A stretch of DNA of 64,000 nt from Jaminaea rosea (lineage: Eukaryota; Basidiomycota; Exobasidiomycetes; Microstromatales): positions 1,054,001 through 1,118,000 of the forward strand of contig NW_020289977.1 of the NCBI RefSeq assembly GCF_003144245.1. The letters run 5' to 3'. Of this stretch, positions 1 to 64,000 are shown one piece after another. Made by a program: the position numbers and the translations under genes. How positions within the stretch are numbered: position 1 is the first letter of the stretch; every line of letters begins with the position of its first letter. The notes under the pieces are model-generated. The model saw only the letters and a program-made list of their open reading frames with translations, did no database searches and had not been told where the DNA came from.

Positions 1-2841
1 CCTCCTTCGTCCTTCATGCGCCGCGAAGCCCAAGCCGGCGATGACCACTAGCAAAGTCAGATCCCCAAGCCCCAGACTCGTAGTCTTGAATACCCCCTGC
101 AGTGGTGGGAAGTACACAAGCAGCAGCTGACTGACCAAGCTGACGCTTACAGTAAGAGTAAGCATTCTGTTCCCCGTGAGGGTGGTGGTAAGCCCACGAT
201 TCTGCACAGCGGAAGTGAGGTCGAGGAAGACGAAGGCGGTGAAAGTCATAGTCTGATCGCGTTCGTCCGCGAAGCCGTCGTCCGTAAGCTCCGCGACGTA
301 GATGTAGAGCGTGCCGAGGACGATGATTGTCGCCGAGAACAGCACGCGCATCAACACCCTGCGTGTGAGTACGGGCGCATCCTTTCTCCTCGGCCTGCGA
401 CGCATCACCACCGCCCTGTCCACTGGATCCACTCCGAGCGATTGTGATGGAGGCCCATCCATTAGAATGTTGATGAAGAGGATCTGCATAGGGTTCAAGG
501 GAAGCTTGAGCCCCGCCGCCGTTGACAGAGTGATGAGACTCAGTGCCGCCACTGCCGTTGAGAGCTGGAATGCTAGGAAGTTCTGAATGTTGTAGAAGAT
601 GCCCTTGCCCTCTTCTACTGCTGGAAGGATTGTGGCAAAGTTGTCGTCTACGAGGATGACGTCGCTTGCCTCTTTGGCCACGTCACTGCCCCCGCGGCCG
701 AGGGCAATGCCGATGTCTGCTAGCTTGAGGGCAGGCGCATCATTGACTCCGTCTCCTGTCATGGCGACTACGTGCCCGTTCGACTGGAGAGCGCGGACGA
801 TGCTCATCTTGTGGCGCGGGGTGGTGCGAGCGAAGACGGAGACACGGTCGATGCTCTCTTGGAGCTGGCGCTCTGACATCGAGTCAATCTGCGAGCCAAG
901 CATGGATGCACCTCCGTCAATGCCTACTTGACGCGCTATAGCGTTTGCGGTGGGCTCGGCGTCGCCTGTGATCATGATGATCTGGATACCGGAGCGACGA
1001 AGCTCTGCTATTGATTCTCTGACGCCCTGGCGAGGAGGATCTTGTACGGCTTGCAATCCACAGAAGGTGGTACCTACGGCGCAGGCCAGAACACGTAGCC
1101 CTCGCTTGGCCATCTCATCTGCTGCACGGCGAATCTCAGCAGTTTGAGCATGAGGCGCTCGTTCTAAGACGGCCTCAACTGCTCCCTTTGTGTAAGTCGT
1201 GCTGCCTTGCCCAATGTTGGCTGCTGAAGGCGGGACGGTCAGGGTACCAGTGACTGACATCCACTTTGTCTCTGAGCTGAAGGGCATTTCGGCCGTCCGT
1301 GTAAAAGAGCCGCGCGCATCGTGCCTTACCACGCTGGCCATTGCTACGTCTGTTGCTTGGCCCACGTATTCGCCCTTCTCATCTCGACGCGCGTTGTTGC
1401 AGAGATTGCCAACGAGGAGTGTACGAGCGAGGGAAGGCGAGGGGGAGTCGGGCAGCTCCTTGGCATCGATCTTGCCGTCCTCTAGTGTCCAGAGCTCGCA
1501 GACGGTCATCTTGTTCGTCGTCAAGGTGCCCGTCTTGTCCGAGCAGATGACGGAGATGGAGCCTAGTGTCTCAACTGAAGGCAGTCGTTTGACAATGGCC
1601 TTGCGATGCGACATGCGCAGCACGCCCAGCGCCAGAGTGACGGTGACAACGATGGGCAAGCCCTCAGGAATGGCCGCAACAGCGAGAGATACGCCGATGG
1701 TAAACATCTCCAGCGCACCTCTCCTTTGCCAAAGACCCAGCAAGCAAATGACGCCGATGATGGCAAAACTAGCCATGCTGAGCTTCTTTGCCAGGTCGTC
1801 CATGCTCAGCTGCAGCGGCGTACGTTGCTCGACCACCTCGTCCACCATGGCGAAGATGGCGCCAAATTCTGTCTGTGGACCTGTAGCAACTACGACACCT
1901 CGTCCGGAACCTGACTTGACCAGTGTTCCCATGAAAGCCGTATTGTCGCGTTCAGAGATGGAGGTCGAGGGTCCAAGGGCGTCTGTCGTTTTGCGTCTGG
2001 GCTTGATCTCTCCCGTTAGAGGGCTCTCGTCCGTCTCGAGCTGGACGGACTCGATGATGCGGACGTCGGCGGGTACTCGATCACCTGTTGAAAAGGTTAC
2101 GATGTCTCCCGGCACCAGCTCGTTGGCTAAGACGTGAGATGTGACGCCGTCTCGGACGAGGTGGCAGTAATGTGGTACAAGCTTGCTGAGGGCTGCTAAT
2201 GACTCTGAGGATCTTTGCTCTTGAATGTGAGCCACTGCGTATGACCAGGCAGAAGGAAGTTAGCAACGACGATTGAAAAGTGCGTTCAAACGCTTATTGG
2301 CGCTCACCTGCTACGACGATTGCGACGGCAAGGACAATCGACACAGCGTCTCCCACCTCGCCCAGCAACAGACTGACCACAGCGCTACCGAGCAGCAGGA
2401 GGATAAGCGGCTCCTTGAGCTGGTCTATGAGCTTGGATAGAGCGCTCGGAGGCTCGCTAGCTGCGAATTCGTTGTACCCTCTTACTGCTTGACCATGAGC
2501 AATCGTTGTCCAGGGCAACCCATTTCGAATGAGGGAAACCGAGGCGGATGGCAGTCCGACTTGCGGGTCTATGGGAGATGCTTGCGATGGTGAGAGCTGA
2601 GTCAATGTAGAAGCGATGTCGAGATGAGCATAGAGGACTGATGGGGAGGGCGACTTTTGGGCTTGCGGAGGATAATCGGCTGCTTGCGAGCCTGCGTGGG
2701 CGGGAGATGGGTAGTGGTCATGACGACAGTGAGCTCACGTGCATCTGGTCACTCGGTGCACGTCTGCTTATCCTCACCCTTTCTGAGCTGAGTCGAGAAG
2801 GTGAACTCCTCTTCGGCCTCAGCATCATCATCGTCGCGCAT
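1..2841 (-). CDS. PMR1: P-type Ca2+/Mn2+-transporting ATPase, PMR1/SPCA type (3' end outside window)
   Basis: Golgi P2A-type pump that moves Ca2+ and Mn2+ from cytosol into the secretory pathway, supporting glycosylation and protein sorting. I read three exons on the minus strand: 2841-2778, 2691-2308 and 2234 to the window edge, with introns of 86 and 73 nt. Frame and phase agree across both junctions. An acidic N-terminus leads into a cation-ATPase N domain (SVLYAHLDIAS) and the first membrane pair. Family motifs lie in frame: PEGLP of M4 near 1660-1680, the phosphorylation motif DKTGTLTTNK at about 1510-1539 (Asp382, close to the position in yeast Pmr1) and TGDGVNDAP near 738-770. The frame reaches position 1 in a hydrophobic segment (LTLLVVIAGLGF) that fits the last membrane helix, so few residues are missing. 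SPCA rather than SERCA is inferred from the length (about 893 residues visible) and the N-terminal pattern. Confidence 0.93.
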
Positions 2842-3094
2842 AGTCTATCGTCGAGGGGCGAGTTGCAGCCACCAATTGATCGGATCGATGGAAGGAGTAC
2901 AAGAAGGTGTGAACGGGCCAGCCTGACAGTCGCGTGTTGGTTGGCCTCGACTCGACTCGACTGCGTGCGTGCCTGCGCGCCTGCGTGGAGCCAATCTTGG
3001 ACTGAATCTCGAGGCGGAGCTGCGACGTGCGTCTTGAGAACTCTTTCTTCTCCCTCTTTGCCGCCCCAACGACCAAGCGCTCGCCCGCCGTAGC
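2842..3094. promoter_or_regulatory. Shared intergenic region between PMR1 and NUS1
   Basis: About 250 bp separate two divergent start codons, so both promoters must fit here. I see no clear TATA box. The sequence includes runs of CGACTCGACTCGACTGCGTGCGTGC type near 2947-2970. Confidence 0.4.
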
Positions 3095-3922
3095 ATGCCA
3101 CAAGGCCATCGTGGCCATGGCCGTCATCGTCATCGGCGACGCTCGAAAGCAAAGCCGAGCGGATTGCCAGGTGCGCAACCTTCACTGGCGGCGAGGCTCC
3201 TCACACCCTTGTCCTTCCTCGCCTTCGTTCTGATTCACCTCGCCTTTGCCTCGTACGTGCGCTTCGCTGCTCTTTGGCGGAGAGTGCGCACCTGGCGACG
3301 ATCGCTCGAGTATACCGAGGAGGACCTCGTGCAACTGGCTCGTAGCGGCGTGAATCTACCCAAGCATATCGCCATTACGCTACATGCGAGATCATCTTCG
3401 CACTTCGATATGGTTAACAGGAAGAGAGCGCTCCGCGCCTTTGTCCAGCTAGCAGGGCTTGTGGGCGTCGCGGACGTCTCTATATGGGACGAGGATGGGC
3501 TGTGGCAGGAAGACAGCGTAGACACAGCATACAAAGATGAGAGCGAGCGCTCCTCACCCTCGGTCCACATCCTCACCCCGGCAACACACGGGCGGCAAGC
3601 ATTCGCCTCCCTCTCCAAGTGCATAGATGGCCCCATCTCCCCAGCAAAGCTGGACGCGAAGCTACGGCGGTCACAAGGATCCTGCTCCTCGCCGTCCCTT
3701 TTCTCACTGGCAGCCACTGAGCCGGACCTCCTCCTTGTCCTCGGCGGCCACTGGACCTCTCGCCTCTCCCTGGGCAGCCAATACCCTCGCTGGGACCTGA
3801 GGCTAACGGAGCTCTTTCACCGAACTGAGGACGAATACAGACCAGGAAGATCAAAGGAGCTCAGCATATTTGCAGAAGCGTTGTCGCAGTTCCAGAGGGC
3901 GGAGCAGCGCTACGGCAAGTGA
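3095..3922 (+). CDS. NUS1: Dehydrodolichyl diphosphate synthase complex subunit NUS1 (NgBR type)
   Basis: Non-catalytic but essential partner of the cis-prenyltransferase (Rer2/Srt1/DHDDS) that makes dolichol precursors at the ER. Single exon, 275 residues. A basic N-terminus (HRGHGRHRHRRRSK) precedes a membrane segment at about residues 31-60. The cis-prenyltransferase fold follows: LPKHIAITLHA matches the first strand of the family, DLLLVLGG and YPRWDLRLTELF match the C-terminal part. The protein ends QRYGK, which carries the RxG motif that NgBR/Nus1 contributes to the active site of the heterodimer. The catalytic Asp of the first strand in Rer2-type partners is absent, as expected for Nus1. 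The start is the first ATG after the divergent promoter; a start further in would cut the basic leader. Confidence 0.88.
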   Translation: MPQGHRGHGRHRHRRRSKAKPSGLPGAQPSLAARLLTPLSFLAFVLIHLAFASYVRFAALWRRVRTWRRSLEYTEEDLVQLARSGVNLPKHIAITLHARSSSHFDMVNRKRALRAFVQLAGLVGVADVSIWDEDGLWQEDSVDTAYKDESERSSPSVHILTPATHGRQAFASLSKCIDGPISPAKLDAKLRRSQGSCSSPSLFSLAATEPDLLLVLGGHWTSRLSLGSQYPRWDLRLTELFHRTEDEYRPGRSKELSIFAEALSQFQRAEQRYGK

Positions 3923-4056
3923 GCAAGACGACTCCCAGGAGCGCAAGGACCCTCATTCCATCCACTCGCATATCGCACCAATTGTCCCCTCTCTTCGTAT
4001 CGCAGCTGCAATTTTGTATTCATACAAGCCAGGCCACATTGCCGGCGTCGTCTCGT

Positions 4057-4727
4057 CTACTCCTTCTTGAAGCTCATGTTCCTCGTCGCGCTCGGCAGTG
4101 ACGCAACCATTCCGTCCATCTCCTTGGTCAGCTTGATCTGACATCCCAGTCTCGAGGTATCAGTGAGGCCAAAGGCCAAGTCGAGCATATCGTTCTCATC
4201 ATCTCCGGGCTCCTCGAGTGAGTCATAGACGTCTGGCTCGAGGATTACGTGGCAAGTCGAGCAGGCGATGCTCCCTTCGCAGGCACCTGTTGCGAGCAGG
4301 AGAAACGTAAATCAATGGTCAGCTCTCATCGTTCTGCCCGTTCTTGCCTCACATGGCTGCTCTACTCACCTTCCAGATCCACGTCGTACTCGTGCGCCAC
4401 GCTCAGCAGGTCGTCCCCTTCATTAGCTTCTACCGTCTTGATGTCCGCTCCCTTTGAGTCACGAAAGGTGACCTTGATCCCCGTTCCCTTGTCCGGTCGA
4501 TGAATGCCTCCGTGAGCCGCAGGCGCTGACGAGTGAAGCATGCGACGAGACGACGATGCTGACGGCATTGGCGGGCATACAGGGCGCGGTGCTCCCTGCT
4601 GCCTTGGGATCGCCTTGGGCAGCAGTGGCGATGATGCTGAAGTGGCGGCCCGCGCGAGGGTTGTCCTTGATGTTGATGGCTGCGAGTGGAGAAGCAGACG
4701 ACCGAGCGCTGCTGATGATCCTCTCAT
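4057..4727 (-). CDS. YAH1: Mitochondrial 2Fe-2S ferredoxin (adrenodoxin type)
   Basis: Matrix electron carrier for Fe-S cluster assembly and for heme A and ubiquinone synthesis. Two exons on the minus strand, 4727-4370 and 4286-4057 (intron 83 nt, phase 1), giving 195 residues. The N-terminal 70 or so residues are Ser/Ala/Arg-rich with few acidic residues, as in a mitochondrial presequence. The ferredoxin domain starts near residue 80 ([13 protein letters not shown]). The four cluster ligands are Cys122, Cys128, Cys131 and Cys168 in the CX5CX2C...C arrangement, and all four lie in exon 2. The acidic stretch between Cys131 and Cys168 ([15 protein letters not shown]) matches the partner-interaction region of adrenodoxins. 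The reading frame is open upstream to 4868, but the ATG at 4727 gives the best presequence. Confidence 0.93.
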
Positions 4728-4987
4728 CGCTAACGAGAGCTTCGAGGAGTCAAGGGGAAGGATTGCAAATCTGTAATCTGGCTTCGAAGTTGCTTTCGCC
4801 GGCCGGCTGCACAGTCGCCGACCCTCCAGTTGCCCAGCCCGTTCCGACTCGTCCGCCTGCCTGGACATCGGACTGGCACGGCGACGAGGAGCGAGGCAGT
4901 GGTTGGACGGGCAACGGAGCGATGCAGCAGCGAGCGACAGACCTTCTCAACACCACCTCCATCCGAATTCATACATTTGGCCTCGTC
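4728..4987. promoter_or_regulatory. Shared intergenic region between YAH1 and MIC19
   Basis: About 260 bp between divergent start codons. I did not recognise a specific binding site. Confidence 0.35.
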
Positions 4988-5712
4988 ATGGGAGCACAAG
5001 CGTCAAAGCCGGAGGCGTCTGCCCCTGCTGCTCAGCAAGAGAAGATCAGCGTGGGTAGATTGCGTGTGGCTAGGGGGTGCCTGCGGGAGGCACGGTTTAC
5101 TGACCCACAATCAACTCCCTTTTGGCATCGCAGCTCAGCCAGTCGATGCTCAACAAGATCAGCGACGCAACGGGTGGAGCTGTAGGTGGGGATGGTAAGC
5201 AAGACTCTAAGCAAGCCGCATCGTCTACTTCCGTGCCTTCATCATCATCATCATCATCCTCAACGTCCTCGCCTCTCTCCGACCTTCTCCCGGCCACTCG
5301 CCAGTCCAAGCTCGACTCGTCCGTCCGCTCTCAGATCAGCTCAGAGCTCTCCCGCCTGCGCAAGCAAGAGGCTGCCGTTCAAGAGGAGATTCGCCGCAAA
5401 CTTGAGGAGGAGAACCTCGCCATCGAAGGCAAGACAGGCTCTTCCAGCTCAGCATTGAAGCCAGGAAGTAGTCGCACTAGCTCTTCTCTGGAAGCAGAGC
5501 TCGCCTCCGTCCGCAAACGCATCGAGCGTCACGATGAGGGCCGCAAGCTCGTCGAGCAGTCCTCGCCGCTGGTCAAGGAGACGAGGCAGAAGGTCGAGGA
5601 GTGCTACAAGAAGAATCAGGGGAAGACTCTGGATTGCTGGAAGGAGGCGAGGGACTTCACAGCTGCTGTAGAGAGGGCAGAGAAGGATCTGGTGGCCAAG
5701 TTAGCTGTTTGA
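4988..5712 (+). CDS. MIC19: MICOS complex subunit MIC19 (CHCH domain)
   Basis: Peripheral inner-membrane protein of the MICOS complex that maintains crista junctions. Two exons, 4988-5050 and 5134-5712 (intron 83 nt, phase 0), giving 213 residues. The protein starts MGAQASKP, a good N-myristoylation signal (Gly2 with Ser at position 6), as in Mic19/CHCHD3. A Ser-rich stretch encoded by a TCA/TCC run near 5241-5275 is followed by a charged coiled coil (about residues 85-170). The C-terminal CHCH-like element has Cys178 and Cys189, a single CX10C pair as in yeast Mic19 rather than the twin CX9C pairs of animal CHCHD3. The short first exon is supported by exact phase match and by the myristoylation signal. 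The identification rests on this combined architecture. Confidence 0.85.
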
Positions 5713-7458
5713 GAGCCCGGTGTATGATCGTGACGAGGAGGACGATGAGAACGAGGGCGAGGGCGTATGGATGGCTGAAAGTCCTGGCACGAGGCGAGCG
5801 GCGAGCGAGCGCACGAGCAGGCCACTAGGTGGGGGGGCCGGCTCCTTTCACAGATAGGGAAGAAGGAGGAGGGAATGCGCCGTCTCGTCATCTCGGAGTA
5901 TCGGATCGTCAGAAATGGTTGCGGCGGTTCGGCGTACAGCAAGGGCGCACCAGCGTCGTATCTCAGAAAAGGGCCGCGGGGCGTGTGGTAGAACGAGAGG
6001 GGACAGGACGCATCGAGTGTGGGAGTAAAGCATCATCGTCGTCGTGGGCGGGGGCTTCACTTCCTGGGAGCGTGGAGCGCGGCATAGCAAAGCGGGGACC
6101 CGGGCGCCGCGGCATGGCATGCTACGGCCTCGGCTTGGAGATCAGCCTTTAGAATCGCAACGAGTAGACCTTTCTCCCCACCGCCTGTACCAGAGCAAGG
6201 GGTTGTAGTCTAGTGGCGCGCCGCTGCGTCTCTATGTGAGATCGTCGTCCTGTCAAAGCCGGGCTGCCAATCTCGGCACATGGGAGACGTCGCCTCTCTG
6301 CCGCGTCATCCGCCCCAGCGTCGCCGTCAGAGTCAGGGCAGCGCGAGCATAGGCTCTCGCAAGCGTGGCAGTTGCCATCGTCACCGGGCCTTTTCATCGA
6401 TACTTCAGCTACAAGTTGCTCTCCATCTGCGCCAGCGATGGCGTGATAAAGCTTCTCGACTGACTGTGCGGCCCACTCTCTCTGTCTGCGGCTACGGGGT
6501 GTGGGAGCAGTATGCGACAGCAACTATCTTCAGCGTGATCGATGCTCAGTGGACATATCCAGACGCAGGGGGGGCCAGTATGAGAAGTCGAGACAAACAG
6601 AGATGTTCCCATGCCTCCTCTCCGTTTGTGCGACATGGTATCTGGACTCAGACAGGTCGATCAACTCATGGATAGTTGGCAGCACGCAGATACTTGCTCC
6701 CGTACTTGCCCGCGGGGTCCGCGGTAGCGGTGGCGGTGGCGGCGCTGCGATTGTCGCAGAAGGTGACGATGCGGAGAAGCTCGTCATTATTGTGGTCTCT
6801 ACCTTTTGCCTCTAGCTACGCTAGATGCTGCTCAGAAAACCGAGTCGATGGCCCTCAGCCGACTCATCGAGCGGTGTCGAGGACGCTTCGGATTTAAGAG
6901 TTGGACGGCTGGGCGCGGAATGCGCTCAGTGAGCAAAGGGTACCAAGTCGCGACCTCAAATTGGGCGTCCCACTGTCCTATCTGCTGTCTCGTCTCTGTA
7001 TGAGACCGGAGGAGAGACCATCTAACAGGCGTTCATGCACCAGCTATGTAAGCTCACATCACGGCAAGCTGAAAAGGCAGATGGGCAGATGGCCCGATGC
7101 ATACCACTGCGTGCTGTGCTTGAATCTCTTCAGCGACGACGGATGATGAATACTCGGCGGCAGCGCGTCGGAGAGGAGGAGTGTGGGAGAGTGTGACTTT
7201 GCGAGCGGCCAAAGGCGAGGCGAGGCCCAGCGAGGCGAGACGAGACGTCCCGAGAGAGCTTGGACAGTGTGCTCAAGCATTGCTCTCCTCCCTCGGGTTC
7301 AATGGTGCAAGAGAGCGACAACGGTAGCGTAGAAGTGGGTCAGGCACATCAAGGGCGATAGAAGAGATAGCGGCACGCGCCACTGGATTTTCCGGGGCGA
7401 GATCTCATTCATGTCGGTCGATGCTCGCCGATGCTTGCTCTTGTTGTCGTCGATAGCT

Positions 7459-7492
<34 letters not shown>

Positions 7493-8209
7493 ACGCTGCT
7501 GCTGCTGCAGTCTCCGCCTGTCAAAGGGGACCTCGCTCTCCCCAAGCGCAACCTTGTGAGCGCCCATCGGGCTGGCCGAGGCGCTGCTGCTAGCCTCTCC
7601 ATCTCACTTGGGGAAAGTCCACGCTCTCCCGTCATGATGGTCGCTCTCCATCTGGGGTCCTGGCTCTGTTTGCCTGCCAAACGATCAATGAAGGCGGGGA
7701 TTCATTAAACAAGGGCGAGCTCAACACCCTCAGAGCTCAGAGCGCAGCGGTAGCAGCGTCTGTTGCACAGCATCGTGACTGAATGAAAATCACGAGAAGG
7801 CCTCGGTTTCGTCGACATGGGAAAATGGGCCGGTCGATCCGACGACGCTTGACACCGCGCCATCCAGCGTTCGAGACGAGATGAGAGACCAGAGTGGATG
7901 AATGGGACGACCCCAATCGCCTTTAATGCCTTCCATCTACTTCTTTCTCGACATTTGGGCATCATTCGTCACCCTGCTACCAGCTCTCCCTCCTCCTCTT
8001 CCTCCTCACTTTCTACCCTCTCTCCTACATCGTCCTCCTCGTTCTCGGTAGAGCTGGAGTGACCTCGCCCGTCATCATCACAACCACTGCCGCTGCGAAC
8101 GCCAGCGTCAAAGACGCCTCCGCCTCGCCGGCTCTACTGCTGGTCCGGCTCCTGCCGCCGCTGCTGTCGCTGCAGGCCTCAGTGTCACTGGCTTAGGTCG
8201 CCGCCGTGG
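5713..8209. other. Long intergenic region without convincing genes
   Basis: About 2.5 kb between MIC19 and the zinc-cluster factor. All six frames are broken into short pieces without recognisable domains or consistent splice phases. The contents I can point to are a CCG tract at 7459-7492, a pyrimidine-rich stretch at about 7975-8060 that probably belongs to the promoter or 5' leader of the downstream gene, and a weak tRNA A-box-like string near 6201-6213 with no B box after it. It could hold a non-coding RNA or fast-evolving small genes that I cannot detect. Confidence 0.5.
7459..7492. repeat. (CCG)n microsatellite
   Basis: About 11 uninterrupted CCG units followed directly by a short GCT run. 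It lies in the non-coding stretch upstream of the zinc-cluster factor. Confidence 0.9.
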
Positions 8210-10498
8210 ATGACCTCTTCGTCATCGACGCCGGGCAATTCGCTCATCGGACCCTCGACGTCTTCAATACGACGGAAGCATGCCGCCGCTCATCGTACAC
8301 ACATGGCCTGCGTGCCTTGTCGCGATGCCAAGCACAAGTGCGATGGTGTTGCTCCACCCGTTGTCTTGTACGCCCCTCCAGGCGGTGCTAGTCGAGAAGC
8401 AGTCGTCAGCGAGCAGCCCTGCTCAAGATGCGCAGCTCAGTCACTGCCTTGCGTATGGCAGCCAAAGGCAAAGCTAGGCAGGCCACGCAAGGAATCGAGT
8501 GCAAGCATGCCTGGCTCTACATCAACAACATCCTCATCTTCTGTCATCAGCCCAGCCAGGCCGCTGGCACCTCTCTCTATACCAGCACCCACACCAGTGG
8601 CCGGAGCTTCCTCTGCTACTTCAGATTACTTCAGTTCTCCAGGTGCAGCGACGCGGTCTGCGCCCGTCACGCCAGCGGCATTAGGTCTAGGACTGAGCCA
8701 GCTGTTTTCACCTCCATCGGCGCCCACACCGGCACTTCACCCAATACTGAACACAAGCCATCGACCTATTTCCCGCTTCAACGTTCGGCCCGGTAGCCCA
8801 ATCCGAGATGGTATCCAGGCCTACTTTGCTCTCGGACTGCGATGTTGTCTCGCCTTCCTTCCATCCTCTCGTGACACGATCGAGACTCTTCTGGACAAGT
8901 TTTCAACCACCATCGCCACTACGCCTTCGATGACAGCTCTGCCCTCCGAAGCTAGACGTGTCCTCTGTCTAGGTCGCACCCTCGCTGTCGTGGGTCTCCG
9001 CCTACGCGACGATGGTTCCGGCGGAGGGCCGCCAGCATCAATGAGAGCAGAGTCTGAAACATCAATGAGGGCCGCCATCTGGAATGACCTCTATCAATGC
9101 TCACGCCAGGACATCGACGAAGATCCGCTTGAGGCTACGGCCAACTCACCGCAGAACGTCGTCTTTGCTCTGCAAACGCTTCTTCTGGGCTCTATGCTCG
9201 AATACGGCCTGGGCGACATCCAACGTGCAAGGTCAATCATGGAAAGGGCCTTGAACATCATTGAGGTGCTCCGTATCAATCTCCTTGACGCTCCCGGCAA
9301 TCAACCACAAGGAAGAGTCCCCGAGGAGTTGAGAAGGACCTTTTGGGAAGTGAGCAGCACCGCGCTTAGCGAGCAGTGACGATGGCATCAGCCCAAGTGA
9401 GTCGTGCTGACCTTCATCTTTATCTCGCCTGCATTCACGACCGCAGCTGTGCATCACGGATGTTCTTCTCTGCGTGGCCACGTCCGGCGACCCAGGAAGA
9501 TGCTTTGTCAGGAGAGGCCTTTATCTCTCTGTCAATTTCCCGACCGAAGGCGATGAGAAACACGCTGACTCTAGGGCCGGCTACGAGCTACGCATGCGCT
9601 CAGCGTCGCTCCTGCTGGAATCAGTGCAAACCATTGGCCCGTCACATTCGGCCAAAGATCGTCTTTACAACCTCTTTGGAATCAGCAACGATCTCGACGG
9701 TCAGATAGCGATCCGCAGACAGACGGCGGCCTCGGACAGGTCCATCGAGATGGTGCACTCAGCCGTGTACATGGTCAATGCGTGAGTTTCTACCTCGCTC
9801 CATTAAGTGTCGAGACGATTGTCTAACGGCCTCATTTGCCTCCGTGTCCTTCCAATAGCGCCCGCATCCATATGGTCCGTGCCACACTCTTCTCGTCACT
9901 CGACTATGGCATTCACTCAAGCTCTCTCCAGCCAACTAACGAGCGCATCGACGGAGGTATGACGCATTTTGCTCAAGCTCAAGCCCTAGTCTGCATGGTT
10001 CAAGCTGCGAGCGAGATTGTCAGAGTCGGCGAAGAGCAGTCGAGCCAGGCACAACCACCTCTCGTCGGTTCCGTCGGGTACAATCCTCTCTACTGTAGCG
10101 TGCGCGTTGTCGGCGCCTTTGGATTGCTTGCTTTCATCACGATGCACGCCGGGGCTGCAGCCGCAGCAGCCTCTCTCGGTCAATCGACCGTGAGAGATAG
10201 GCGAGTCTGGGACACCGGCGCATCGGAGACGGTAAGAGACAGAAGGATTTACGAGACTGAAGGCGAGGATGGTCACGCAGGGAAAGGGCCGGGAGCAGGC
10301 ATCGGTGGCGATGGCGGTGACGGGCGTCGAGACGATGGTACCTCAGGCTTCAACATGTCGCCTTCAGCAGGCGAGGCCAAGACAAAACTGGCAGAGACGC
10401 CTGCGGCCCTGACCATGATGTCGAGCGTATGGCCTGTAGCGGGCAGACTGGCCGTAGAGTCTGCAGGGCTGTGGGCCATTGGGTCGCAGGCCTACTAG
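8210..10498 (+). CDS. Zn(II)2Cys6 fungal transcription factor
   Basis: Nuclear DNA-binding regulator of unknown target. Three exons, 8210-9349, 9447-9781 and 9859-10498, with exact phases (0 and 2), giving 704 residues. The zinc cluster lies at Cys34, Cys37, Cys44, Cys71, Cys74 and Cys81, followed by a basic linker (KAKLGRPRK). A Ser/Pro-rich stretch leads to the fungal-specific regulatory domain, which includes RRTFWELCITDVLLCVATSG across the first junction, a pattern typical of that domain. As read, the loop between the third and fourth Cys is 26 residues, far longer than usual. An alternative 57-nt in-frame intron at 8346-8402 would shorten it to 7. The C-terminus is Gly/Asp-rich with a final hydrophobic patch. 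The start is the first ATG in frame; an internal Met lies just before the cluster. Confidence 0.87.
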
Positions 10499-10942
10499 CG
10501 AGAACGCCTCTTCAGGCGTAGTGGTCCATGGGCCATGAGCTCAGCTCAACATTTCCACATTAGCGGGAACATGTATCAGTATTCGTGTCGTCACAATTCG
10601 TATGTCGCAATGCATCCTGCATGTAGCAAATCATTCCACTGCGACCTTGACGTTTCATCTGGAGGAGAGCGAGAGCGGCGACGAGTGTGGAGTTGCTGCT
10701 GGGCGCGGAGTTCGATCTCTCACGTCTCGAAATGGACCGAGCGGGAGGCGGGAGGCGGATGCGAGGTGCAGGCGCAGATGGACATTGCCCGAAAGCAAGG
10801 CCAGGCAGGGGTGGAGCCTCGAAGTGGTGCAAGGCGATGAAGCGGACCGCTTCTGTTCCTCCTGACCGTCACTGCGACCGTGTTACATCGTCTCATTACC
10901 GCATCTCCCTCGCAGTGACGAGATAAGGCGGTAGCGCCAGCG
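10499..10942. promoter_or_regulatory. Intergenic region upstream of the BTB gene
   Basis: About 440 bp between the stop of the zinc-cluster factor and the ATG of the BTB gene. It should hold the terminator of the first and the promoter of the second. No distinct motif recognised. Confidence 0.35.
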
Positions 10943-13900
10943 ATGACGACGATGAGCTCCATGCTGCCGTCGCTACCAGCTCAAGTGCTCGCAGCTCATG
11001 TCCAACACTCGGCCCTCGTAGCGGCTACATGCTACGATGTGACCATCGTAGCCTTCAACCGTCGCTACCGGCTGCATCGCATCTTCCTCGTCCAGTCGTC
11101 ATTTTTCTCGTCGCTGCTTCAAGGTGGCTTCTCAGAAGGAGCCAAGTATCGAGCACCCAGCAAGAGCAACGCAGCACACGCAGACCTCGACGGCGCAGAG
11201 TCGAGTGACGGGTCGCAAGCAGCAGCCAACGTGCTGCATCTCACCTTTGATGATCCCAACATCACTCGACCGGCTTTTGAGTACTCCATCGCCCTCCTCT
11301 ACGGCGCTCATCCTGACCTCATTCTTCCAGTGTGGGCTCGGCCGACTCCAACTCACCCGCTGTCGTCGACATGGCCTCCCACCTTCGCACTCGATACAAC
11401 GACGAGCTCGGTACCTTCGAGCTCGATCTCTTCCGGCGGAAAGATGCCAGCTACTCCTCGCTTTCTGATCTCACTCCTGGCTACCAGTATCTATCTGGGA
11501 ATCCCCTCGCTCACTTCATCAACGCTTACTCTCGTCCAGTCGTCCTTCACGCCGTACACCATCTCGACGTATCTGCGCTTTGCCCTTGGCCAGCCAATTG
11601 TTGGAGCCGGAACTCAAAGAGAAGAGGAAACATGGGACTGGGAGCTCGAGGGCCCTTGCTGGGGACTCGACGGTATTGGAAGATGGACAGGCGAGGAGGA
11701 TCTTGAGGAACTCGAAGACGAAGAGGATGCAGATGTGCAATTCGTGAGCGAGCGTACGAGGGGCATGGCATTCGATACCAACATCAAGCGGGAAAGCAGC
11801 AACGATGAAGACGACGAGGAGGGAGAGGACAGCAAGGCTCGCAGCATCTCTCCTTTGCGTCGAGCCAAGCAGCAACAGGATACGAGCAACCCAGCCATGG
11901 CAGGTAGCGCAGACGCAGGGGCATCGGCCATGCCATCAGGACCCTCGGGATTGAGCGCAGCCTTGTCAGCCACCCCGGCTTTCGACTACGGCCCACTCTC
12001 GCATCGTATCGGCGAGGCATGTTTCTGCTACCTCTCGCGTTGGGGAGGCGAGATTGCCGCCGAGGAGCAGGACAAATGGATCCACGACGAGGCTAGGCTC
12101 GATGATCTGCTCAGGCGCGCCCAGCAGCAACAGCAACGGCCGCAGCAAGAGAGGCTCGTATGCGAGGCGACTGCGCCCTTTTGCCTGCCAAGAGGTCAGC
12201 TGCCGTCTCAGATTAGCGTCACAGCCGCGCCAGACTCGCAGAGCTCAGAAGTCTTGCCCGCAGCAACGATGGAATGGGACATTCCTGCACCACCGCTGTG
12301 TGTCTTCTCACACCCAAGCCTGTCGCACCGCGCTGCAGTACTGCGTGAGGATGAAGACTACCCACTCAGCGGAAGCGGACGCAGCAGGCAGTCAGCGTAC
12401 GTCTTTGACGGCGACAGCGATGACGAACTAGCAGGCGTTGCGGCTCACACCCTTCAAGCTCAGCAAGATGAGCTGATTGACTTTGGGTCCAGCTCATCCC
12501 TCGGTATGACGTCGTCGCACCTCGTAGACCTGCTGGGATCCGACGCCTTCTTTGCTCGCTCGGAGTTGGAGCGATATGAGATTGCCAAGGACGTGGTAGC
12601 CATGAGGAGGGCTCAACGGTCTGCAGCGGCCGCCATTCTGGCCACGAGAAGGCAGAGCTTTGCGGGAGGGATGGACGACGAGCAAGAGAGCTACACCAGT
12701 TGCGCCTCGCAATCTTCGCTGCACCCATCGCCGCCAATGACGCGAGCCAGGCAGAGAGGCACGAGTGCCACGGCCGGTGCGAAGAGCACGCCGTCGACGC
12801 CAAGTCGTCAGGGACGCGCACACGGTCGCGAGCAGACAATGGACCTCGACGAGTCTACAGCCGATATCGATGTCCAGGAAGTAGACGAGGACGACGGACA
12901 CTACACCCGTCTGTTCCGTGAGGGCATCTACTACTCACACCTGAGTTTCGGCGATCTCAAGCGAATCAGTCAAGAAGCAGCAGCAGCCGCTTCTGCTGCG
13001 AGCGATGAAGATGAGGATGACGACGACAGCGTAGGAGGTGACGGAGAGGATCGGCACAATGTCGGCAATTACGTCTCTGGCTTCTCATCCTCGTCACGAC
13101 GACAAAGTACAGGAGCCAAGCGCAGGAGGAGAACACGCAGCATCCCACCAGCAGCGCCACTTGAGACGCTGCAAGCTGCACTATGGGCAGGGAATGAGCT
13201 CAAGAACCATATCCTCTCGAGCTCAAATGTTCATGACCCAGCTCTTGGCGCTACGCAGCCCCCTTTGAGTCCAGACAGCATCCGTCGCGGCCTGGCATAC
13301 ACGGCCGAGGGCAGCAGCCTCGACACGGCCGCGGGTACCACCGCGATCGCAGGAGGAGCCAGCGGTGCTGGCGGCGGAGCAGCGATTGCCAGGTCTACAG
13401 GCGCCGCAAGCGCAGCAGGAGCGGATGTCGATGAGTCGCTGCTAGGCATCTCGAGCCCGCTGCGCCACTTTGCTATGGCCCTCAAGCATCAAGGGGAGCG
13501 ACGTCGCGGAGCTGGCTTCAGTCGAGCTGGAACGCCAAGCAGTCCCTTAGCCACTCCCTCTCGCAGCGGCAGCGCGGCTCAAATCCATCGTTATCGTGCG
13601 CCGTCATCGCTCGGCGGTCTGACCTCCTCGTCACCGCTTGGTGGCACCTCTACGTCCTCATCGTCCTCTTCCCTACTCTCAAAGCGCTACTTCTCCGTTC
13701 CCGTCGACGACACAATTAGGTACGGTGAATTCTTTGCCGGCTTGCTGACGGGAGCAGCAGCTGCGGCCGCGGCCGCTCAGCAGCAACAAAATGCTGTGGG
13801 AAGCAATGCAACTCAGCCGCCCCTGCTCGTGGACCAACATTCCCACGAGGCGACTGGTCTAGCAGCCATGCGTGATCCGCTGGCCCTCGCAACTACCACG

Positions 13901-15067
13901 CCGACGACGTCTAGCGGCGCAGCGGCCTCAGCAGTAGCAGCCACGGGATCCTCACACGGCGCCAATGACTCTTTTCTCGCTCAATTAGGCTCCATACTCG
14001 TCGGCGGCCCCTTCTCGGATACAAAGCGGAATCGCCCTAACCTGTACGGGCTCCGCAACAAGCTCTGCAAGGGTCGAGCATTAGGTCGTGTCGCGGCAGA
14101 GGTAGGGCTACGTCGTGCGGCAGAGAAGCGCGGCGATGATGAGGGGGATGATGAGGATGAGGATGAGGTCGACAAGGCTTCGACTGCTCCAACAAAGTCG
14201 CTCAATGACGCTGCCATCGAAGGTGGCGCTGATGGTAGCGGTATAGGGAGTAGTGGCAGTCCGAGTCACGGCGGCTTCCTCCTCACGCGACTGGAGCGAC
14301 GCCACTGGACTGGATACGAGCCTATGCGCGTCGGCGTAGAGTACTATGGACTCGATCTCCTCGAGGAGAAGCAACGTCTTTACTCCCCCTCTTTCTTTTA
14401 CGCGGGCAGCGTATGGAACCTCTATGTGCAGACGGCCCGCAAGCCTCGGGGCACGCAGCTTGGCGTCTACCTGCACAGGCAGAGCCCACTCGAGCCCTTA
14501 CCACCTGCGAGTGCTCATCCCGACGAAGTGGCCCTCTTCCATCATCATGGTGGCCTATCTGGACAGGGCAGGCAAGAAACGTCAACGTCGGCTTCGTCAC
14601 CAGCTACGAGCAATCCAAGCAACAGCTTCCTGCCCGGCGGGCCACGGCGACGGGCCAGCTCAACGCGCACAGCAACGACTTCGTCACAGCAGCAGCACGG
14701 TGGCGCAGCACACGGCGCAGCAGCCTGGCATTCCTCTCAACCCCAACCACACGGCACCCTGCCCAACAGCGGGATAAGCGCTCACCTGGTAGGCCCTCCA
14801 GTCTTGCCTGGCGTCTCCCCACCGATTCCCTATCGTGACCCGCGAAAGATGGTCCGCGTCTACTTCTCCATCCACTGTCATAGCCCCTTGGGCAACTCGC
14901 TCACGCGATTCGACTCAGGACCGGATAGGTTCAGCGAGTCGCAAAGCTGGGGATGGAAGAGTAGCTCCTTGATGGGGATCTGGGAGCTGGAGGGAGGACG
15001 ATTGGCGGGTGGGAGAAGCGAGGCTAGTGAAGGGTTCCGATGTGTGGTGACGCTAGGCGTCGTCTAA
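10943..15067 (+). CDS. Long BTB/POZ protein, germ-cell-less-like
   Basis: Single exon of 1,374 residues. The N-terminus carries a BTB/POZ fold (about residues 25-130: CYDVTIVAFNRRYRLHRIFL, then SSFFSSLLQGGF), followed by BACK-like helices (LISLLATSIYLGIPSL). BTB proteins of this kind usually act as dimeric substrate adaptors for CUL3 ubiquitin ligases, so an adaptor role is inferred. The middle, about residues 260-1000, is acidic, Gln- and Ser/Ala-rich and probably disordered. Conserved-looking sequence returns after about residue 1030 (LYGLRNKLCKGRALGRV, then MRVGVEYYGLDLLEE, SPSFFYAGSVWNLYV and VRVYFSIHCHSPLGN), which resembles the MATH-like C-terminal region of germ-cell-less proteins. The BTB call is solid; the germ-cell-less assignment is tentative. 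A start at the downstream Met of MSSMLPSLP is also possible. Confidence 0.75.
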   Translation: MTTMSSMLPSLPAQVLAAHVQHSALVAATCYDVTIVAFNRRYRLHRIFLVQSSFFSSLLQGGFSEGAKYRAPSKSNAAHADLDGAESSDGSQAAANVLHLTFDDPNITRPAFEYSIALLYGAHPDLILPVWARPTPTHPLSSTWPPTFALDTTTSSVPSSSISSGGKMPATPRFLISLLATSIYLGIPSLTSSTLTLVQSSFTPYTISTYLRFALGQPIVGAGTQREEETWDWELEGPCWGLDGIGRWTGEEDLEELEDEEDADVQFVSERTRGMAFDTNIKRESSNDEDDEEGEDSKARSISPLRRAKQQQDTSNPAMAGSADAGASAMPSGPSGLSAALSATPAFDYGPLSHRIGEACFCYLSRWGGEIAAEEQDKWIHDEARLDDLLRRAQQQQQRPQQERLVCEATAPFCLPRGQLPSQISVTAAPDSQSSEVLPAATMEWDIPAPPLCVFSHPSLSHRAAVLREDEDYPLSGSGRSRQSAYVFDGDSDDELAGVAAHTLQAQQDELIDFGSSSSLGMTSSHLVDLLGSDAFFARSELERYEIAKDVVAMRRAQRSAAAAILATRRQSFAGGMDDEQESYTSCASQSSLHPSPPMTRARQRGTSATAGAKSTPSTPSRQGRAHGREQTMDLDESTADIDVQEVDEDDGHYTRLFREGIYYSHLSFGDLKRISQEAAAAASAASDEDEDDDDSVGGDGEDRHNVGNYVSGFSSSSRRQSTGAKRRRRTRSIPPAAPLETLQAALWAGNELKNHILSSSNVHDPALGATQPPLSPDSIRRGLAYTAEGSSLDTAAGTTAIAGGASGAGGGAAIARSTGAASAAGADVDESLLGISSPLRHFAMALKHQGERRRGAGFSRAGTPSSPLATPSRSGSAAQIHRYRAPSSLGGLTSSSPLGGTSTSSSSSSLLSKRYFSVPVDDTIRYGEFFAGLLTGAAAAAAAAQQQQNAVGSNATQPPLLVDQHSHEATGLAAMRDPLALATTTPTTSSGAAASAVAATGSSHGANDSFLAQLGSILVGGPFSDTKRNRPNLYGLRNKLCKGRALGRVAAEVGLRRAAEKRGDDEGDDEDEDEVDKASTAPTKSLNDAAIEGGADGSGIGSSGSPSHGGFLLTRLERRHWTGYEPMRVGVEYYGLDLLEEKQRLYSPSFFYAGSVWNLYVQTARKPRGTQLGVYLHRQSPLEPLPPASAHPDEVALFHHHGGLSGQGRQETSTSASSPATSNPSNSFLPGGPRRRASSTRTATTSSQQQHGGAAHGAAAWHSSQPQPHGTLPNSGISAHLVGPPVLPGVSPPIPYRDPRKMVRVYFSIHCHSPLGNSLTRFDSGPDRFSESQSWGWKSSSLMGIWELEGGRLAGGRSEASEGFRCVVTLGVV

Positions 15068-15116
15068 GGTTGGCAAGATTGCTCTGAGCTCGTGCCTTCA
15101 ATGACATCAAATCTCA

Positions 15117-15737
15117 TTATTTGAACTTCGCAGCGTGATAGCTTGCCCGTCGCCTTTCCTCCTCCTTTCTCTTTACCCTCTCAAAATGCCTAGCATACAG
15201 CCACGCCTCCGCCGCCACAACTACTGTCCCGCTGAGCATGCAAAGTAGCACTTTCACTTCCACCGCCGTACCAATCTGTGCGCAGCAGAACCATAATGCG
15301 CAGACGACGCCTACGCAGGAGAAGAGGATGTTGAGAAGGGCAGACAGGTGAGAGGAGGTCTCCCGCCAGTCGTCGGACTCGTTGAAGAGGCCGGCTTTAG
15401 AGGAATGAATGCTATTGTGGCTGGTAGACTCGCCGCTGAGCATGCGACGATACTCTTCTTCTTCGTTCTGGCGCCTGATTTGGGCAAGACGAGCGTCCAG
15501 CTCTGGAGGACGAACGTAGGAGGAGGTGCGCGGAGGTGCGTGGTGTAGCTTGCAGCCTCGGAGGAGGGAGTCGAGGGATGCGGTTCGCGAGCTACTTGTG
15601 GAGGACTTGTCAATACTAGAGAGCGCAGAGACGAGGACGCTGTGATCTACGACGTCTGGTAGTGATGAAGGCCCCGGACCATCTTGAGCATTGAGGAGGA
15701 GAGAGCGCGTCTGCGCTGAGAGCTCGAGGAGGACCAT
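15117..15737 (-). CDS. VMA12: V-ATPase assembly factor VMA12 (TMEM199 family)
   Basis: ER membrane protein that, with Vma22 and Vma21, assembles the V0 sector of the vacuolar proton pump. Single exon, 206 residues from the ATG at 15737 (MVLLELSAQ). The conserved Vma12 region is LLRGCKLHHAPPRTSSYVRP followed by PELDARLAQIRRQNEEEEYRRM, which matches the family pattern of a Pro-rich loop and a charged helix. Two membrane segments follow (about residues 135-160, ILFSCVGVVCALWFCC, and 165-185, LLCMLSGTVVVAAEAWLYA), then a short, strongly basic cytosolic tail (RVKRKEEERRRASYHAAKFK). The frame stays open upstream to 15848, but the extra stretch has no family likeness. Confidence 0.85.
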   Translation of the reverse strand: MVLLELSAQTRSLLLNAQDGPGPSSLPDVVDHSVLVSALSSIDKSSTSSSRTASLDSLLRGCKLHHAPPRTSSYVRPPELDARLAQIRRQNEEEEYRRMLSGESTSHNSIHSSKAGLFNESDDWRETSSHLSALLNILFSCVGVVCALWFCCAQIGTAVEVKVLLCMLSGTVVVAAEAWLYARHFERVKRKEEERRRASYHAAKFK

Positions 15738-16204
15738 CCTTGCGATGCAGGAACAAGCCCTACGATCACTCAAGTGAGCCTCTGCAAGGATCGCAAAGAT
15801 AGAGGTTGCTTTTGCTGCTATCTTGGCATGCCCCTTGATATCCAGCAAGGGATCTCGCGGCTAGCTGAGTCAAAGTTGATGGCAAGGAGTGAAAGGAGCA
15901 ATGTCGAAATCTCAAGGCGTGCAGGGGCCAGGTCGTCAGGAACCACGTGGCTGAGGGTCACCTCTACGGCTTGGCAGGCAGGCAGGCAGATTGAACTCCC
16001 GAGTCTCAGTCAGCTGATGATGGGATTGGGATAGCATGATCAATGCGAACAGTGACTGGATACGATAAATCTATGGGGAGGAACTCCACGCCAGGAAAAG
16101 GGAAGAGTGGCAAAGAGGGAGCAATGCCGTGCTAGTCCGCAGTCTTCACCACGACAACCCAGGACCGCGCATCACCGTGGCTCTATTGCTCAATGCCCTC
16201 CAAT
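15738..16204. other. Intergenic spacer between VMA12 and the GH16 gene
   Basis: About 470 bp between two genes on the minus strand. It should contain the VMA12 promoter and the 3' end of the GH16 gene. A GGCAGGCAGGCAG run lies near 15971-15988. No gene seen. Confidence 0.4.
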
Positions 16205-17362
16205 CTAGATCGTCGTCTTTCTCTTCGTAGGTACGACCCTCGGCTCTCCCGTCTCCGAGTCCAAGGCGCCACCCGCAAAGCTCATCGCCGGACTGCTGCC
16301 AATGCTAGCCGGCGTGTCGCACTTGACATCCAGGCTCTTGACGGTGACGGTGAATGCCTGCTTTCCATCAACCTTCTCTGCCTTTGACCAATCTGGCTTC
16401 CCACCAGACCAGGCTCGAGTCCCAGGCGCATTGCCCGGGCAGCCGGCACACCAGATTGACAGCTGGACGCGAGCTGGAGTAGCTGGGTAGGCGTAGTGGG
16501 CTGCCGTCTTCTTCGTCTTGGCTACGCGGCGCGAGCTGCGAGCGATGGTGCGGACTACCTTGCCGTCGACACTCCAGTGAATTGTCGTCGGAGACCACTT
16601 GATCGTGTACGTATGGAAGTCCGAGGTGGTAAATGACTTGCCGCCCATAGCAGACGCAGGAATTGTCTCTGCGTTTGCATCATTGTCCGACGTCTGACCC
16701 CGGTAAAAGGCATTGGTCTGTACCTCGTGGCGATTGGCTGTCGTGAACTCATAGTCGAGTTCGTCGTGTGTAGGCGACATGAGGATCATGGTTCCTACGA
16801 TGCCCGCATTGTTGGTGTGCTTGAATGTGGCGCTCACTTCGCCGTAGTAGAGGTAGCGAGTCGTGGAGAGTTGTGTGCCGACGTCTTGGTTGGCCTTTGT
16901 GAGCTGCATGACGGCACCTTCGTTGGTGAGCTTGATGTTGCCCGAGTCGAGGGTGAGTGGGGCGAGAGAGGCGTCGCCGTTGAAGCCCTTGAGGTTGACC
17001 CAATGCTTACGATTGTCGGTGAAGTCTATGTGCGTGTTTTGGCAGGTGGGCATTGCTGCGCAGGAGGAAGGGGAGAGGGAGCCGATGGGGTCTGCATTGG
17101 GGGGACAGCGGTAGAAAGAAGTAGCGAGGTGAGCATGGGACTCTCGGCTACGTCGCGCCCGTGGTGTCGTGCACTCACTGCAGTTGGCGAGACAGTATTC
17201 TGCTGATGAGCCGCAGTAGCCTGATGACGAGCAGCAGGGTGCATCACGGCCGCACTTGTTATTGGCAGAGCAGACTGCTCGGGCTGGGCTCGCGTTGAGA
17301 GTGAGGCATAGCAAGCCCACCAAGGCGAGCGTCGCAAAGGACGAGGAGAGGAGAGAGCGCAT
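16205..17362 (-). CDS. CRR1: CBM18-GH16 cell-wall transglycosylase (Crh/CRR1 type)
   Basis: Secreted enzyme of the Crh family that cross-links chitin to beta-glucan in the fungal wall. Read as two exons, 17362-17179 and 17091-16205, with an 87-nt intron in phase 1, giving 356 residues. A signal peptide (SSSFATLALVGLLCLTLNAS) is followed by a CBM18 chitin-binding domain with its Cys pattern (CGRDAPCCSSSGYCG). The GH16 domain carries the catalytic motif DELDYE at residues 171-176, with Glu172 and Glu176 as nucleophile and acid/base by family knowledge. The intron length is a multiple of three and holds no stop, so retention also gives an open frame. Splicing is preferred because it yields NCNPIGSLSPSSC, as in related proteins. 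I see no hydrophobic GPI signal at the C-terminus, so it is probably released or bound through chitin. Confidence 0.87.
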   Translation of the reverse strand: MRSLLSSSFATLALVGLLCLTLNASPARAVCSANNKCGRDAPCCSSSGYCGSSAEYCLANCSECTTPRARRSRESHAHLATSFYRCPPNADPIGSLSPSSCAAMPTCQNTHIDFTDNRKHWVNLKGFNGDASLAPLTLDSGNIKLTNEGAVMQLTKANQDVGTQLSTTRYLYYGEVSATFKHTNNAGIVGTMILMSPTHDELDYEFTTANRHEVQTNAFYRGQTSDNDANAETIPASAMGGKSFTTSDFHTYTIKWSPTTIHWSVDGKVVRTIARSSRRVAKTKKTAAHYAYPATPARVQLSIWCAGCPGNAPGTRAWSGGKPDWSKAEKVDGKQAFTVTVKSLDVKCDTPASIGSSPAMSFAGGALDSETGEPRVVPTKRKTTI

Positions 17363-18429
17363 GGCGAGTAGGAGTGGGGAGGAAGAAGGGTGGTGGCGAA
17401 GAGTGACGTGGGGGCCTAGGCTAGTGAGAGGGGGGAGACGATGTAATGATGACGAAGAGGACGGAAGACGTCGAGGACGGTAGAGACAGAGTGAGGGTGG
17501 CTGAAAAGAGCGTGGGTGTCGTGAGGACGTGATGAAGTCACCTGCTGTTATCGAGGTGAAATGAGGGCCTGGTCTATGGAGGTAGAGGAGGTGGTCTTGA
17601 TGAGGAAGAGGGAAGAGCAAGACAAGGACAGGGGATGAGGTGCAAGAGAAGGGAAGACGCAATGGAGAGGGAGCAGATGAAGAAGAGAGGAGCCGAATGA
17701 AGACAGGGCAAGCAGTCTCGCCCATTTCAGGGTCCCTTCTCGTCGACCCGCCGGTAGCTCCTAACACTCGCTGCCCCTCTCTCACTCATCAGACCAGCAG
17801 CTGATCACCGATCAATCCCTTCCATCGCAGGTCTCACCGCCCACGCATACCTCACGGCTTCATCACAAGCAGCTCTTCGTCCTGGGTCGTCCGGCTTGCC
17901 GGCTTGGATCAGTCAGAGGCTGCGCCGCCGCATGAGCGGAGACTTGTTTTGGAGTGAAAGAAGGTGTCGAAGGAAGGCGGCGCACGGCTTGCCTCGCGTC
18001 GTGAGTCCGCGGCCGGCGAGCGGAGACGGATCTCGACAGGCCAGAGGAATGTCTGCCGCCGGTCGAGTTCAGCCACCAGACACGCGCAGCGTGAATCACA
18101 AGAGGGAAGCAACGTTGAGCAGGGGGATGAGGATGGCGATGATGGCAACGTGGCAAAAAAGTCAGACGAGGGCTAAGCTATGCAAGTGTGACGCTTTCTT
18201 CTGATTGAGGATTGACATTCATTCTTCGTTGTTTCGCTATTAGCCTCGCCTTCCTCCTTCTCCCTTTTTCAACCTCTTACGACCACCATGTACCCTACTT
18301 TCGCTTCATTTTGACTTGTTCTTGTTGGGATTCTTTGTGCCGGTGCTAATTCTGTCTTCATCTATATATACCTTTTGATCTCGTCCAGTGGGGCAGTCCA
18401 TCTTTTCGCTTGGCCTCAGCGCTAGTCGG
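17363..18429. other. Intergenic region between the GH16 and bZIP genes
   Basis: About 1.07 kb. The part next to the GH16 start should be its promoter and 5' leader. The part near 18190-18380 is T-rich with a TATATATA string at 18363-18370 and should be the 3' region of the bZIP gene. No open frame with a recognisable domain. Confidence 0.4.
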
Positions 18430-21400
18430 CTATGCGCTGAAAGCGGCCCCACCACCAATAGCGGCACGCTGGGCTGCTCTCTGTATAAGGCTGGCCAGCT
18501 CCTGCTCGTCCTTGACTACGCGCTTACTGCTCAGGCTGAATTCGAGCTCCATGTACGACGGTGGAGGAGCGGCGATCCGCCCAGAAGCCTGAGGAGGAGC
18601 GGAGGCGGCAACGTCGCTGCCAGTCGAGTCGGTCGGCGTCCTCGTGCCGGCTACGGCATCCTCAAAGATGTCGTCATCGTGGTCGCTGGACCCTGAACCG
18701 GAGGGAGATGCGGGACGAGTCACGATGCTGTTCACACCTTGCTGGGTAGCTACGTCCGAGAGGGCGCGACGACGAAGGAAGAGCTTGAGCTTGCGAGGGG
18801 CCGAGTCCGAGTCCGAATGGTCCATGGAGCCCCTGTCATCCTCCCCGAGGAGGATGAGACCCTGCTGCAGGTGCTCAGCAGCAGCAGCAGCGGCCGCAGC
18901 CACATTGGCCGAGGAGCCAGGCCCGCCCTTGGACCAGGATGTAATACCGCCTGTCCTGTGACGCGCGATGAGCGAGCTGTCCGACTGCATGCGACGAAGC
19001 ATCGGTCGTTTCGCCTCGTGTCGAGAGGGCGTCTTCGCCGCACTGTCATCGAGCGAGCACTGAGGCAGCATATCGGTGACATCATCCATCATCTGAGCTG
19101 CGATGTTGTGGAGGTGATGCTCGGTGCTGAGAGCCAAGTCGTCTGCGGAGAGATGCGAGGACGGGGCGCCAGAGCCGCCATCGATGCCTGTCATCTCTTC
19201 GTCCTCTTCCCCGTTGGCGTTCTTGCGGCGCCTACGACCAAAGAGGTTCGCAAGGGGATTTGTGCTCGACGTTGAGGCGAGGGGGTCGAATAGAGAGCCG
19301 ATGGATGCGCTGGCTCTGCAAGCAGGAGAAGAGTAGACGGGGAGGAGTCAGATCAGTATTCGTTGCTTCAAGCATGCCTTCCCCTCTGCCTCCTCGCCGT
19401 AACGCACCCGCTCATCGGCCCCAGTCTTGTGATGCCCATGCGTGGAGCATCGGCCGATTGCACTCCTCCCGATCCGAACAATGCAAAGCCAGCCAGCAAT
19501 GCCATCAAGGCCATGCTGCCTGTCGTCTTCTTCGAGGATGCTGAAGCAGGAGCGGCAACAGCGGCCGAAGAGGATGCGGAGGATGTTGATTGGCTGCTCT
19601 CCGGCGCAGGACCGGGATTGACTCTCATGGAGGCAGGGGCAGAGCTAGCAGCAGCAGCAGCAGCCTGCTCCGTCAGCGGCCCCTGCTCCACTGTGGGAGT
19701 TGAGGCCATGTCGACGTCCTTTGCTGACATCTGAGGCGCAACGGTTAGCGAGAGGCCGCTGTTGTCGCGAAAGATGCGCTGCTGCGGATGATGAGCCGCC
19801 CAGGGATAGTAAAGAGCATCTTGCGGCTCGTGAGGCCCGAACGAGGGCATGCCGTGCGGCGGTGGTGCCATTCCAGGGTACGGAGCTGGGCCGAAGGGCA
19901 CAGGCGGGGGTACATGGGCTCGAGCTTCAACAAGAGCGGCCTGCAAGGCAGACTCGCGCTGCTCGGCAGCCTGAAGCTGGGCTCGCAGCTGGTCGATGGT
20001 TGTCTGCTGCTCTGAAGTCGAGTTGCCCTCCTCCCGCTCGCGCTTGGACCCTGCACCGCCGCCGCTCTTGGTACTGGCGGCGGGCGAGGAGCGAGACTCG
20101 GCATTTTGGCGCGAGCTGTCGCTAAGGGTGCTGTGCGTGCCGTTGGCGATGGACTCCTCCGTAGGCGCGATGGACGCTCCCTTGTTGTTGATGATCTGCT
20201 CAAGGCAGTCGCGCACGTCGGGGCACTCGCCCGTGAGGATAGCAGCCATGGCCGACTCGTCAATACGGTCTACGCCAGCCTCTGTTCCAGCGATCGACTC
20301 CCACATCTTCCACGTCAACCGACAGATGCTCTTGCATTGCTTCTCGAGCATCTCGAATTGCTCACGCTTGCGCTGGCGTGAGAGGAAGGCAGCGGCGCGG
20401 TTCTTGACTAGTCGAGCCTCGCGCTTGGTGAGTCCAGATGTGTCAGGAGGGATGAAGAGGCTCGAGTGAGTCGCAGAAGTGTCGATGACTGGGAACGGCT
20501 TTCCAGACTCGGTGACTTGACTGGCTGACGGAGGAGGTTTCTTCGACTTGGCAGCCGGCTTGCGACCAGAGGTGGGTGATGATGCTCGCTCTGGAGAAGC
20601 AGCGCCGTCGGTGGCAGAGGAGTGGGCTGCGCCGTCCTCTGCGGAGGCGACTGACGCATCTGCAGCGGTAGTGTCTGCCTCGTTGCTGGTGCTGTCCGTA
20701 GACGCCTCTTCTTTCTGCGCAGGCTCGGCCGTATTGTTGCCGTCGGTAGTGGTTGTAGCTGGCTCCGACTTGTTGTTGGCTGCGTCGACAGGGCCACTGG
20801 AATTAGCGGCAGCGGCGGTGGCAGCAGCAGCAGTGGCGGCAGCCGTGCTCTTCTTCTTCGACGCCTTCTTTGGCTTGGGCACAGGATCGATTTTACGCTT
20901 CTTCTCCTGTGGAGGCGTGGTGCCGTCCGTCTCCATGGCATCAGGTGCAGATGCAGGAGCTGGCACTAGAGGGGGCGCAAGAGCGGGACCCATCTCAGCA
21001 GGCAAGTTCGCATTCATCGCGGGGAAAGGATGGCCGTAGGTATCGGGCTCCATTTTGACGAAGGGCTGATGAGGGTAAGCTGGGAAGAAGGGCGCAGGCT
21101 GTTGAGCCCGAAGGTCGTCGAGAAACTGAGGCGCAACATCGTGCATGCTCAATGACATGGATCGCTGGTGAGCTCCAGCGTGATGAGGTTGAGCAGGCAG
21201 ATTGAAGCTGTCGTCGAGAGGTTTGCGCCAAGCCGATTGCGAAGGGACGAGGGACGCGTCGAGGCCTGATCCGCGATGCTGCTGCTCGTCCTCCCAATCG
21301 AAGCTAAGGTTGTGGAGGGACGATCCCATGGGCTGCGATAAGCTCAAACCCGAAGCAAGCTTTGGGGTGTTGGGCAGGGACATGGTTTGGTGGATACCAC

Positions 21401-21527
21401 TCTCGACAGACGAGGTGAAGGATGTCGTCGCAGCCTCCGAGGGCGTTGATGACGAGTCTCCGACAGCATCTTCATCGATGAAGGACTCAAAGTCGGCGTC
21501 GGCTTGAGGGAAAGCCGAGACGCTCAT
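18430..21527 (-). CDS. Large bZIP transcription factor with a possible transmembrane anchor
   Basis: Two exons on the minus strand, 21527-19408 and 19315-18430 (intron 92 nt, phase 2), giving 1,001 residues. The first 330 residues are acidic and Ser/Ala/Pro-rich, as in an activation domain, with a basic Lys cluster (KKRKIDPVPKPKKASKKK) that may be a nuclear signal. The basic region is TKREARLVKNRAAAFLSRQR, followed by a short zipper with heptad Leu, Ile and Met (EMLEKQCKSICRLTWKMWES). A second coiled coil follows (DQLRAQLQAAEQRESALQAA). Near the end of exon 1 is a hydrophobic stretch of about 17 residues (MALMALLAGFALFGSGG), and a further 300 polar residues follow in exon 2. The order basic region, zipper, hydrophobic segment, long tail recalls ATF6/CREB3-type membrane-tethered factors. 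The DNA-binding call is firm; membrane tethering is inference. Confidence 0.8.
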
Positions 21528-23030
21528 GGGAGACGGAGAGTATGTGATGTGGTGTTGTTGGTGATCTCACTTTTGATTGGAAGAACGCGCCGGCGATTAG
21601 GCTGGCGAGCTGCGATGTGTTGATGAGGTTGTGAAGTGGAGTTGATGGAGTTCGATTGGACCAGCCAAGTTGTACGTATCAAGGCGAGTACAGTCGACGA
21701 AAGTAGAAGCCGGAAGTCTTGCGTGATATCGAGCAGCTGATGACAGGAGGGACGTGGGGATGGGGAAGAAGGGGAGCGAGCGCGATCCAGAGGAAAGCGG
21801 GGGAGCGGCCGCTGAGGGGTGTTGGGTTGTCGTGACGATGGGTGACGGCGAGAACGGTCGTTGCACGGACGCTACACAACTCGTTGCTTCACTTGCGTTT
21901 GATGACTACGAGTCGTTCAAAGCAATGTGACACGAGAAGATCAAGGGGGGCCGAAACGGGAGTCGTTGAGTTGGTCGTCGTGATCGTCAATGGGAAAAGA
22001 GGGTGAGAGGGAGGGGAGGAAGGGAAGATCCAGGACCTGAGTTTGGCGCAAGCGGCAGCCCAGGCGGCGCGGGCGGTGAGGGGTTGGCCTGAGAGAGGAG
22101 GCCGATCAAGGCTCGGGGCGGCGGGCAGGCAGTCCCCTCTCGCTCTCGGCGATGATCACGACGATGCGCACCGAGAGGCACAGGAGCAGAGGTCTTCGCG
22201 GGCTAGGAGCTGCAGGGGGTTGGAAGACGGCACCAGACCACAGGACCGATAGCCAACGACCGCACAAGCCAGGCCTAATTCAAGAAAGAGGACAAGGCGG
22301 CGCCCCGTATGTCATTGGACGCCCTAGGTTGCGCCGCCTTTTTCGTCATTATCCGATGATCAGCGATCATGCCGGCTTGCGTCGATCAGACGAAGACGAT
22401 AATGCGCGCTCAGGGGTATTCAACACATCGTGGGTTAGCGCCTTTGTCGTGGTGAGAAGGGGTGGCAAGGGGTGACGTTAGGGCCAGGCCAGACCGGAGC
22501 AAAGCTTCCTGCCCGCCTTGCGTGTCCAGCCTCCACAGTAGGGCGAAGTGCGGACGCGAGCGTAACGCTGCGTAGCTCGAGATGGCTGCACGAATCGGGA
22601 AATCCACTGCCGTTGCGGCTGCCAAGGCTTGAAAGGCGACGAGTGGCATTCTGTTGAGGATTGATGCCCGCAAGAAGGTAGCTCCACCCACAGCCATCGA
22701 GTGAGCTTGATAGAGAGTCAGAGACATCGGTCCCACTGCTTGTCTCTCGCGCAAGTCTCATTCTCGGGACAGGCATGCACTCGTCACGCCAGATTCGAGC
22801 TGTCATGCTTTGTTCTCCAGCTTCAGACACAGAGCTACGAACCGATTCAATCGATGCGAAAGATCGCATCGCTCGTGCCTTGTGAGTGAGTTAGCCAAGC
22901 CCCGTAGCTGAAGGCATTCCCACGTGGTTCCCATTCCTGCTTCCGTCCGCTCGTCTCCACCATTGCAAGATCGTCGGCCCCGCCTCCTTCCCGCCACTTC
23001 CTCACGACCTCACCGCCAACCTCGAACACA
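21528..23030. promoter_or_regulatory. Divergent intergenic region between the bZIP gene and COX19
   Basis: About 1.5 kb between two divergent start codons, long for this window. The bZIP side (21528-21900) is purine-rich on the plus strand. I recognise no gene or specific site. A long leader for the bZIP transcript is possible. Confidence 0.35.
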
Positions 23031-23468
23031 ATGAGCTTCGGTCGCCCACCCGGCTTCAGCATGTCCACGGTCTTACCGCCGGACCGTGGCTCCTTCCCGC
23101 TTGATCACGAGGGGGAATGCAAGCAGGTCATGACCGAGTATATGCGATGCATGAAGGAGAATCGTCAGGACAACGGGAAATGTAGACACCTCAGTAGAAG
23201 GTATTTGGAGTGTAGGATGGAGAAGTGAGCGCCAGAGAGGACTGCTGAAGCAAGGCTGTGTGAGCGATGCAGCTGACTTTCTGGCCATCTTCGCGCGTGC
23301 AGAGGACTAATGGAGAAGGACGAGATGAAAAATCTGGGCTTCCAAGGGAACGAGGAACCTGCTAGCGTCAAGGCGGCGCAGGCAGCTGCGCAGGCATCGG
23401 CGGCATCGTCCGGATCGTACTCATCACAGACGCCACCGCCACCGCAGCAGCAACGGCAGAGAATATGA
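23031..23468 (+). CDS. COX19: Cytochrome c oxidase assembly protein COX19
   Basis: Small twin-CX9C protein of cytosol and intermembrane space needed for copper delivery and redox control in complex IV assembly. Two exons, 23031-23224 and 23303-23468 (intron 78 nt, phase 2), giving 119 residues. The N-terminus (MSFGRPPGFSMSTVLPPDRG, then SFPLDHEGEC) is close to the family consensus. The Cys pairs are EC...RC (C-KQVMTEYMR-C) and KC...EC (C-RHLSRRYLE-C), both CX9C. The junction reads RMEKGLMEKDEMKNLGF, matching the conserved motif after the CHCH domain. The C-terminal tail is Ala-, Ser-, Pro- and Gln-rich and not conserved. Confidence 0.95.
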
Positions 23469-23698
23469 AACTAAACAATGATGAGCTCATGACAGACTGA
23501 AGCGGGGGTGATCGAGTGAGAGGCGTAGCAAGCTGACTCACGCTCACGCTCAGGCGATGGGAGTGACAATGAGTAGAAGTACACATAAAGGGAGAGAGGC
23601 TCACATATGCTAGACCGGGAGCAGAGCTCTCAAGTAGAGGGCGTATCGGTACCAAAATTGAGCAGTCGCGCCACCCTCCCTCATCCGGCGATGCCACG

Positions 23699-26600
23699 TC
23701 AATCGAATGCGCTCAACAGCCAGAGCTCCAAATCTAAGAATCCTTTCCCGGGCACCTTGACCAGCACCTTCCTCTGTACGCCGCCACTCTGCCCAAAAGA
23801 AGTGGAAGCGCGATGCAGCTCCAACAGCTTACACATAGCTGCTGGCCCGCCACCAAACGAGTAGCGACACCTCACCTCCTTGCCCGGCCCAGTCTCCGTC
23901 TTCACTCCCCGTGGGAGATGCTCGTCCAACCGGGTGAGAGGCACGCCCAGGGCATTGGTGACCGTACTGACGGCCACGTCCAGCGCATCATTGGGATTTG
24001 GCCTGTACGCGGCCGCGTTGGGCGCAATGGCGGAGAAGGATGAATGGCCGGAGCGCTCAGAGAAGGTCGGGGTTGCAGCGCCGTCCCTCACGCTCCCCGC
24101 GGGCGTCATTCCTGATGCACTACGCGGTACGCCTGAGAGACGGTTGCTTGCAGTGCGGGCTGTTCGATAGTTGGCAACCGAGGACGAGACTCCGCCTCCC
24201 ACCGATTGGGCGTAGATGCTGCGGGTGGATGTGGCGCCAGAGTCGCCGCTGGCACCTAGGACGCTGAGTGGGCGAGCATGGGGGATCTTCGCAAGGGCAG
24301 ACGCGCTCAATGGCGTTGTACGGCCAGTGCCAGTGCTCGTGCTGCTGTACCTGCTGCCACTGGTCGACGAGGAGAGGATGCTCGACGCGGGAGAGCGAGG
24401 ATTGGAGCGCGTGGTTGGTGGTCTACTCGCAACGGACGACGCCCCAGCAGGCATAGCGGACACTCTGCGGCCAGCCGCCGAAGTCGATGCAGCCCCCGTC
24501 GACGGCTTCGAGTACACACTCAAGCGCTGCACCCTCGCCGCCATTATGGGTTCAGGGGTCTGCATAGTCGATCGACTCGCGCCACCAAATCTCCGCGGCG
24601 TGCCCATTCCAGCGGCGCTGGAAGCTTGCGAAAGCGAAGATCCTGGTCGGTCGTACACCTCGCTACCCCCAGCAGACGAAGGGAATGAGAAAGTCGGGAT
24701 ACGACTCTGCCTCCTTGCTGCTTTGAGGTCTGGATCGACGTGCGTCGTAGCAGACGAAGGCGGGCGATAGTGCGCGGGAGTGTAGTTGCCTGAAGCTGAG
24801 CCCGGCCGGCTTCTGGCCATGGAGAGGGTCTCCATCGATTCATCGCCGATGCCGTTGCTTTCGTAGCTACCGCCGCCAGCGCTAGCGCCGCCCAGGACGC
24901 GCGACGCCCGTTTCTCTGCGAGTGGCGATGCTCCAAGCGCTGAGGCTGGCCGAGTGTATCGAGCTTCTTGCGCAGCCACAGGCGGCTCGGAGCCTGCTCT
25001 GAGCGTGCGAGGAGGGACGCCGCGTTGCGGTGTGATGCGGGTACTGCTGCTACTGCCGGCACTGATGGTGCTGTCCATCGAGTTGAGCGGGGTAAGCCCT
25101 TCATCTTTCGACCTGAAGCGGAAGCTCGAAGGAGGGCGAGAGGTGAGGGTGTGCGAGACCCGCTTGGCTGGCGAGGCTTGCGAGTCCGGCAGAACAGAGT
25201 TCCTACTCAATGGACTGGAACGAAAAGAGGGGTCTGTCGTGCCCGCTGTCTGCCTGAGCACGCCGGGGCTGCGCTCTGCTGATCGCAGCAATCTTGGCTC
25301 GGGCGAGACGCTGGCTGATGCTGAGCGATTGTGGCGACTTGGCGGGGTTTGAGCTGGTCTTAAATTGAGCAGAGAAGAGGCAGAGGGACTTGAAGTCATC
25401 CCGCTGCGCATGGGCGATCCCGTTGTTGGTGGCGTACCCGCTGCGGCTGCCGCCGATACCAGTCGGCGTGTGCTCTTGAGCGGCTTAGGTGGCGCTGGAG
25501 GGGACAGAGGCGGAGTCGCGTTGGGACCCAAAGCTGGCGTACGCATCCTGCTCTTTGAGGGGAGCCCAGGCGTGAGCCTGCTTTGCGCTGAGGAGCTGAC
25601 CCCAGACTTGGCCGGCGTAGAAGGAGACGACAGCTGCGGGCTCGACTGTGAGACCACCAAGCCTCCATCTGCGCCGCCTCTCCCAATCATGGCTGTCTCT
25701 ATCCTCTTGAGCTCTCGATCCATCCTGGAGCTCTTCTGTCGCAGCATTGACCATCTCGTCTTGAGCTCGGCAAACTTGCGCAATAGCATGCCGTGGCTCG
25801 TGGCGCGTTCTTTGAGACTGCGCTCGAAGGCGGCGAATGTCTGCTCGATGGCAGGGTAGTAGTAGTTGCGCTTCGTCTTGAGCGTCTTCTTGACGGCATC
25901 TAGACGTTGCACGATCTCGTGTGACTCCTCGTCATCACGGCCGCCTTTTGCACTGCGATGGTCCTCGACGAACTTGGCTGCCAATGCAACCGCCTTCTCC
26001 AGGCTGTCCATCAGGCCCTCTGCCTGAGTGCTGGCCGAGTTGAAATGGCTCATGTACTTGTCATCGCGCAGCTCCTTCTTGAATGTCTCGACCTCGTCTT
26101 GTACAGCGTCCCAGTTGCGGGCCAGTGCTTGGTACTGCTGCTTGTGGCTACGTTGACCAAGTGTCACGCCCGGCAGAGCGAAGTCATCGTCATCATCGCT
26201 GTCGCTGCCAATGCCGCCCTCTGAGTCATGATGGCTGATGACCGTCGTATCACCTGTGGCCTCCTCGTCGGCGCGCACGGCTACCTGTAGCTGCTGCACG
26301 ATACGGGAGATGGTCTCGAGCTGGTCGTCGATGCGAATGACTGCCAACTGCATTTCATCATTCGTGGGCTGCTGGCTGCTATGCCTCTTCTCCTCGAGCT
26401 CGAAGAGCGTGCTGCGGACGCTCGTAATCTCTGAAGTTGCTGTGGCAATCTCATGCGCAAGGTCGATGCCATGCTGCGTCCCGCCGAGAGGCGAAGGGCT
26501 GCGACGAGGTGACCGAGAAGGCCCGGGCTTAGTGTCCTCGGTCAGGCTCAGATTTTGGATGGAATCAGCGAGGTCTGCTGTTGAGGCAGCGAGTGGAAGG

Positions 26601-26842
26601 CCGTCTGCTGTAGCTGATCCTTCCGGAAAGTATGACGATGCTCTATTGGGGGTCATGGAGGCAACGGGGCTCGAGGCGATGGCGATGGGGCTGGTTGGAG
26701 AGGAAGAGGAGAGGTCGCTGAGGCCTGCGGATGTTGACCTAGGTGAGTGGGGATATCGTAACAGTTAGCCGACGAGGGGCACGAAGCTGAGAGTGCACTC
26801 AAGGACTTACCTGGGCAGTCGCTTTGATGGAGTCAACGACAT
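23699..26842 (-). CDS. Microtubule-associated protein with Kar9-like N-terminus, SxIP motif and GAR domain
   Basis: Two exons on the minus strand, 26842-26811 and 26738-23699 (intron 72 nt, phase 2), giving 1,023 residues. The short first exon encodes MSLTPSKRLP. The N-terminal third is mainly helical and charged (for example LARNWDAVQDEVETFKKELR and RNYYYPAIEQTFAAFERSLK), in the manner of Kar9-family spectrin-like helices. The middle is Ser/Pro/Arg-rich and basic, suited to microtubule binding, and contains SRIP at residues 689-692 (24695-24706), an SxIP motif of the kind that binds EB1/Bim1. The last 75 residues form a GAR (Gas2-related) domain: PGKEVRCRYSFGG and KVLVKVPGKGFLDLELWLL. A role in spindle orientation or microtubule-actin linkage follows from Kar9 and GAR family knowledge. 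GAR is firm; Kar9 homology is tentative. Confidence 0.78.
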
Positions 26843-27229
26843 GGAAGGTGGAGAAGTAGGCCCGGCATTGTCATGAGGCCATCGTGCCAGGACCGAAGGA
26901 GACGAGCGCGACGTGACGGGAGAAGGTGATGGCGCTGCCGCTGTCATGCCAGGCCCAGTGGCTGGAGCACTCGATGTGGTTGAGTTGGCGACTCAGAGAT
27001 GGATCCTGAGTGGGAGCAAAGAGGTTGGGAAGCAGGCCGTGATCATCGTCGTGGACATGCAGCCGTACACGGGCCAACTCGACTCAACTCGACCCGCTCT
27101 CGACCCGCTCCCGTCTGCACTTGGAGGCGGACAAACCAAAGGCGGCGGCAGCAGGCGCGACGCGTTGAGAATTCGGCCTCTTGTCTTTCGAACCAACACC
27201 GGGTGTATTCCTCATCATCATCATCACGG
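26843..27229. promoter_or_regulatory. Divergent promoter region between the GAR-domain gene and PIF1
   Basis: About 390 bp between divergent start codons. A CGACTCAACTCGACCCGCTCTCGACCCGCTC stretch of short imperfect repeats lies near 27079-27112. No specific site recognised. Confidence 0.35.
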
Positions 27230-29760
27230 ATGTCGGCCAGCATACAGCCTCGCTCGGGGCTCAATGCGCTCAAGAGGTCATGGTCAGGTAGCTCGCATGA
27301 TCTTGGGGACGACGGGCGAGACGATGATGTCAAGGTGGCGCCAACCAAGGCTCAGAGAAAGCTCGACGAACGGGCCCGCGAACGCACCTCGACGAGTAGC
27401 AGCCAAACCGAGTATATCGAAGGTTGGGAGCCGACACCACCTGAAAAGCAGAGAGCTGCTCGTCAGATGCTCTACGATATCGATGGGAACGCTCGACGAG
27501 GGCATGGTGAGCAAGCAATCTGAGTATATGCGGTTTGTTACTGAATTCACCGCAATGTCCCGCCACTCCTTGCAGGCTATCCCAACGCTCTGAAGCCCAT
27601 GAAACCTGATCCTTTCCCTTCTGAGAAGCCCTTTCCATCCCAGCATTCATCCTCATCATCACAGCTCTCTGGCGTGCGAGTCTCTGGCCTGTCTCGTGGC
27701 CTCGCTCGCTCTCCAAGCTTCAACGAATCTCGTCACTCGGATTCCCCTCCGTCCCCTCCCAAGCCAAGTAAGGGCAGCAGCATGGCAGAACGCAGTATCT
27801 CATCAGCATCTTCCACCTCTGAAGCCGCAAAGACTCGCCAGCTTCCGGCAGACTTTGCTGCACCCCAGTTTAGACCTGCCTCCAAGGCCGAGCTCCTCGC
27901 CCAGCGTCAACGCAAGGAAATCGAGCGACAGCAGGCAGAGAGTGGCTCGTCAAAGACTGTCTCCAAGGAGGAGAAGGACGTCACGGTACCAAGCATGTTC
28001 ATGCTGAGCCAACAGCAGCGCTACGTCCACGACCTCGTCTGCCAACAGGGTAAGAGCGTCTTTTTCACCGGGTCGGCAGGTACGGGCAAGTCAGTCCTAC
28101 TCCGCGAGATCATCAAGGTCCTCAAAAAAAAGTACGAGAAGAGACAAGACTGTGTCGCTGTCACTGCATCGACGGGCATTGCGGCGTGCAACATAGGCGG
28201 TGTAACGCTGCATAGCTTTGCAGGCATTGGCTTGGGACTGGAGGATGTGCCTACGCTCGTACGCAAGATTCGCCGCAATCGAAAGGCGGTGGGGAGGTGG
28301 GCGAGGACCCAAGTCCTCATCATTGACGAAGGTGAGTAGGTGCGGCCAATCCAGAGGGCTTTCGAGAGGTGGACAGGGTACTGACGCCGTCTCTTTGCCC
28401 ACAGTCTCTATGGTAGAACCCGACCTTCTCGACAAGCTCGATGGCGTAGCTCGTGCCCTGCGCAAGACGCCCAGCAAGCCATTTGGCGGTATCCAGATCA
28501 TCATCACAGGCGACTTCTTCCAGCTGCCTCCAGTCATGAAGAATACAGGCACGCGCTTCGCTTTCGAGGCAAAGATGTGGGACGAGGCGCTCTCTCACAA
28601 GGTCAACTTGACGCAGGTCTTCCGTCAGAAAGATCAGACTTTCGTCAGGATGCTCAATGAGATGCGCATGGGGACCTTGAGCAAGGACTCGGTCGAGCGT
28701 GAGTGTGCGATGAGCTGCGCAAGCTCAGACTGAGATGCTGACAATGTTGATCACCCTCTCTTGCGCGCCCGCAGGCTTCCGCAGCCTCAATCGCCCTCCA
28801 AAGGCAGCCCTCGACGTCACGCCCACCGAACTGTTCCCGCATCGTGAAGACGTCGACAAGGCGAACAAGGAGCGACTCATCCAGATCAAGGGCTTCGGGC
28901 AGAGCTACGAGGCCCGCGACACTGGTCAATTGCCCCCTGACCAGCTCGAGAAGGTCCTTTCGCAGTTCATGGCGCCGCCCAAAATCTTCCTCAAGAAGGA
29001 GGCCCAAGTAATGCTGATCAAGAATATGGACGAAACGCTGGTCAATGGTTCGACGGGAGTTGTCAAGGGTGAGCAGCGCGTATGAGCGTGGAGAGATCGA
29101 GTTTGCCTCTACTAAGCATCACTTCTGTCCGATCTCTTGCGCGCAGGCTTTCTGACCCTCCACGAGTTTAGTCTGGCCAAGCAAGCCCTCCCAAATCTGT
29201 ACGAGGACAAGTATCTCGATCAACTTGGCGACCTCCAAAAGCAGTGGACCATGCGCGAGCAGAGCCCCGAAAAGGGTGCAATTGCATCCCTCAGTGCTCC
29301 TGGCGGTAACGGCGGTGGAAGCGGTCGCAGCACTCCTGAGCCTGGCGCAGCTGGCGCAGGCAGGAAAGGCGCCGCAGCCAACTCGACTGCTGCCAAGCAG
29401 AAATGGCCTCTGGTCCGCTTCCCTCTGCCGAACGGCAATGGGGTTCGTACGGAGCTGATCCAGACGGAGACGTGGAAGAACGAGCTGCCCAACGGGGAGA
29501 TCCAAGCACAACGCTCTCAACTACCCTTGATCCTCGCGTGGGCCATGTCCATTCACAAGAGTCAGGGTCAGACCATCCCTTGCTGTAAGATCGATCTGGG
29601 CAGGGTCTTCGAACGCGGCCAGGCTTATGTGGCCCTGAGTCGTGCGACTAGCTTGGAGGGACTGCAAGTCTGTCGCTTTGACCCCAAGAAGGTCATGGCT
29701 CATCCGAGGGTCATTGAGTGGAGCAAAGGGTTGGCAACTATGGGTGTGCCGGGAACGTAG
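27230..29760 (+). CDS. PIF1: ATP-dependent DNA helicase PIF1
   Basis: Superfamily 1B 5'-to-3' helicase for telomere, G-quadruplex, replication fork and mitochondrial DNA maintenance. Five exons, 27230-27506, 27576-28331, 28405-28698, 28775-29068 and 29147-29760. All four introns are in phase 1, 68-78 nt long, and the spliced protein is 744 residues. Motifs in order: a Ser/Pro-rich N-terminus, Walker A GSAGTGKS at residues 258-265, motif Ia ([14 protein letters not shown]), Walker B IIDEVSM across the second junction, GDFFQLPPV (motif III), LTQVFRQKD (motif IV), and SIHKSQGQT followed by [13 protein letters not shown] (motifs V and VI). A Gly/Ala-rich insert of about 40 residues lies in the last exon. 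A mitochondrial presequence is not evident. It is more like Pif1/Rrm3 than Helitron-encoded helicases, because no Rep or replication-initiator part is linked to it. Confidence 0.95.
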
Positions 29761-30160
29761 CGCGGGCGTGGGGAGGAGACTGTGGCGTCGATGTAGGAGG
29801 GAAGCGGCCAACATCATTGGCTGCATCAATCGCATCGTACAGTAGCATATCTTTCAACGGTGTGCGGTTGATTCTTCTTCTTCATTGGGTGTGTTGAAAC
29901 GATGGTACAAATGATATGATGGGGCGGTGCGAGAATACGGAGCAAGAGGGAAAAAGGGGGATTGCGCCGCGTTGAGCGTGCTGCTGGGTGATCTACGGTG
30001 ACTACAAAGGGGTGGTACGGGAGAGAGAAGAGAAGATCGAGGGAGTAAAGCTGGGTACTGGCTCGCGCCGTTCCGTGGCGAGTCCGTCATGTATGCGCTT
30101 GCTTTGGATCGAGACCGAGGGTTGAGAATCATAAGCAGCCTATGAGACATCGTCATTGCC
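29761..30160. other. Convergent 3' intergenic region, PIF1 and GCV2
   Basis: About 400 bp between two facing stop codons. Contains AT-richer sequence around 29840-29920. No gene seen. Confidence 0.45.
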
Positions 30161-33100
30161 TCACGGTCGCTTCGTCGCGCTGCCCTCTTCCTGCTCAGCA
30201 TACTGCGCCACATCTCCGCACTCGCAGACCAAGTTCTGATCTCCATGCACATCGTCCAATCTTCCTGCTGCGGGCCAGAACTTGTTCCTCCTGAGACCCT
30301 CGACAGGGTACGCGGCCAGGCTGCGCGCGTAGCTCCTGTCCCAGTCGTCGCTGCTGACCACCGCTGCCGTGTGAGGGGCGCGCTTGAGGACATTGTCCTT
30401 TGCGTGGGACTTGCCGTCCACAATATCCTGGATCTCGTGACGGATGGAAATCATCGCTTCAACGAAACGGTCCATCTCTTCACGGGATTCGGACTCGGTG
30501 GGCTCGACGAGCAGGCCGGTGCTGATGGGCCAGGAGCAGGTGGGAGCATGGAAACCGTAGTCGCTCAGGCGCTTAGCTACATCGCTGACGGAGACGTGGT
30601 CGCTGAAAGGCGCGAGGTCCAGCAGAAACTCGTGCGCGACAAGGTTGCGCTCGTTCTTGTAGCGCAACTTGTAGTGCGGTGCGAGGCGGGCGGCCATGTA
30701 GTTTGCTGCAAGCAGGGCTACCGCGCTTGATTGGCGCAAGCCAGACCAGCCTAGCTGCTTGATGTACGCCCATGAGATTGTAAGGATCGAGGCGGAGCCA
30801 AAGGGAGCAGCGCTGATGGGGTCGATGGCCTGCTCTCCTCCCGTGGAGGCCAAGGGGTGTCCGGGGAGGTACGGAGCGAGATGCTCCGCACAGCAGATTG
30901 GCCCAATGCCCGGTCCACCACCACCGTGAGGGATGGAGAAGGTCTTGTGCAGGTTAAGGTGCGTAACATCCGCGCCAATGATTGCAGGATTTGTCAATCC
31001 TACTTGCGCCTGAAGATTTGCCCCATCCATATACACCTGCCCGCCGTGCTTGTGGATGATCTCACAGGCGTCTTGGATACCGGATTCAAAGACACCGTAC
31101 GTCGAGGGGTACGTGACCATGAAGGCTGCCAAGTTCTCACTGTGCTTCTCGGCCTTTTCGCGAAGGTCATCGAGGTCGAGCGTCCCATCCTGCTGATTCT
31201 TGATAGCTACCACCCTCATGCCTGCCATGATGGCCGACGCTGGGTTCGTCCCATGCGCCGAGCCCGGGATGAGGCAGACGTCGCGCTTCTTTTGGCCCTT
31301 GGCGTCCAGGTAGGCGCGGATCACGGAGAGGCCTGCGAACTCGCCTTGGGCACCAGAGTTGGGTTGAAGAGACACAGCAGGGAAGCCGGTGATGGTGCAG
31401 AGGTCCTTGGAGAGCTCGCGGATGAGCACATCGTAGCCGCGTGCTTGCTCTTCGGGGGCGAAAGGGTGCAAGGCGCCATACTCTGCTTTGGAGAGGAGGG
31501 CCATTGAACTGGTGGCGTTGAGCTTCATTGTGCAGCTACCAAGGGGAATCATGGCGTGGACAAGGGAAAGGTCCTTGGCTTGCAGCGAGTGAATGTATCG
31601 CAGCATCTGGGTCTCGGAACGATGCGAGGAGAATACGGGCTGGGTGAGGTAGGAGCTGGTGCGATCGAAGGAGTCCGAGGCGATGCGCAGGGCGTCCAGA
31701 CTCGAGGAGTCGAGGGAGAGCTCGTTGCCGATGCGTACGAGGTCGTCCGCCTTGTAGCTGTCAGCGCCGTCCTTGACAATGCGTGAGAAGACGTTGAGGA
31801 GGTTTGTGAGGTCTTCGATCGTGACCGTCTCGTCTAGCGTAATGCCGACGCGCGTGTCTGAGATACGGCGCAGGTTGATGCGCGCATTCGCCGCCTCGGT
31901 GTGAACGCGTACGGCGCCAATCCCAGCTTTGGCCAGGTCGATGGTAAGCGTGTCGAAGAAGGCGCCATCCTTGTTGATGACTCGCAGGCCCAGCTTCTCA
32001 ACCTCGTGCTTGACCACGCACGTCAGGGCATGCACCTTGGCAGCGATACGACGCAAACCCTGTGGTCCATGATAGACGGCGTACATTGCGCTCATGTTAG
32101 CAAGCAAGGCCTGCGCTGTGCAGATGTTGGACGTGGCCTTCTCTCGTCGAATGTGCTGCTCTCGCGTTTGCAGCGCCAAGCGGTAAGCAGCGTTGCCCTG
32201 TTGATCTTTGCTGAGCCCAACAAGTCGACCAGGGATCTTGCGCTTCAGCTTGTCCGAGACGGCAAAGAAGGCTGCGTGAGGCCCACCGTACCCTGGGGGT
32301 ACGCCGAAGCGGGCACTGTTGCCCAGGGCGATGTCTGCTCCCCACTCTCCGGGAGGCTTAATCATGGTGAGAGCAAGGAGATCCGTTGCGGCTACAACGA
32401 GACCGCCTGCCTCCTTGACATCCTTGGCGAGGGGAGCCCAGTCGTGCAGCCTGCCGTCGACGTCTGGGTATTGGACGAGGGCGCCGATAATGTCGTCGCG
32501 CTTGACGTCGTCCTCCGCGGGAAGGCCTTGAGTGCGCAGGTCAGAGACGACGACGCTGATGCCAAAGCCCTTGGCGCGCTGTCTGAGAACGGCAATCGTC
32601 TGAGGCAGAACGGAACGGTCGACGAGGAACGTCTTGCGCTTACTGCGGGCTTGACCGTACGCCAAGATCATGGCCTCTGCAGCTGCCGTACCCTCGTCGA
32701 GGAGAGAGGCATTGGCAATGTCGAGGGCAGTGAGTGACTTGACCATCGTCTGGAAGTTGATGAGCGACTCGAGGCGACCCTGAGAGATTTCGGGTTGATA
32801 GGGAGTGTAGCTCGTGTACCAAGCCGGGTTCTCGAGAACGTTTCGCAGGATGACCTGAGGGACCAGCGTGTTGTGATAGCCCATGCCAATGAGCGACTTG
32901 TATACTCTGCGCGACGATGGGACAGGAGGGCGTCAGCGCCCCGATGAATGCAAGACTACCCACCTTGCCTCGAGCCCACTCACTGGTTCATCGAAGCAAT
33001 CTCCTCGCCTCTACGTAGCAGCTCGCTCTCAGCCAGCGGTCGAATGACTTGCGGGTCGACTGAGCTCTCCTCGAGCCTGATATGCGGTGGTACTGCGTCT

Positions 33101-33459
33101 GCGATGAACTCGTCGAGGGTCTTGTACCCGACCGTCTGTAGCATCTCTGGCACATCGCTGGCTCGTGGTCCAATGTGGCGCTCCTCGAACGTGTCGAGTG
33201 GTGCAAAGACCGATGAGGCTACGTGAGGTGCTCCAAAGGCAGGACGGGCCTCCAGAGAGGTTGAGGTGGATGCTGATGCCTGAGCAGCATTGCTGTTGCT
33301 GGTGCAGGCGCGCCTGCTGGCCGATACGAGGCGATGCGGGGTCGCTGCCAGAGTCCTTCGCGTCAGCAGCTGCGAGGATGAGGGGGAAGCCACAGCCAAG
33401 CTGCGAGCCCTAACGAGCGGCCTCATTGCTACTGCTGAGCGCGCCGTGAGGAGCGTCAT
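30161..33459 (-). CDS. GCV2: Mitochondrial glycine dehydrogenase (decarboxylating), P protein
   Basis: PLP enzyme of the glycine cleavage complex; it decarboxylates glycine and passes aminomethyl to the lipoyl H protein, feeding one-carbon units to folate. Two exons on the minus strand, 33459-32984 and 32906-30161 (intron 77 nt, phase 2), giving 1,073 residues. An Arg/Ser/Ala-rich presequence of about 75 residues precedes the conserved start of the mature protein (FEERHIGPRASDVPEML). The junction reads YKSLIGMGYHNT, and YTPYQPEISQGRLESLINFQ follows. The PLP-binding Lys is Lys813 in HLNLHKTFSIPHGGGGPGIG. The C-terminal pattern (CSWPISTGLLVEPTESES, ELDRF-like helix) is complete. The ATG at 33459 gives the best targeting peptide. 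Confidence 0.96.
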
Positions 33460-33959
33460 TGTGAGCGCCGTGATGGGATGATGATGAGGAAGGAAGATGA
33501 GGAACGAGGTCACACCTCCCTCCTATCATGCAAAGCACGCCTCGGAGCTGCACTGCACCTTTCGGGATGAAATGGGCGCGGGCGCGGGCGCGAGATCTGG
33601 CTCAACCGGCTCGACAGCCTTGTCACGCTCTCTCCCACCCGCTTCGCCCTGACGCCGACACGCCCGCTCGCTCGCGAATCTATCTGAGCGAGACGAAGAC
33701 GAAGCGGAACGGGGAGGCAAGCTTGGTCAGCCGAGTCTGTTGGGCCAAAAAGTTGGTCCGTCTTGCCGATGAGCGAGCGACTTACGACGAGATTGTCGTC
33801 CATCCTTCCCGCCGCCGCAACTGCTCCGCCAACAGCCAACTTGCACCCTGGCCCGCCGCCCCCTTCACGCCTCAATGCACTCGAATAGACGACAGCGCTG
33901 CGTCTCATAGCATCAGCAGCAACCTTGGCATCGCCGCCAATCCTCCCGGGCGCAGCGGG
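33460..33959. promoter_or_regulatory. Divergent intergenic region, GCV2 and ketopantoate reductase
   Basis: About 500 bp between divergent start codons. The plus-strand frame of the downstream gene is open through most of it (from 33528), so a longer N-terminus cannot be excluded, but that stretch has no conserved features. Confidence 0.4.
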
Positions 33960-35588
33960 ATGCGCTTCCATGTCCTCGGGCTAGGCTCCATAGGCACTCT
34001 CGTCTCTCATCACCTCCGCAGAGCCCTTCGAGTGCGGCAGTCTCATCAACCGCCCGGTCTCCTCCCTCTGCCACTCTCATTAGCCTCGCAGTCCTCTTCA
34101 GGAGCACACGCATCAGCATGGTCGTCATATCTCCCCTCTCCGGACAGCTCAAGCGTTACTCTCCACTTCCGCAACCAAGCACGCGCTGAAGTCTTCCGTG
34201 GTACGGTAGTTGAGCATTCCGGTGTGAGGAGCACAGAAGCAGCCAATGGCTATCGCTTAGAGGTGGCCGGCGTCGGACAGGTCTTCAGGTCCTCGCCTAC
34301 ATCTGCTGGCCTGCCTGGCCCTCCCTCTGCTTCTGCGAGCGAGTCCCGCTCCATAGTCGAAGCCCTGGGCTATTCTGCCAGGCCAGACGCAATCGATTCT
34401 TTGATCGTTACGACAAAGGCAGATCTGACCGTTGAAGCTCTTCAGCCCCTGGTACCGCGCCTGACGCCCGCTAGTACAGTCGTACTACTGCAAAATGGGA
34501 TGGGCTTGCTCGACGAGGTGGCCGAGAGCTTCTGGCCGGTCAAGGAGGAGAGACCACGTTTTCTTGTGGGGAATGTGACGCACGGGGCGTGGGCAAAGAG
34601 GCAGGAGCATATTGTTCATGCTGGACTGGGTAACATCTTCCTCGGCGTGCCCCCGGAGACGATGTTGCTTGCGGCGGGACCGCAGGAAGAAGGGCAGTCG
34701 CAGCAGTCAGAGCCGCAGACCCAGCCTGGCCCGCTACCCGGTTCATTAGGGGGCTCAAGACAGCACTACACGCTGCTGTCCACAATGGCTACCCTCCTCT
34801 CCATTCCCGATTTAGCGGCTCAGGTCACCCCGGACTGGCACAGCTACCAAGTTCGAGCCCTGCAGAAGCTCGTCGTCAATGCCTGCATCAACCCGCTCAC
34901 GGCTATTCTAGACTGCAAGAATGGCGAGCTGGTGGGCGACGAGTGGGCTACAGAGATGTGGTGGGAAGTATGCCATGAGGCAAGTAGAGTGTTCCTGGCT
35001 ATGGCTATGCGCGAGAGGGGGGAGGAGCCAGATGCCGGGCCTTTGGCTGCGGACGAGCCATTATCGCCACCACCGCCACGCCGCCGTTCAAGTGAGAGAA
35101 GAAGACGCCGTCTTGTCCTGCCAAGCATGGCAGATTGGTCCCACCTCATTCAGCGGCCCCTTTCTGGCGATTCCTCTGCCTCATCCCAGCCCCTCCTTCA
35201 CCCCTCCTTGACGCCGCCCTCGCTCCTCTCAACGGTCAATCAAGTCTGCCGAGCTACCTCGCACAACTTCTCTAGCATGCATCGCGATCTTCGCGGGCCC
35301 TCTGCCTCCTCATCTCCCAGTGGTAGAGGTAGACGAGTGCCTCGCAGACGGACAGAGATGGCCTACTTGAATGGATGGCTCTGCGGTGCGGGCAGGGAGG
35401 TCGGGGTGCCCACGCCCGCGAATGACGCGCTCGTTAGACTGGTGGGAAGTTTGACTCGCGGTGGGGTTACGGGGAGGCGAAGGGAGTGGAACACTAGGAG
35501 GGAGGAGCGCGAGGAGGACGATGAAGATGACGCCTCTGACTATGATGAGGACGAGATGCGGAGAGATGTCCCGCCAGCATGGCGATGA
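33960..35588 (+). CDS. PAN5: 2-dehydropantoate 2-reductase (ketopantoate reductase)
   Basis: NADPH-dependent enzyme converting ketopantoate to pantoate for pantothenate and coenzyme A synthesis. Single exon, 542 residues. The protein starts MRFHVLGLGSIGTLVSHHL, placing the dinucleotide-binding GxGxxG immediately after the start, which decides this ATG over the open frame upstream. Other family signatures are SLIVTTKADLT, VVLLQNGMG and, in the helical domain, LQKLVVNACINPLTAILDCK with the conserved Lys and Asn. It is much longer than the typical 300-380 residues because of polar inserts (about residues 35-65 and 240-265), an Arg/Ser-rich insert (about 365-385) and an acidic tail (EEREEDDEDDASDYDEDEM). 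The inserts look disordered and the catalytic core seems intact. Yeast Pan5-like subfamily is inferred. Confidence 0.85.
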   Translation: MRFHVLGLGSIGTLVSHHLRRALRVRQSHQPPGLLPLPLSLASQSSSGAHASAWSSYLPSPDSSSVTLHFRNQARAEVFRGTVVEHSGVRSTEAANGYRLEVAGVGQVFRSSPTSAGLPGPPSASASESRSIVEALGYSARPDAIDSLIVTTKADLTVEALQPLVPRLTPASTVVLLQNGMGLLDEVAESFWPVKEERPRFLVGNVTHGAWAKRQEHIVHAGLGNIFLGVPPETMLLAAGPQEEGQSQQSEPQTQPGPLPGSLGGSRQHYTLLSTMATLLSIPDLAAQVTPDWHSYQVRALQKLVVNACINPLTAILDCKNGELVGDEWATEMWWEVCHEASRVFLAMAMRERGEEPDAGPLAADEPLSPPPPRRRSSERRRRRLVLPSMADWSHLIQRPLSGDSSASSQPLLHPSLTPPSLLSTVNQVCRATSHNFSSMHRDLRGPSASSSPSGRGRRVPRRRTEMAYLNGWLCGAGREVGVPTPANDALVRLVGSLTRGGVTGRRREWNTRREEREEDDEDDASDYDEDEMRRDVPPAWR

Positions 35589-35719
35589 GCGACGGGCTCG
35601 TGACGGGCGCGCGACGGCCTCGCAACCGGATCAGCGGTCATTCAGTTGGTGCGATCAGAGACGGCGACATATAGGATATCAGAGTTTCGGAATACACCCC
35701 GGCATTGCTCGCCTCGATC

Positions 35720-36944
35720 TCACACTTTCGCATGCCCGTCCCTCCCGTCCTGCTCTCCCTCACCACGAAGCGTCTCGTCCGATGTCCTGGGTCCATTACC
35801 TCCAACGCCTCGGCTGCTACCGGGTCTGCGCTGTTGCTCCTCATCCTCCGCCCCATACCTGTACCCATAGCCGTACTCGTTCCCACCCGTCGAATCCTGT
35901 CCGATATTCGGATCCTTACGGTCCAGATCGACACTCGCCATACTCTTCCTTGGCGGAGCCTCGTACGCAGGCGCATCGTCGTCTCCGGCGTAACCCCTCG
36001 TGACGCCCACGGGGGGCGGGCCCTGCGGAGGCGGGTAGGCGTGGTGTCCACCCATCCCATCGTCCTCGTAGCTGTATCTTCCCCTCCCGCCGTCGAAGGG
36101 CGAGCTCTCGTCATCATATGTGAATGCGTTCGAGTAGCCTTGCTGGCCCGGCTGCTGGGGAGGGCCAGTGCGGCCGCGAACACCGCCGGGGTTGCGCAGT
36201 TGACGAACAAAGGCAAAGGCGAGGAGGACAAAGAATGTGCCGAGGACCACAGCGAGGACCAGCCTGGGTGGCGCGGCGAAGAGGGACAGAGAACGCAGGT
36301 CAGTATCACGTCACTCGACAGAGACTTACCACGCAAACTCACCAGACAAAGTCCCAGATCGTCCCCTTCTTCCACTGCGACTCGCAATACTTGCCTGCCT
36401 GCTCCGCCGTCATAGGCTGACCAGGCGTGCAGTCTCCCCACCAACTGGACTGTCCATCTTTGCACGTTGCGGCACCCGTATAGATCTTGGTGCACCCGCC
36501 GATGAGGTCGGACTTGGCAGTGAACTGCTCCACGATTGCCACTACATCCGCCGCCACGACTGCCCCCAGGGCGAGGGTCGACGCCCGCGCATACAGGCTC
36601 GCCCAGCCTACGTGGCTCTTAACCGCGGCCAGAAAGCCAAATGCCTCCACCGCCGCTGCAAAGAGGCACAGTGCTGCACTGATGATGTCAAACGTCTTGA
36701 GCTTAGCCGTCTCGTCCTGATCGTTGAGCGACTTGAAGTTGGCGATGGCTATGATGAGTAGGTAGAGGAAGGAGATGAGAGTGGTGAAGATTAGGACTGG
36801 GCGCAACGAGTAGGACGACGACGAGGGCGAGACGCGCGTCCGGATTGAGGACCAGTAGCTTGGAGGAGCTCCATTGCGTTGCGGAGGTGGGTGCGGACCG
36901 GAGGGCTGGCCTGCTTGATAGTCGAGGCGGTGGACTGAGTCCAT
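35720..36944 (-). CDS. Four-pass membrane protein of unknown function with a long cytosolic tail
   Basis: Two exons on the minus strand, 36944-36343 and 36263-35720 (intron 79 nt, phase 2), giving 381 residues. I do not recognise the family. Four hydrophobic segments are clear: LIFTTLISFLYLLIIAIANF, FDIISAALCLFAAAVEAFGF, ASTLALGAVVAADVVAIVEQ, and, spanning the exon junction, WLVLAVVLGTFFVLLAFAFV. A loop before the fourth segment has paired Cys (GGCTKIY, AATCKDG, GDCTPG, KYCESQW), suggesting an oxidised extracellular or lumenal loop. The tail of about 170 residues is Gly/Tyr/Pro/Asp-rich. The topology recalls MARVEL or tetraspan proteins of the fungal plasma membrane, which is inference. An upstream in-frame ATG at 37004 would add 20 residues. 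Confidence 0.72.
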
Positions 36945-37251
36945 TGCGCTGAGGAGTCGTCGCGATGGGTGGTGATGGCGTGGAGCGAGGCGAGCCAGTG
37001 ACATTGTTTGACTGCGTCTTTGGCCGTCTCCTGTTGGACTTGCATGCACCGCCCCCGCCATGTGGGCAAGGTGACCACGTGGCGGTGCGGCCTCCTCATC
37101 CGGCCTTTCAACACCGGACACGATGTGAGTGGGCCATGTCGCCCGGAGGCCGGCGTGGTGGGCGCCCTCTTGAGCGCGGCCTGCCTGCGCTCACCTTGCC
37201 TTCCCCTCTTCACCACCAACTCACCCAACACCCCCTCAATCTAACTACAAC
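36945..37251. promoter_or_regulatory. Divergent promoter region, four-pass protein and thiolase
   Basis: About 300 bp between divergent start codons. The plus-side end (37200-37250) is C- and A-rich leader sequence before the thiolase ATG. No specific site recognised. Confidence 0.35.
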
Positions 37252-38930
37252 ATGGCCGCCATTCCCCAAGGAAAGCAGAACATAACTGCCAAGAACGACA
37301 ATGACGGTGAGCATCGAGCGCAACATTGAGCGCAGACAGTGGGAGCTTACGCAGCACATCTCCTTCTCCACCCGTCCCGCAACCCTTAAGTCGTCATCGT
37401 CTCTGCCCTTCGAACGCCCATCACCAAGGCCAAGAAGGGTGGTCTCGCCCAGTGCTGCCCCGAGGAGATGCTCGGCACTGTCTTCAAGGTGAGAGGAGTC
37501 GCAGCGCGCCCACCCACAACCTCGCAGCATTACTGACTCGCATCTCTCCTCTCTCCCCGCCTCGCCGTGCGCAGGGCGTCATTGCCCAGTCCAAGATCGA
37601 CCCCAAGCTCGTTCAGGACATTGCCGTCGGAAACGTCCTTCCCCCGGGCGGCGGAGCCACCGTTGCCCGTATGGCCGCTCTCTGGGCCGGCTTCCCTTCG
37701 TCTACGGCCGTCAACACCTTGAACCGCCAGTGCTCCTCCGGTCTCGCTACGGTCAACCAGATTGCCAACGAGATTGCCATGGGCCAGATTGACATCGGTA
37801 TTGGTGCTGGTGTCGAATCGATGACCCAGAACTACGTGCGTGCGCGCAGACCGCGGGCAAGATCCAAAGCGCGCAAGACTGACCCCGTCTACTCTTACCT
37901 TTCGCATTTTGCAGGGAGCTGGTGTCATGCCCGAGAAGATGTCGGACGCTGTCATGGAGAACGAGGAGGCTTCTGACTGCCTGATGCCCATGGGTATTAC
38001 CTCGGAGAATGTTGCCAAGAAGTACCAGGTCGACCGCAAGAAGCAGGACGCCTTCGTGCGTGCATCGCGATGACATGTGGATCTCAGCCTTAAGTTGCAA
38101 GCTGACCTCCTTGCTCCTTTTTCTCTCGCTTTCAGGCCGCTGAGTCCTTCGCCCGCGCCGTCAAGGCCCAGAAGGCTGGCCACTTCAAGTCGGAGATCGT
38201 CCCCGTCAAGTACGCCGACGACGACGGCAACGAGAAGACGGTCGACTCGGACGATGGCATTCGCGATGGTGTCACTGCCGAGTCTCTGGGCAAGCTCAAG
38301 CCTGCCTTTGACAAGAACGGGTTCACTACTGCTGGTAACGCTTCGCAGGTCTCGGATGGAGCCGCCGCCGTCCTCCTCGCGCGTCGCTCCGTCGCCAAGA
38401 AGCTCGGTCTTCCCATCATTGGCAAGTACGTCACGGCAGCTGTGGTTGGTGTGCCACCCAACGTTATGGGCATTGGTCCCGCCTTCGCTATCCCTCGCGT
38501 GCTGGAGTTGACCGGCTTGAGCAAGGGCGACGTCGACTTGTGGGAGATCAACGAGGCCTTTGCGTCCCAGGCCGTCTACAGTATCGAGCAGGTGGGCATC
38601 GACTTCGCCAAGGTCAACATTAACGGAGGTGCAATTGCCTTTGGGCATCCCCTCGGTGCGACTGGATCGAGGCAAATCGCTACAGGACTCGCCATTGCCA
38701 AGAGGACGGGTGGTAAGATCCTCTGCAGCTCGATGGTGAGGAGAAGCCGGACGCGTTTTCCGCAGCGACCGTGACACTGACGCGCCTTTACCCTCGATTC
38801 TCGCAGTGCGTCGGTTCCGGAATGGTGAGAGAAGCAGAAGACGAATCGAAAGCACGAGTACAGTAACTGATCTTCTCTTCTCTTCTCCTCGTCACAGGGT
38901 ATGGCCGCCATCTTCGTCAATGAGCAGTAG
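37252..38930 (+). CDS. POT1: 3-ketoacyl-CoA thiolase (peroxisomal-type sequence)
   Basis: Last step of beta-oxidation, cleaving 3-ketoacyl-CoA with CoA to acetyl-CoA. Seven exons: 37252-37306, 37391-37488, 37575-37835, 37915-38055, 38136-38735, an 18-nt microexon at 38807-38824, and 38898-38930. Phases agree throughout and the protein is 401 residues. LRTPITKAKKGGL and GNVLPPGGGATVARMAAL are typical of the peroxisomal (ACAA1/Pot1) branch. Catalytic residues: Cys104 in NRQCSSGL, His in GGAIAFGHPLGATGSR and Cys386 in CVGSGMG. The second Cys is encoded by the microexon. The N-terminus (MAAIPQGKQNITAKNDND) has no obvious PTS2 and the C-terminus (FVNEQ) is not PTS1, so location is unresolved. An ACAT/Erg10 identity is less likely from the N-terminal pattern. 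Confidence 0.93.
38807..38824 (+). other. 18-nt microexon of the thiolase gene
   Basis: Phase 0 on both sides, flanked by a TCGCAG acceptor and a GTGAGA donor. It encodes exactly CVGSGM, including the second catalytic Cys of thiolase. The exons on both sides are in the same frame without it. Confidence 0.9.
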
Positions 38931-39729
38931 GTCGGCGCTCGCGTCTCCGCGCCGCCTTCCCGGTTCGAGTGACGTCAATTTTTGCCTTAGTTGCGACTGT
39001 GCTCTCATTGCTCACTCAATCTACAATAGTCATTCGACGATTTGGTGTGATCCATGCTTACTCCTCCTTGCTACCATCATGCTCCCTCCTCCGTTGCGCC
39101 TTCTTCCCCTCCCCCACTCCCGTATGGCACGCGTGGCGCGGCACGGATAGGGCAGTCGGTGATGTTGTGGGTGTCAGCCGGAGCTTTTGCCGAGAGGCAT
39201 CGAGGCAGAGTTCAGGGCGCTTGGACGGGGTGTGGCTGGCTCATTGCTCTTACCCCTCCGAAGAGATCGTGCGGACCAGGCGGATGATGGTAAAAGCCGT
39301 GCTCGCGGGCCCACCCAGTCCGCCGACCAGCCCAGGCACCCGAGAGAGGGGGATTCGCGTGTGCCTGGCTGAGCCACGTAGACTAATCACCCCATCACTA
39401 GCCTGCTCGAGCAACTGTCCAATCGATCCATCCATCGATGCATCGTCTACCCCCCTCCCCCCCCCCGACACATCCCCCCTCCCTGAAGCGTATGACCAAC
39501 TCTTTCCACAGTCAAAAGAGAGCACGCACACGCAGCTACTCTCCTCCTCTGCTACGCTCTCTTCCGCCGTCGCGGTAGTAGAGAGGAGGCCTCGGACGGT
39601 GACGAGAGTAAGGGAGGGCGAGGGCAGTGCTGCCTCCAGCCCGCAAGACCCAATGCTGCTTCTCCGCACGTCTGCACACCACCCCAGCACGGACAACAAA
39701 CACGAGCTATTCATTCCTTAGGTCTGTCC
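38931..39729. other. Intergenic region downstream of the thiolase gene
   Basis: About 800 bp. A 250-codon frame on the plus strand (38969-39721) is open but low-complexity and without a recognisable domain, so I do not call it. It contains a long C-rich run around 39451-39480. Confidence 0.4.
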
Positions 39730-40146
39730 TCGTCTAGCAAGGCCGAAGGCTCGATTCACGAGGGTACTTCGCCGCTCCTTGCCAGCTTCCTCGCCAACAA
39801 CGGACCAACCCTTTGACAACGAGGGCATCGCTCTTCTGGCCAAAATGAAGGTCGTCATTAAGCATCCCATCATCGACTTTGCGCTCGATATCCTCCAGCG
39901 ATTCGAAGTTGACTCAGCAGAGCTCAAGAACAAGACACGGTGGCAGGCAAGGAGCTTGGTAGCACGCTGTAAGCCCTGGTGGTTCGGCATGACCTTTACT
40001 CTTTGTGGCCTTTCTCAACGGCAAGGCGATCCTCTTCTACCTCGGAAGATCGATCAACATGTACTCCCGCCTGCAATCTCACCTGCGCAAGTTCTACGAG
40101 CTTTTTGGTGGGTGCACGCATCGTGCTCGAGTCGAAGGCGCAGACA

Positions 40147-40277
40147 GAGCCAGACTGGGCTTCAGACGGTGACTGCTCTATTCGTGGTTGGCAAGCCCAA
40201 CATTAACAAAGACCTCTTTGTCTGCCCCAGCCCGAGAGAAAGCGCTCTGTACGGTGGGCTCAGCAAGAGGTTCGGAG
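40147..40277 (+). repeat. Upstream copy of an internal duplication
   Basis: This stretch resembles 40428-40560. Both begin GAGCCAGAC and both can be read as LQTV, then FV.G, then K-L-F-C, and SALYGGLS. The two copies lie about 280 nt apart, and here the copy is not in frame with the longest coding piece. Confidence 0.65.
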
Positions 40278-40427
40278 TGTGTCTTTGCAGCTCCAAGGGA
40301 TCTACAAAGGTCTCCTGGACAAGGGCAAATACGAGACTGCCCTCCGTGTCAACACCAATGGCGCCGTCACCACTCGAATCTTGGAGAGCGTCGTTCCTGG
40401 TCGCTTTCTCAAAGACATGCACTTTGA

Positions 40428-40560
40428 GAGCCAGACGAGCCTTCAAACGGTGGTGACAAAGTTCGTGTCTGGGCAGCTCGACGCCAAGAAAGAGCTCTTC
40501 CTCTGCCTAAACCCCGCCTCCAGCGCTCTGTACGGCGGTTTGAGCATCCTCCTTCGCTCG
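40428..40560 (+). repeat. Downstream copy of the internal duplication
   Basis: In the longest coding piece this segment encodes ESQTSLQTVVTKFVSGQLDA and SSALYGGLSILLRSG. It matches 40147-40277 at both DNA and protein level, with many third-position differences, which suggests an old duplication. Confidence 0.65.
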
Positions 40561-41533
40561 GGACAGCATCCGGAGAAAGAGGAGTATTGGCAGGAGACGG
40601 CGTGGCCCCTCAGCCCCCAATATCAGAGGCTCGCCGACAAGCTCTTTTCGACACTCAGCAAAGAAGAGCAGAAAGAGCGCCTTCAACGCGCCGCTCACAT
40701 TGCCGCGATCGACGAGGAAGGTCGCCTGCCTCTACTGCCCTGGGCAACCTTCGAGGCTCAAGCTGGCGCGGCGGGGCTCCTCGTGCTGACCAACAGGCTC
40801 AAGGAGCTCAGGATGCCGGATGGGAAGAGGATCACCATCCTGACATCCTACGGCAAGCACGCGAGGGAGAAGAGGTCCCATGTCTACCAGAAGCTCGGCC
40901 TGGGCGATCATTGGGACAAGTGGGGGAGCGACGCCGACAACGCGTGGCCGCAGGTGATGGCTCGGCTGGACCTCAGGGGGAACGACGGCAGTTTCCGCGC
41001 TCCAGGCCGTATGACCAAGTCTGGCGCCGAGGACCGCCCACCTCTCTTGGCGGAGCAGAGGGCTGAGCTGATGGCTGCCCCATTCAACGGGCAGGGCAGC
41101 TGGAAGCGACTGCCTTTCTACATCACGGCCCGACTCACATGGGCCCCATCTGGACCATGATCGAGCAGATCAAAGACTCCTCTGCCGTCACCATCGACCC
41201 CCCTCGCCCCGTGCTGTCAACCGGAGAGCCGGAGATCTTCGAGGCGGTGGGGAGGTCAGTTCAGAGCCCAAAGAGAGGCTCCGGAAAATGCGGCTAGAAG
41301 GAGATGAAGGTCGCTCGTGGCGCGGGCAAGGTGAGCTTCTGCACGAAGCAAGTCACATGGCGTCGTTCTGATTGACTTCCTCTCGTGCCTCACAGGATGG
41401 TCGGATGGTCCACTCCTTCGCACTGGGCACTGCACTCGAGGAGGAGCTCTTCCCCGACTTTACAAAGGGCAGCGGTGTGGAGCGCGGGCTTTGGGTCGAG
41501 CTCATGGGCAGCGGAGTGAGTGACTTTGCATAA

Positions 41534-41925
41534 TGAGCAGGCGTAGGCTCAGGGAAGCGCGGGGACAAGAGTGAGGTAAAGGGCGGGGATAACGAGAGAG
41601 CTGCGGGCGGGTTGGTGGGGTTGGTGGGTGGGGGCAAGGGAGGGCGAGATCAGAGGAGACAGAGACAAGCAGCCAAACACGCCCATACAAGCCCTCCTCT
41701 CGCGTCTCAGAGGCTACTTCCTGGACGTAGACTCCCTCAATACTTCCACCAAAGACACCTACGAGTGTAGAGGTACGATCAGATATCCAAGAATACATGG
41801 ATACCATCGGACAACCACAAATCATAGGGACACGATCAGATATCGACGACTATAGAAAGACAATGAGATATCTTCTACTACCCTTGACCTAATGGGCGTG
41901 ACAGAGTGCTCGAATTGCAGCAGCG
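41534..41925. other. Intergenic region with a short direct repeat
   Basis: About 390 bp between the degenerate gene and the stop of the HAD gene. The 13-nt string ACGATCAGATATC occurs at 41775-41787 and again at 41832-41844. The stretch 41750-41880 is AT-richer than its surroundings. Confidence 0.5.
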
Positions 41926-42893
41926 TCAGACATTCTGGCTTTCCCACTCGAGAATCTTCCTGGCTCCCTCGTTCAAGTCGCCAGCAATCAAGTCCGGCTT
42001 GAGATAAAGGTCTGAGACGGGATGAAACTCCTCGTAGCTGACCCAGAGCGTCTTGAAGCTGCAGTGTGAATGAGGGCCATGGTCAGCCTGGACACTCCTT
42101 CTGCTGCTCGGTCGCACACTCACCCAGCCCTCTTTGCCGCATCGGTGTCCCAGGTATGGGATGCCACGAACCACAGACTCGAATCGTCCGCCTTGAGTCC
42201 GTCCCCCACAAGCACCTTGCGCTTCACCGCCTCATACACACGCGGATCAGGCTTAGCCACCTTGATCTCGTCACATGACCAAACGCTGTATCCATCCCCC
42301 TTGGCTTGCGTCTCCTGCTTCTGCACTCCAGACTGGCCGAGCGCACCGTTGAAGAGCTTGCCCGCTAGATCCAGTGAGCCATTTGTAGCTCCCCACAGCG
42401 AGACGTGCCCCACACTCTTCGGGCGAAGCTCCTGGCTCCTGTACGTCTTACTGAACGCCTCGACCATGCCCGGCCTGCTCTCCAGCGCAGGAAGAGTAGC
42501 CATCATCTGATCGGGTATATCGCCAAACACATTCTCCCCCTTTGCTGCCCGGGCCCTTACCTCACGCAGCGTCTCCTCGCTGACCTGCCCACCCTCCTTC
42601 TCAGCCAACTCGGGCGGGACCAGCCCACTCATCAGCAGAACGCGATTGATGGCCGCCTTGAAGACCTGTCCAATGGGCGTATAGCTGCCGTTGAGCGAGA
42701 GATTGGTAAAGTCGCGCTGCCCACAGTGGTACCAGTCCATTACGACCAGCTCTGCATACCGAGCGCGTACAGCCGGTTGGGAATCGCCACCTAGCTGCGA
42801 GGAGAAGAGGGAGGAGACAAGAGCCGTGGGCTTCGTGAGAGAGAAGAGTGTGCCGAGGACGTCGTGCACAATGATGATGTTCTTGTTGCTCAT
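41926..42893 (-). CDS. HAD-superfamily hydrolase, type II haloacid dehalogenase-like
   Basis: Hydrolase of the haloacid dehalogenase superfamily; physiological substrate unknown. Two exons on the minus strand, 42893-42124 and 42058-41926 (intron 65 nt, phase 2), giving 300 residues. Motif I is HDVLGTLFSL, with Asp11 as nucleophile in the DxxGTL form. Motif II is likely the Ser/Thr in SLWGATNGS, motif III the Lys in KVAKPDPRVYEAV, and motif IV lies in SLWFVASHTWDTDAAKRAGF across the exon junction. The pattern matches the type II L-2-haloacid dehalogenase group, common in fungi, most members of which have no assigned role. The ATG at 42893 places motif I ten residues from the start, as usual. 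Confidence 0.85.
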
Positions 42894-43831
42894 TGCTGCG
42901 ATAGGATGGAATGATGGCACGGTGAGAGCGCGGAAGAATGAGCGGAAGCACTCGACGGCGTCCGTGGGGGTGGAGGCGGCGGCGAACGCAGGCGGTCAGG
43001 GCCACGACCGCCGGCATCGTGTCGCATGGGAGTGTTGGGAACAAGACGCGGTGCTGAGGAGTGTTCAGAGGGGTAGTAAACCATCGCGGCACCCAAGGGT
43101 TTTGATGAGGCAATGATCCTCACACGTCTCATCGCTGCGGGTCTCTGGCGCTCTCAGTCGGGAATGATGCCGCGCTTTGCGAGACGGAAGATGGTTTACG
43201 CAGGCCTGCGGAAGCCCGCAGGCTTGTCGCCTTCTCACCAGGTCAAGGCGCTGATCACGTCTGGCTTGCTGTTGTCGTCGTCGTCGTCATCGTCGCCGAG
43301 CGCATCGTCGTCGTCGAAAAATGAATGAAAAGAGGTCGCGGCGACACAGTGGCCCTCGATGGTCCGGGCTCTGCGGGCTCTGCAGGCTCTGCGATAACTA
43401 GTCTCAACGTGGATGTGGCAGCGGAGTTTGATTCAGCGCGGGGTGGCACCCCGAATGCAATCGCGAGGGAGAGCAGCAGCTCGTTGCAACCCTCATCGGC
43501 TCGCTCAAGGTTGCTGCTCTCCATAACACGTCTTGTCTCCTAGACATCCCGCGGAGACAGACGTTCTCGTCCTCATCGCCATCCCACCATCAACACCGCC
43601 ACTGCGATCAGATCCTTGTCGGCATTGGACGGCGGCACGGCTGGCTCAATCTATCTCGCGCCTGAGACGCCGAGGTCAAAGCGCTCCGCTGTCCCGCCTC
43701 TGCCTCCGCGGTCCCTCAAGCCTCCTCACCTTTCAGCTGGCCTGTGTAGAGAGCCTCCATTTCTCTCATCTGGCCACACACGGCCACCGGATCATCGAGC
43801 TCGCACAGCTCGTCGCACCAGACCTTTTAAC
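42894..43831. promoter_or_regulatory. Divergent intergenic region, HAD gene and Rho GEF gene
   Basis: About 940 bp between divergent start codons. It includes a CGT/TCG-rich tract at about 43269-43318. Short open frames on both strands across that tract are Ser- or Thr-rich by virtue of the repeat and are not called. The frame of the Rho GEF is open upstream to 43616 but without an ATG. Confidence 0.4.
43269..43318. repeat. Imperfect (CGT)n/(TCG)n tract
   Basis: Trinucleotide tract of GTC/CGT units interrupted by CAT and GCC units, in the intergenic region upstream of the Rho GEF gene. Confidence 0.8.
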
Positions 43832-46800
43832 ATGGCCGGCGACTCAGCAGTAGCAGTATCAGCATCAGCAGCAGATGAGACGGCAACATCAAACGCACAG
43901 CCTCCTGCACCACCGCCGCCGCCGCTAGTGCGCAATGCTTCCTTCCTCTCCGAGGAGCCATCATCATCATCGTCTGCCTCGTCCGTCGTCAGCAGCTCTC
44001 GCGCACGTAGACCATCATCATCCTCGACAGCAACTGTGGGCAGTCGTCGCAGACCATCTCGTACACAGCTAGGCGACCCTCCTTCCTCTCCAGGCGGGTC
44101 ACCCAGGCCGTCATCACGCAAGACGATCCTTCGCGGTACTCTACAGGCCACCGTCCAAGATCGAGATCGGGAGGCGACAATTAGCAGTCGTTCTGACTCT
44201 CAAGAGTCAGGCACATCGTCCTTCTTCGAGTCAGAAGGTGCTCAGCGTAGTCGGTCCGGTTCAGGTCGGCCGCTAGCAGAGGCATCGTCTCCGAGATCAC
44301 CGATGACAGCATTGTGGGAGGCCAACAACGCTCATGGCTCGCCCGTCACGTGGACGTCCTCACGACGTCCTTCAGCTGCGAGCAGTGGTGGGGCGAGCAG
44401 AGGATCGGGCAGGAGGAGAGGTAGCAACGCAGCAGGTGCGAGTAGCAGCGCGGCTGAGGACGACGGCGAGAATCCTCCACCACCACCGATCCCAACCAAA
44501 CAGCTAGGTCGAGATCGCATGGCATCGGCCTCTTCATCCACATCGTCGCTAACGAGGCGGCGTGCAGCTGACCTCGAAGCTGCAAGCACGGATAGCTCCA
44601 ATGGCTTCTTGATGGCGCCTCCGCCTACTATGATGGGCAGAATGCGCTCAAAAACGTCTCGCGAGAACGTATCAGAGGCAGTCGATCGGCATCCGAGGGC
44701 GTCAGAGCCCGTCCCATCGTCGAGTACGTTGGGCAAGCTCTTTGGCGGGCTGAGAAAGTCGAAGAATACTCCGCGGGACGACAGTACGCCGAGCGGCGGC
44801 GATGGCGACGGCCCTGATTTTGCTGCCGCTGCCGCCGATGCTTCATCTCGACCCGGTCTTGCGACGGCCGGAGGCGTTGATGAAGCGCGGACGATGTCGT
44901 CGTCGGGACCACCTCGGATGCCAGATTACCAACCACCGCCTCCGCCGACGGCTAATCTTCAATCACTCCTCTCACTTCCATCTCACCCCTACGCCAACAG
45001 TCGCCTCCCACCCACCTCTAGCCAAGGTCAAGGCAGGGCTGAGCTGAAGCAAGAGGCCTACTCCGAAGCGCCACGAGCAGATGGAATGCCAGGCGCGGAT
45101 CTTGACTGGACCACGACGACGCCTACGCCCACCAACGCTTCCTTTGCCGTCACAGGCCCCTCGCAATCACCTGCCGGTTCACCCCACGCTGCTTCACCTT
45201 CGGTTGCAGCTGAGCCTCCATCTCCATCACAGTCATCTTCGCCGCCGACAATGAAGCGAGCAGGCAGCTGGCCGCCTCGCGGCGACAAAAAGCCAGGCAG
45301 CTTCGTAACGCTCCAGAATGGCCAATCACGCGGCGTCGGCGGCTCTCGTTTTCAAAATGCGGCAAGTCGACCCCCGCGTACTCCGAGCCCCAACACCATT
45401 GCAATGGCCCAGAGCTCAGAATCTGCTCCCCTTCCTCAACCGTTCACCATGTCGATATCCAACTCTGCATCTTCTGACATGACATCGACGACCGCAGGGA
45501 CCAGCACCTCAGGGGCAGCCCAGACGTACGATGCGGCAACCTTGCCCGCTCTTGAGCAGGATGACGGCGTTCAGCCTCAGTCGCCTGCGTCAATCGCTGC
45601 TAGAGAGGAGCGTTGCAGAATAAGGCGAGAACGCAAATCGCTCAGAAGCAGACCGCAGAGCGGGCAAAGCAGCTCGTCATGGCACATACCGCTTCCTCGG
45701 AGCAGCAGTCTGCGCTCTTACGACGGCGAGACAGGGCCATTCCCTACTCCACCCCCTCGCTCCAGCTCATCAGGCATGCAAGAGTTTGACTTTAGCGGCA
45801 GCTACGGGGCTGGCGAAGCATCTACTAGCCCAAGGCAGATGCTGAGCGTCGACCAACCTTCCCCTTTGCCGTCTCCAAGGTCACTACCACGAGCGGCTCC
45901 GGCGTCACCTCGAGCGGCACCATACGGAGTAGGAGGCGGAAGCGTTGCCAAGCTGGCGTCGAAGTTCGGAGGTACGACCAGACAGCAGATGCCTCGAGGA
46001 TCGCCAGAAGCCAAGCAGAGCGCGTCTAGCTACTTTGAGCGGCTCACACGCTACCGTAGCTCCTCGAATGCATCAAACACCAGCAGGAGGCCTCCAAGTG
46101 GCCTGGGCGAGTCACTGTCATCTGCAGAAGTCGCAGCCTGGGTCACCACCGCCAATGGTCAGCGAACAGCATCGACCTCGGTCTCCACTGCCTCGTCAGA
46201 CGTTGCATTGCGAGAGCGTGCCCCATCAACCGTTTCCGTCTACGAGGATGCACCTCAAACGCTGGCCAACACATCAAAGGACCGAGTACTGTCCTCCATC
46301 GAAGACGATGCCGACGCCGACCCAACGTCTGAATCAGTCGCAACAGAATCCTCTCACCCGCCGGTCATGTCCAGTGACTCGGCAGCTTCTGCCATCAGCA
46401 ACCCTCCGAATCGACCCACGAAAAGCTCGCGACGACCAGGGACGGCGCAGACGCTGGAGAATGTTGAGCGGTGCAACTCGTCTCGACCCTCTTCGTCCGC
46501 CATCCCAGCTCAAGGTTCGTCCATCAACGAGGAAGGCTCGCACGGAGTTTCAGCTGCGCCTGCAGGCCCGTCGACCTCGCCCTCAGCGCTCGGTGTAAGT
46601 CCTCTGAGGAATAGCGTCGAGATGGCTGCGAGGATGGGCGGGACGTTTGACATGTCGCAGCAGCATGCCAAAGCTGGTGGAGCAAACGGACTCGCTGAGC
46701 CGCTTGTCTTGTCAAATAGCCGCAATCGCAGCGAGTCAGAGGGCAGCGCGCTCAAGGAGGAGCATGGCGGAGATGAGGCGGATGAACACGGTGAGGAAGA

Positions 46801-49800
46801 GGACGAGGATGGCGATGAGATTGGGCATGATGTCGGAGACGGCGAGGACGCGACTGCTCGACTCGAGGTGCCGTCCACGCCTGGCCGTCGAAGAGCTTCG
46901 CTTGCCACCAGAGCCAAGAATCTGCGCAAAGTCACGCCTCCTGCGTTGGCGAGCGCTTTTCGACAGCGAAAAGCTTCGGCTCCTGGTGAGGGCACGCTGA
47001 AGGGGAAGAAGTGGCCATTTGGCGGAACAAAGGATGATGGTTCGGAGGGCGAAGAGGACTCAAAGCAGCAGCAGGCTCGGTTAGGACGGGCGAGCGTGCG
47101 CAAGAAGAAGGATGCCACGCCAGCAAGACCGACAATTAGGAGAATCTACGACGACCAGACGGGCTCTCCCCTCTCCCCTGCGCGCGAGCATCTCTCCCTC
47201 CTTGCGCAGAAGCCATCCATCGCGTCATTCCAGAGCGCGACTTCTTCGTCGCAAGACGTTGCAAGCATTGACCGAGGCAGCGATCTCAACTCGCCCGTCG
47301 TACCCTCTCCTGTCATGGGAGGCCGTGTTAGGACGCCACCAACCGCATGGACCAAGGGTGAGCTCGACGAAGACATGAAGCGTATCCTCAAGCGCCGCAA
47401 CGTCATCCGCGAGCTCGTCCACACTGAGCGAAGCTACGCATCAGACCTCACGGTCATTCGCGACATCTATTTGTCCCGCGCTCGGGCACGGGTCGGAGCA
47501 TGGCCGTCGGCATCGCCCGGCACGCCTTGGTCAGGCTTCAGCGCTACTGGCTCGCCTCTACACCATCCAGCTTCCGCCACGTCGTCGAGCAGCTACCTGC
47601 CATACCGAAATGCGGCTGCCTCTCGCAGCTACTTCCGCAGCGCATCAGGCGAGGTCGCTCTGAGCGCCTACCAGGGCACAACGCCCTCGCCGGGTCTGCA
47701 TCGAAAGGCTTCATCGCCTGCTATGGCTACGCCGCCCATGCACTTTGATACTAAGCTGCACCCGCTGCCTTCTCCTGCTCCCTCTGGCTCGATCAGCAAT
47801 CGCTCATCCGTTGTCACGTCTGGCTCCAAGTCGAAGGACGAGTCAGTCAGCTCAGACGCGACGAGGTCGAGCTCCAGACCTACCGATGCTTCCAAGAGCG
47901 GAGGCGAGGAGAGGACTTCTGTGAGCACGAGGTACAGCGAGAGCGGCACGACGCCAGGAGTACCAGCAACGCCACCGATGCCGACCATTACCACCTCGAC
48001 TTCGACGACCTCCACATTCCAGGATGCACACGGCCACATGAGCTCCCTCATCTCTCAAGGCGCTGCAAGCAGGACCAGCGGCGGCGGCACAGGCGGCATC
48101 ATTGGCGGCGATGGCACTCCTCCGGCCGGCGGGAGACCAGCAGTCACCATCGACACTCGCTCCTCAGCCTCAACGCCAGCTGGCGCTCTCAGCAGCAACA
48201 GCAGCGATGCCCCTCTGAGCCATTCTGACATCCGCGTCATCTTCACGGGCGTCGAAGCCTGCACAGCCTTCGCAGACGAGATGACTTGTCTCCTTGAGGC
48301 ATCGATGGGTACTCTCGCCGCCAACTCTCTGCCGTCCGAAGCAGCAGACCTCGAAGACAGCAACGATGATACCATCGGTTTGGCCTTCCGGCAGCTGGCC
48401 TCCCGTATCCAAGCAGTGTACGGCGCGTACTGCTCGAAGCATGAGGCCTCCATCACCCGCCTGCGGGACGTGGCTTCCACCTCTTCGCGAGCAGCGCAGT
48501 TTTTAAAGGAATGCACGGCCGTTGCGCGACGCAGGACGAATGCGTGGGACCTGGCCTCGCTCCTGATCAAGCCCGTGCAGCGCATGCTGAAGTATCCGCT
48601 GCTGCTCAAGCAGATCCTCGCGGCCACACCTAGTACGCATCCGGACTACGAGAATCTCGTGATGGCGATTGAAGAGATCCAACGCGTGGCGGACTCGATC
48701 AATGAGCTGAACAGGAGGCGCGAGATCATCACGCAGATCATTGGTGGCGGAAAAGCGAGGGACGTCGCTGGAAACGGAGGTGCTTTGGGTAGTGCGAGCA
48801 GCCCAGGAGTCGAAGGCAGCAGCGGTGCGCAGACACCAGGTGGCATGACCAGAAGCCTCACGCGCAACAAGCTCAATGCGTCCAAGACGCTTCGCCGCAA
48901 CAAGGCTTCAGGCTCGACGCCGACGGTTGCGACAGACCTGGCTGCAGTGGGCACCAACGTGCTAGAGTCGCCCGACTTGCCGCGGCTACTTGCCTCCTTC
49001 AACTCGCTGCAAGGAGGCATTGATCGCCTGGCTACTGAGTACAGTCGCTGGCCCACTCTCCTCAGGGCTTCAATCCTCAGCCAACTCGACCTCCTCGCCG
49101 CATGGAAGAACGTCTATGTGACTGAGACGGAGCACCTTACTGCTTTCGGCGCCCTCTGTCAGGAGATGCTCGAGGGACCACTCCCCAAGCTAGATCGTGC
49201 CGTTCAACTCACCCTTCTGCCACCATTGGAGAAGGTGCGCGGCATCTTCTCTGGCCCACGGGAAGTGCTCATGCGCAGGGAGGAAAGAGAAGAGGACTAC
49301 ATCCGATATCGCACCTTGCTACTTGCCAAGGGGGAGCAGGGCATGAGAGCCACGTCGTTGGACAAGGAGCATCGTCGTCTTGTCGAGTCTGCCAATGGCT
49401 TTGCGGCGCTGCACCTTCACCTGGTCGATGAGCTGCCGGAGTTCCTTCACGGGGTGGAGTGCATGGTAGATCTGCTCATTGCAGCATTTGCGCGCATCCA
49501 AGCAGAGTACCTCGGGAGCGTCAAGACGCTAATGGGCGGTTTCCTCGAGGCACGAGGCGACAACAGCACCAGTGTACCGCCCGTCACTACGCCCTCGGGC
49601 GAAGCGGCCTCGACCGCCAGCCACGGCTCGAACGGCACGGTCGCCTCCTCGCGCGAGAAGACGGCGAATATCGTCCGGACGTGGTGGACTGCCCACCAGG
49701 TGTGGGCTACCCAGCTCGAGGGGCTCAAGGTCTGCCAGCCAAACGGCGAGACAGGTCGCAGGCCCTCCGCGTCGCCGTCGCTGGAGCGATCTCCCTTGCC

Positions 49801-50515
49801 AAGCGACATGAACAAGGCAGCCTCCTCCTACTCCCTCGACAAGCGCAGCGGTGGGGTCGGCGGACTCGCTGGAGCTGTGATGACCGGCTCTCCCGCCAAC
49901 TCGCAACGCTCTTTGCCACGAGTCAGCGATGGGGGCAGCAGTCAGCCTGGCGCTTCACACCACTCCAACGATGCGCATCCCCCGCCAGCCATGCCTCCCT
50001 CGACCTCCTCCGGCTCCGTCAACCACGAGATGGGTTCGACTACTTCTTCTTCTTACCTCGCGCCGCACCCGCAGCAGGTCCCTACACCCGGTCGACGAAG
50101 CCTCAATAGCTCTCAGGGAAGTGGAGGGTCTCGCAGGCCCAGTGGCAGTCCCAGTGGCGGTGGCACGCTCGACGTGGCTGCTATGCCTGCCTCCGCTTCC
50201 AACAACCCATCCCCCGCAGGCAGCAGAAAGGGAAGCATCTTCCGGTCCCTCTCAGGTACGATCCGCGGCGTCGGGTCCAGCTCTACTCACTCAGACACGG
50301 ATACCCCTCCAAGACCGGAGTCGCCATTGCCTCCTGTCCCACCGCTTCCAGGCAAGGTGGCAGGAAACGGTAGCCCGGCTGTCCCGCCGAAGGATCATGG
50401 TGGAAGCTTGGCTCCGATGCTGCCCTCGCTTGATCTTGGCGAAGGAGATTGGAGTCCAGAGGTGACAGCGAAGGGACTCGAGCCGATGGGAGGTGGGCCT
50501 GCAGATGGACGCTGA
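43832..50515 (+). CDS. Rho/Cdc42 guanine nucleotide exchange factor with DH and BAR domains (Gef1/Tuba-like)
   Basis: Single exon of 2,227 residues. The first 1,180 residues are Ser/Pro/Arg-rich and disordered, with Pro-rich SH3-ligand-like strings. The DH (Dbl homology) domain begins near residue 1186 (ILKRRNVIRELVHTERSYAS), is interrupted by a low-complexity insert of about 240 residues (47490-48215), and resumes with HSDIRVIFTGVEACTAF through LLIKPVQRMLKYPLLLKQIL, the most conserved DH helix, ending near residue 1640. A BAR domain follows at about 1709-1900 (LASFNSLQGGIDRLATEYSR, EEREEDYIRYRTLLLAKGEQ, FARIQAEYLGSVKTLM). The tail is Ser/Pro-rich with PLPPVPPLPGK. DH followed by BAR without PH is the layout of fission yeast Gef1 and animal Tuba, which activate Cdc42 in polarity and septation. 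The Cdc42 specificity is inferred. Confidence 0.9.
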   Translation: MAGDSAVAVSASAADETATSNAQPPAPPPPPLVRNASFLSEEPSSSSSASSVVSSSRARRPSSSSTATVGSRRRPSRTQLGDPPSSPGGSPRPSSRKTILRGTLQATVQDRDREATISSRSDSQESGTSSFFESEGAQRSRSGSGRPLAEASSPRSPMTALWEANNAHGSPVTWTSSRRPSAASSGGASRGSGRRRGSNAAGASSSAAEDDGENPPPPPIPTKQLGRDRMASASSSTSSLTRRRAADLEAASTDSSNGFLMAPPPTMMGRMRSKTSRENVSEAVDRHPRASEPVPSSSTLGKLFGGLRKSKNTPRDDSTPSGGDGDGPDFAAAAADASSRPGLATAGGVDEARTMSSSGPPRMPDYQPPPPPTANLQSLLSLPSHPYANSRLPPTSSQGQGRAELKQEAYSEAPRADGMPGADLDWTTTTPTPTNASFAVTGPSQSPAGSPHAASPSVAAEPPSPSQSSSPPTMKRAGSWPPRGDKKPGSFVTLQNGQSRGVGGSRFQNAASRPPRTPSPNTIAMAQSSESAPLPQPFTMSISNSASSDMTSTTAGTSTSGAAQTYDAATLPALEQDDGVQPQSPASIAAREERCRIRRERKSLRSRPQSGQSSSSWHIPLPRSSSLRSYDGETGPFPTPPPRSSSSGMQEFDFSGSYGAGEASTSPRQMLSVDQPSPLPSPRSLPRAAPASPRAAPYGVGGGSVAKLASKFGGTTRQQMPRGSPEAKQSASSYFERLTRYRSSSNASNTSRRPPSGLGESLSSAEVAAWVTTANGQRTASTSVSTASSDVALRERAPSTVSVYEDAPQTLANTSKDRVLSSIEDDADADPTSESVATESSHPPVMSSDSAASAISNPPNRPTKSSRRPGTAQTLENVERCNSSRPSSSAIPAQGSSINEEGSHGVSAAPAGPSTSPSALGVSPLRNSVEMAARMGGTFDMSQQHAKAGGANGLAEPLVLSNSRNRSESEGSALKEEHGGDEADEHGEEEDEDGDEIGHDVGDGEDATARLEVPSTPGRRRASLATRAKNLRKVTPPALASAFRQRKASAPGEGTLKGKKWPFGGTKDDGSEGEEDSKQQQARLGRASVRKKKDATPARPTIRRIYDDQTGSPLSPAREHLSLLAQKPSIASFQSATSSSQDVASIDRGSDLNSPVVPSPVMGGRVRTPPTAWTKGELDEDMKRILKRRNVIRELVHTERSYASDLTVIRDIYLSRARARVGAWPSASPGTPWSGFSATGSPLHHPASATSSSSYLPYRNAAASRSYFRSASGEVALSAYQGTTPSPGLHRKASSPAMATPPMHFDTKLHPLPSPAPSGSISNRSSVVTSGSKSKDESVSSDATRSSSRPTDASKSGGEERTSVSTRYSESGTTPGVPATPPMPTITTSTSTTSTFQDAHGHMSSLISQGAASRTSGGGTGGIIGGDGTPPAGGRPAVTIDTRSSASTPAGALSSNSSDAPLSHSDIRVIFTGVEACTAFADEMTCLLEASMGTLAANSLPSEAADLEDSNDDTIGLAFRQLASRIQAVYGAYCSKHEASITRLRDVASTSSRAAQFLKECTAVARRRTNAWDLASLLIKPVQRMLKYPLLLKQILAATPSTHPDYENLVMAIEEIQRVADSINELNRRREIITQIIGGGKARDVAGNGGALGSASSPGVEGSSGAQTPGGMTRSLTRNKLNASKTLRRNKASGSTPTVATDLAAVGTNVLESPDLPRLLASFNSLQGGIDRLATEYSRWPTLLRASILSQLDLLAAWKNVYVTETEHLTAFGALCQEMLEGPLPKLDRAVQLTLLPPLEKVRGIFSGPREVLMRREEREEDYIRYRTLLLAKGEQGMRATSLDKEHRRLVESANGFAALHLHLVDELPEFLHGVECMVDLLIAAFARIQAEYLGSVKTLMGGFLEARGDNSTSVPPVTTPSGEAASTASHGSNGTVASSREKTANIVRTWWTAHQVWATQLEGLKVCQPNGETGRRPSASPSLERSPLPSDMNKAASSYSLDKRSGGVGGLAGAVMTGSPANSQRSLPRVSDGGSSQPGASHHSNDAHPPPAMPPSTSSGSVNHEMGSTTSSSYLAPHPQQVPTPGRRSLNSSQGSGGSRRPSGSPSGGGTLDVAAMPASASNNPSPAGSRKGSIFRSLSGTIRGVGSSSTHSDTDTPPRPESPLPPVPPLPGKVAGNGSPAVPPKDHGGSLAPMLPSLDLGEGDWSPEVTAKGLEPMGGGPADGR

Positions 50516-51134
50516 TGATGATGACGGAGTTGCAACTTTTCAAGCTCCCAAAGGAGCACCGCTTCTGGTATACCCACTCGCTGGTCTGTTTCATTCCCTC
50601 GCTCTCATGCAAGTCTCGAGCAATCGCACCATATCATCTGCCGATAAGCAGATCGCAGCCATGCAGACAAGATGCAGGAGCTAAGCTGTCCTGCCCTTCA
50701 CCTTCCTCGACCATCGTATCCCCCGGCCATAGTAGTAGACCATATCCCCAGGCATCAGCCAGCCCAACGAACTGGACATCCTCGCTCGCTGGCTATAATA
50801 TAGCTTGTCGCTCGGCTCTGCCTCCATAGTTACATTTTCTCTCCCTCAGCTTTAGTCTCGCGCTTGTTCTGGGCCGCTGCTCATCTTGGGTTATTGCAAT
50901 GTCATCATGATGTCACGATGTTGGATCCGTTGATCGAATTGAGTGAAGAGGAGCAAGGTTGCGTTACGGGAAGCAAGGGCCCGTGCGCAGCGCAGGTCTG
51001 CTCCCCCGCAAAGCAAACGCCGAGGCGGCGGGCGGCCGTAAGACGCCGTTCACTCGACGCCTCGAGTCGTTCGCTTCATTCCTCTCACCTCATTCATATC
51101 GACCTTGCTTCCCTTTCCATTCTCCCTCAACGAC
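50516..51134. other. Intergenic region between the Rho GEF and the flavoprotein gene
   Basis: About 620 bp. A GGCTATAATATAGC string at 50791-50804 is TATA-like but 330 bp from the next ATG. The last 70 bp are pyrimidine-rich, a likely leader of the flavoprotein gene. No gene seen. Confidence 0.35.
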
Positions 51135-53245
51135 ATGACACTGACGGAACATGACCTGCGTCGCTGGCACCCAGGCGAGACCTCTCTACAAGAACAACGC
51201 GGTTTCGCGGACGACGTCTTTGAGGGACCTGGCGGGATCACTCCGGGGTTGCTCTACGGATCTGCGAGCTTTCTCTTGCAGTTGCAGTTCTTGCCCTTGA
51301 CTACGCTGGATGCAGATGGAAGACCTTGGGTCTCCTTGCTTGCTGGTAGTGGAGGAGAGGAGGGATTTGTGCAGGCCGAGAAGGATGAGCTGGGCGAGGA
51401 TAGGGTGGGAGTGAAAGGGGTGCGTCTTCCGCAAGGGACACCACTTGCGGGACATCTTGCTGAGATGAGGGAGGGGGAAGGTGCAGAAGAAATGCTCACA
51501 GCTAGTGTAGGTGTATTGCTGAGCAATCGCAGGCGAAACAAGTACGAGGGTTGGATCAGGGATTCGAGGCGAGTAGATGACAAGGAGGAGACGTGGGACA
51601 TTGAGCTGGGTATCACGGCTAGCATGGGCAATTGCCCTAAGTGTGAGTATCTTCGACGTTCATGAGAGGGCGATTGCTAATCCAGCGGCTCCTTCTCTCT
51701 AAAGACATAAACATCCGCCACCTCAGCCCACGCCCTACAAAGCCTCAGCTGCTCGACGCTTGCCCTACTCTTCCGGCAGCTTCGCCCCTCCCTCCCTCGA
51801 TCATCAAGGCTATCGAGAATAGCGACACGATCTACCTCGGCACTCGCCACACTGCCTCTCCGGAGGCTTACGGCGACCGATCGAAGCTAGGTTGCAACAT
51901 TCGTGGCGGCCGCTCTGGCTTCATTCAGCACCACTGGGATTCAAAGCGGGAGAGACATTGCCTGCTTCTGCCGGACTATTCGGGCAATCGTTTTCTCCAG
52001 AGTCTAGGCAACATCAGTGGTGGTGACCCCGTTGCTGGGGTGACGATACCGATTTTCAAGGAGAAGGGTACGGACGTGCTGTACCTTACTTGCGAGGCGG
52101 AGGTGGTCAGCGGGGAGGAGGCGCGCAGGCTCGTCAGAGGGGTCAGCGGCGTCACGAAACTATGGGTTACGGGATATTCGATGATTGAAGGTGCTTTGCC
52201 TCTGGGCGTGACCGAGCAGCAAGGAAAGGAAGCAGTTGGGTGGAGCCCCTACAACCCGATTCTGCGCTATGCTGGCGTGAAGGGCTCAAGCACGCCCTCC
52301 GCCGTCGCCACCCTCACGGATGTGGCCATCCACTCCCCCACGCTAGCCACTTTCACCTGGTCGTGCCCCGCCAGCACGGGCAAGTCCTACCGCCCCGGCC
52401 AGCATATCATCTGCGACGCTTCTCACCTGCTCGACACTCGGGTCACCCTGTATAGCCACATGGCGCAGTTCCCCGGTGGGGAGAAGGATCTCAACGATGA
52501 TGGGACGCGATCGTGGACCATCTCCCGCGCTTGGCATGACAAGGGGGGTAAGGGCAAGTGGCACTTCACCACCACTCTCCGTCGCGTACCACGAGGAGGC
52601 GTCACTCCCACCTTGTTCAGTATGGCGCAGCGCATCACGGCAGCGCGGGAGGAGGACTCTCAGGCTGCAATGCCGAGCTGGGCGCCAGAGGTACCCGTTC
52701 TCGGGGTGGATGGCGAGTTTACCGCTGCTGATGAGCAGGAGGCGGAGGGGAGGGGAAATGTGTACGTGTGCAGTGGGATTGGGGTCACACCGCTGCTTGC
52801 ACATTTGAGCGGGAAGCTGCGGGAGGGGCAAGCGGTAGGTGAGGGCAAGAGGGATGTGCTGGCTATCGTGGCCTGTAGAGCAGACGAGCTCGAGGCGATG
52901 CGGGGGCTTGTGGAGGATGCCGCACGATATGCAGGGAGCGAGGAGGAACTGCGGGTTCACTATCTGGTGAAGGCGGATGAGCAGGATGGTGAGGCTGCCC
53001 ATCTCAAGAAGTCCACTATTCTCTCTCCGCGGGCAACGGCGTGGTACGGCACTCGTCTTACGCCATCTTCGTTCAGCGAAGCTGGCGAAAGCAACAGCGA
53101 CGCCGGAACCTTCAAGCTGCCCTGTGAAGCATTCGCCGGCCGTATCGCTTACATCTGCGGCGCTCGCCCCTTCGAGCAAGCGGCCAAGCAGGCCTTAGCC
53201 GCAGCGGGCGTTGTTGACATTCGGACGGAGAGCTTCTCATATTAG
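51135..53245 (+). CDS. Flavoprotein fusing a PNPOx-like split barrel to a ferredoxin reductase-like domain
   Basis: Two exons, 51135-51642 and 51705-53245 (intron 62 nt, phase 1), giving 682 residues. The N-terminal half has pyridoxamine-phosphate-oxidase-like (FMN split-barrel) features: FLPLTTLDADGRPWVSLLAG, GVLLSNRRRNKYEGW, ASMGNCPKYINIR and DTIYLGTRH. The second half, from about residue 395, has FR-type reductase features: TFTWSCP, then YRPGQHIICD in the flavin-binding position, SWTISRAWH, GGVTPTLFS, and VYVCSGIGVTPLLAHLSGKL for the nucleotide-binding fold. The C-terminus (YICGARPFEQAAKQAL) is the usual last strand and helix. Such fusions occur in fungi and bacteria; the reaction is not established to my knowledge. 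I see no 2Fe-2S Cys cluster, so this is a flavin-only module. Its stop is 7 nt from that of the next gene on the other strand. Confidence 0.82.
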
Positions 53246-53252
53246 CATAGCC

Positions 53253-54419
53253 TTACAGCGCCGGTGCGGGCTCGCCCCTCGCAAGATACCCCCTGCCCTC
53301 CTTCTCCAGCGCCTCCTGTACTGCCTTGAGCACCTCCTCATGCGCGTCCCTGTGCGCGACCACCACACCCTTGTTAAGCTTCAGGGTCCTGCCCTGTCCG
53401 AAATCCAGGTCTTTACCCGAACAGTCTGTGACCTTTCCCCCAGCCTCCTCGCAGAGCAGCTGGCCCGAAGCGTGATCCCAGATCTTCTCCTGGTACTCTC
53501 CCTTGCCCGTAGGCAGGCGCAGGTAGACATCACCATCCCCCCGTGCGACGGAGGCATACTTAGCTTGAGAGTCCATGCGGACCGGTGGGGCGGTGATGGT
53601 GAGGAGCTTGGCAATTTCTGCGTTGGTTCCCTGCGACGAATGGCCAGCCTCGACTGATTCGCAAAATGTGAGGGAGGCATCACGCGGGCGCATTGAGATG
53701 GGCTGGAAAGAGGCGGAGGCGGCGCTGAGGTTGAGGGAGCGTTGCCATGCTCCTCCGCCCTTGACGGCGACGAAGAGTGATCCGCCCCCGTCTACACCTG
53801 ATCGGTCGCCTTCTTGTGGCTTGGGAACGTCCTTCGTGAACGGCAAGTTGGGGCAGGCCATGACGGCCAAGGTTGGCTTACCGGACTCGACGAGTGCGAG
53901 GCAGACGGCATACTGTCCTCCGCGGAGGAAGCCCTTGGTGCCGTCGATGGGGTCGAGCGTCCAGAAGCGACCACTCGAGCCGCCAGAGTAGGACCCGAGG
54001 TCAATGCTCTCCATTACGGCCTCGTCACTAGCTGCCTTCTCTGTCCACTGCGGCTTGAAATCCTTTTGCCCCGTCAATCCAGCCTCGTCTCGCTGGAGCG
54101 CCTCCTTGACCAATGCCGTCACCTTGCCCCTTAATTCGCCATTCTCCTTGAGAGCACTCGCCTCCTCCTCTGCGACGATCTTGTCCTGAGAAAAATGAGC
54201 GTGCAGCACGCTATTGACGACTGCTTGTGCGGCGAAGTCTCCCAGAGTGACTGGGGACTTGTCTTCCTTTGTAAGGGAGGATGGGATTGAGCGAAAGACT
54301 GAGCTGGTTGCGAGCGAGGCGCGCGAGACGGCACTGATTGCCGTGGAGAGCTCCACGGAGGCGGGAGGGTGGGACATGCTTGCTTTGGTAGTAATGTTTC
54401 GAAGGAAGCGCAGTAGCAT
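53253..54419 (-). CDS. MET22: 3'(2'),5'-bisphosphate nucleotidase
   Basis: Mg2+-dependent, Li+/Na+-sensitive phosphatase (Met22/Hal2) that removes PAP formed in sulfate assimilation. Single exon, 388 residues from the ATG at 54419, or 374 from the Met at 54377 (MSHPPASVEL), which aligns better with family starts. The longer N-terminus (MLLRFLRNITTKAS) is Arg-rich and could direct some protein to mitochondria. Metal and phosphate motifs are present: DKIVAEEEAS for the metal-binding Glu pair, FWTLDPIDGTKGFLRGGQYA for the DPxDGT signature, and KIWDHASGQLLCEEAGGKVT for the C-terminal WDxAAG-like motif (here WDHASG). The tail (GRGYLARGEPAPAL) is not conserved. It is divergent from the cyclophilin gene, with a shared promoter of about 200-245 bp. 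Confidence 0.94.
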   Translation of the reverse strand: MLLRFLRNITTKASMSHPPASVELSTAISAVSRASLATSSVFRSIPSSLTKEDKSPVTLGDFAAQAVVNSVLHAHFSQDKIVAEEEASALKENGELRGKVTALVKEALQRDEAGLTGQKDFKPQWTEKAASDEAVMESIDLGSYSGGSSGRFWTLDPIDGTKGFLRGGQYAVCLALVESGKPTLAVMACPNLPFTKDVPKPQEGDRSGVDGGGSLFVAVKGGGAWQRSLNLSAASASFQPISMRPRDASLTFCESVEAGHSSQGTNAEIAKLLTITAPPVRMDSQAKYASVARGDGDVYLRLPTGKGEYQEKIWDHASGQLLCEEAGGKVTDCSGKDLDFGQGRTLKLNKGVVVAHRDAHEEVLKAVQEALEKEGRGYLARGEPAPAL

Positions 54420-54622
54420 ATATCGAGGTGGGAAGAAAGGAGCGGGGTGAAGAACGAAGAAGGCACGCCATTTTGGGCTCTCGCGTCGAGCTCCACTTTG
54501 AGCCCTGCTGCAGCTCCTTCCCTCTTCCGTCTTCGTCTCGGCTCAACTTGCTCCCGTCCGATAATCCAGTCCTTCTCCCACGTCAACCAAACGCCTTCCC
54601 CTCCCCTGCTTCTGATTGCCGA

Positions 54623-55218
54623 ATGTCTCTCACCCTCCATACCACCCTCGGTGACCTCAAAGTCGAGCTCTACCCGGCTCAGACGCCCAAGACATGCGAG
54701 AACTTCCTGGGGCTCGCAGCATCGGGAAGCTATGATGGCACATTGTTCCATCGCAACTTGGCGGGATTCATGGTTCAAGGTGGTGATCCCACTAATACGG
54801 GCAAGGGGGGGACGAGCATCTACGGTGGCGCCAAATTCAATGACGAGATCAGAAGCAGTTTGAAGGTAAGTGTGGAGCGACGGAGAAGTACGCATAGCTG
54901 CTGCTGCGGATGGGCTGACCGGTTCCCCCCCGCGAGCAGTTCAACTCACGAGGCATCCTCGCTATGGCATCATCAGCGCCCAACACTTCGCAGTCCCAAT
55001 TCTTCCTTACCTACGCACCCTTACCACACCTGGACGGCAAACATACCATCTTTGGCCGGCTGATAGATGGCGACGACGTGTTGGACCGCATGGAGAAGCT
55101 GCCCGTAGACGCGAAAGGCAGGCCCGACAACAAGGGCGCAGAATGCAGGATCCAGTCGATCACCATTCACGCCAACCCGATAGCCAAGGCAGCGAGAGAT
55201 GAGGCTGGGGGTAGATAG
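54623..55218 (+). CDS. Cyclophilin-type peptidyl-prolyl isomerase, PPIL3 subfamily
   Basis: Single-domain cyclophilin of the PPIL3 type, associated with the spliceosome in animals. Two exons, 54623-54865 and 54940-55218 (intron 74 nt, phase 0), giving 173 residues. The start MSLTLHTTLGDLKVELY is the PPIL3/PPIL1-like N-terminus without a targeting signal. The active-site string FHRNLAGFMVQGGDP has Arg in place, with GDPTNTGKGGTSIYG following, and exon 2 supplies NTSQSQFFLTY and HLDGKHTIFGRLIDG. The Trp of cyclosporin-sensitive cyclophilins is replaced by His (PHLDGKHTIFG), so weak cyclosporin A binding is likely. Its stop is 59 nt from that of GCD6 on the opposite strand. Confidence 0.93.
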
Positions 55219-55277
55219 CAGACGACTAAGACACCCATGTAACAATAGCAATTACCATTCTACGCATGCCTTCCCTT

Positions 55278-57575
55278 CTACTCTTCGTCGCTCTCCTCCT
55301 CGCTCTCACTCTCGCTCTCCCCCTCCTCTACGACCCACCTAACGACGGGTTCCGCCTTCTTCCTCAGATCCGCCCTGCCTTCTCCCCCCTTTGCTTCCTC
55401 CGTCCCCCTCGAAGCGGGACTCTTCCACCAACCAACAATGGCCTCATCGCTCAGCACGTCATCATTATAGAGCTTCTTGAGGAGCGGCACAAAGAGGGCT
55501 GCGTGACTCTCCGCATGAAGAGAGCAATAAGTCTGCATATGGTCGATGACCTCTGCTCCCTGCTCCTCGTCACCTGCATCGTCATCTATGACTTGGCCAA
55601 GGAGGGCAGACCATCTGTCCAGCCAGGCGCCCATCTTCCTTGCGTCCTTGCCTCCATCGCTGGCAGCTACGCATCCCTCGAGGATGGCCTCGGTAACGCA
55701 GCGTCGCACCTCGGAAAGGGGCACGTTGGAAGCCATGCGCAACGTCTTGAGCTCAATGCTGGCATTGTCGATCGTGTGGCCCTCCTCAAAGGCGCGATGT
55801 AGTGAGGCGCGCGCTTCGCCCTCGAATTCACGTAGTCGCTCTGTCGCTGCGGCTGCCTCGTAGTCTGTCGCTTCCCCTGCTCCCAAGCTGAGACTGCCCA
55901 TTCCAGGCGCGAGGGAGGCAGCAGCATTGTTCGCCGCGCGCTCTTGAGCGTCTGCATCCAGTAAGTCGTCGTCGTCGCTATCCTCGTCCGAGCTGTCGCC
56001 GAGCTCCGAATCTCCCTCGATTGAGGAAAGATCGTCCTCCACCACGCGAATGCCTTGATGTCCAATACGCAGTGTGGCGTCGGCCTCGTCCCCGTCGGCT
56101 TCGTCATCGCTGTCCTCCTCTTCATCGTCGTCTCCCACATAGAGTCGCCCCATCCCCTTGGGACCGAGCAGGGCTTCGTCCGCTTTCTCCTCGCTGAAGG
56201 CTATACGTGTGCCAGCCTTGAGGTCTGAGCCGATTACGCAGTCGTCTCCTACCAAGGAGCCTCGTGCGATGCGCACCCCATCGAGGACCCGCACATTCTT
56301 GCCTAGAATGGTAGCCTCAACGCTGCACCCCTTGCCAAGCTTGACCCCTTCGAAGAGATGCGATCCAGTGACCGTCGCCTCCTCACCCACCATCACCCCC
56401 TGGCCCAGGGTAGACGCTTCCAATCTTGCCCTCGCAGCGACGGTGCAACCGCTTGAAATGAGCACCCTATCCCTCACCTCAGCGCTGCGATCCACGGTCA
56501 CATTGCGTGTAGCAACATATCTCGCCCCCTGTCTCGCCTCAAGTCGCTCCCCGGGCCAAGCCGGCGAGCCAGGGCTGGTCGGCCAAGCCCTTTGCGACAG
56601 GACAGCCATTGCTGCCTCGTCGTAGGCCCTTGTTGAATTGCACCTGGCCCCCCACACCGAGTGCGTCATCCCATTCGCCCTTGACTCGTTGACAGCCGTT
56701 CCCTGGCTCTCATGTACGTAGATCCTCGACTCCAGAAGATCAGATGTCAGGATACCGACAACGAAGTCTCTTCGTAGTGTTTGGTAGTCGAAGTTCTCCG
56801 AGAAAAGCGGAGGCACATCCAGGGAGCAGATGTCAATCCCTGTCTCGCGGAGGTCGAGACGCAGCTCGGCGGAGGGAGTCGCGTCGGTGAAAATGTCCTC
56901 GTAGGGGAGGTGAGTCTTGGAGGAGGAAGGGCCCGTGAGGGGGTCGTAGTGAAGAAGTCTGCGCATAGAAGAGGAAAGTCAGCCTGAAGCTTTCAGTAGA
57001 ATGGCATTTTTGAGTACCCACTGTGAAGTCTCGGGCCTCAAGGCCATGACGCTCCCACCCGCCGTTGCAGCACTTTGCACTCCAATAGTCATAATCGCGT
57101 CCTTATCCGTCTTCCTCCTCTCTGTATGCACTCTGACCATCTCCCCAATATCTGCAGCTCCCACCGCATCAGGCTGGACTAGCACAAAGTCACCCCGAAT
57201 GAGCTCCTTTGTGTCCAGCTCCCTCATGGCGTCGCCCACCGATCGAGCGTCCGGGACGGCGTAGACGACGACGTCGAGCCCGGAGAGGGCGGAAGCCTTA
57301 CGCAGCGAGTCGATATGCGCTCGAACGAGGTGTGCGTAAGAGTGGGCAAGGATATGACACTTCGAAACTCCGGCGGCGAGGAGACGCTCCAATGTAAAGT
57401 TAATCAAGGGAACTCCACAGAAGGGGAGAAGGCAGCGCGGCCGGGAGAGGGTGAGGGGGGCAAAGCGACTGTCGAAGGAGTCGGCGAGGAGGACGGCAAC
57501 GAGGGGCTCGGAGTCAGCCCCCTCGACGGCATTACTGCCTGATGATTTGCTTTTGGAGGTTGTCTTGGAGGGCAT
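55278..57575 (-). CDS. GCD6: Translation initiation factor eIF2B, epsilon subunit
   Basis: Catalytic subunit of the GDP-GTP exchange factor for eIF2. Two exons on the minus strand, 57575-57022 and 56958-55278 (intron 63 nt, phase 2), giving 744 residues. The nucleotidyltransferase-like domain starts after a Lys/Ser-rich leader: LVAVLLADSFDSRFAPLTLS, then RCLLPFCGVPLINFTLERLL. The junction reads ETSQLLHYDPL, a family signature. The left-handed beta-helix of hexapeptide repeats runs from about residue 350 (VDRSAEVRDRVLISSGCTVA, LGQGVMVGEEATVTGSHL, IGSDL). After an acidic linker (EEEDSDDEADGDEAD), the C-terminal W2/HEAT domain ends in the acidic tail EEGESESESEEESDEE, with aromatic residues (VVRWVVEE), the AA-box region that contacts eIF2 beta. 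Yeast Gcd6 is 712 residues. Confidence 0.94.
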
Positions 57576-57855
57576 GACGATGGAGAGGGCGGGGAAAGGA
57601 GCGAGAAAGGAGGAAAGAAGATCTGGAATCAGTCGACTTGACTTTCGTCTGAGCGGCGGGAGCAGCGGAAGGAGGACGGGCGACTCGACAAGACGAGGCC
57701 GCGGCAGCGACCAACAACTCGTTCCCCCACGTCCAGGCTCACACACGATGCTACGCGTTGGCCTGTTCTGCTTCACTTTCCCATTGCTGAATTCGATCGT
57801 GCAGTAGAAACACATCGTCTAACGAGATACGACCTTTCTGCCTGATTCGTCCGCC

Positions 57856-59520
57856 TCATGCCCTCTTCCTGTGAATCATCGACTCCCTGCCCGGCCCTAC
57901 ACCGATGTACTCCACAGGGCAGCTCAAGAACTGCTCAATCAACTCGACGTAATCCCTGCATGCTTGCGGAAGCTCCTCGTACGTTGTCGCCTTGCTAATA
58001 TCCTGCTGCCAGCCAGGCATCGTCTTGTACACCACCTCAACCTGCGCCAAGATATCAAGATCGGCCGGGAACGAGGCAAGCTCCTGACCATTGACCTTGT
58101 AGCTCGTCGCAACCTTGATCTCTTTGAGGTCGTCGAGAACGTCGAGCTTTGTGAGGTTAAGGGAGGTGTACCCGTTGATGAGGGTCGAGTAGCGCATCAT
58201 GACGAGGTCGAGCCAGCCACAGCGTCTTCTTCTGCCAGTGGTGACACCCCACTCTGCGCCGACTTCTTGGAGGTGAACACCGATCTCGTCGTTGAGCTCG
58301 GTGGGGAAGGGTCCGCCGCCAACACGAGTCGTATACGCCTTGGCTACACCGTAGATCTCGCCTACTGCGTTTGGTGGTACACCGAGACCGGTGCAGACAC
58401 CGCCGATGGACGTGGACGAGCTGGTGACAAAGGGGTAGGTACCGAAGTCGATGTCCAGCATGAGAGCATTCGCGCCTTCGACGAGCACTCGACGATTGGC
58501 AGCGAGTGCAGCGTGGATGAAGCTGACTCCGTCGACGACGTAAGGGCGCAGACGCTCAGCAAAGGCCTTGTAGCGAGCGATTTCGCCCTCGGTGTCGTAC
58601 TCGAAGTGGCCGTAGCGCTTGAAGCGGCCTTCTACCAGCTTGCGGAACTTGTTCGCGAACGTCTCATGATCGTAGAGGTGGTGAACACGCAGCCCTGAGC
58701 GAGAGGCCTTGGACGAGTAGGCCGGGCCAATGCCCTGGTGCGAGAGAGACGAGCGGTGGGAGGAACGTCAGCGAACGAGGACGAGGTTGCGTTGGGCACC
58801 GCGGGAACCTACCTTCTTCGTGGTGCCGATGCTGCTGCCGCCGAGCTCGACCTCCTTGAGGCCGTCGACGACCTGGTGGAAGTCGAAGACCAAGTGAGCG
58901 CGGTCCGAGACGAAGAGGCGTCCGTCGCAGTTAAGCCCTGCAGAGTAGCGCGAATGTGAGGAGTGAGTGAGACGAGCACGAGAAGTGAGACAATTTGGAA
59001 CCTCGCGCACACACCCTTCTTGGTGATAGCATCGAGCTCAGCGAAGAAGGAAGGGACGTGGACTACGACGCCCGACCCGATGAAGCCAGCACATCGCTCA
59101 TTGATGAGGCCAGAGGGGAGGAGATGGAAGTCAAATTTGGTCTTGACCCTGTGCGCAAGAGAAGACGAGGAGCTGCGTGAGCATGGCCATTCACAGCAGA
59201 TTGCTTCCGCTAGCTATCTCTGGCTCGCCCGCTGGCTTGCTCACTTGTCAGGGCCCATGTTGACGACGATGGTGTGTCCAGCATTGTTGCCGCCAGCGCA
59301 TCGGGCGCAGACATCCATCTTCTGGCAGAGGATATCGGACAGCTTGCCTGGCGGTGTGCAGCGGAGAGGGGCAAGGGTTCAAGCTGATGAGCATCTCGTC
59401 CGTGTCTGTCGTCGTGTTGGCGCCTGGCTCACCCTTTCCCTCATCTCCCCATTGGCTGCCGAGGATGACATTGAGCTTTGCGCCCTTTGCCGACTCGACT
59501 GGTTTTGGCAGCGAGGCCAT
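57856..59520 (-). CDS. ADE12: Adenylosuccinate synthetase
   Basis: GTP-dependent conversion of IMP and aspartate to adenylosuccinate, the first step from IMP to AMP. Five exons on the minus strand: 59520-59433, 59347-59245, 59148-59015, 58937-58813 and 58734-57856. All phases match and the protein is 442 residues (yeast 433). The P-loop-like [10 protein letters not shown] spans the first junction. IMP and GTP contacts follow: [105 protein letters not shown] and, near the end, [10 protein letters not shown]. It is divergent from the IMP dehydrogenase gene 430 bp away. Confidence 0.97.
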
Positions 59521-59949
59521 GACGATGGTTGAGGTGGTGTTGATCGAATGTGATGGGGAACGAGTCAAGACGCATTCAACGCCTACAGCTGCTGCTGCTG
59601 CCTGATTGTGCCGCTCGTCTGTGCTTGGCTGGGGAAGCTGCCGGCGTCGACGCTCGCAGCGCTCTCTTCTTCCGATCGAGCGATTGGAATATCGGAGCGG
59701 ATCGCATCGTCCAGTCGGGGTGGCCTCATCGTTGCCCTGTCCGTTTGGCGTGAGTTGAGGCGAGGCAAAATCGCCCTCTGGATTTTATTCCAGGACGCGT
59801 TGCGTCTGCTCAGTCGAGAGGACCAGGCGGCCGTGAGGCTGCGAGCTTTCTTTCCCTCCTTTTCCTCTTGGCCATCGCAGCCCGACCGCCATCTCATATC
59901 CTACTACAACTACCACCCAGCTGCCACTAGGATCAATTACCCTGCAAAC
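59521..59949. promoter_or_regulatory. Shared promoter region of ADE12 and IMP dehydrogenase
   Basis: About 430 bp between the divergent start codons of the two enzymes that compete for IMP. A GAGTCA string at 59562-59567 (TGACTC on the minus strand) matches the Gcn4/Bas1 core that controls purine genes in budding yeast. One hexamer hit in this length is compatible with chance, and conservation of Bas1 control in basidiomycetes is not assumed. A GATTTTATTC string at 59781-59790 is the most AT-rich part. Confidence 0.4.
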
Positions 59950-61901
59950 ATGTCCCCTACCGCTTCGTCGTCGTCTGCCACGGCCGACAATGGCCTCGTC
60001 CACTCGTCATCTTCCAAGGCCCTCTATGATCCCAAGAATGCAATCGCAGCCCTCAGTGACTACCCCTCGGGAGACGGTCTCGCCATGTCCGAGCTCATCG
60101 ACTCAAAGCTCCACGGAGGTCTCACGTACAACGACTTCCTCGTCCTTCCTGGCTTCATCAACTTCCCTGCCAACGAGGTCAGCCTCCAGACCAAGGTGAC
60201 GCGCAACGTCGTCCTCAATACCCCCTTCCTCTCCTCGCCCATGGACACGGTCACTGAGACAGAAATGGCTATTACTATGGGCCTGCACGGCGGCATGGGC
60301 GTCATCCACAACAATATGTCGCCACAGGAGCAAGCGAACATGGTCCGCAAGGTCAAGAAGTACGAGAACGGATTCATCACCGAGCCGATGTGCCTCTCGC
60401 CCAACGAGACCGTGGGCGACGTGCTCGACATCAAGCAGCGCATGGGCTTCGGCGGTATCCCCATCACTGGTGAGTAGGCGACATCTGCGACCAGGACCCG
60501 CTCTTTGCTCTCGCCCACTCGCGCTGCTTCTTGGTGATGAAAACCCATTTTTGCTGTTAACCTTCGTTCTGCTGAGGCCCTCTCTTAGACTTGAGAGCGG
60601 CAATGCAGACCACAACCTATGTCCACTGATCGAGAAGCAGCGCGGGCGCGAGCGAGGCTAGCGGAGTAATTGCAGCACAGAGAGCTGACTATCGATGCCT
60701 CTCGCCCTCGCAATCAGACAACGGAGCTCTTCATGGCAAGCTCCTCGGTATCGTCACCGCCCGCGACGTGCAGTTCCGTGACCCCGCTCTCCCCCTGTCT
60801 CAAGTCATGACCACCGACCTCGTCACGGCAAAGAAGGGCGTCACGCTCGAACAGGCCAACGAGATCCTTCGCGACTCCAAGAAGGGCAAGCTCCCCATCG
60901 TTGACGCAGAGGGCAACCTCGTCTCCCTCCTTGCTCGCTCTGACTTGCTCAAGAATCAAAACTACCCGCTAGCATCCAAGCGCCCCGACTCCAAGCAGCT
61001 TTACTGTGCCGCAGCTGTCGGCACCCGCCCTTCGGACCGCGAGCGCCTTGCCCTCCTCGTTGACGCCGGGTTGGACGTCGTCGTCATCGACTCGAGCAAC
61101 GGTAACTCGACATACCAGATTGAGTTCATCCAGTGGATCAAGCAAACCTACCCCCAGATCGACATCATCGCTGGCAATGTCGTCACGCGCGAGCAAGCCG
61201 CCAACCTGATCGCGGCAGGCGCCGACGCTCTGCGCATCGGTATGGGCTCGGGTTCCATCTGCACAACGCAAGAGGTCATGGCCTGCGGCCGACCCCAAGG
61301 AACAGCAGTGCACCGCGTGGCTGAGTTCGCGGCCAAGTTCGGCGTCCCCGTCATTGCCGACGGCGGTATCTCCAACGTGGGCCACATCGCCAAGGCCATG
61401 TCCCTTGGCGCATCTGCGGTCATGATGGGCTCGATGCTTGCTGGTTGCGAGGAGGCGCCAGGAACCTACTTCTTCCGTGAGGGCAAGCGTCTCAAGGCTT
61501 ACCGCGGGATGGGCTCCATCGAGGCTATGACGCACCAGCGCAAGCAGGCCATGCCTGGTGCCACTGGGCGCGGGGCCGCGAAGGCGAACAAAGCTGTTCC
61601 CGTCGACGTGGGCCAAGAGAACGCGGCAACGCAGCGCTACTTCTCTGAGGCGGACGCAGTCAAGGTCGCCCAGGGTGTGTCGGGCGCCGTTGCGGACAAG
61701 GGGTCCTTGAAACGCTACCTGCCCTACCTGTTTACGGGTCTGCAACATTCGATGCAGGACATGGGTGTGAAGAGCTTGACGGAGCTGCGCGAGCTGGTCG
61801 GCTTGGGCAAGGTGCGCTTTGAGCTGAGGACTGCTAGTGCGCAGGTCGAGGGAGGCATCAATGGGTTGGCTTACTTCAACAAGCAGCTCTTCTCTGACTG
61901 A
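59950..61901 (+). CDS. IMD: Inosine-5'-monophosphate dehydrogenase
   Basis: NAD+-dependent oxidation of IMP to XMP, the rate-limiting step from IMP to GMP and the target of mycophenolic acid. Two exons, 59950-60469 and 60718-61901, with a 248-nt intron in phase 1, the longest I found in the window; 567 residues. The N-terminus has [20 protein letters not shown] and SSPMDTVTE, then [16 protein letters not shown]. The CBS (Bateman) pair spans about residues 130-270, with the intron inside it ([20 protein letters not shown]). The catalytic loop [13 protein letters not shown] carries Cys355. [15 protein letters not shown] and [10 protein letters not shown] follow, and the flap region is present ([19 protein letters not shown]). 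It ends FNKQLFSD. It converges on the first of the secreted cysteine-rich genes. Confidence 0.97.
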
Positions 61902-62094
61902 GCTTGCGCGACCATTTATCATCTATCGTAGCGTTGCGAGCACTCAATCTCATCTGCAGTGGAATTTGTTGGCATCGTCATAGTCAGATTGGTACGCTGC
62001 ATCCCGTCTGCTCCCGCTCGTACTAAGTCGTGGCCAGTAGTAGCAAGCTAGGCGGCTGGCGAGGCGCTCGTCGTCAACGTCGAGCGCTACCCGC

Positions 62095-62753
62095 CTAGGG
62101 ACACCAAGTGTCTGTCAGGCGGGCGGCGAAGTCCGGTCAGCGAGGGCGTAGCAGACCGCGACATGGTGCGTGCGTGCTGACAGTAAGGTCCCTTCTGCAG
62201 TTCACAGCGCAAGGAGAGTGAAGCAGGGTCAGCCACGCTGCTCAATACTGGTGAATTCACCTTCTGCTCACTGTGATGCACTGAGAGACATACTCGACAG
62301 CCTGACACGTGAAGCACCTGTAGGCCGCGAGCAGGGTGACGATCAGACGTGGCATGCTCCTTGCACTCGATGACAGCCGCAGTACTCACTTTGCCGATGT
62401 ATGGCAGACGCGTCCGAGGTCAATTTCGGCCTTGAAAGAGTCGCACGCTGTTTTCACGATGTAGATGATGCTGCTATAGTTGCCGCTGATGGGGGTAGGC
62501 TTCCGTGAACATCCACTGAAAAGTGGATCCGGGATCTCAAACGTCAGCTCAGGTCCCTGACGTGGCCAAGGTCATCCACACCGACGTACGTGTCCTCAAA
62601 GCAGGTACCTACGGGCGAGAGGCTGCTGGTCAAAGATCGGCTCAACAGACGCGAGCGAGCATACTTACCAACTTGGTCGAATTGCCCCGTGACTGCCGTC
62701 AAGCACAGAACCGTGGCAGCAGCAAAGGATAGCATGCACTTCAGAGCAAGCAT
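62095..62753 (-). CDS. Small secreted cysteine-rich protein, copy A of a tandem pair
   Basis: Six exons on the minus strand: 62753-62669, 62608-62590 (19 nt), 62515-62390, 62317-62272, 62194-62182 (13 nt) and 62111-62095. Phases agree (1, 2, 2, 0, 1) and the protein is 101 residues. A signal peptide (MLALKCMLSFAAATVLCLTA) is followed by a mature part of about 75-80 residues with eight Cys (GTCFEDTGC, KTACDSFKAE, GRVCHTSAKCFTCQAVE, VSQCITKGPYYTWCP). The family is unknown to me. The model rests on comparison with the neighbouring copy, which gives the same exon lengths and the same C-terminus. Reading through the fifth donor (GTCAGC, a weak site) would instead give a longer, non-conserved tail to 62087. 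Secretion is predicted; a role as effector, antimicrobial or wall protein is only inference. It is not a hydrophobin, since Cys-Cys doublets are missing. Confidence 0.75.
62182..62194 (-). other. 13-nt microexon of copy A
   Basis: Codes KGPY plus the first base of the next Tyr codon. The equivalent in copy B is 63426-63438. In both genes it is joined to a last coding exon of 17 nt that ends in TAG. Confidence 0.65.
62590..62608 (-). other. 19-nt microexon of copy A
   Basis: Flanked by TAG acceptor and GTACGT donor. It supplies TCFED plus parts of the flanking Gly and Thr codons. The equivalent in copy B (63842-63860) has the same length, the same borders and the same reading phase. Confidence 0.75.
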
Positions 62754-63341
62754 GATGCAGGTGGATGATGCGATGAGTCAAAAAAGCTAGGTTGAGATGG
62801 TAAAGGAGATACGAACGGGAGACAAATGCTGTGAGCGGCGATCGCGACGGCAAGAGCGATGAGGTCAGCCTCGGCACCATATTCATCCATGTGAAGTAAT
62901 GTACATTGGCTGCTATGGCTCTTGTCTTGCGCCCCGGCTGTCTTGAGCACTGCCGACCATGTCTGCTGTCTCATTGTGTGTTTGCAATGTACCTGACGGC
63001 AGCGACGGTGAGGGCATGTCTTCACGGCGTCTTAAGGCGAAAGAGGACTCGCCGAGGGCAATAGGTGTGCATCTTCGTTCTGTGCGTCGAGCAGGCAGGA
63101 AACTCGAGAGCTGAGCAATATTATTCAGCGGCCGCAGTCGGGGCGAGAAAGTTCGATACAAAAGAGAGAAATCTCCCTACAAGAAGCGCAGGTGACAGCG
63201 AAGGCGACGGCAGCGGTAGCGCTGGGGCGAAAGAGAGGCTTCAGCACGGGCGGGCGAGGTCGAGCGAGCTGCCGCCGCAGCTAGGTTCATCAAGGTGCGC
63301 GTCGCCTGGAGAGCTGAGGCCAATCACAGTCAGGCCTTTAT
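62754..63341. promoter_or_regulatory. Spacer between the two secreted cysteine-rich genes
   Basis: About 590 bp, expected to hold the promoter of copy A and the 3' end of copy B. No gene or clear motif seen. Confidence 0.4.
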
Positions 63342-64000
63342 CTAAGGGCACCAGGTGTCTGCGGTGCGAGCGGGAAGCAGTGTCAGCGAGAGACTCAAAA
63401 GAGACCGTGACGCGGCGTGTCTTACAATATGGTCCCTTCTGAGGATGGTGATGGGTAGGGTTTTGACAGGTGTGAGCTATGGCAAGTCGCGAATGAAATC
63501 GCTCAGCATGCTTCTCACCAGAATGCACTGCGAAGCCCTCTCGACAGCCTGGCATTCGAAGCACCTGCCGACCAAGGCAAGGTAAAGGATTTGGAGGCAT
63601 CAGTGACTCGCCTGACTTGCACTTACCGCTCGCCCACTCACTTGGCAGCCGTCTTGCAAACTTTGCCAATGGCGAAGTCTGCCTTGAAGGATTCACAACG
63701 GGCTTGGATGTAGACGATGCCCGAGATATCACCGTTAACGGGAATGGGCTGTTTGAGGCAGCCGCTAGTGTGACCAATTGGTGAGGGGCGGTCAGGGGTC
63801 AGCCTTGAAGCGTACCACGATGTCACGAGACAGAGACGTACGTGTCGCCGAAACAGGTACCTGAGAGCGGAAGTCGAGATATGTCAGGATCTTTCCTTGC
63901 TGCGAAAGCGGCGATAACTCACCGATCTGTTGGACCACACCGCCGACAGACTTCCAAAGGATCGCCAACGTGACGAGGAGGTTGAAGACGCGATTGAAAG
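63342..64000 (-). CDS. Small secreted cysteine-rich protein, copy B of a tandem pair (5' end outside window)
   Basis: Six-exon structure parallel to copy A, on the minus strand: first exon from beyond 64000 to 63923, then 63860-63842 (19 nt), 63764-63642, 63564-63519, 63438-63426 (13 nt) and 63358-63342. The start codon is not in the window; the visible part of exon 1 ends a hydrophobic signal-peptide-like stretch (VFNLLVTLAILW). The mature part has the same eight Cys: GTCFGDTGC, QARCESFKAD, GKVCKTAAKCFECQAVE, ASQCILKGPYYTWCP. The last nine residues are identical to copy A although they come from two tiny exons, which strongly supports the model. Here the fifth donor is a good GTAAG. About half of the mature residues match copy A by eye. 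Confidence 0.75.

Follow-up and report, generated by a model that had tools for sequence, protein, structure and literature searches.

Cce1 of Ustilago maydis, a protein of 129 aa whose gene has one intron and which is conserved among smuts, resembles the gene family described here in being small and secreted, in coming from the same subphylum, and in having eight cysteines, no known domain, and a spacing of five between its first two cysteines (PMC6638113, in its available portion). Its later spacings of 17, 10, 14, 12, 1, and 6, as given in the same portion of that paper, are not those of our family, in which the medians are 20 (second to third cysteine), 12 (third to fourth), 7.5 (sixth to seventh), and 10 (seventh to eighth), with a short fifth-to-sixth interval; the first spacing alone agrees. 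Mig1-related smut effectors are comparable, by description alone, in being lineage expanded, secreted, and clustered or scattered; U. maydis has 3, S. reilianum 8, and U. hordei 19, the last set spread over at least 11 chromosomes (PMC4081819, accessible part). Hydrophobins are likewise small and secreted and carry eight cysteines. CyrA comes from Duddingtonia flagrans, a fungus of another phylum. By its description in the part of PMC8568293 at hand, CyrA is also small and secreted and has eight cysteines, but it is 155 aa long. The family that we report belongs to Jaminaea rosea (Microstromatales, Exobasidiomycetes, Ustilaginomycotina). A literature search found no description of this eight-cysteine family, which is itself new and unnamed; its kind, that of secreted effector-like cysteine-rich proteins, is known.

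The window that we analysed, a stretch of 64,000 nucleotides, occupies C3:1054001-1118000 of a genome of 16.6 Mb in 21 contigs. Splicing by script confirmed that the two adjacent minus-strand genes proposed in the earlier note are real and correctly placed: G2 (62095..62753) encodes a precursor of 101 aa and G1 (63342..64007) one of 100 aa, each in six exons (Table 1), the start codon of G1 (64007..64005) lying 7 bases outside the window. Exon lengths of 85/19/123/46/13/17 nt in G1 and 85/19/126/46/13/17 nt in G2 are accompanied by identical intron phases (1,2,2,0,1), and all 10 introns, of 60-80 nt, are GT..AG. The proteins are 52% identical, and each has a signal-peptide-like hydrophobic N terminus, which the earlier note had read as a signal peptide, followed by the eight matching cysteines and all of the surrounding motifs that it had listed; G2 has 2 further cysteines within the hydrophobic N terminus.

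Table 1. Exons of the genes G1 and G2 in window coordinates
Feature	Position	Strand	Basis
G2 exon 1: start codon, signal-peptide-like segment	62669..62753	-	splicing; hydropathy
G2 exon 2 (19 nt): first cysteine	62590..62608	-	splicing
G2 exon 3: second to fourth cysteines	62390..62515	-	splicing
G2 exon 4: fifth to seventh cysteines	62272..62317	-	splicing
G2 exon 5: 13-nt microexon	62182..62194	-	splicing
G2 exon 6: last cysteine and stop	62095..62111	-	splicing
G1 exon 1, in-window part (exon reaches 64007; start codon outside)	63923..64000	-	splicing
G1 exon 2 (19 nt)	63842..63860	-	splicing
G1 exon 3	63642..63764	-	splicing
G1 exon 4	63519..63564	-	splicing
G1 exon 5: 13-nt microexon	63426..63438	-	splicing
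G1 exon 6 and stop	63342..63358	-	splicing

The tandem arrangement described in the earlier note was thus borne out, but its extent was undershot, since the pair sits within a family of at least 41 loci, located by six-frame searches on 10 of the 21 contigs. With G1 and other members as queries, protein searches of the genome returned many diverged copies. A profile built from 21 members and applied to 1704 open frames from the retrieved stretches identified 41 frames with an E value of ≤1e-3, which represent 40 distinct loci (there was one duplicate record); a long protein at C8:435754-438306, found by the genome protein search (E=1.1e-5), brought the number to 41. Twenty of these loci had played no part in training the profile, and 21 had. 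In each of 5 control rounds, residue-shuffled frames gave 0/1704 at E≤0.05, compared with 47/1704 for the real frames, some of which had trained the profile. The figure of 41 is a lower bound because the genome search scores the best candidates only. Several weaker loci (C14:135-138k, C16:119k, C19:347.7k, and C8:434.9k) are probable members, of uncertain standing because they are unspliced exon fragments. Another family locus lies within 5 kb of 36 of the 41 loci and within 25 kb of 38.

Relatedness follows this clustering: for 21 of 33 members the nearest relative lies within 25 kb, whereas 2000 label permutations gave 2.6 such members on average and never more than 10. G1 and G2 are mutually closest (0.58 outside the shared cysteines), and next to them stands a gene at C16:104728-105401 (0.38 and 0.39), the third multi-exon member, which has four of five intron positions in common with the pair and the same 19-, 13-, and 17-nt exons. 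The remaining sequences, 30 of 33, each come from one open frame and were not spliced by hand; an in-frame Met start is present in 21 of these, and the other 9 must have an upstream exon or begin elsewhere. The single-frame copies may have lost their introns, through retroposition or in another way; alternatively, introns may have been gained in the G1 type. A locus near C12:463k, next to the intact C12:462.2k, appears by eye to be broken, its frame being shifted by a short duplication within it.

G1 and G2 are old duplicates under protein-level constraint, because synonymous sites are saturated (pS 0.82) and pN in the mature part is 0.24 (75 codons after residue 25); their five introns are 42-69% identical. 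Diversifying selection received no support, since pN was below pS in 8 of 8 family pairs, at a synonymous divergence near saturation, and the absence of such a signal counts against the effector-like interpretation developed below.

When 33 sequences are aligned, cysteine occupies the eight columns C1-C8 in 30, 33, 31, 31, 23, 32, 33, and 31 of them, the fifth being low partly because G1, G2, and the C12 group have this residue displaced, and the first spacing is five in all 30 sequences that have both cysteines. Several members of the cluster on C1 have an extra cysteine pair and two members at C3:1391k have 10 cysteines, the C20 pair has seven and is without the third, and C3:1368k has eight but none in columns 4 and 6; the fourth cysteine is missing from C1:1865.4k and the eighth from C1:1863.5k and C1:1968.4k. 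Such departures in some copies count against an effector-like scaffold. A signal-peptide-like N terminus, with a 12-residue hydropathy peak of ≥1.6, is present in 29 of the 33 sequences, and 2 of the 4 sequences without it had been entered as the domain only. The eight-cysteine domain also forms the C terminus of the 851-residue frame at C8:435754-438306, the middle of which consists of long repeats rich in Pro/Thr/Lys/Asp/Glu; this frame has a hydrophobic N-terminal stretch and a GKR site, presumably Kex2-like, and an upstream exon is likely because no Met precedes the hydrophobic stretch. Its position at the end of a repeat-rich frame indicates that the domain can function as a module of its own.

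Known domains were ruled out by searches of Pfam and of PDB sequence profiles. Among 25 sequences (13 + 12), none matched Pfam-A above the curated cut-offs, in line with the earlier note, which had recognised no domain; the best E value, 0.014, was that of one member with an unrelated family, Auts2. The PDB sequence profiles gave nothing better than E 0.31 (0.73 in a second search), and two AlphaFold2 runs with four family sequences yielded models too poor for a fold (mean pLDDT of 39.5 and 48.3). Hydrophobins, which have the pattern C-CC-C-C-CC-C (PMC8596622, available text), had been excluded in the earlier note, and rightly so: G1 and G2 are without a cysteine doublet, the pattern occurs neither in them nor in the 33-sequence alignment, and Pfam gave no hydrophobin match.

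Three protein searches, with 2292, 756, and 23 candidates, led to five proteins. The annotated J. rosea protein BDZ90DRAFT_261861 is identical to the member at C12:480k, three metagenomic proteins are 94-98% identical to family members, and a metagenomic fragment, P0005, is a near-identical G2 exon 1 read through the first intron, with four of the first 29 residues differing by eye. Near-identical metagenomic copies, also compared by eye, keep all eight cysteine columns of the C6:5k and C3:1391k members. The protein searches returned no annotated counterpart of G1 or G2, although a badly modelled gene of another length would escape them, as could distant relatives, because shared five-residue words and a similar length were required.

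We put at about one in two the probability that the family comprises lineage-expanded, disulfide-scaffolded extracellular interaction proteins, effector-like in character, of a phylloplane fungus, J. rosea being named among such fungi in the available part of PMC7766764. A signal peptide would export each protein from the cell, and eight cysteines would form about four disulfide bonds and so a stable scaffold; as the loops between the cysteines vary, different copies could bind different extracellular targets, which on the leaf surface may belong to competing microbes, to the plant (apoplast or cuticle), or to both. Local duplication would supply new copies, which would diverge and sometimes break. 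Copy number and clustering count in favour of this interpretation, as do the matching exon structures and constrained mature part of G1 and G2, the kept cysteine columns with their constant first spacing, the hydrophobic N termini, the modular occurrence of the domain, and the habitat; against it count the poor structure models, the single-frame copies that have no in-frame Met start, and a literature search that returned nothing giving J. rosea a specific host. For G1 and G2, the earlier note's label of candidate effector is plausible, and because the habitat is the phylloplane, action directed at microbes is as possible as action directed at plants. A more elaborate and rather unlikely account would make the family the private arsenal of a supposedly harmless leaf fungus, about 40 proteins on one scaffold used mainly against other microbes, in which a multi-intron ancestor of the G1/G2/C16 type gave rise to mostly uninterrupted, dispersed, and locally re-duplicated copies, part of them overlooked by annotation because of the microexons.

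The small cysteine-stabilised scaffold and its many diverged copies would also suit secreted antimicrobial or killer-type proteins active against leaf microbes, whose diversity would mirror that of competitors and which would involve no host plant; the phylloplane habitat (PMC7766764, same part) accords with this, as do microbe-directed fungal effectors, already a described kind to judge by the listed entries PMC9438471 and PMC7870139. We regard this as a doubtful alternative, because net charge of the mature domains is not uniformly cationic (median, +2; range, -3 to +7; ≥+4 in 5 of 33 and ≤-2 in 9 of 33) and there is no Pfam resemblance to antimicrobial families. The presence of one domain on a long, repeat-rich, stalk-like protein, together with the capacity of small cysteine-rich proteins for surface activity (PMC8596622, same text), could point instead to the fungus's own wall or surface, with roles in adhesion, surface wetting, or wall cross-linking. 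The other members are short and without a stalk, and the absence of the hydrophobin pattern also speaks against such a role, which we judge unlikely. Structural wall proteins rarely come in some 40 strongly diverged copies, a further point against it. Small rigid multicysteine scaffolds with variable loops are a common design among inhibitors, and to that extent the proteins could be disulfide-rich inhibitors whose targets are extracellular proteases or other enzymes, but this is very improbable given that sequence searches of Pfam and PDB matched no inhibitor family.

Should the preferred interpretation, that of effector-like extracellular interaction proteins, prove true, a leaf-surface fungus would possess an effector-like gene family matching those of smut pathogens in size, and whether nonpathogenic Ustilaginomycotina keep or invent such arsenals would become a directly testable question. 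Exons as short as 13 and 17 nt may also cause gene prediction to miss small secreted proteins.

The suggestion in the earlier note that the cluster may pass position 64000 failed: over the 6.9 kb that follow the window, the family profile detected 0 further copies, and the nearest frames there are genes with Ribosomal_L10 and Ribosomal_L4 domains; an extension of the array in that direction was ruled out. On the other side, the in-window upstream flank of the pair holds an IMP dehydrogenase gene at 60630..61901 (+; best PDB match, 4af0). The best of the 1631 window frames that precede 62000 reached E=0.04, and this frame, at 1305..1547 (E 0.04-0.07), was rejected as a chance frame on the strand opposite a P-type ATPase. 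Elsewhere in the window, a RhoGEF domain lies in an open frame of 2323 residues at 43544..50512 (+), and a frame at 23702..26764 (-) has a KAR9 domain match.
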